The position numbers and the translations under genes were made by a program. This document shows positions 1-35,756 of a DNA stretch of 35,756 bases, in pieces. The notes below the pieces were generated by a model. The model saw nothing but the letters and a program-made list of their open reading frames with translations, made no database searches and was not told where the DNA came from. This DNA comes from Pavlovales sp. CCMP2436 (lineage: Eukaryota > Haptophyta > Pavlovophyceae > Pavlovales): NCBI GenBank assembly GCA_026770615.1, contig MU631458.1, positions 195,223 through 230,978 of the forward strand, given 5' to 3'. Each line of letters opens with the position of its first letter. Within the stretch, counting starts at the first letter, position 1.

Positions 1-82
1 GAGATGCGTGAGCATCGGTTCGTGGTGAAACACCGGTCAGTGCGCTAGGCGCGTGTCGAGATGCGTGAGCATCGGTTCTTGG
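1..82. repeat. 58-bp direct duplication at window edge
   Basis: The first ~22 bases (gagatgcgtgagcatcggtt) recur at 59-80, so a unit of about 58 bp is duplicated. The stretch 83-270 shows no gene I can support; its reading frames are low-complexity translations of GC-rich DNA. Confidence 0.6.
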
Positions 83-269
83 TGTGCGTCTTGGCGGGTC
101 GGGATGGTCTGCGAGGTCAGGAGGTGCGCGATGCGCGTGTGCACGTCCAGGACGTGGTGTGGTGGGCCGGAACTCGCCTGCAGGCGCCGGTGGGGGGCTC
201 GCATGCGCGAGCACCCGCACGTTGGAGACGGAGGCCATTGCCGTTTCGAGAGAATTTCTTAAATTCCTG

Positions 270-327
270 TAAGTCCAATGGCGAACCGGACAGAGCTAAA
301 GTGTATGAAACACTTGGGCTCCCGACA
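270..327 (-). repeat. Copia 3' LTR start (partial)
   Basis: Read on the minus strand this begins TGTCGGGAGC and matches the element end at 1956-2012 with a few substitutions. It sits directly after a polypurine tract, as an LTR start should. Similarity to the other LTR is lost below about 270. Confidence 0.6.
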
Positions 328-336
328 CCCTCCCTC
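328..336 (-). other. Polypurine tract of copia element
   Basis: The minus strand reads GAGGGAGGG immediately before the LTR start TGTCGGG. This is the usual copia arrangement for plus-strand DNA priming. A second purine run (G10) lies at 399-410 but is about 70 bp from the LTR. Confidence 0.55.
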
Positions 337-438
337 AATCTGGACGTCGTCACGTTCAGGTTGAAGGAACTGGTACAGCTTGAGCTTGTAGTCGGTTAAA
401 CCCCCCCCCCGATGGAGGGGGAAACCGATGGCGGCCGT

Positions 439-696
439 CTACATGCCGAGGAGCGTGCGGCGGTGCTGCAGGAAGAGCTTGGGGCCGAGGGGCTTGGTCA
501 TGATGTCGGCGACGTTGTCGAGGCCGCTGATGAAAAACAGCTTGATGGTGCCGTTCTTGACGAGGTCGCGGATCCAGTGGAATTTGATGTCCACGTGCTT
601 GGTCCGGCGGTGCACGATGTCGTTCTTGGACAAGTTGATGCACGAAACGTTGTCCTCGCCGACGGGCGTGGCCGTAGTTTGCAGGATCTGGTACAA
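439..696 (-). pseudogene. Copia Pol C-terminus (RNase H end)
   Basis: About 85 residues of the last part of a Ty1/copia polyprotein. Visible family landmarks in order are EDNVSCINLSKN, then HRRTKHVDIKFHWIRD, then NVADIMTKPLGPKLF, matching the conserved DN..A, H.RTKHID..YH.IR and ADI.TKPL blocks of copia RNase H. The upstream RNase H and RT sequence is missing, so this is a fragment. It ends before the polypurine tract and LTR, as expected for the 3' end of a copia body. Confidence 0.85.
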
Positions 697-794
697 CTTG
701 AGCTAGTTGATGAACCCTCGCCTGACGTACGCCGAGGGGGAGCTAGTTGATGAGAAAACCCCCTCCTTGTCGAAGGGGGAAACAGCGGTGATGG

Positions 795-1010
795 GCGGCG
801 GGAAGCTGGAGGAGATGTCGACGGCGGCGGTGTAGCCGGTGGAGTTGTCGACGGTGGCGTTTTGCCGATGATGGGGGAAGGCGTCTTGCCGGTGAAGATG
901 TCGACAGCGGCGGGAGGCCGGTGGAGTTATTGACGAGCGGCGTCTTGCCGATGATGGGGGACGGCGTCTTGCCGATTAAGATGTCGACGGCGGCGTTGTA
1001 GCCGTTGAAG
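795..1010. repeat. GC-rich degenerate tandem repeat
   Basis: Units containing gacggcgtcttgccg and aagatgtcgacggcggcg recur several times with variable spacing (for example 866-915 and 935-990). They lie inside the copia remnant and have no coding content I can support. The following stretch to about 1800 also holds nothing recognisable. Confidence 0.5.
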
Positions 1011-1802
1011 GGCGCGAGCGAGCGCGGGGCTGGTCCCGCGCGGCGTAGCGCAGCGAGCGCGCGCAGTGCGGCGGCAGCTTGTAAGTGCTGTGGGCTTGTG
1101 GAGCGGCGAGCGTGTTGGAAACGGCTGCGCGTTGATAAACGTCGGCAGCGCGTTGAGCGACGAGCGAGTATGATGGCGAGGGCAAGGTGATGAGTCTTGG
1201 CCGAGATGAGCCAATAGGTGCCGCTGGATAATCAGTCCAGCAGGCCTTCGATGAGGATGTTCGAGCTCGCGCGGCAAGTAGGCGGCGCGGGAGAGCGGGT
1301 TGGTGCCCGCTTTGAAGTCGACGAGAGGGTAAGGTCTCGTCGAGTGCTCTCGGACATGATGAGCGTGAACGAGAGCAGGCCGAGCTTTTGTCGAAAGCTG
1401 GCCGAGGCCCGCGCGGCGTGGAGAGCGCGCGGGCGAGCCCTTGTAGGCGACGTGTGCACTGTGCATGCAGTACGTGGCCTGGATCGTTGTCTTGACGACG
1501 CTGTGCGCGTGCATGATGCGAAATGACGCGAGGAGGGCGATGGCGGCGTGGCCGCCGTGACCGATGTGCGCGCGCGGCTCTCGAGGCCGGTGTACGCGCG
1601 CGGCCCTTGGGGCCGAAGGTAACATCTGCGAGATGTGAATCTGTGTGAATCTGCGAGATGTCCTTGTCGTCCGTTGAAGGTGAGCGGCTGCTTGGAGACC
1701 AGCGAGCTCTGAAGGTCCACCATGTCGGACTGCGGGTTGAAGCGAGTCGAGTTAGGGACGTGGTCACCGGTACGCGAGTACCGGGAGCAGCGCTCAGTCT
1801 AT

Positions 1803-2012
1803 CTGGGAGTGAAGTCTACATTGGCGAAGTGAAGACAAGCTGTGTCACAAGGTCTCTTAATAAGTAAGAGACCATGACAAGAGAGCTGAAGAGGCGTCGA
1901 GAGCAGCCGTAGACGATTCGAGACGGCAGCTGGGCCCGGGATATTAAAATCCGGGCAGTCCGATGGCGAACCGGACAGAGCCAAAGTATATGAAACACTT
2001 GGGCTCCCGACA
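1803..2012 (-). repeat. Copia 5' LTR-like end
   Basis: The minus strand starts TGTCGGGAGCCCAAGTGTTT at 2012. It shares about 57 bp with the left LTR start. The inner boundary near 1803 is a guess from a TG/CA end; I could not find a convincing tRNA primer-binding site beside it. Confidence 0.4.
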
Positions 2013-2117
2013 GTTAATTCACGGCCGCCTAGCCACAAACATGTCACCGACGACGACAGGCCGCATGCCCTCAACTTACTACCGATCGCGCGCGCGAAGT
2101 AGGAGATCACCGACGCG

Positions 2118-2204
2118 ATCCTTTGAACGGCGGGTTTACTCTCCGGAGTGACGTCGTTATGAGCCGACGACGATGAGGGGTCTCGAGCGGAATAAATTAT
2201 AAAG
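2118..2204 (+). repeat. Dispersed repeat R1, copy 1
   Basis: Contains GTGACGTCGTT followed by CCGACGACGATGAG and GCGGAATAAATTATA. The same block occurs at 6238-6283 (plus) and, reversed, at 24240-24310 and 25340-25402. The ggaacggcgg flank upstream of GTGACGTCGTT is also shared with the 25.4 kb copy. Confidence 0.7.
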
Positions 2205-3061
2205 TATGAATATTTTAGGACTTAACCCTTACAGTAAGTTTGAACGAATTTCTCGTACGTACAGCAAGTCACCGAGTGCGAGTGCTGATATGGGTCGAAA
2301 TCCGAACTAGTGGCCAGTCTGAGGAAAATTTGCACACAACATTGAATCGTTAACGATGCACATGCATACTGTATTACGGTTATGACTTCAGACTCGGTCA
2401 TTCTCACCTCCCTGCCCGCAAGTGAGGAACGACCGGTTCAAGCTTTGTGAGCCTCCATGCGTTCGAATAAGCCAACGCTAGCTGTAGGCTCGCTGAATTC
2501 GTCTCGGCGAGCTCTGCTTTATGCATTTGTCAGAAATGTGTGAGTACGGTCGTGGGGGTGGCCTGAATCAGTAATTAAGAAAGTGATCTTATTTCAAGCT
2601 GGGAGGGAGGGGGTCTAGTCCGTCGCGCGCCTCACAGGTGACCCGTGTGCCCTTCTCCTCCAAAGACCCGCCTCATCATCACCCGCATCAAGCGAACGAG
2701 GGCGCGATGGCCACACCTGCACGCCTCAAAGGGGACATGGCGCGCTTGGGGAGCACCCCCTGCACGCACCATGCCCGCCCACAACCCATTGGCCCCACCT
2801 CCGGGCGTGGTGCGCGCAACAACGTCTCCTCGCTGAACCCAGTGAAGGCCCGCGGCCACTAGAGCCAGGCTTTGAGAGAGCCGGCCATTCCAAAAATTGG
2901 CAACAAGCATCGCGACGGTTTTTCACTGGAGGTTTAAAATTGTGACTCTCTGACCGATCTGGTGTCAACTGATTAAAATGGAAGGGGGAAGGAGGCGCCA
3001 CTTCCAACCCACGTCGACGGCCCGATCCGCCGTCAACTGATTCTTCGCTGACCGATCTGGT
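2205..3061. other. Gene-free stretch
   Basis: I see no gene, RNA gene or clear element. The motif gaccgatctggtg occurs at about 2951 and again at about 3050, linked to the tandem repeat that follows. Frames here are short and without recognisable motifs. Confidence 0.4.
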
Positions 3062-3192
3062 GCTGGAACGCCGTGCAGAGCAGATCGACATGCAGAGCAG
3101 CGCGGACTTATTCAACCCTCGCTGACGGCGAAACGCCGTGCAGAGCAGATCGCCATGCAAAGCAGCTCGGACTTACTCAATCCGCGCTGACG
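3062..3192 (+). repeat. ~62-bp tandem repeat, two units
   Basis: Two adjacent units each carry cgccgtgcagagcagatcg, then catgca(g/a)agcag, then cggactta(t/c)tcaa and cgctgacggc. They differ at a handful of positions, so the duplication is not recent. Confidence 0.75.
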
Positions 3193-3932
3193 GCCGACAC
3201 AGCATCACCACTCGCACGCGCAGAAGACGGAGCCGCACGTGCTTTCCGGCCACAAGGTGAAGCCGAGTTCCGGACGCCAAGGCGAACGCAGCACCACCGC
3301 CAAAGCAACCGACGCCAGACGCTCTTCCCGGATTCCGGACCATCCAGTGCTGACATCTGACAGCCCTCGACCCGACGACCTTCCATATCGCAACTGGCAT
3401 CTGCGTGCGTGCTTCGGCAATGCAATTGGGCTACCCGATAACTTAATGCAATTGGGCTACTCGATAACTTACACTGTCATGCGGCGCAATGTAGACCGCG
3501 TCGCTGCTTGGTGCGAGACACTGCAGTGGAACCTATCTTCGACCAAACCCGAAACGAAATCGCCTGCTTCGGAGCTCTGTCGGCGCTTTGGTATCACCGC
3601 AAGGTGACGCCGAAACTCAACAGAATGACGCTCAGACGCTGACACCCGGGGCCACCTGGACGCAGAAACTGCGCCTCAGGCGGTAGAAGTGGCATCATAA
3701 CATAACATAAGCTTGACCCCTACTCCCCTGTCTAAAGTTCAGACCTGGCCCGGTTGGTGTGCGTCATTTTGACCCCCCCCCCTCGGGTCTCCAGCTGCGC
3801 CTCTGCACAATCAGCTCGATACAATGCGTGCGGCCTTGTTGGATTTTAGGATGTTCGGTTTTATTTTAGATTGCTCCCCCCCCCACCCCCCCACCCCACT
3901 GGTGTACCGTGAACCAGCCCCGGCCCCGCGCG
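3193..3932. other. Gene-free stretch before ARM/BTB gene
   Basis: Holds a 27-bp tandem duplication at 3418-3466 (tgcaattgggctac.cgataactta twice) and poly-C tracts at 3772-3783 and 3875-3897. Otherwise nothing recognisable. The last part is probably promoter and 5' leader of the ARM/BTB gene. Confidence 0.4.
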
Positions 3933-5660
3933 ATGGCGGCCAAGATCCAGGCGCTGGTCGCGCGCATGCGGGGACCAGACCGCGCGGACCAGGCTAGCTC
4001 CGCGAACGCGATTGCAGGACTCACCTACGACGCGACCACTCGCACGCTTCTCCTGGAGGCGGGCGCGCTGCCGTTGCTCGTGGCGCTGCTGCGCGCTGGC
4101 ACCGAGCAGGGCAAGGCGAACGCAGCGGGTGCGATCTCATGACTGGCCTATGACCCACCCGGTCGCACACTCATCGTGGGGGCGGGCGCGCTGCCGCTAC
4201 TCGTGGCGCTGCTACGCGCGGGCATCGATCTGGGCAAGGGGCACGCAGGGGGCGCAATTGGAGAGCTCGCCTCTGATGCGCCCACCCGCAAGCTCATCGT
4301 GGAGGCGGGCGCGCTGCCGCCGCTAGTGGCGCTGCTGCGCGCTGGCTGCCAGGTGGGCAAGGGGAACGCAGCGTATGCGGTGGCACTGCTAGCCAACGAT
4401 GCGCCCACCCGCACGCTCATCGTGGGAGCGGGGGCGCTGCCGCTGCTCGTGGCGCCACTGCGCGCTGGCAGCCAGGTGGGCAAGTGGAACGCAGCGGGTG
4501 CGATCGCAAAGCTCGCCTCTGACCCACCCACCCGCACGCTCATCGTGGAGGCGGGCGCGCTACCGCTGCTTGTGGCGTTGCTGCGCGCTGGCACCGAGCA
4601 GGGCAAGGCGAAAGCAGCGCGTGCGATTGCATGGCTGGCCCATGACCCACTCACTTGCACGCTCATCGCGGAGGCGGGCGCACTGCCACCGCTGATCGCG
4701 CTTGTCAGCCCGTCGCGCGCCTGCTCGGATACCATGGCTGGTGTGAACGCCTGCAACGCTTTGCGAAAACTCGCTGGTAATGCGCGTTCGCGTGAGCTGG
4801 CAGAGGAGCACGGAGCTGCGGGCGCGCTCGCGGCTGCCGCGCACACCCCCGGCTGCGGGTGGGCTGACAAGGCGCGCACCGCGCTGCGCGCGCTCTGCCC
4901 GACGCAGGACGACGCCGAGCGCACGCTGGGAGACACGCATCTCGAGAACTGCGCCCTGCGCACCGAGCGCGACTCGTCCTCCGAGTGCTACGCGTCATTC
5001 GCGTCGCTCGCCGGCCTGGTGGAGAAGGGCCACGACGTGGTCTTTCGCTGCAAGGACGGCGAGGAGATTGGCGGCAGCCAGCTGCTACTCGTGCACGCGT
5101 CGCCCTACTACGAAAGGCTGCTGTATGGCGGCATGGCGGAGGGCCGAAAGAGCCGCATCGTCGAGCTCGACGCAGAATTCTCGTCGGCCGCGCACCGCGC
5201 GCTGCTCGGCCAGCTGCACGCAATGGGCCAGACCTTGCTCCCGGCCTCCCTCGACGTGCGGCTCGAGCTGCTCTGCCTCGCGGCCAAGGTGCGTGGCGCG
5301 CCCAGCGCCGGCCCAGACGCGGCGGCACGCGTATTTGAGCGGTGCGAGAGCGCGGTGCGCGATTCGCCCTGCGCGGACAACTGCCTCGCCGTGCTACTGC
5401 AGCTCAAGCCGTGCGCCGCCGATGTGCCAGAGCTCGTCGACGCAGCGCACGTTGTGGTGGCTGAGAATGTGATAGCGGTTTTCAAACAGCCGGAATGGCT
5501 CCAGTTTGTGGAGCAGTACCCGAAGGCCGCGGTGGACATCTTGCAGGACATCGCGGTCAAGCAGGCCGGCGTCAATGCGGAGCAGGCCGGCGTCATCGCG
5601 CAGCTGGACCCGCAGGCGGACGGCTCGCGCTCGACGCGCAAACGGCCGCGCGCGGCGTGA
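3933..5660 (+). pseudogene. Armadillo-repeat + BTB protein, in-frame TGA
   Basis: Reading from ATG 3933 gives about 575 codons in one frame, broken only by TGA at 4140-4142. Residues 1 to ~280 are tandem armadillo repeats with the recurring signature LIVEAGALPPLVALLRAG. A linker follows, then a BTB/POZ domain (about 5030-5200; GHDVVFRCKDGEEI, LLLVHASPYYERLL) with helical sequence after it. ARM and BTB domains are protein-interaction modules, and such proteins are often substrate adaptors for cullin-3 ligases; that role is inference. The TGA falls where a sister repeat has TGG (AIAWLAHD versus AIS-stop-LAYD), so it looks like a single Trp-to-stop change, a sequencing error or a readthrough site. 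No intron is evident. The alternative is a shorter protein from an internal start. Confidence 0.85.
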
Positions 5661-6225
5661 GCCACAGGCGTGCCGCCGTCGAGTGAACCTCAGACGCCCC
5701 TGCATTGATCGAATGCGCGTCCCGCCTCGCAGCCGACTGCACGTTGCTGCCCCTCCCTCTGTGTCGCGGCGATATTGGCAATGACGATGGCCAGCAGCAC
5801 CACCGCCGTTCTTTCGCCGTCGTTGCGCCCGTCGGTCGCGTCTCCAGCCACCAAGATTTGAGGGTTGCAAAGTGTATTCAACATTTCGTTCTCCAGGCTT
5901 AGTTAACTACGCACGGCCGGCCAGCGCGGTGTTCATTCTCAGGATTTAATACTACTTCGGCTCACTCTGTCTCATCTACCACTAGCTGTGGCTTTAACTT
6001 ACAATATTGCCTGGCAGCGCGTGAGGTGCAATGAACTGAACAAGCGGCTAGCACTTAGCAGCAGTGCTCACCTACATAGTCGGATTTTCGGACTGAAGTC
6101 TGAGTCTCCCCCGTCCTCTCGCCGCCCCCCGTGCGCCACAGTCAACTTGCTCCCGCCTCGCGCGCCTCACCTGCCGCCTTCCGCCCCACCCCGAGTCGCT
6201 CGCGCAATGGTGGCCAACATCTATT
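5661..6225. other. Gene-free 3' flank of ARM/BTB gene
   Basis: No gene or element is recognised. The region is GC-rich at first, then mixed. A short frame from 5988 has no family motifs. Confidence 0.4.
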
Positions 6226-6285
6226 TGAGTTTATCTTATGAACCGACGACGATGAGAGGACTCACGCGGAATCAATTATAATAAC
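6226..6285 (+). repeat. Dispersed repeat R1, copy 2
   Basis: Carries CCGACGACGATGAGAGGACT and GCGGAATCAATTATA. It lacks the GTGACGTCGTT box of the other copies. The stretch 6286-6500 after it has no gene; aggggg(t)acgttcaacgtt at 6474-6491 is one occurrence of another dispersed motif. Confidence 0.65.
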
Positions 6286-6502
6286 ACACGGAAGAAGTTC
6301 TGCAAAATCGGCAGAGTCACAACCAGTTGGAGCGCTTCCCATTATTAGTACCAAGTACATGAAGAAATGTCACCTCTGTGATGAGTATAGTTCCATAGCT
6401 AGATGTCTGAAGTAGTAGCTCCGCCGTTTCACTTCTAACGGTAGGCCCCTTTCACCCTTGTCCTTCTGTAGAGGGGGTACGTTCAACGTTCTTTAAATAA
6501 AT

Positions 6503-6588
6503 ATGAATATATATATATATATATATATGTATATATCGGCTCAGCATGGTTCAACAGGTGTTGTTCACTCACTGACTTGGTCGACGTA
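6503..6588 (+). mobile_element. SINE-like element, truncated copy
   Basis: A (TA)n run followed by cggctcagcatggttcaaca and ttgttcactcactgacttgg. It matches the start of the fuller copies at 9425-9614 (reverse) and 32262-32459. It is cut at the TA where the terminal repeat of the next element begins. Confidence 0.65.
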
Positions 6589-7066
6589 TAGGGAGTCGCG
6601 GGCAATGAGAAACCGCACCGTTAAGAAACTGAGCCTCGGTTTTACTTATTTGCCGATGAAATTGAGCCTGCCCGAAAGCCAATTTTTTAAGTGGCCGAGA
6701 AACTGAAGGTGGGGTCCGGGGGAGTCCCCCCCCGAGCCGAAAAAAAATATAATTTCCAGGAGCTCATTCATACAGTTATCTCCGCACGCGCTTTTCTGAT
6801 CTCGTCCTCGACGTGTGTCATAACGCGCGATGCTCGACGCGCGCGTGCGCGCGACGAGCTCCTCGACGCCCGGCCCCGGCTCGCGGAGTTGCGCACGAGC
6901 TCGACACCAAGCTGTTAGTTATGTTGTTTACGCCCACTTTTGTAATCTTTGGGTTCCGCCGAAGGTGGGGTTAAGAAACTGAGCCTGCCGCTCCGTCGAC
7001 CTTAAAAAACAGCTAAGAAACTGAGCCTCAGCCCAAAATCGCGTTCTTATTGCCAGCGACCCCCTG
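6589..7066. mobile_element. Long member of TA-flanked MITE family
   Basis: Left end TAGGGAGTCGCGGGCAAT and right end TTATTGCCAGCGACCCCCTG are diverged copies of the terminal repeat of the 167-bp MITEs elsewhere in this window. Both ends are flanked by TA. The inside holds several copies of taagaaactgagcctc, also typical of the family, plus about 300 bp of extra sequence. It could be a longer, more ancestral member. I see no transposase frame. Confidence 0.55.
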
Positions 7067-7215
7067 TAGAGGGGGTACATTGAACGTTATGCGCCGCAGG
7101 CGAAGAAAAAAATATCTTAAAGGGGTACGTTCAACGTTATTCGAAGAAAAAATAACGGGGGGGGGTCATTCCGGGCCTCTGATCGCAAAATGGAGCGAGG
7201 GGGGGGTCGTTCCGC
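7067..7215 (+). repeat. Dispersed gtacgttcaacgtt repeat block
   Basis: GGGGTACGTTCAACGTT, then a cgaagaaaaaataacg segment, a G run, and aaaatggagcgag followed by ggggtcgttccg. The same order occurs at 19252-19375, so this is a repeat unit of about 100 bp rather than a lone motif. Confidence 0.65.
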
Positions 7216-7221
7216 CGCCAC

Positions 7222-7424
7222 CTCGGCGCAGATCTGCACTCGGCGCTCGCGGCGCTCGGCGCTCGGCGCTCGGCGTAGATCTGTGCTAGACGCTCGGCGC
7301 GCGGCGCAGATCTGCGCTCGGCGCTCAGCGCTCGGCGCTCGGCGCTTGGCGCTCGGCGCTCGGCGCTCGGCGCTCGGCGCTCGGCGCTCGGCGCTCGGCG
7401 CTCGGCACTCGGCGCTCGGTAATT
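7222..7424. repeat. GGCGCTC heptamer minisatellite
   Basis: More than 20 head-to-tail copies of the 7-bp unit ggcgctc, with a few agatctg interruptions. Any frame through it is a satellite translation, not a gene. Confidence 0.9.
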
Positions 7425-7575
7425 AAAGTATATGCTAACCGCACTGGCTTCTGGTGGCATGTGATGAGCTAACAGATGGCTTGCGAACAGACTTGAAAAT
7501 CAACTCGGGATGAACTCACCACGGCTCTCTCCCATGGGCAGGAGCGGACAGTTTTCGAGGTCTAGATATGTATTC

Positions 7576-7942
7576 TGTATAAAATTAGAATGACGTGCGC
7601 TGTGCCGAACCAGCCCCTTCTCACGGGGGCGGCTGCTATCGCCTTCCCCCGGCCACGATTCCCAACGAGGGGTCTCTAGCCGGCCTGACAGAGTGACTCA
7701 ATAATCCTCCTCTTAACTGAATAAACTTTCTTTTCTCAACAACAAACTATACATCATTAGGTCTGTTGGTTGTGTGTGCGAGCTTGAGTTCCTCGAAAGT
7801 GAGTGGTGATGTCGCTGTGTATGACTCAAATTGGTATTTGTTCTGTGCCTGCCAATCTGGGTGAGCGCATGAGTGTGGTTATGGCGTGTGCTGGCTGTTT
7901 GCGTGGTTTCCCTCCTTTTGTGTTTCCGGTTCTTGGTGCTTC
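7576..7942 (-). mobile_element. 5'-truncated 3' end of Ub/OTU-type LINE
   Basis: On the minus strand this is a near-identical copy of 18818-19198 of the plus-strand retrotransposon. It covers the last part of the OTU coding region, the stop, and the 3' UTR with the gttgttgagaaaagaaag, gaggattattgagtca and cccccgtgagaaggggct blocks. Homology stops abruptly at about 7942. 5' truncation with an intact 3' end is the usual mark of target-primed reverse transcription. High similarity suggests a fairly recent copy of the same family. Confidence 0.85.
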
Positions 7943-8183
7943 TGAGGATCCTACGGACCTGGGGCTGGTGAACAGGTTTTTGAGCAGCTACAGGTTTGTG
8001 AGCAGGTTCCAAGCTGTTGGTTTGGTGAGCTGCGGGATGAGGGGCTGCGGGGTGAAGGGCGAGCGGGGTAGCCTCGACTCAGTTTTTTGTTTGTTAAAAG
8101 TTTAAAAAGTTTAAAAAATCATCGGTTGTCAGTTACTACGGTTGTCAGTTACTTTCTCAAAAGCCCTTAATCAACGCGCCGCC

Positions 8184-8560
8184 GTCGACGAGCTGGTCGA
8201 GCTGCCCGTCGAGCTGGCTGTCGAACTCCCCGTAGAGCTGCCCGTCGTCGAGCTGCACGTCGAGCCGCGCATCGTGGTGCGCATGGCGTCGCTCGAGCCA
8301 CTTCGTCAAGCCGCTACCACGAGCTGCGGCCTGCGCGCCGTCGCTCGAGCTGCCTCGCCTTCCCGCCGTCGAGCCCTGCGTCGAGCTGTGCGTGGCGGCG
8401 ATGGACAAGCTTCCCGTCGAGCTGCCCGTCGTCGAGCCGCAAGTCGAGCCGCCCATCGCTCGAGCTGTGCGCATGGCGTCGCTTGAGCCGCCGCTTCGTC
8501 TGCCCGTAGCGCTTCGTCGAGCTGCGCGTGGCGGCGCTGGCGGGTCACGGGATGGCGGGT
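8184..8560 (+). repeat. GTCGAGCTGCCC-type degenerate minisatellite
   Basis: Repeats of cgtcgagctgcc and related 12-18-bp units. They are also arranged as a larger duplication, with gcatggcgtcgct.gagcc near 8281 and again near 8472. Frames through it give VELPVELPV-type peptides with no known family. The flanking stretches 7943-8183 and 8561-8768 have no recognisable gene. Confidence 0.7.
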
Positions 8561-9249
8561 TGCGGGTAGAAGAGGGCGTGCGGAAGCTGCGCCCTGCCCG
8601 CCCGCCCCTCTTCAGGCCTCGCGGGGCTGTGTGCGATACCCGCGTCCTTCACGGGTCAAGTTTGATGCTGAGATGGGGTTTGACTTTGTTTGCGACGTTT
8701 TTTTTAATCAGCTTGTTTTTAAAAGTCTCGAACTTTGTTTATAGACGCGCGCGCGCCGACAAATAACCTATAAAAATTAAAATGACGTGCGCTGATGCGC
8801 AGCTTGCCTAACCGCCGGGGGCGGTAATCTCCAACCCCTGGTCTAGTCCCAGGCGGCGGGGTGACTCAATAATCCTCCACTTATCTTAAAAAAATGTCTC
8901 CTAATCTAAGTGGTTGCAGTTGTTGGCCTGGGATAAGTGGTTTGGTTCCTCTGTAGTGTGAGCCGATGTTGCTGTGTATCACGCGAATGGGCGTGGGTCT
9001 GAGGTCTGTTTCTCTGGGCGTGTTTATCAGTGTGACTAGTGAATGTTGTCGGAGCCTGCGTGCCCCTGGTCTTGGTGCTGCTGGTGGCGCCCAGTGAACG
9101 CTTTTAAGTTGTTTTGGTAGTGGATGGGCTGGGTGAGATAAGTTGGGGTCTGGGCCTGCCATATGAATAAATAAGGTTGAGGTCGCGTCAATTCCCACTT
9201 GCTTGTGAGTGGCTAATGCTATGTCGATCCCTAGGATGGTTGCTACATA

Positions 9250-9416
9250 CAGGGGATCGCGGGCAATAGACACGGCGGATTTCGAGGCAGAGGCTGAGTT
9301 TCTTAGCAAATTTCATACAAACAATGGTTAGAATTTGGTTGAAATTACTATTGAAGGGCAAAAAAACGAGGCTCAGTTTCTTAACGCGACGGTTTCTTAT
9401 TGCCCGCGATTCCCTG
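9250..9416. mobile_element. MITE copy A (TA target site)
   Basis: 167 bp with terminal inverted repeats CAGGGGATCGCGGGCAATA / ATTGCCCGCGATTCCCTG, flanked by TA at 9248-9249 and 9417-9418. It interrupts the minus-strand OTU domain. Inner arms carry gaggctgagtttcttagcaa. No coding capacity. TA duplication and a CAG start fit the Tc1/mariner group, perhaps pogo-like; that assignment is inference. Confidence 0.85.
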
Positions 9417-9424
9417 TATGCTGT

Positions 9425-9614
9425 CACGCACCTAAATGGACGTGAGCGTTGTGTGTGGGGGGGGGAGGGGGGGGAGCCTGTGGCAATTGCTACGAGTTCA
9501 CCACCAACCTCACCTCTACCACCACCATCCCTGCTGCCAGGACTAACGTCTAACGTCGACCAAATCAGCGAGTGAGCAACACCTGTTGAACCATGCTGAG
9601 CCGCTATATATATA
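9425..9614 (-). mobile_element. SINE-like element with 8-bp target duplication
   Basis: 190 bp flanked by tatgctgt at 9417-9424 and 9615-9622. A second copy lies reversed at 32262-32459, and a truncated one at 6503-6588. One end is a (TA)n run next to gcggctcagcatg; the other is cacgcacctaaatgg. There are no terminal inverted repeats, and the simple-repeat tail suggests a non-autonomous retroelement. It landed in the flank of MITE copy A, so it came later. Confidence 0.7.
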
Positions 9615-10488
9615 TATGCTGTACACAGAACATGTTGTTGTGTATCCAACCGCCTTCCTTTGCCTGCTATGCCATCGACCACATGGAAGCGGTGCTGTTG
9701 CCACAGGGATCTGTTGAGTCTTCTTCGGGCCGTCTGATGTCCAAGTGGTTCTGGACGTTTTCGGGTACATTGAGCCCGGGCGTGGGCTATGGCTCGTTCG
9801 TGGAGGTTCGCTGCTGCTTGTTTGTGACTTGCACCGCTGCCGTCGATCCCCATGGCTGCGTAGAGGAAACCGTTCCCGTCACGCACAACGTCCATGTCCA
9901 TGAGGTTTACGGTAGCATAGAGTTCTTCGATTTCCCAGGCTCTCACTGTTGTCCATTAGATAATTATCTTGGGTTTCCCATGGCGGCCCTTTTGAGCGCG
10001 TGGATGTTTCAAGGGGTTGTTAATGGTTATTGTGCTGCTTCCGCCTCTATCTTCCGTTGGAGTGTTGTTGACGATTAGTGTGCTGCTTCCGGCTCCATTT
10101 CCTGTTGGAATATTGGGTATGCCAGTGCCCTTTTTTGTGCGAGGTCGTTTGGGGGGGTTGGGGGGGTTGGGGGGGTTGGAAGTCCGCCCCTTTTTTTGGG
10201 TCCGAGCTGGGTACCAGAGAAAACGAGCCTGTCTCCTCGGCCACCACTGGAAATCAGCTCGAACCATCGGCAATGCTGCGAGGCGTCTCTCTCGACACCT
10301 GCCATCCCAGAATCAGCAAACACCTAGCGAAACAGCGATCTCATCAGCCGCAAACACATGCTCCAATATAATTAAACTCCTCGTCTGGCAAAATCCTAAT
10401 TCAAATCCAACGAGCTAGTTCGCCTCAATTCTGATGCAACGCCGAAATAATCCACATCGACCAACGATCAGTAAGCCAAGCAAACTAA

Positions 10489-10608
10489 ATGGCTACTACC
10501 TTCCCCAAAAGCCAAATCACCAGCAGCGAGCAAAACGATCAGCTAAAAATTGAATTACAATTACAGCCACAGGCCAAGGGAAACCGATCAGAACCTACAA
10601 ATATTTGA
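10489..10608 (+). pseudogene. Possible start of LINE leader ORF
   Basis: ATG 10489 opens 39 codons (MATTFPKSQITSSEQ...) rich in Q, K and S, ending at TGA 10606. The same codon style continues in other frames to 10907, so the reading frame has probably shifted. A 29-32-bp tandem repeat (tccaagctgaaaatgactct) lies at 10812-10872. No family is recognised. It may be the N-terminus of the polyprotein or a remnant of a separate ORF1. Confidence 0.3.
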
Positions 10609-12608
10609 AGAAGTCACAGCCCAAACACCCAAAACTACGCCAACAATTCTCCAGGTGCCTGAGAAAGCTTATAAACTTTGTCCAAACCTCAACAATCAAA
10701 CCTCAAACAGCCCGGATCCTCACGCGACACCGGAAGCTCGCTCGTCGCCAGGCCTCAAAACTCAGCGAAGTCTGGCAGAGAGGTCCACCACCTATCAGGC
10801 TTAGAGCGCTCCACTCCAAGCTGAAACTGACTCTTCTAAGACTCTTCCAAGCTGAAAATGACTCTTTTAAGCCAATAAAGTCGCCCAACTGGACAAAATA
10901 GCGGAAAGTGAATAATCAAAACAGGATCCATAACTGCCTTCGACTTGCAAACAGGACACCCCGAATCAAAATCCGGAACATCTCATCACCCCCTGCCAAA
11001 ACACAACAAACAAACTCCACAGCAATCACATTGACCCAACCACCGCAAAAACATATACAACTCCAAATTAAAACTTTGGGAGGCAATACGGTACTTATAA
11101 ACACACATCAGAAAATTACGTGCTCAGAGCTACACTCTTTAATCGCGAAAACAACAAAAATGCCACTCAAATACATCTACCTTCTGCACCAAGGAAAAAT
11201 ACTACCAGCAACCGAGGACGCATGCGTCATCACACACGGAATCACAACTCACGCCACAATTCACCAGATAAGACGCCTCCGGGGTGGCAACCCGAATCAG
11301 ACACCCAAAAAGAACAATATTCTAATCGCATGCGCGAATGTCGGCGGTATAGCGTCCGATAAAAACATCATCAGACTCAATGCACTTCTCAAACATTAAT
11401 GGGAGGTTAACCACACCGATTACGACATTCAACTTTTGCAGGAAACCAACCTCAGCGAAGGTACCCCTGCAACAGACTACATCGACGGATACACTCTTTA
11501 CAGCGATTACAAGCCAAGCACCATCAAATCCGGCTCAGGAGTTGCGATCACTGTAAGAACTACTACAACAACCAACTTCATGACTCTCACCAACATTACG
11601 AGAGGCAAAGATCTGAGCTCAGACGCAGCCGGCCTCGTCATGACAGGCAATTTAATTCTACAAACTAAAACGGGTCAGACGCAAATATTAGAGCTCACCA
11701 GCTTCTACGCTCCACATGCCAAGTCAAGAAAGGAACCTTTTCTCCCAATTCTGAAAGCCCATCTGACAGCAGGAAACCGAATGGCCCTCGGCCGATCATG
11801 TGTCGTTCGCGTCCCAGGGGGTGACGGCAACGGCGTGTGGGCCACAAATGAAGTAGTCTACCTCACCAACGACACTAGGGCGGCACAACAAAGCCACGAA
11901 ATTAACCCCTACGGATGGGGAAAACCTCACAGAAAGAAAAATCAAAAATTACCCGGAACTTTCGATGCACTGACAAACTACACACACCGCACCGGCGAAA
12001 CATGCAAGCGCATAGATTATATTTTCTCCAACACCGACATGAGCAATCACGTGCGCCACATTCACGAAGAGGATGGCGCTTTCTTAAAACGCGGTCTCGA
12101 TACCAGCTCACATTTCTGGGTCACAGCAAATATTTCCCTAAAACTACTCAACGGAGCAATCCGACCTCCAGCACATAAACGCTACCAACCACCGCGCATA
12201 CACCTGCATATAGCAAATCGTCAGGTACAAGTCAAAATTGTAAGTGCCCTAGTACCCGCCTTAACGAAGATGCTAGACAATCTCCCGCTGGAGGTAGGAC
12301 AAACATTTACAGAAAACGGATTCCTAACGAGAGACGACACACCACCAGCGGAGTGGACAGCAACTTTCAGTAAACTGAACAACGCAATATCATCACTCAC
12401 TGAATTTGCCACTATACGTACCAGAGAAGCACTGTGCCTACCTCCGATTGCATCAAATGGAGACAAACCTAGTAAACGCATTATATGTGTCCTCGCCCCC
12501 GAAGCAAGAGAAGACAGAAACCTGTCCGCCTGGTACAGCAAAGCTGCGGCAGTTACCACCCAAATCCTAGCCTCGCGCAGCAACCCCCCTCGACTTCATA
12601 GATCTTAA
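10605..12608 (+). pseudogene. Ubiquitin-like domain fused to AP-type endonuclease
   Basis: One frame runs through two stops (TAG 10899, TAA 11397). It starts with a basic region (KKSQPKHPKLRQQ..., many K/R), then a ubiquitin-like domain at 11055-11288 ending in RLRGG, then directly an EEP/AP-type endonuclease. Endonuclease landmarks are NILIACANVGGIASDKN (strand 1), LLQETN (11433-11450, catalytic Glu), GSGVAI, LTSFYAPH, a GGDGN where GDFN is usual, KRIDYIFSNTD and SSHFWV (place of SDH). The endonuclease nicks target DNA to prime reverse transcription. The frame ends in a C run at about 12584-12590; one base fewer would continue into FIDLNPRRTATGF. GDGN and SSH may mark decay of catalytic positions. 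Confidence 0.85.
11055..11288 (+). other. Ubiquitin-like domain ending RLRGG
   Basis: 78 residues against 76 in ubiquitin. The start IQLQIKTLGGNTVLI parallels MQIFVKTLTGKTITL. YIYLLHQGKIL sits where ubiquitin has the hydrophobic-patch strand and the LIFAGKQL turn. ATIHQIRRLRGG parallels STLHLVLRLRGG. A two-residue insertion falls in the loop near EDACV. The final Gly-Gly is at 11283-11288 and is followed at once by NPNQTPKKNN and the endonuclease, which is the layout of a cleavable ubiquitin fusion. It is too diverged to be a recently captured host ubiquitin. Confidence 0.85.
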
Positions 12609-13302
12609 CCCAAGACGTACCGCAACTGGCTTCCTTCTAACAAAATTTGACCATATTCGCCATCGCAGAGACATGACAGCATACCAGGAAACCATTAATA
12701 AATGGAAACCCCATGACGCACCTATCCTCGGAGGCACCACAACACCAAACCACAAGAACCTGTCTAGAATAGGAATATCTGCACTCCGCAATTGGCGAGA
12801 CCAACTCCGTCAGAAAACAGCAGAACGTACATTATGTAGCATTCATCGGGAAACAAAGGGCAGCCGACCAAAAACGCGCCAAAGAGCTGCAAAAAGCTAT
12901 CCTAGCTGAACTCTTCCGCAAAGGTACAGCAGATGCACGCATCCTACTCAATAGACCCTTTTGACACTACAGCGCTGACCTCACTATGTTAAGAGTCGAC
13001 GCCACAGGGAAAACTACACAGGACCCAGCCACCATCAGAGACGCAGCAGCCGTCTACACGGAAAGCCTCCTAAAGCCACCACAACAGCAAAACCCCACTT
13101 CCTCGAGCACCGAACGGCCATGGGAAGCTCGAGCATTCTGGGAACCCTGCCGCTCCAGATGGAACACAGAAAACACCAAACAAGTGTGCGCCCTCGCAAC
13201 CGAAGCCGAAATTATCAAGCTGATTCATAAAGGTAAGACCAATGGAGCCCCAGGCCTCGAGGGCATCCAATACGGAGTGCTAAAGTTGATGCTACATACT
13301 TG
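12585..13302 (+). pseudogene. LINE linker and RT N-terminal motifs
   Basis: After the shift near 12590 the coding trace reads DLNPRRTATGFLLTKF, then the helical linker typical between endonuclease and RT (RHRRDMTAYQETINKW, later QRAADQKRAKELQKAI). It then passes a TGA at 12961-12963 into TLRVDATGKT-like sequence. ALATEAEIIKLIHKGKTNGA and PGLEGIQYGVLKLM (to ~13290) match the N-terminal RT motif K.APG.DGI of non-LTR elements. Several frame changes occur. The coding trace is cut by the insertion at 13303. Confidence 0.75.
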
Positions 13303-13698
13303 CCGGGCTGGAATAACTAGCTTTCGGTGCCGACCGGCGTCGGCGCCAGTGTGGGGAGGGGGGGGCCGCCCCCCCCCCCCCCCCAGTGTGAGGCGGGGGC
13401 GTAGCCCCCGCCGGCCCGCGGCCGGCGGCCGCAGGCCGATCACTCAGGCCTCAGTGTAGGTGGGGGCGCGCAGCGCCCCCACACTGACGGTCTCAGACGA
13501 GGGTGGCAGTCACTGGCAGACGTGGGCGGCGGCCGCAGCCCTAATCGCGCAAATATTCACAAGGTCGGATAAATAATATCTTATATATATATTTAATGTC
13601 ATTCGTCGTCGGAGCCCAGTGTGCCCCCTCAGCCGGCCCCAGTGTGCGGCCGCCGATGGGAGCGGTCGGTAGGTTATTTGGTAGAAATTCCAGCCCGG
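13303..13698. mobile_element. 396-bp hAT-like MITE in RT domain
   Basis: Ends CCGGGCTGGAAT and ATTCCAGCCCGG are perfect 12-bp inverted repeats. They are flanked by the 8-bp duplication catacttg at 13295-13302 and 13699-13706. The interior is very GC-rich, with poly-C (13371-13384) and several self-complementary stretches (ggccgcgggccggcggccgc type), and has no coding capacity. An 8-bp duplication fits the hAT superfamily; a 6-bp reading (atactt) is possible if the terminal GC pairs belong to the element. Confidence 0.8.
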
Positions 13699-13706
13699 CA
13701 TACTTG

Positions 13707-14698
13707 CAGACGAACTAGCCGCAGAACAGGCATGTAAATGCGGTGTTTTCTACCATCCCGACAGAGTACAAACGCTTATCACCAACATAGTAAACTGCCT
13801 CCTACAAATACCCAAATTACCCAAAGAAGTCACCAAGGCAGAGGTCGTCTATTTCCATAATAAGGGCGACCCTCTACATTTGACCAATTACAGAGGCATT
13901 GCGCTCCAAAGTGTCCTTTACAAACTAGCAGTAGCACACTCAGCAGGACGCATTCAAGCAGCAGCACGCAATCAAGCACTTATCCACTCAACCCAAGGAG
14001 CCACGCAGCCCAAGAGTAACTCCGGCCTATAGGCAGCAGGCCGAATCTCCATTATCATGCACGCACAACGCACCAACAGTGAGCTCCATATCGTCTTCTG
14101 TGACTAGCCAAGGCTTTCGACAAAATCCCACAACAAGCTTTGAAGAGAGCGCTTGAACTACACGGCTTCCCCGATGAACTCATCCAACGTGTCGAAAATC
14201 TGCAAGTTTGCAAAGAAGCAGCCACCCGCACCCCATACGGCCACTCGCCTAACACGTGTCCAATCACATTAGGATGCAAACAGGGCTGCCCCATGAGCCC
14301 CATCAGATTCTGCCTTTTCATCGATATGATTTATCGCTGGCTTGCCATCACATACCCCGAAGCCGCCTACAAAATCGGAAATGACATCGAACACAGGCTT
14401 TTTGCACAAGCCTGGATGGACAACAAGGAGCACTCAGCGAATTGCACTCCTCCATGACTTTCTCACCGCCCACAATATGACGCTTAACATTTCCAAATGC
14501 AGCCACCTACAATGGCTACCCACAGGGACTAAAAAAAGAGCCAGTGCAGACGAGGAATCAGGCGAAGAACCAACAAAGCTAATCATCCCAGCAACCATCT
14601 CGCGCCCACACCTAGAGATCACAACACTCAATAACGGTGACCAAGTGAATCATCTAGGAATCAGCATGGGTCCGGTTTTCGACCGGGAAGCTACATAG
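13707..14698 (+). pseudogene. Reverse transcriptase core
   Basis: RT motifs in order: KAEVVYFHNKGDPLHLTNY, then RGIALQSVLYKL (~13890-13925); STQGATQPKSNSGL, then TAG 14030; motif A HIVFCD (catalytic Asp codon 14102-14104), broken straight after by a one-base loss before AKAFD-like sequence; motif B GCKQGCPMSP (14272-14301); motif C as QAWMDN (WMDN codons 14413-14424) where xxDD is expected; then, in another frame, LLHDFLTAHNMTLNISKC and the HLGISMG block. RT copies the element RNA at the nicked target. One catalytic Asp is Asn, so the copy is inactive as read even without the frameshifts. Confidence 0.85.
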
Positions 14699-15300
14699 AC
14701 GCGCCTATTATCACGCTTAGGCGCTGCAGCAGCCAGATGAAAGGCGGTGGCTGCGTCTCCAGCGTGCCGCCTAGCCACATTGGCCATGTTCACAGCACAT
14801 GATATACAAAGCCTTCTCCCATACCACTTACAAGCGATAGGTACCACACCAAAACAACAAAATCAAGCACGGACGACAATGCTCTCACCCTTGATAAGAA
14901 GTGGTCTCCTAACCGCGATTAAAACACCAACAGCCATGCTCTGTGGCTCTCTTAGAACCGGAGGAAATGGCATTACAGACCCAATAGCACTTAACGTAGG
15001 ATACAAAGAAATCGCGGCGCAGGGAGGCCGCAAGATGTACGCGCTGATGGGCGTGAGTCCGATGGAGGCGGCCGCGCGCATCAAGAAGCAACTCATCGAC
15101 ACGATCGGTACGATCGCGGCACGCGGCCATGCGCAGCTGCTGCTCGCGCGCTTGAGCGCGCTGGCCCCGATCGCTGCCCAGCTTGGGAACACGACAAACA
15201 GCAACCAGCAGATCATCTCCCTAAACGCCCTTGCCCGGGCACACTACCGGAGATCCATCGGCACGCGTGGTGGCGCCCAAGCCAGCGCAGCCGACTAAGG
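14699..15300 (+). pseudogene. RT thumb/connector region
   Basis: A frame from about 14747 reads ACRLATLAMFTAHDIQSLLP, then YHLQAIGTT, LSPLIRSGLL and LRTGGNGITDPIAL. This resembles the helical thumb and the GG.G..D conserved block after RT in non-LTR elements. From about 15010 the base composition becomes GC-rich (KMYALMGVSPMEAAARIKKQ) and ends at TAA 15296. Exact domain borders cannot be set by eye. Confidence 0.55.
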
Positions 15301-15789
15301 CCCGCAGCAGGCAATGGGCGACGCAGCGCTCAGACCAGCAAAACATTCAGAACAGTCAGACGCCAGCTTGAATCCCTATCAGTCAATACAAAGCAGCAAC
15401 GCTACTCACGCTCTTAATTACGGAATCAGCCACGGGCCTAGCGACACAAGAACTATACCATTTTTACAACGGCAGCCTCGACTACGACAGATCCCAGTCC
15501 TGTTTCAACACCCTATACCCACCCACAGTCGTTGAAGACTGGCGATCCATTAATAGCACGATCACAAAAGAATCCAACGACCAGAGCGCAAGTCAAACGC
15601 GCATAGCAACAGACATCCCAATTGGGGAACTCACCCTTGGAGAAGTCCTCGGTCCCGATCTAAACGCCATGCCCACCAACGGGGCAGGCTCCCTCAATAA
15701 TAGGCAAAGGCAAAACCTACGATACCACCTAAGCAGACCACTCGCTAGAACACTGCATTTCTGCAAACTCATCAATGGACAACCAAATA

Positions 15790-15956
15790 CAGGGGATCGC
15801 GGGCAATAAGAAACCGTCGTGTTAAGAAATTGAGCCTCGTTTTTTAGCCCTTCCATAGTAATTTTAACCAAAATTTAACCATTATTTGTATGTAATTTGC
15901 TAAGAAACTCAGCCTCAGCCTCAAAACCCGCCGATCTTATTGCCCGCGATCCCCTG
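15790..15956. mobile_element. MITE copy B inside LINE
   Basis: 167 bp; ends CAGGGGATCGCGGGCAATAA and TTATTGCCCGCGATCCCCTG. Left flank TA (15788-15789), right flank TG (15957-15958), so one duplicated base has probably changed. The insert lies within the connector coding trace. Confidence 0.9.
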
Positions 15957-16050
15957 TGGTGAAACGGAACTAGACCGTAGTATACTCTCGCCCGACCCGG
16001 CAGCCACGATCCAACACAAGATCGACTCGCACATTCACCAATACGCCATA

Positions 16051-16330
16051 CAGGGGATTGCGGGCAATAAGAAACCGTCGTGTTAAGAAACTGAGCCTCT
16101 TTTTTTTGCATTGCTTGTATGTAATTTAAGCAAGTTTGCATTGTTTGTATGTAATTTGCTAAGAATCTCAGCCTCAGCCTCAAAAAGCGCCGTTCTTATT
16201 GCCCGCGATCCCCTGTATCGGGGTGGAGCTTGGGCGGCGGGACACACGGGGCGCGAAAGGAACGGGCGGGGCGGCGGACACATTGCGGGTCGGGGGAGGA
16301 ACACGGGTGGCGGACACACGGGATCCCCTG
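16051..16330. mobile_element. Composite MITE copy C with satellite arm
   Basis: A 165-bp MITE (16051-16215) is followed by 105 bp of ggcggacacacggg-type sequence and a further terminal repeat end, GGGATCCCCTG, at 16320-16330. TA flanks the whole block at 16049-16050 and 16331-16332, and the LINE frame rejoins across it. So the composite inserted as one unit. The same composite, reversed, is at 23230-23504, where the satellite arm is longer. Confidence 0.8.
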
Positions 16331-16429
16331 TAGCACACTCCTACAGAGACTCGTTTTTCCACCAAAGCAGAGCACTCTTTGCAGACGCCTGGGTGACCCA
16401 CTGGCATCACAAGGGGACAAAGACGAAAA

Positions 16430-17663
16430 CATCTCGCCAGCCCTCCAAAACCTTCTGACAAGCGCAGCACTCCAGGCCCTTCCCCGGTTTGCTGCATCCA
16501 CATGCGCCAGGCCCCATACCGCACATCTCCGGAACGCACATCTGCAAAAACATGACAAACCACTCGGAACAGACCCTCCTCAAAGCTCTCACGTAACTGA
16601 CGTAGCAGTCGATGGCTCCCACAAGAAAAGAACCCTCGAATTCCCAGCTCGAACAGCAGGAGGAGTTGCCTTCCTAGTGAACTATACAGACGGCAGACGG
16701 GAGATACACATGACTAACGCCATCCGAACGGGGGACAAAGACGTACTAGACAGCGAACTTACAGCTACGACACTCAGCCTCCGACTAAAATCCCTCCACA
16801 AACAGACAATACTCACTACATCGTGGAACTGCCTAAACCCACTGAGGCACCTGTGGCGCTCAAATCCAATTTGCAAACCAGCCACCGACGCCGATACACA
16901 AACCCACCACCACTCCGCAGACGAGATAGCCACACCAAGCCGACAGTCACAACTCCGAAGGCTCAGCGAACACCTCACACGCAACACCGACACCGGCCAA
17001 ACTCACACTTTCAAGCACCAAAAAGCACACAAATACGACACCTTCCTCAGACCACTGATTATAAACCCAACAGTAGACGCAGCCAACCAAGTTTACATCA
17101 TCGACAACGAGGGAACCAATGCTCTCATTGCCAAGGCAAACGAGAGACAACCAGCACCCACAGCAAGGGAAGCCCCAACTCTATCTCATGACGGAGTGCA
17201 TGTGACACTCAACGTATGCGCTGACTGGGCCGCGAGACAAGTCGCAGTAGGGGGCAAAATCCCTTTCCACGATCTAGGCCCATGCGCATGGCCCCCAGCA
17301 AAGTACAGCCCCACCGATAAGTATGGAAATTTCATCGACCACACTCCATCCACCATCCGCCGGACAGTCACAGAAGAGATAGGTAATCTCGCAATACTCG
17401 CCCACATCCAAAAAGATCTTATGGACCGGATTAGACGCGCACAAAAACATGCCATCCGCACCAAAGACCGAACAGACCTATGGCCAGAAGAGTCAACAGC
17501 CTCCCTAAAACCACCCCTGGGCAACGGCACAGAGGCAGGGCAGCGCATATGTATACACGCGATGCATGTCAGGCACTATGACCTTAAACGCCGAACGGAC
17601 AAGAGACACGCCAGAACTCCTCGACGTAACCCTTTACGAGGGCGGACCCAAACTTTCAACTAA
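16430..17663 (+). pseudogene. RNase H domain of LINE
   Basis: RNase HI landmarks are VAVDGSHKK (Asp codon 16611-16613), GGVAFLVNY, DSELTA (Glu at ~16754), and NVCADWAARQ (Asp at ~17223). The domain removes RNA from the RNA-DNA hybrid. A long helical region follows (TVTEEIGNLAILAHIQKDLM) and the frame ends at TAA 17661. The coding trace then shifts to the frame of the zinc finger. The start of this frame overlaps the end of the connector through a frameshift near 16430. Confidence 0.75.
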
Positions 17664-19005
17664 GTGCCCCTTCTGCCTAAAAAAAGGCTACCAACCAGGA
17701 GACGGAACCGACTCAGTCGAACATATTATGTACACTTGCCCAGCAACAGCCACACAACGCAATCAACGTCGCGACGCAATCACTCACCGCCTATTCAACC
17801 ACTCTGCATCATTACAGGAAATAGGAGAAATCGTAGACTCTGCCCTCAGCCACCCAGACGCCCACACCGGAAGCATCTCTTTCGCGACCCGAGATCTAGT
17901 ACTGAAATGCAAAAATCACAATAAGGGATGAGAGTACAAGACCGGCTCCATACGAAATATACTCCTAACAGCTACATCAGTCCTAGTAGCAAAACGAAAC
18001 ATAATCACCAAAGGACCTACTCCACACCAGACGGACCCTGATGACGACACAGCACCAGACGCCGATTATAACAACAGTGAGTCAAAATTTAACCTCTCAG
18101 CAACGCACAACGTTGACGCATTTGCAGACAAACTCCATCGCCGCAAAGGCCACACCAACACACAACACAACCAAATCGCAACAAGAAAAGCAGCCCGCAA
18201 GAAATTCTCCCCAGCCAAGAAGGACCCCCCCAACCGCCCTCACGCACAAGATGACACGCCGCCTGCACCCGCCAACAAACGGATCAAAAAGATCGCCGGG
18301 CCCAAACAACATAAATGGACACTAATAGGCACACGTGAGCTCGATAAACTATACTCCACCATAGGCCTTATCGACATGAACGTCAAAGGCGACGGAAACT
18401 GCCTCCTCTACGCCGCAATGGGAATTGACGGCCATAACACAAACCACCCCTAAAAAGCCGCAAGAATTCGTCAGCTAGCCACATCCCACGCCAAATCACT
18501 ATCACCAAGAACACAAGAATCCCTGAAAATCAGACGAACGACCGAGTTCCCCTCAGATCCCATGGAAACAATCACCTCCCAGCCGTAGTCGGTATCATAC
18601 CAGGAAACGGACAATCACTGGATGAACAGTAACATGATTCATAGCATAGCCACCATCCTCTGCGTCGACATAGCAGTAGCCACGCACCATGCCGACGAAA
18701 AGAAAGTCCACCGAACCCTGGAACTCTACCGCGCAGGCCCACCCTGGACACCCACCAAGGGCACATTAGCGATCACAAAAAACCCAATACCACTCACAGG
18801 AGGCTGCCCATGGACACAAGAAGCACCAAGAACCGGAAACACAAAGGGAGGGAAACCACGCAAACAGCCAGCACACGCCATAACCACACTCATGCGCTCA
18901 CCCAGAATGACAGGCACAGAACAAATACCGATTCGAGTCATACACAGCGACATCACCACTCACTTTCGAGGAACCCAAGCTCGCACACACAACCAACAGA
19001 CCTAA
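17566..19005 (+). pseudogene. Zinc finger plus OTU cysteine protease
   Basis: A single frame with three stops (17929, 18451, 18586). First a zinc-finger motif CPFC...SVEHIMYTC, of the type found after RNase H in LINEs. Then a long K/R/P/Q-rich linker. Then an OTU domain: LDKLYSTIGLIDMNVK, GDGNCLLYAAMGIDG (Cys codon 18400-18402), DNHWMNSNMIHSIATILCVD, and PIRVIHSDITTHFRGT (His codon 18961-18963). OTU proteases cleave after ubiquitin Gly-Gly. The two active-site motifs are intact, and a truncated near-identical copy exists at 7576-7942. OTU-like proteases are known in some algal non-LTR elements (Dualen/RandI), so its presence here is credible. Confidence 0.85.
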
Positions 19006-19198
19006 TGATGTATAGTTTGTTGTTGAGAAAAGAAAGTTTATTCAGTAAAGAGGAGGATTATTGAGTCACCCTGTCCGACAGGCTAGAGACCGCTCGTTGG
19101 GAATCGTGGCCGGGGGAAGGCGATAGCAGCCGCCCCCGTGAAAAGGGGCTGGTTCGGCGAGCTGCGCACACAGCGTACGTCATTTTAGTTTTATATAT
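19006..19198 (+). other. LINE 3' UTR with conserved stem-loops
   Basis: After the stop come gtttgttgttgagaaaagaaag, gaggattattgagtcacc, and a GC-rich segment with cccc-gtgaaaa-gggg and a tagagaccgctcgttggg block, ending near cgtcattttagttttata. The same blocks occur in both minus-strand copies. In the diverged copy the stem sequence differs but pairing is kept. Such 3' ends are usually what the reverse transcriptase recognises; that function is inferred. Confidence 0.6.
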
Positions 19199-19251
19199 AA
19201 TTGTAACGGCTATTTGTTACTGCTATTTATTCATCATAAATGGAACACAGG

Positions 19252-19462
19252 GATGTACGTTCAACGTGAATCGAAGAACACATAACGAGCCACGAGGGGG
19301 GGGGGGTTCGTTCCAGACTTCCGGCCTCTTATCGTAAAATGGAGCGAGTGGGGGGGGTCGTTCCGCTCGATCGCAACCGCAGGCCGCGAGCTCGAACGTA
19401 TGGGGGTACGTTCAACGTTCGCGGCCGCAGGCCGCGGGGTAGCGGGGGTACGTTCAACGTTC
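19252..19462 (+). repeat. gtacgttcaacgtt repeat block, second locus
   Basis: gatgtacgttcaacgtgaatcgaagaa, a G run, aaaatggagcgag, and ggggtcgttccg mirror the block at 7118-7215. Two further gggggtacgttcaacgtt copies follow near 19405 and 19446, each beside ggccgcaggccg. Function unknown. Confidence 0.65.
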
Positions 19463-19493
19463 CCTCCCAAAAGTGCCAACGGAAGGACAAGGG

Positions 19494-19895
19494 AGGGTCA
19501 TTTTTGAGCTGTCCTCGGTCATCGCGGCATCTTTCCCGTAACTTGTATGATTTTCCGATGTAGGGCGTGGATGACCGTTTTGGGGCTCTCGGTCGCGGCT
19601 CGGTTGGCTGTCCTCGGTAGGCTGTCCTCGGTTTTTAGTCGTGGCCTTTCGATTTCGGATACATTGCGGATCGTGGAAGACCTCGGATGGCGGACACCTG
19701 TCCCCGGTTTTTAGTCGTAGCCTTTCGATTTCGGACACATTGCGGATCGTGGAAGACCTCGGATGGCAGACTCCTGTCCTCGGTTTTTAGTCGAAGCCTT
19801 ACGTTTGCGGACACGGTGGTCATCGTCGTAGCGTTTAGTTTGCGGACACATTGCGGATCGTGGAAGAACTCGGATGGTGGACGCGGTGGATATCG
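19494..19895 (+). repeat. ~76-bp tandem repeat; inverted at 23510-23835
   Basis: Units run tttttagtcgtagccttt, then cgatttcggacacattgcgg, then atcgtggaagacctcggatgg, then cggacacctgtcctcgg. About three and a half units are present, followed by a more diverged one. The reverse complement of the block, including its leading segment (gtcatcgcggcatctttcccg), lies at 23510-23835. Confidence 0.85.
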
Positions 19896-19913
19896 GGGTG
19901 GTGGTGCAATCGC

Positions 19914-20183
19914 ACCAGTAATTCCGAATTAAGTACTGGTGCGAATTCCGAATTCTTAAGACTGCATGCGAGCGGGCAAAACGTTCATTGTCGTCAGTGT
20001 CATTCAAAATAACTGTCCATGGGGCGTTAATACGTGCAAATTCGCGCACCACAAACAGCACCACAAACAGCACCACGAACATCAACTACTCCAACAAAAA
20101 GATAAATCATGGATGTCAAAAAAAATAATATCTATTCCAACGTCCAACGGTGTTTTTGTGTGGCATACAAGTACTGGTGCGAT
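19914..20183 (+). repeat. Direct repeat flanking a 234-bp segment
   Basis: aagtactggtgcga.ttcc occurs at 19931-19949 and at 20165-20182. An inverted partner gcaccagta lies at 19912-19920. The segment between holds a Q/H-rich low-complexity frame. It is probably inserted DNA cutting off the 5' part of the helicase gene that follows. Confidence 0.45.
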
Positions 20184-22494
20184 TCCGCCGACGGACTTTG
20201 GCACAGGCTTCAACGCGACTGACATCGACGCGATCATCTATGCCGACCCGGTGGCCAGCGTCGTGGACACCGTGCAGATGAAGGGACGCGGAGATCGGCA
20301 GGACTGGCCGCGCACTGGCGACGACCTCAACGTGCGCTCGCTCAGGCGCCTCAAGGTGTGTAACGTGGTCCTCCCGATGTTTGTGACCGACGATGTCGCG
20401 AAGGAGGCGATTGAGACGGCAGCCCAGATGCGTGCTGGCGGAGCAGGCATTTTGCAGGTTCGCCGCAATCGGACCCGGACCGCCACAAAGGGCGCCGATC
20501 AGACCGCCACCGAGCCGTCTTCCGAGGCCGCCGCCCAGCCCGTCACGGAGTCCGCCGCCCAGCCCGCCACCCAGCCCGTCACTGAGCCAGCCACCGAGCC
20601 TTCCGTCCTACCCGCCGCCCAGCACATCACCGCCGAGTCCACCGCCCAGCCCGCGGCCAAAGCCGTCACCGATTCCGCCGCCAAGCCGCCAAGCCCGTCA
20701 AAAGCAAGCGCACAGATGCTCCCAGTGTGATAGCCGCATCACGCTGCATGCTTCACGTCCTAAAGTCGATTGCGCAGAGCGATATCCGCCTGCGCCACCT
20801 TCTGGGCACCACCGCTAACGTTGTGCGCGAGAAGGGCGTGTTGCGCCGTTTGTAGACCGAGCCGGAGCTGCGCGCGCTCGCTGACCACTTTGAAGTGATT
20901 GGCTGCGTCGCTGATGTTCGCTCCATGGTCACTGCAGTAGCGCTGGAAATCGTCGCACCGGTGGTGTGCGAGCACGCGCAATCGTAGCTCGCCCGTCGCT
21001 CCGCAACTGGCTGCCAACCAGAACGCCCCCCCCCCGCCGCGCGCGTGCACGTAGCTCATCGAGTTCATAGCCAAGCTCGAGCTCTTCAAGCAGTACGTGC
21101 GCGACAACGAGCCCATGTGTCTGCAGGACGAGATCAGGCAGGGTCACAGGATCACGGTGCTTGGGAAGGACGTCAACTTTGTCGCCTTCCTCAACGAGAA
21201 GCATTCCATGCCCAAGTGCTATCGACACAGATTTGATGAGCTCGTCAAGGACGCACAGTGGCACCCTGTAATTGCTGCGTGCCCGCCCGATCCCGCCCCC
21301 GCCGCTACCTGACCCTGCCTTGTGTGCGCGATGTCCGTCTTGCTGCACAGGTGATCCGTTTTGAGCGCAACGTGGAGTGGATCGAGTGCTGGCACGCGGC
21401 AAACCCCACAAGCAAGTTCTAACCGAAGATCCCCATGCTCCGCAAAGATGGGAGTGTGCTGCTCAAGCCCGACGGTACCGGCGCGGAGTGGAACGCCGCG
21501 CGATTTTCCTATCGAATCGTCGGTTAATAATCGGACGCTAACGGCCTGACCTGCTCGCACGCTTCGAAAAGGTCAAGGCCAGTGTGCGAAAGGCACCGGC
21601 AGGGTACGCCGCGCCTCCACCCACGTGTGTGCTCAGTGCTGGCGTGACCTGCTGCGCCAAACCCTTCATGCTTGTCCCGCAGGTGTACAACCAATCCTTT
21701 GTCGAGAAGCTGGCGGCTACGACGACGTACGTGGACAAGCTCCTGTCGGAGGGCAAGAAGATCATGGGGGAGGACGTGATGGATGTGCCTGCCCACTGGA
21801 ACCTCCCGGAGGCGGCAGGCTTCCCGACGGGGGCATTCTTCGTCGGGAGTTGGCTCGGCCAGTCGGGCAAGATTAATTTCAAGGTATCCCAGATGAAGAA
21901 GGCCTCCGAGGAGCTGCAAGCGGAATTCTGGAAGCTGCACGAGCGGAGCAGGATCAGTCAGGTTTGCGCGTGTCGCGCCGCTCCGCTCGCGCCCCTCCGG
22001 TGCCGCTCCGCTCGCGCCGCACCCTCCTAACCGTGAGCGTCGCCCCTCTTCTGTATTTTTTTCAGCGGGCGCGGGGGGAGGAACGCAGAGGCGGTCGGCG
22101 CAAGCGCGCGCGGTCAGCGGAGGGGCCGCCGGCGCCGGCGGGGTGCGCGGCTGGCGGCAGCGCGCTGCCGCCAGGGGATCGCCAGTGGAATCGCACCCTC
22201 CAGCTGCCCTTTGCCGAGCTGTTCAAGCGGCTCCACGGCGGTGCTAACCCTGGTGCTTTTTTCGGACGTGCTAATACCGAGCACGTCCGGGAGTTGGCGG
22301 TGCAGATGGGGTTCGACAGCGACAAGGGCATCAAGCTGGTCAGGAAACAGCTAAATGCGCTCCAGAAGGAGGGAGTGGAAGCCATCATCAGCGCGGGCCC
22401 TAAGCCCCGGGAGTGGCGCGTAAAAGGGCGCGGCGGACGCGGGCGCGGAGGCGGGCGCGGGCGCGCTTCTGCTGCGCCCGCCGCCGACCAGTGA
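20165..22494 (+). pseudogene. SF2 helicase C-terminal part, multi-exon, 5' truncated
   Basis: GFNATDIDAIIYADPVASVV, then DTVQMKGRGDR, then KVCNVVLPMF match helicase motifs V and VI of SF2 enzymes in the type III restriction/DEAD-like group (usual form: dP..S.VD..Q..GR..R, then VLPVF). An A/P/T/E-rich repeat follows, a frame shift near 20700, then SVIAASRCMLHVLKSIA. Phase-consistent introns are 20964-21054, 21268-21350, 21475-21571, 21604-21682 and 21962-22065, the last with a ctaac branch site. Downstream exons encode LIEFIAKLELFKQYVRDNEP, VYNQSFVEKLAATT and a C-terminal RGG-rich tail. The ATPase half (motifs I-IV) is absent, and stops sit at 20853 and 21420. Whether the downstream exons belong to the same gene is inferred from phase only. 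Confidence 0.6.
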
Positions 22495-22593
22495 CCGATT
22501 CCCCCGCTACTCATACTGCTACTGCTAGGCCGGCGCCCCCAGTGCTGCGGGGCTCCGCAGGTTGCCAGACAGACTCCAGGGTGGCGAGTTTGG

Positions 22594-22661
22594 CGAGGGT
22601 CCTCGGAGCAGTGGAATAAATTATACATATATATATATTCCGCCGCTCCGGGGACCCTCGA
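22594..22661. repeat. 26-bp inverted repeat around AT-rich loop
   Basis: cgagggtcctcggagcag at 22595-22612 and ctccggggaccctcg at 22646-22660 are near-complementary arms that extend through ggaata/tattcc to an AT loop. It could form a cruciform or hairpin, or be a tiny palindromic element. It lies about 100 bp downstream of the helicase-like pseudogene. Confidence 0.6.
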
Positions 22662-22804
22662 ATTACTTATAAATAAATATATATGCATATTTATTTATAC
22701 GTATATATATATATATATATATATAGATAGATATAGATATATATAGATATATATATATATCTATATAGATATATATATATATATTGATATATATAGATAT
22801 ATAT
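22620..22804. repeat. AT/GATA-type microsatellite
   Basis: Long runs of (ta)n with atatagatatata variants. No coding content. Confidence 0.9.
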
Positions 22805-22821
22805 GGTTGATTATTGTACCC

Positions 22822-22880
22822 GAGTCGTTAGCATAACCGCTCGAATTCGTCATGTCCCACGTTCGAGTCTCGATGCCAGC
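22822..22880 (+). ncRNA. tRNA-derived sequence with Pol III A and B boxes
   Basis: TAGCATAACCG at 22829-22839 fits the A-box pattern TRGYNNANNNG. GTTCGAGTC at 22861-22869 fits the B-box pattern GWTCRANNC. Spacing is about right for a tRNA. The acceptor and T stems do not pair, so this is not a working tRNA as read; a SINE head or tRNA relic is likelier. Confidence 0.3.
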
Positions 22881-22924
22881 TTCTTTATTTACCTTGCGCG
22901 CTTGTCCCTCTAGTCTTCGGTAGC

Positions 22925-23335
22925 TCTTGTACGTTCCTTTCGTGTCCCGTGTGTCCGCCGCCAGCCAAGTTCCTTTCATGTCCCGCTAGTCCCGGTAGCC
23001 CTAGTAAGTTCCTTTCATGTCCCGTGCGTCAGCCATCAGCCAAGTTCTTGTCATGTCCAGTGTGTCCACCGCTCCACCGCCAGCCAAGTTCCGTTGGTAG
23101 CCCTTGTAAGTTCCTTTCATGTCCCATGTGTCAGCCATCAGCCAAGTTCTTTTCATGTCCAGTGTGTCCGCCGCCAGCCAAGTTCCGTTCATGTCCCGTG
23201 TGTCCGCCGCCATCCTAGTTCCTCTCATGTCCCGTGTGTCCGCCGCCCGTGTTCCTCCCCCGACCCGCAATGTGTCCGCCGCCCCGCCCGTTCCTTTCGC
23301 GCCCCGTGTGTCCCGCCGCCCAAGCTCCACCCCGA
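22925..23335 (+). repeat. ~36-bp minisatellite (cttttcatgtcccgtgtgtcc type)
   Basis: About ten degenerate units of gttcctttcatgtcccgtgt plus gtccgccgccagccaa. The last 105 bp (to 23335) are repeated in reverse at 16216-16320 as part of a composite mobile unit. Confidence 0.85.
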
Positions 23336-23337
23336 TA

Positions 23338-23504
23338 CAGGGGATCGCGGGCAATAAGAACGGCGCTTTTTGAGGCTGAGGCTGAGTTTCTTAGCAAATT
23401 ACAAACAAACAATGCTTAAATTTGCTTAAATTACATACAAGCAATGCAAGAAAAAGAGGCTCAGTTTCTTAATACGACGGTTTCTTATTGCCCGCGATCC
23501 CCTG
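23338..23504. mobile_element. MITE copy D
   Basis: 167 bp, ends CAGGGGATCGCGGGCAATAA and TTATTGCCCGCGATCCCCTG, flanked by TA on both sides (23336-23337, 23505-23506). It separates the minisatellite from the inverted tandem-repeat block. Confidence 0.9.
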
Positions 23505-23509
23505 TATCA

Positions 23510-23835
23510 ACCGCGTCCGCCATCCGAGTTCTTCCACGATCCACAATGTGTCCGCAAACTAAACGCTACGACGATGACCACCGTGTCCGCAAACGTAAGG
23601 CTTCGACTAAAAACCGAGGACAGGTGTCCGCCATACGAGGTCTTCAACGATCCGCAATGTGTCCGAAATCGAAACGCTACGACTAAAAACCGAGGACAGC
23701 CGGACATCCAACCGAGCCGCGACCGAGAGCCCCAAAACGGTCACCCACGCCCTACATCGGAAAATCATACAAGTTACGGGAAAGATGCCGCGATGACCGA
23801 GGACAGCTCAAAAATGACCCTCGAAAACAAAACTG
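23510..23835 (-). repeat. Inverted copy of the 19.5-19.9 kb tandem repeat
   Basis: Reverse complement of the block at 19494-19895, with fewer units. The pair forms a long inverted repeat about 3.6 kb apart, enclosing the helicase-like pseudogene. The following stretch 23836-24239 has no recognisable gene; a frame from 23867 has no family motifs. Confidence 0.85.
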
Positions 23836-24239
23836 TCCTCGCTCGTAACTTACTATACACACACACGTGGGGAGAGGGGTAGCTGTGCACGGGACGACGT
23901 CACGTCAATTCCGCCGCCTTTGCCCTCGCGGCCGGGCCGGCAGCCGGTTCCAACTCGCAAGCCGTCGCGAGCTCGGGGGCGGAGAGACGTTTAAACCTTC
24001 TCGCCCTCCTACTCGCCGGCGCCCTCGGTGCCCTTCCATAAAGTTTGGCGGCGAGGTTTGTGACCGGAGTTGGCCTACTCCGTGCGCCGCTCGCCGCTGC
24101 ACTGGATACGGAGGTAGGCCCGCCCATCGCGAGCAGCGGAGCGGGCGACCATTGTGCGCCCGGTGTTCCTTTTTCCAACGTCAGACGGTTTTGCGCCGTA
24201 AGTAACTGATTTCGCCTGACTTTTTTTTTAACTTTATTC

Positions 24240-25060
24240 TATATATAGTTTTTTTCGCTCCGCTCGAGTCCTCTCGTCATCGTCGGATCATTCATGTAAC
24301 GACGTCATCACTTTTGCTTGTAAATCCGCCGTTACAGCAGGTCTTTAGCAGCTGCGCCTGTGCTGCTTCACCACCACTGAAAAAAATTATATCATTGAGT
24401 TGCCGGACACGCCGATTATGTCCTTGCCATATTGTCGCCGCCACCGCCGCCGCCTTCCATATGTCTCGCGTGCACGGCATCATTCTCCACGAGTTTGTGA
24501 TAGCCGACGAGATAGCGATCATTGAGTCTGGGCGCAGCAACTCGCAAGCGCTTATATCTAGCGGCGCACCGTGGCCCGCGCGCCGCGCCGCGAAGCTGCA
24601 TATATTTATTGAACGTGTCGCATTTGGTCCAAATTCGATTTACAACAGGTCGGGAAACCAGGCGGGTGGCGGGCCGTTCGAGTTCGATATTTCAAAAAAA
24701 ATTGTGCCAGAATCTGCATCGTTCTCATTGGCTCTCGTTTTAACGTCGATCATGCCAGAAGCCAATGAGAGCGAGGCAGCCGGCAGTCGGGCGAAATCCC
24801 TGGGGGAAGGTGCGTCGCAGCACTGCGTTAATTAACGGTAAAATTGCGTTTCTCTCATCGGCGCACAACAGCAGCTGCGGCCCAGGGCTAGGGTAAGTTC
24901 ATCGGCATCGTTGCTCCCCGAACCGGCAGAGTACCCTTGGTTCGGTAGAAAGCAGCGTTTTTGATAAAGCCGTGAGTTAATACAGTAGTCGCCGTTACGT
25001 TCGCGTTACGCTCAACTTACAAAATGAATACTACAAATGTTTAAAAAAAACGAGCTTTAC
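24240..25060 (-). repeat. Duplicated block D, copy 1 (interrupted)
   Basis: 24240-24470 matches 25340-25560 (ctcgagtcctctcgtcatcg, aacgacgtca, aatccgccgtt, gcaggtctt, gttgccggacac, ttgccatattgtcgccg). 24985-25050 matches 25590-25665 (agtcgccgt, gttacgctcaacttacaaaa). About 510 bp in between (24475-24985) is extra and includes a hairpin tctcattggct/agccaatgaga at 24723-24771. A long frame at 24314-24835 crosses both parts and is probably not a gene. Strand follows dispersed repeat R1, which is reversed here. Confidence 0.65.
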
Positions 25061-25112
25061 TGTGCGGAACATGAATACGTTCGTTACGCGTTCGTTACAA
25101 AAACGTCCCCGT

Positions 25113-25222
25113 NNNNNNNNNNNNNNNNNNNNNNNNNNNNNNNNNNNNNNNNNNNNNNNNNNNNNNNNNNNNNNNNNNNNNNNNNNNNNNNNNNNNNNNN
25201 NNNNNNNNNNNNNNNNNNNNNN
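25113..25222. other. Assembly gap (110 N)
   Basis: A run of undetermined bases. It sits between the two copies of the duplicated block, so repeat collapse or misassembly here is possible. Confidence 1.
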
Positions 25223-25339
25223 CCCCCCAAATCGTTTCAACTCCCTTGTTTCAACGACCCTTTCACGGCCACGCCCACCACCCCCGTCCATGCTGCCTGG
25301 TTTGGTGCGTAGTGTGGCCGCCCATTTCTGCCGTTAGTT

Positions 25340-25680
25340 ACAGTATATAATTTATTCCGCCCGAGTCCTCTCATCGTCGTCGGTTAACAACGACGTCACT
25401 TTCGCAAATGAATCCGCCGTTCCATTTCGCAAATGAATCCGCCGTTCCAGCAGGTCTTCAGCCGCGCCTGTGCTTCGTGACCATCACTGAAAGAAATTAC
25501 ACCGTTGAGTTGCCGGACACGTCGATGTCCTTGCCACATTGTCGCCGCCGCCGCCGCCTTCATGTGCTGCTGCCGTCCTCTCCCGCCAGTAGTCGCCGTA
25601 AGTTGAAGTTTGCGTTAGTCGTTACGCTCAACTTACAAAATGAATTCATGCACAAGTTAAAAAAACGCGTTACATACTGA
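25340..25680 (-). repeat. Duplicated block D, copy 2
   Basis: Uninterrupted copy of block D beginning with dispersed repeat R1 (reversed: taatttattccgcccgagtc, ctctcatcgtcgtcgg, acgacgtcac). It contains a 24-bp tandem duplication of cgcaaatgaatccgccgttc at 25403-25452. It ends about 100 bp before the start codon of the EF-hand gene and may hold part of its promoter. Confidence 0.65.
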
Positions 25681-25785
25681 GCTTTTGAGCGTTGGATTCT
25701 GAGCGCTCGCTCGCGAAGTCCCGGTGTCTTGTGAGGCGGAGGAGACCGCGGCTAGTGGCAGGCGGCGAGGCGGCGAGCGGGTGCC

Positions 25786-28700
25786 ATGGATGGGATTTTC
25801 GGCTACTTCAGCGGGGCTGCGGCTGGGGGGGCGGTACGCGCGCGGGAGCGAGGGCGATATGGAGCCTGCGCGGAAACGCACCGCGCGCGCACGGCGAAGC
25901 GGCCGGGCCTGACTCCCGCGTGCGACTCGCCGCTCCCCATGCGCAGACCCAGGTCAACGCCAAGTCGCGCGTGCCGGACGACGATGACAACATCGAGTTC
26001 GCCAAGGAGGACCTGGATGCGTGGCTCGTGCTCTTCAAGAAGGTGCGTGGCATACCCTTAAGTGTCCATTCCGGACCCTGCGCTACTCCAGCTGTAGGCA
26101 CCTCTGAGGACCTCCTCGCATGACAGTCCCCCCCTCCCTCCAACAATGTGACCTCTAGTTCGACCTCAATAACGACGGTGGCATCGACATGACGGAGTTT
26201 GACCTCATCTGCGAAAGCGCGGCCAAGGAGCGAGGCGACCCGCCGCGTGACTCGCAGTGGATCATTCGCGCCTTTCATGAAGCGGACAAGGTACGTGTTC
26301 CGTGCACCCGCCCAGCCCTGGCCACGTCGTCTGCTGCCTCTACGTGCTTTGCCAGCCCGTCTGCTGCTGTCCCCCGCCCTGACCTCCGCCCTCTGCTGGA
26401 CGTCTGCCCGTGGTGGCCCTGTGTGCGCGCTCCCGTGCCGCTGCTCACCCGCGCCCCCGTCGCCCGCTGGTGTCCCGCATGTTATGGCGCGGCGCTCAGG
26501 ATGGCTCGGGCCACATTGACTTTCGCGAGTTCGTGATGGTGGCCTACCGGCACAAGGCCACGGTGGTTGATCCGATGTACGAGCAGAACTACGGGGCGGG
26601 CAGCAAGAAGGACAAGGAGACTGCCTCGCGTGCCGCGCGGCACGTGACGTCCGTGCCCGTGCTGCGCGAGACGCTAGAGCTGGCCAAGCAGTCCAAGGAC
26701 CCGGCGCTGGTGCGCGAGGCGCAGCGGCTGCTCTACGCGCTCGGCGACGCGGGCAAAGCGACGCTGGCGGGTCTTGTCTTCGAGGAGGGGGGGGACTACC
26801 ACGACTCCAAGGACGGCGTGAAGAGACTCGTTCCAGGCAACCGGGGAAACGTGCTCGGCGAGCTCGCGCTGGGGGGCGTGGGCAACCTGGTCGACGCGGC
26901 AGTGGTGCGCGATCAGGTGCAGGGGGCTCAGCTGGCCGAGCCACGCTCCATGCGAGAGGATAACGAGTGGACGGACCTCTGGACCGCACTGCCTTCCGAG
27001 CACGACATCGAAACGCTCTTCTCCTACATGCAGGTACGCCTCTCCTCCTTCCTTCCCCTCCCCTCCCCTCCTCGGCCGAGTACGCTGCGAGACGCGCGGA
27101 TGGGCAGATGGGGGCAGCCGCCACTGCCTGCCTGCCTGCTGTCTGCCTGCCTGCTACCTGTCTGGTTGCCTGCCTGCCTGACTGCTGCCTGCCTGCTGCA
27201 TGCCTGCTGCCTGCTGTGTTGCTGACCCGTGTTGCTGACCCGCTTACCCGCGTTGCCTGCGCGCCCCCCTTCGTACGATTGATGAGGTTGGCGCCGCACT
27301 CCTGGGGCTTGCCAACATAGGAGATCATAATGATTGACCTTTTATTTTGGTCATCATGAGTTATAATTCTAGCATTAATAGTGCCGATGCGAACAATACG
27401 AATCATGCGTAGACAGTCTAAGGGGCTGACAAACACTCTCGCCCTCATTTTTATCATGATTATGAATGGCCATTATATATCATTCGCCATCATTATTACT
27501 GTTTCAACATCATTCTCATCAAATCATGATCATCAATCATGACTAATTGTTATAACATGCTATTATCGTCAAATCATGCATGATTAATCATGGTGGTTTT
27601 TTTTTTAGTACCAAGGGCTCACGAACATGCTGTGATCATCAAATCATGATTACTCTCATTTTTTTTATTATTATTTAGTTCCAAGGGCTCACCAACATGC
27701 TATGATCATCAAATCGTGATTATCATCATAATTTTTATTTTTTTTACAGTACCAAGGGCTTACGAACATGCTCGCCATCTCCTACATCGAGCGCTTCAAC
27801 AGCTACGGCCACAACTTCGCGCTGCCGGAGTCTTTTACGGCCTGGCAGAACTACCTGGGTACGCAAAGGCTGCCTGCCTGCCTACTGCCCCTGCCTACTG
27901 CCTGCCTGCCTGCCAATTCTCATCGCACAGTACTGCCCGCTGACGGACTCCGCCCCCCCCCGTATCCCCCCCTTTTACCCCTCCCCCTAGGCTGGATGAA
28001 CATCTTCAACCTCGACCTGCAGGCCATGGCCGTGTGGGCCGGCGCCTACGCGCGCGGGCCGGCCTACGAGGTCTTCTCCAACCTGCCGTACTCCTCGCTC
28101 TACCTGCTCGTCACGGCTGCGCTGCCGCTTGCCATCTCCTTCATCAACCTCGTCCTCTTCTACCCGCTCTACCAGGCACGCACCCACGCTGCCGACTGTC
28201 CCCCCCTGGCCCCCGCCCTCCCCCTGTGGCTCACGTGCCCCCTCCCCCTCCCCTCTCGCCCCCTCTCGCCCTCCCCCCCCCCCTCTCGCCCCCTCTCGCC
28301 CGCCCGCTTGCAGGTGATCTGGCTCTTCCTCACGGTGCTCTCGCTCGTGCTAACCATCTCGTGCGTGCTCGCCAAGAGCATCCTCTCCGAGGAGCGCCTC
28401 GCCGTGGTGGGCGGCGGCACGCTCAGTCCCGCCTTCCTCAGCATGCTGCTCTACATCGGCGTGGGCACCTTCGCCGCCATGCTGCTCGCCCTCGCGATCT
28501 ACCGCTGGTACCTGATGTGGCTGATGCTGCAGAAGGCGCAGAACAAGGTCGACGTCGTCACGCGCAACCTCGGCCGCGCGGACACCATCGCACTGCGCCA
28601 GTTCCTTAAGACTGAGAAGGAGGAGCACGAGGGGCCGCCGCCGCCGCTCAACGACTGGATCATCGTGCGCAACGTGTGGTTCACGATCGTGTGCGCCCTG

Positions 28701-31257
28701 TTCGCCACGCTCGACCTCTACACCAACAAGGTGCTCTTTCTTCTTCTTTTCTTCTTTTCTTTTCTTCTTCTTCTTTTCTTGTTCTCTTCTCTTCTTTCTT
28801 CTTCTTCTTTTCTTGTTCTCTCTTTTCTTTTTAGTTCTTGTAACGTCCCCCAACTTGCAGCCCGAAGGCTTATGGGCATGACATCAAGGTGCGCGCTGCG
28901 TTACATGTTGCCAGTTGGTTCAGTCGGTGTGACTTGCGGAGTGACTGACTCGTCCCTGCTGGCCGCACCTTCGTAACCCTGACCCGTTCATCCCTACGCA
29001 ACCCTGACACGCACCCCTGGCCCACTCCCTGTGCGACTGCTCCCCGCCTCGCTCCCGACGCGCAGGCGCTCAACATTGGGCCGGTGATCGGCATCGTACT
29101 GGGTGTCGCGGGCTTCGTCTCCATCGTGTACAACCTCCTCACCTTCTTCGAGAAGGGACGCGTGCTGCTGCGCACGGCCGGGCGGATCATCGACAGGACT
29201 GCGGTCTCCTTCTTCCTGATGCTGCTCTCCATCCTCTACATGCCCATCACGCGCATGCTCTTCGCCATCTGGCTCTCAAGCGGTCCGTGCACTCCTTTTT
29301 TCCCCATTTTGTTGTTCCCTTTGTTGCTCTTTTTTGTTGTTCCTCTTTTTTTTTTTTTTTTCTCCCCCTCCCCCTTTTCTTCCCTTGTTTTTGTTCCCCT
29401 TTCCTTCCTTCTCATTTTTTATTATTATTATTAAATTTTTTAGCACTGTGCCTTGGGTGTATCCAGCGCGGTGTGATGCTGACCTGCGCCCTGTGTGATC
29501 CTGCGTGTAAATGGAATGCACAGCTGCCGTCTGCCCGGCCGGCACCCGCTTCCCCATCTTCGCGAACGAGATCTCCTCCTCTGGCTCGCAGTGGCTCGCC
29601 TCCGGGGTGGTGGAGTGCGAGCCGTGCGAGTTCGAGTCCTTCAACAAGTACTCGCTCGCCTGGAACGTCGACTTTGACTCGGACGGCCAGTGCTCCACTA
29701 AATTCTGCCCGGGCGAAACCTCTGTGCGCTCCTTCCAGGACCCGCGCCTCGGCTACTTTGACGTGATCCTCCCCTTCTACGCGTGAGTCGCCCTACGCCG
29801 CCCCACTGCCCCCCCATCCCACACTCCACACACCAACCACCCACGGCGGCGCCCTTGCTGAGCCGCGTCCCGCCCCCGCTCCACCTGCGCGCAGGCCCGC
29901 GTCGCTGCTGATGCTACTCGGCTTTACGCTGGGGGTGCCGTACCTGTACTACAACATCATCACCAAGCACACCAAGATGTTCAGCGACACCGAAGACGGC
30001 GGCATCGAGGTGCGCGAATCGCGCGTGGGCATGGAGACGATGAAGAAGCACCAGGGCGACGTGGAGTGGGACTACCGCGTCTCGGGCTCCAACAACCGCG
30101 CCAAGTCGCTCTACTCAATCTTCGAGTTCCAGTTCCGCTTCACTAAGGTGCCACTCGACGCGTTGCCCCCCGCAGCGCGCAATCCCCCTCCCCGGCCCCG
30201 TGCGCGCGCTGACCCTGCTCCCCCCGCTCCCCCCCCCTGCAGCTGGTGCTGGTGCTGCAGAAGCTGCTGATCATCGCCATCGTCATCTTCCTGTACGAGT
30301 ACATCGTGCCCGCGGGTAAGCCTCTCTTAACCCCCCCCCCCAAGATGACGACCACACACGCACACACGCACACACACTCCCTCGCATGCCTACCCCCCCC
30401 CCTCCTCTTGTACAGCCTTTTGTGTCTCGCTGCTCCACTTCTCCTTCATGGTCTACCAGATGTACACGCGCCCCTACTTCGATCCCAAGTCGGACGCGCT
30501 GGCAATCGCCGTCTCGTTCGCCTCGTCGCTCAACCCGCTCATCATCGTGCTTGCCGACTACTCGGTGCTCAGCGAGATCCCGTTCGAGGTGGTGGTGGCC
30601 GTGATCCTATTTGTCAACTTTGGGCTGCCGTTCCTGGCGCTGGGCGTGGGGTGGGTCTACTCTCTGCGGCACAGGAAGGTGCTCGTGAGCAAGCAGGACC
30701 AGCTCGAGCACGACTTCACCGAGGCCGAGGTGCTCGCCATCGACAAGCAGCGGCGCAAGCTCGACATGGAGCTCGACCGGATCACACTGCGCTACGTGCT
30801 GCGCGTCTTCGTCGTGATGGCCTTCACCGGCTTCATCTCAGTGGCGCTGCTCGTGCTCGGCCAGTTCTGGCAGGCGGCCACGACCAAGGTCGTCGCGACC
30901 ACGCCCGAGTTCCTGGGCGGCCAGTTTAAGAACTTCTACGCGGGCTGCCAGATCGAGGAGCTCATGTTCAAGAACGAGCTCTCCGACTACACCTCCTGGC
31001 AGCAGTTCACGAAGAACTGCTGCTGCTCCGACCGCGAGAACGCCTTTGCATATGGCCCAGAGTTCCAGGCGGGGCGCACGGAGCTGTGGACTTGCGCCAA
31101 CGGCTTCTCCAAGGAGCGCTTCCGCGTCGGCAGCACCTTCATCCGCAAGTTCTGCTCGCCCAAGTTCGAGTCCGGCTTCGCTGCCCCCGTCTTCGACTCA
31201 ACTTCCCTCCAGCTCGTCGTGAAGGGGCCCGACGCCTCGTACGGCATTGGCTGGTAG
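25786..31257 (+). CDS. EF-hand multi-pass membrane protein, 13 exons
   Basis: Exons by phase and splice sites: 25786-25833, 25947-26042, 26159-26290, 26500-27033, 27750-27858, 27991-28175, 28314-28730, 28868-28888, 29066-29282, 29524-29782, 29895-30147, 30243-30315, 30416-31257; total 1061 codons plus stop. The start GCCATGG has a good Kozak context. Two EF-hand loops lie at residues 50-61 (D-L-N-N-D-G-G-I-D) and 91-102 (D-K-D-G-S-G-H-I-D), predicting calcium binding. From about residue 340 there are roughly ten to eleven hydrophobic spans. Between spans 6 and 7 is a Cys-rich segment (AAVCPAGTRF, CEPCEFES, CSTKFCPGET). RPYFDPKSDALAIAV near span 8 resembles the loop of TRP-like/polycystin-type membrane proteins. 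A calcium-regulated channel or sensor in a membrane is inference; no family name is certain. The intron after exon 6 has a GC donor. Confidence 0.85.
27520..27775 (+). repeat. Tandem copies of splice acceptor and exon start
   Basis: T-rich...ag|taccaagggctcacgaacatgct occurs at ~27600-27632 and, as ag|ttccaagggctcacc, at ~27679-27702. The real junction is ag|taccaagggcttacgaacat at 27748-27770. Each is followed by gatcatcaaatc.tgat, giving a ~70-bp period. An older degenerate unit (taacatgctattatcgtcaaat) precedes them. All but the last lie in the intron. Confidence 0.85.
28176..28313 (+). other. GC-AG intron in EF-hand gene
   Basis: Exon ends CAG, intron starts GCACGC and ends CGCTTGCAG. 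Joining at GC keeps the frame through LFYPLYQ into VIWLFLTV. No in-frame GT alternative is evident nearby. Confidence 0.75.
28868..28888 (+). other. 21-nt microexon
   Basis: Using acceptor CCGAAG and donor AAG|GTGCGC gives AYGHDIK, joining LYTNK to ALNIGPVIG in frame. The more obvious acceptor CTTGCAG (28859) would add 7 nt and break the frame. Without the microexon, LYTNK would join ALNIGP directly, also in frame, so it may be optional. Confidence 0.5.
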
Positions 31258-32261
31258 TGAGAGCTGCGGCGCGTGTGCAACTATTTTTTTGCATGGCGTG
31301 AACGTGCACACTGCTCACGACAGACCCTGAGTCATTCTGGTCGTCATCTCAAATATAACATTAACTTACTAGACTTACAGGCTACAGCAGAAGACAGTGT
31401 GCACGAGAGCTTCACGAACGTCGTGAGTTGGTGACTAACAGGATCAATCAGGAATCGATTAAATTTAAAACCCGGAGTTATGACCGCGCGCTGCGGACGC
31501 ACAGCCTTGTCGTCCTCGTCGCCCCTCCTCCTCCTCGTCTTTTCCGTCATCCTCCTCATCACCACCTGCCTGCCCCGCAAAGACGAGGAACACCCATCGA
31601 GGATGAACGCTGACCTCGTGCGCGCGCTGCACGCCTTGCTTGACCACCGAGCCCTCCGCCTCCGACCGGCCCTAGAGCATCTGTAGCTTTGCGCGCTGGG
31701 CAGCTAGCACAGGCGTGCGGCCTCGACGGTAGCTGCCGGTCTCGCCTTCGACCATGCTTGAAGCCTGCACACGATGTCGGCGACGACCGGTTCGGGTCCG
31801 TCGATCGCCCGGGAACTTTTCGCGCCAGTAGTTCTTGGTGGGCACCTTCGAGCACTCAGTAGCCTCCTTGCCTGCGCACGGGCGGCGGTGCGCGCGGCGT
31901 GCGCGGCACGTGCGGCGGTAGCTTCGCACGCCTTCTTCGCACCGTAGCTCTTCTTCGACGAAGCCGCCTGCTTGCCGCCGTTGAGCGCGCGCCTGCGCGA
32001 CATGCTCTGGTCGTCGGCGGGAGGACCAGCCAGTCAGTGCACCGACGCCGGCGAGTTTTGCGACCGATAGTGGCTTATCCGTGCGCCGCGAGCCACTGCA
32101 CGGGGTTGGGCTCAGAGTGAGCACTCCAGCTGGCAGCCATCGTGCGCAGGCTGGTCTTCACTGCGACGTCACGCGGTTTTCCACTCCAAATAAGACCTAG
32201 CGTGACATTTTAACGAAATGCCCGTGCACCATACTATCAGAAATAATGTTCACGGCTTATT
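31258..32261. other. Intergenic region with weak minus-strand frame
   Basis: No gene I can support. A minus-strand frame at 31672-32124 is R/A-rich (for example NYWREKFPGDRRTRTGRRRH) and a second minus frame at 31344-31580 is K/R-rich. Neither has a family motif or convincing start. It could be a decayed minus-strand gene. Confidence 0.4.
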
Positions 32262-32459
32262 AACTATATATATATATATAGCGGCTCAGCATGTTTCAAC
32301 AGGTGTGGTTCATTCACTGACTTGGTTGACGTCAGACGTTAGTCCTGGCAGCAGGGATGGTGGTGGTAGAGGTGAGGTTGGTGGTGAACTTGTAGCAATT
32401 GCCACAGGTTCCCCCCCCTCCCCCCCTACACATAACGCCCACGTCCATTTAGGTGCGTG
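32262..32459 (+). mobile_element. SINE-like element, fuller copy
   Basis: (TA)n, then gcggctcagcatgtttcaac, ttgacgtcagacgttagtcc, tggcagcagggatggtggtg and an end at catttaggtgcgtg. It matches 9425-9614 reversed over the whole length. No clear target duplication was seen at this copy. Confidence 0.75.
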
Positions 32460-32900
32460 TGCCCTGTCCGCCGCGGCCACCGCGGCCGAGGCGTGCGCTC
32501 CGGTCGGCATTGTGGCTGCGCCAGTTGTCGTCACGGTACGCGCCGTCCGTAACCACAACTATCAGTTGAGACGGTCAAGCCGGTCGAGCTGGTCATTCAA
32601 AAAAGCAGGGATCAAGGAGCTTGGGTTAAGGCGTACGCGAAATAAATTGTGTTCATTGGGTCGAAATCCGAATTAGTGGCGCGATTCCGCACTGGGGAGG
32701 GGGGCAAGTGGTGGCCTGGACGAAGAAGTAGACATTGGTCATCCCTGCGCGCTAAGTGTCCATACTGTAGCTGATGTCAAATAGAGCCCTCCTCGACGGT
32801 CGGAGCCCACCTCATGTGCCTCTTAGGTGCCTCTAGAGTCAACAATATACTTAATGTAACTAACATTTCCGATTCTCAGCGTTCGGAAGCGAAAAGAAAG
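32460..32900. other. Intergenic, 3' flank of minus-strand gene
   Basis: No gene is recognised. gggtcgaaatccgaattagtgg at 32657-32678 also occurs, slightly changed, at 2293-2314. The last part should be the 3' UTR of the coiled-coil gene, whose stop is at 32901. Confidence 0.4.
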
Positions 32901-33290
32901 TCACTTGGGTGTGAGCTTGAAACCTCCTCCGGTGCGGTTTGCCCGAAATTGCTCCTTCGCCTCCTTCTCCGCCAGAGCCTTGCGCCGCTGCTCCTCCAGA
33001 ATCTTCGCCGCCGCCGCCTCGCCGCGCTCTCTGAGCGCCCGGTCACGCTCCTCTCGGGCGAGCCGCTCGGCCTCGGCGCGCACGGCGGCGGCAAGCGCCT
33101 CGTCAGCCTTGGCCTGCGCGGCGAGCTCCCTGGCGCGGCGCTTCTCATCCGCCTTCGCCTCCGCCTTGACGCCCGCCTTGCTCGCCTTGAGCGCCGATGC
33201 CGCCTCATCCTCAAGTTCCAACTCCTCCTGCACGTGGGGGTTGTATTTCCATTCAAAAAGCTGCCATTCATCCTCATCCTCTCCCTCTCT
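32901..33290 (-). CDS. Coiled-coil protein, last exon
   Basis: The minus strand encodes REGEDEDEWQLFEWKYNPHV, then about 100 residues rich in A, E, K and R with heptad-like spacing (RAEAERLAREERDRALRERG), ending GGGFKLTPK-stop. The upstream edge is a run of 28 T (on the minus strand) followed by GAGAG, which looks like a polypyrimidine tract and splice acceptor. So this is probably a 3' exon, not a whole gene. A nearby REVKYEALKL at ~33325-33355 could be the preceding exon. It may be the 3' end of the kelch gene upstream, or a separate gene; I cannot decide. Function unknown. Confidence 0.6.
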   Translation of the reverse strand, partial: REGEDEDEWQLFEWKYNPHVQEELELEDEAASALKASKAGVKAEAKADEKRRARELAAQAKADEALAAAVRAEAERLAREERDRALRERGEAAAAKILEEQRRKALAEKEAKEQFRANRTGGGFKLTPK

Positions 33291-33291
33291 C

Positions 33292-33322
<31 letters not shown>

Positions 33323-33486
33323 GGACAGCTTGAGCGCCTCGTACTTGACCTCGCGCTTCGCGCTGCGCCCGCGCTGTTGTTTTTGTTATCCAGAAAGAAA
33401 TTATATGCACCCGGCGCGCGGCGCGCGCGTGACGACGGCGGAGATGGCGAGGAGACCGGCGTGGGAAGAGTGGGTAAGCGTTTTAT

Positions 33487-34601
33487 ACAGATCAGAAAGG
33501 TGGCGTTGGCACCGAAAGTCGCTTTGCGCACCTTGGCCCGATCAGACGTCTCCTCCGCGTCTTCAGCCGCACACGCCAGTTCGCCGCCCAGATGCCCGCC
33601 CCCGCGCCCTCCGAAGAAAAGTACAAACTCGCCAACGCGTACGCCGCACACGTGGCTGCGGGCTGGCGGCGGCCGCGCCGAGCCCTGCCGCACGATTTCG
33701 CACGGCGCGGCCCTCGCCTCGGCCCCGTCCGGCTCGAGCCGGAGCACGATGGAGGTGGCGAGCTCCTCGTCCGTCACCGCGTCGACCCCGCCGAAGAGGA
33801 GCACCTTCCGCCCCAGTCGCCAAGGACGAATGCCGTGTCCAGAATCGAGCCACCAGCGAGTACGCAGCGCACGCCCACCGCGGAGAGCGAGTGACCTGCA
33901 CTCTCGGGCGGAGGGCTGCCGCTGCACACCGGAGATTCCCACTCGACCGATGCGCCACCCTCGCTCAGCCGGCAGACCCACAAATCCGCGAGTAGCTCGA
34001 AGCCGTGCGTCCCGCCATAGACGACGACCCCATCGTCGAACGCGGTGCACGCGGCGTGCGCCTGCCGCGCCTTCGGCCACCTCACCTCGGCGCCGGCCGG
34101 CGCGCTCGCGCGGTGCGTCCAGCGCAGCGCGAGTGGCCGGCCAAGCGGTTCGCTGATCTCTCGCCGTTTGAATGTGACCTCCTCTGTGCCCTCTTTCACC
34201 TCGGCCAGTGTTGTCGCGCGGAAGATGGCACCGTCGCTGTCATCAACGGCGGATATGGCGTACAGCTCGAGAATGGCCACGTCTGACAGCGCCAACGTCG
34301 AGCCATGGTCGTCGAGGCCCGTGCCCCCGAACATGAGCACACTGCTGTGGTGCTTGCGCCCGTTGCGCACCAGGCACGCGCTGTGGCTGGAGCGCCCGGG
34401 CGGGGCGACACCGCCAAGGGCAGGGCGGATCCACACGCTGCGCGCCGCGCCTGGCAAGACCTCTAGAACCCACACCTCCTCGAGCTGCGCGCCGCCCTGC
34501 GTCCCGCCGTAGAGGATGACGCGCTGCTCGCAAGCCACCGCCGAACTAGAGAATCTCTTGGAGGGCGGGGTCGACGCCGCGGCCAGCGGCGCCCAGCGCA
34601 T
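33487..34601 (-). CDS. Kelch-repeat protein, one frameshift
   Basis: Kelch signatures in order are EQRVILYGGTQGG...EEVWVLE, SSVLMFGGTGLDDHG, GVVVYGGTHGFEL...DLWVCRL, CVLAGGSILDTAFVLGDW, RKVLLFGGVDAVTDEE and GEFVLFFGGRGGG. About five or six blades of a beta-propeller are visible, a protein-interaction fold. The start RWAPLAAASTPPSKRFSS fits the W..l....P..R strand before a first blade. ATG 34601 is a possible start, but CCTCACAG just upstream could be a splice acceptor with an N-terminal exon further up. A one-base loss in the C run at 33811-33814 moves the frame between GDWG and RKVLLFGG; with a homopolymer, a sequencing error is as likely as mutation. The 3' end is uncertain. Confidence 0.75.
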
Positions 34602-34811
34602 CCTGTGAGGCCTCCTTCGCGGGCGTGGAGAGAGCTAAGAGAGTCCTCCCGTCGTCCACAGCCCAAAAAAAACCGCTGCATCCGCCATCGCTGCAGCCGC
34701 TGACCGGGCGCGCGCCGTCGAGCTCCGAGCCCGCAACCGGCCGAGGCCGAGGCCGCGCCACCGCCTCTGGGCTCGCCCGCCGCTCTGAGCCCACCTGTCT
34801 CTACCGGCTCG
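34602..34811. promoter_or_regulatory. Short divergent intergenic region
   Basis: 210 bp between the minus-strand kelch gene and ARPC3, probably a shared promoter. No TATA box is evident. A minus frame at 34546-34794 (DDGRTLLALSTPAKEAS) might be a 5' exon of the kelch gene, which would narrow the gap to 17 bp. Confidence 0.4.
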
Positions 34812-35555
34812 ATGGCGTATCACTCCGCCTTCAAGGAGGAGGACGCCGCGGCGTTCGCGTGCGGCTGCGCGGTGCTGCCGATCAAGACGAGCTGCCGCGG
34901 GCCCGCCCCAAGCCTCGCGGCTGGTGCGAGCTCCCCCCCCCGCCCCCTCCCCCTTTTCCCCCTCTACCCTCCCTCCCTCCCTCCGCGAGCGGCGGATCCC
35001 TGTGCTCACCCACCCTTGTCGCCGGCTGTGCGGGGCAGACAAGGAGGACATCATCGACGAGGTGCTCTTCTACTTCAAGGCGAACGTGCTCTTTCGCAAC
35101 TTCGAGGTGCGCGGGCCTGCGGATAGGCTGCTCGTCTACCTCACGCTCTACGTCACAGAGTGCCTGAAGAAGATCGAGTCCGCACCCTCGAGAGCGGACG
35201 CGACCAAGAGCCTCACAAATATGGCGCTCGAGTTATTCACGATCCCCGGCGACGCCAACTTTGCGCTCGCCCCCTACTTCCCCGCGCCAGAGAACAAGCA
35301 GGAGGCCGGTGCGTGTGCTTCGCGCGATCGCACGCGCGGTTTTCTAATGCGCGAAGGCGGCTCACTCCGACGCGCGCGCGCATCCCCGCCAATAACGCAT
35401 CCCTCACAGACTTTGTGAGGGGCTACTTTCGGCAGTTACGCGAGGAGACTGGGCGCAGGTTGCTCGACAAATGCTACATCGAAGGCGAGACCAAGGTGCC
35501 GAGCAAATGGTGGACGTCCTTCAGCAAGAGACGATTCATGAATAAGGCGATCTGA
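34812..35555 (+). CDS. ARPC3: Arp2/3 complex subunit 3 (p21-Arc)
   Basis: Three exons, 34812-34923, 35039-35308 and 35410-35555, join in phase to 175 residues; animal ARPC3 is about 178. Landmarks: MAYHSAFKEED (start; family M.AYHS), CAVLPIKTSCRGPAP, DIIDEVLFYFKANVLFRNFE, ADRLLVYLTLYVTECLKKIE, FTIPGDANFALAPYFPAPEN, GYFRQLREETGRRLLDK and PSKWWTSFSKRRFMNKAI-stop. The protein is a structural subunit of the seven-member complex that nucleates branched actin filaments. Both introns are GT-AG (GTGCGAG...GGGGCAG, GTGCGTG...CCTCACAG). All family blocks are present, so the gene looks functional. The 3' flank to 35756 is AT-rich with no other feature. Confidence 0.97.
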
Positions 35556-35756
35556 GTTTGTGAGTGGAGTCGCGCAAGGTCGACAAACACTCCAACTATG
35601 TTTACTAACTATTTGAAGTCTTCTTCAATTTGAGTTAGTATAGAACGAACAGGCAACAGCAGTTAAAAAAGCCTTTGCTTTTGCTAACGCTAGAAATGAC
35701 TTATGACTGGTTTTCTGACAACTTTGTGTGTTAGTTAGTCCATCAAACTTTTAAAC

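Follow-up and report, generated by a model that had tools for sequence, protein, structure and literature searches.

The segment at about 10.2-19.2 kb of the window, the 35,756-nucleotide stretch of Pavlovales sp. CCMP2436 DNA analyzed here, is a decayed copy of a non-LTR (LINE-type) retrotransposon in a haptophyte genome, and it encodes, between a very basic leader and the endonuclease, a ubiquitin-like (Ub) domain that ends in Gly-Gly and whose codons are under purifying selection between two subfamilies (A and B) of the element. A single frame of the window encodes the leader, the Ub domain with its RLRGG end and the start of the AP endonuclease (APE), followed on the same strand by the reverse transcriptase (RT), an RNase H-like region, a CCHC zinc finger and a C-terminal domain that is most likely an OTU-like protease, as judged from its motifs, one sub-threshold Pfam match and a low-confidence structural model. 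An element with its own Ub unit and a likely OTU protease may exploit the chemistry of ubiquitin for cleaving or protecting its own proteins. The features in the window are:

8911..10170, minus strand: reversed 3' piece (OTU part) of an element of subfamily B, adjoining the window copy and separate from it
10203..11054, plus strand: very basic leader, read in the Ub frame, which is interrupted by stops at 10416, 10551 and 10899 in the window copy
11055..11288, plus strand: Ub-like domain ending in RLRGG; LRGG codons at 11277-11288
11313..12077, plus strand: AP endonuclease; in-frame stop at 11397-11399 in the window copy
13235..15016, plus strand: reverse transcriptase, split by the MITE-like insertion at 13301-13700
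13301..13700, strand not applicable: nested MITE-like insertion with 19-bp inverted ends, foreign to the element
16431..17240, plus strand: RNase H-like region (DGS / LDSEL / YIIDN / ADWAA), by eye; conserved in copies
17665..17739, plus strand: CCHC zinc finger (CPFC...H....C), by eye; conserved in copies
18250..19002, plus strand: probable OTU-like cysteine protease; codons 18400-18402 (Cys) and 18961-18963 (His); frame broken by stops at 18451 and 18586
19006..19198, plus strand: 3' UTR and shared 3' terminus of subfamily A, from locus alignments

The assignment to the non-LTR retrotransposons is based on the type of RT, the endonuclease and a common 3' end with 5'-truncated copies. Alignments extend to 19169-19207 in 26 of the 29 loci fetched, and 3' matches are far commoner than 5' matches (at least about 150 scored for OTU vs. 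13 and 19 for Ub-APE). An earlier note on this DNA had placed the element at 10605..19198: the 3' limit agrees with these alignments, while the 5' limit has to be moved upstream, as A-type homology begins at 10223 and coding in frame 2, interrupted by stops in the window copy, at 10203. The window copy is dead, with stops, frameshifts and nested insertions, and none of the copies examined carries all domains in one open frame. The order Ub-APE-RT-RNH-CCHC-OTU was collinear in all three copies read end to end, in support of Ub and OTU residing in the same element; the intact copies with both domains in one ORF that the earlier note had envisaged were not encountered, no uninterrupted Ub-OTU frame being found among the copies examined. 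In the C349 and C116 copies, the 3.5 and 3.1 kb read around the position predicted for OTU contained no element sequence. The possibility of a host gene overlapped by a transposon was ruled out by the existence of copies at many loci and by the position of Ub before APE in each of the nine copies read.

Regarding the enzymatic part, the RT matched PF00078 (RVT_1) with an E of 2.5e-8 in the window and 2.2e-14 in copy L073, whose RT also matched ten PDB sequences, corresponding to R2, LINE-1 ORF2 and other RT entries (best E 7.2e-8). The window APE, read in the Ub frame, scored 23.3 bits against PF03372 (E 6.2e-5), just under the cut-off of 24.5; this profile matched three of four A/B APE pieces, all below the cut-off (3.6e-4 for L006 and 2.2e-3 for P0009), and gave no match in L073:1030-1365. 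The D-E-D-D motifs of RNase H were recognized only by eye, and neither the window frame nor the L077 piece gave an RNase H match in Pfam. Of the domains that had been listed in one orientation from the letters alone, Ub, APE (just below the cut-off) and RT were recovered by Pfam, RNase H and CCHC by eye only, and OTU through motifs and a sub-threshold profile match in one relative.

The Ub domain had been described as N-terminal, a position that was ruled out because a conserved basic leader precedes it in the same frame, making the domain internal. The leader contains 28 K+R vs. 3 D+E residues in 115 amino acids and is conserved in subfamily B, with 24-44% A-B protein similarity and E values down to 1.6e-12. 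Two leader ORFs of other copies (L003 and L006) gave no match in a Pfam scan, and we infer a gag-like role for this region. Since the leader precedes Ub, cleavage at the end of the latter would part leader-Ub from APE-RT-RNH-OTU.

The suggestion that residues encoded by 11055-11288 are ubiquitin-like was borne out by the ubiquitin profile PF00240, which matched the window Ub with 29.7 bits (E 5.7e-7; cut-off 25.4) and that of L004, from subfamily B, with 27.6 bits; the partial Ub of the metagenome protein P0009 scored 16.6 bits. PDB ubiquitins also match the window Ub by sequence. The domain is 26-30% identical overall to host ubiquitin, yet the last five residues are the same, and it is 56% identical between the two subfamilies. 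The exact RLRGG end occurs in five of ten sequences (window, L005, L006, L073 and P0009), covering both subfamilies, and a Gly-Gly tail in eight of the ten; the remaining five tails are one or two residues off RLRGG, consistent with decay. The position of ubiquitin I44 is occupied by L in A and by T in B, so that poor recognition by standard Ub-binding proteins is possible. When the window was compared with L005 (A vs. B), dN/dS over the 77 Ub codons was 0.27 and the three codon positions had 26, 9 and 36 changes (chi-square p 0.0004); across all 18 A-B pairs, which are mutually non-independent, dN/dS ranged from 0.16 to 0.43. Ub, whole or as its 3' part, lies directly before APE in nine of nine copies read, from both subfamilies. 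In six of them a single frame without stops runs through the 3' part, the tail and the APE start, and in two (window and L004) it includes the whole Ub. The junction is present, in part, in P0009, the only protein retrieved with the Ub alignment as query; the window Ub ORF as sole query found no relatives. A chance resemblance was ruled out by the Pfam score above the cut-off, the occurrence in two subfamilies and the selection. The co-occurrence of a Ub-like module with a Gly-Gly end and a C-terminal OTU-like protease in a single retrotransposon is supported by other copies, by the selection on Ub codons and, through low-confidence models, by fold searches.

The putative protease domain of the window contains GDGNC and a C-terminal THF motif. 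Among the protein-search relatives reaching these sites, the Cys is present in six of six and the His in three of four, with GKGNC or GNGNC replacing DGNC in two relatives. Catalytic residues have been lost in some copies (the Cys in the B fragment of the window and the His in L075). The HMM examination of this region, advised in the earlier note, had a mixed outcome: the two window pieces scanned yielded no OTU match in Pfam, and one of 11 relatives matched PF02338, with an E of 0.0046 that is below the cut-off. Across the whole genome, PF02338 found three genes and no element copies, and therefore this profile misses the OTU of the element. With a low-confidence model (mean pLDDT 48.6), Foldseek returned OTU proteases at all PDB ranks from 1 to 32, with a best E of only 0.037. 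By sequence, the OTU profile found no OTU in the PDB, the matches being weak and limited to proteasome subunits (E 0.69 and up); an hhalign comparison with two OTU genes of the host reached a probability of 1.3%, the aligned stretch including the Cys motif, and NCBIfam provided no useful match. No OTU relatives were confirmed in prokaryote genomes, nor any relatives in viral contigs.

The best explanation for this architecture, to which we give slightly less than an even chance, is that cleavage at Gly-Gly, by OTU or by host deubiquitinases, separates leader-Ub from the enzyme part. Ub and OTU are plausible as a substrate-protease pair, and self-processing at Gly-Gly would be their likeliest role. 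Briefly, the OTU domain, or host deubiquitinases, would cut after Gly-Gly, at a putative site 8-13 residues upstream of the start of the endonuclease domain. This would release the leader-Ub protein of the RNP, in which the leader may act as an RNA-binding-like protein, from the enzyme part, and APE-RT would gain a free N-terminus, in what would represent a ubiquitin-fusion counterpart of the 2A peptides or gag-pol proteases used elsewhere. OTU may also remove host ubiquitin from the RNP. The Ub profile scores, the RLRGG end, the Ub-APE junction, the selection on Ub codons, the collinear domain order, the OTU Cys and His of the protein-search relatives and the lack of Ub before the APE in two copies of a related family (D) were counted in favor of the proposal. 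The replacement of I44, the weak OTU profile scores, the low pLDDT, the losses of catalytic residues, the lack of an uninterrupted Ub-OTU frame and the C349 and C116 copies were counted against it.

Processing could also be left to the host, whose deubiquitinases would remove Ub while the OTU-like domain has another use or is inactive. We consider this improbable: the retention of the OTU Cys and His in the protein-search relatives and the Foldseek ranking argue against it, even if the OTU sequence evidence is weak and host enzymes cleave the natural fusions of Ub to ribosomal proteins (L042, from the same genome, is presumably one eL40-like Ub fusion). Alternatively, Ub might stay uncut and recruit ubiquitin-binding proteins of the host (proteasome, repair or chromatin factors), with OTU separately deubiquitinating the RNP or the target site. 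This is rather doubtful because free-standing UBL docking domains do not require a Gly-Gly tail, yet RLRGG is found in both subfamilies. Such docking or shielding would be in line with the OTU or Ulp1 proteases of other mobile elements, for which a role through the ubiquitin pathway and DNA repair has been proposed (PMC2836005, PMC4067079).

A passive capture, in which a piece of a host ubiquitin-like gene was fused by chance and has no function, is disfavored as very improbable, given the selection on Ub codons and the retention of Ub by both subfamilies and by a relative from a metagenome. Capture may nevertheless be easy, since another family in the genome, apparently unrelated, has an RT-like ORF preceded by two Ub-like domains (one copy read). 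The existence of this second Ub-bearing family suggests an importance of the ubiquitin system for mobile elements of this algal lineage. Returning to cleavage at Gly-Gly, a broader and more tentative notion is that haptophyte retroelements captured Ub-like domains at least twice, and that here Ub and OTU would make up a self-contained cassette cutting between the RNA-binding leader and the endonuclease-RT; the freed leader-Ub might be conjugated to host proteins. Apart from a few models, little is known about the way in which non-LTR retrotransposons part their RNA-binding from their enzymatic portion, or about their handling of host ubiquitin control; the combination of an own Ub and an OTU-like protease in one element makes both aspects testable by a cleavage assay.

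Among known systems, Dualen has the joint presence of APE and RLE as its defining feature, and RNase H has been reported for it (PMC4640811, PMC3636483). The window element resembles Dualen/RandI as a non-LTR element with APE and an RNase H-like region, and differs in that no RLE was recognized, neither as a family in Pfam scans of open pieces nor as a motif by eye between CCHC and OTU. The statement that OTU proteases occur in Dualen/RandI was not confirmed, as the word OTU is absent from the two papers mentioning Dualen that were searched for it. Helentrons and Ginger1 (OTU) and NeSL/Utopia (Ulp1) are mobile elements encoding ubiquitin- or SUMO-type cysteine proteases; in the source excerpts a ubiquitin-like unit is not mentioned for any of them, and Helentrons and Ginger1 are, unlike the window element, DNA transposons. 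No Ub-carrying LINE appeared among the best matches in the open-access literature, searched at the level of titles and abstract beginnings, a scope outside which most subscription journals fall. Compared to APE-type LINEs (L1/I-like), the element is alike in APE, RT, RNase H-like region, C-terminal CCHC, shared 3' end and 3'-biased matches, and differs by the Ub between leader and APE and the C-terminal OTU-like domain. The related LINE family D of the same genome likewise combines a basic leader with an APE, the latter about 38% identical, but no Ub separates the two in either copy read; C58 and C122, which concern family D, are absent among the OTU matches listed. Finally, a Ub that joins a downstream protein through LRGG is also seen in Ub-ribosomal protein fusions (eL40, eS31) and in pestiviruses carrying inserted ubiquitin; their Ub is near-identical to that of the host, whereas that of the window element shares with it only 26-30% of its residues.

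From about 10.2 to 19 kb, read in 1-kb steps, the AT skew is mostly 0.15-0.49 and the GC skew is negative, that is, the strand is A+C-rich, and the immediately flanking steps show a pattern unlike that of the element. The 5' part of this copy is a frame 2 coding stretch, and the copy is further damaged by frameshifts and stops and interrupted by insertions:

8911-10170, minus strand: a subfamily B 3' fragment in reverse orientation, adjoining the window copy at 10170
10203-11396, plus strand: frame 2 coding stretch, in the order very basic leader, ubiquitin-like (Ub) domain, AP endonuclease (APE) start
10416, 10551 and 10899: in-frame stops of the frame 2 leader
11055-11288, plus strand: Ub-like domain (Pfam ubiquitin, above cut-off)
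13301-13700: MITE-like insertion
about 15020-15310: GC-rich insert, recognized by eye
15789-15957 and 16050-16216: MITE-like insertions of one common family

The inverted ends of the MITE-like insertions measure 19 and 23 bp. The GC-rich segment encodes ...IGTIAARGHAQLL... or a shifted frame thereof and, by eye, is also present in copies L005 and L072; its position differs between element copies, which suggests a small mobile insert. Elsewhere in the window, ORFs with Kelch repeats (33774-34601, minus strand) and armadillo repeats (4176-5660, plus strand) are likely host genes.

The ubiquitin profile, when run on the 11055-11288 translation as the earlier note had proposed, scored above the Pfam cut-off, as it did on the Ub of the subfamily B copy L004. 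The domain had been described as N-terminal; it is in fact internal, because it is preceded in the same frame by the basic leader, which is similar to its counterpart in subfamily B (24-44% identity, lowest E 1.6e-12). The Ub domain shares 26-30% identity with a ubiquitin of the same genome (L042), and the last five residues, RLRGG, are the same in both. Downstream of the APE, the reverse transcriptase (RT), CCHC and OTU-like regions all lie on the same strand; RNase H (RNH) is recognized by motifs only.

In the 119 Mb genome, 13 matches were obtained with the Ub and the beginning of the APE of the window copy as query and 19 with the B version, with overlap between the lists. Nine copies were inspected (subfamily A: window, L002, L003; subfamily B: L004/L072, L005, L006, L007, L008, L073), and in all of them Ub, whole or as its 3' part, lies immediately upstream of the APE. 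In six (window, L002, L003, L004, L006, L073), one stop-free frame covers the 3' part of Ub, its tail and the beginning of the APE; L005 has a frame shift after the tail, L008 a stop soon after it and L007 a deletion there. As to whether other copies hold Ub and OTU together, the order Ub-APE-RT-RNH-CCHC-OTU is collinear in all three copies that could be followed from end to end (window, L072 and L073, the last with only the 3' half of Ub found). A whole Ub in a stop-free frame with the APE start is seen in two of the nine (window, L004). On contig C4, a Ub match and an OTU match lie 10.6 kb from each other on one strand, and element sequence was absent from the 3.5 and 3.1 kb inspected near the expected OTU position on C349 and C116. 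At locus L075, a single open frame of 592 aa spans the RNase H end, CCHC and OTU. At least about 150 OTU matches scored in each of two genome searches, as would be the case if most copies had lost their 5' part. Of the 29 loci fetched, 26 align as far as 19169-19207 (29 of 33 rows of the alignment); two others end earlier and one has no alignment row. In L072 (contig C322), an A-type OTU end directly follows the element's own OTU, either a nested insertion or a chimera.

The Ub codons are under purifying selection. Comparing the window with L005 (77 Ub codons), L004 (113 codons, APE start included) and L007 (76 codons) gave dN/dS of 0.27, 0.25 and 0.30, with 26/9/36 changes by codon position against L005 (chi-square p 0.0004), and all 18 A-B pairs fell within 0.16-0.43; these values are approximate because dS is near saturation (1.0-1.3 in the three comparisons named), the pairs are non-independent and the chi-square test treats the neutral rates of the three codon positions as equal. 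Within subfamilies (17 defined pairs, several spanning only 20-42 codons), dN/dS ranged from 0.15 to 0.92 with a median of 0.45, and the higher values (e.g., window-L002, 0.92) fit decay after insertion.

The domain order, the reading frame at the Ub-APE junction, the selection on the Ub codons and the RLRGG tail are observed features. We infer that OTU or host enzymes may cleave at the Gly-Gly, which would yield leader-Ub and APE-RT-RNH-OTU. The domain has kept the tail of ubiquitin while the rest of it diverged, and it sits at the border between leader and enzyme; both points favor processing over mere docking, but docking of an unprocessed Ub-like unit is still a serious rival. The proposed Gly-Gly mechanism is unusual, and it is testable.

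The related LINE family D of this genome, whose APE is about 38% identical to that of the element, also has a basic leader, and neither of the two copies inspected has a Ub between leader and APE; thus, either the A/B line acquired Ub or D lost it. The D APE query gave 113 genome matches, A/B copies among them. Long open frames of family D reach 599 and 631 aa (L080, L081) and 747 aa (contig C218). Another family, F2 (loci L049, L051-L071 and L074), apparently unrelated to the A/B element, carries two Ub-like domains, with pairs 1.4-2.4 kb apart on nine contigs, and F2-type Ub accounts for 22 of 30 fetched ubiquitin loci (L042-L071). A single F2 copy was inspected:

G000:C591:43100-53000, minus strand: F2 copy L074

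Between its two Ub-like domains there are weak ankyrin and F-box matches, all below cut-off, and a downstream ORF is RT-like by eye from its motifs, with nothing relevant in Pfam and no PDB match. Locus L044 (contig C660) combines a signal-peptide-like start with ubiquitin-like domains bearing RLRGG, similar to the ubiquitin-like proteins that secondary algae target to the plastid.

Relatives of the OTU include proteins of the haptophyte Pavlovales sp. CCMP2436, one of which (P0007) matches the genome at 96% over its residues 1-103, which points to this alga or a very close strain as the most likely host. In the metagenome protein P0009, part of Ub with the RLRGG tail is followed in frame by the beginning of the APE, and the CCHC-OTU part of P0008, an MMETSP transcript protein, is closely A-like by eye, so A-type sequence is transcribed somewhere. 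No Ub-carrying LINE appeared in the literature among the matches listed. OTU or Ulp1 proteases are known in Helentrons, Ginger1 and NeSL/Utopia (PMC2836005, PMC4067079). Dualen is defined by the possession of both APE and RLE, a second endonuclease type (PMC4640811, PMC3636483); in the window element an APE is present and no RLE was seen.
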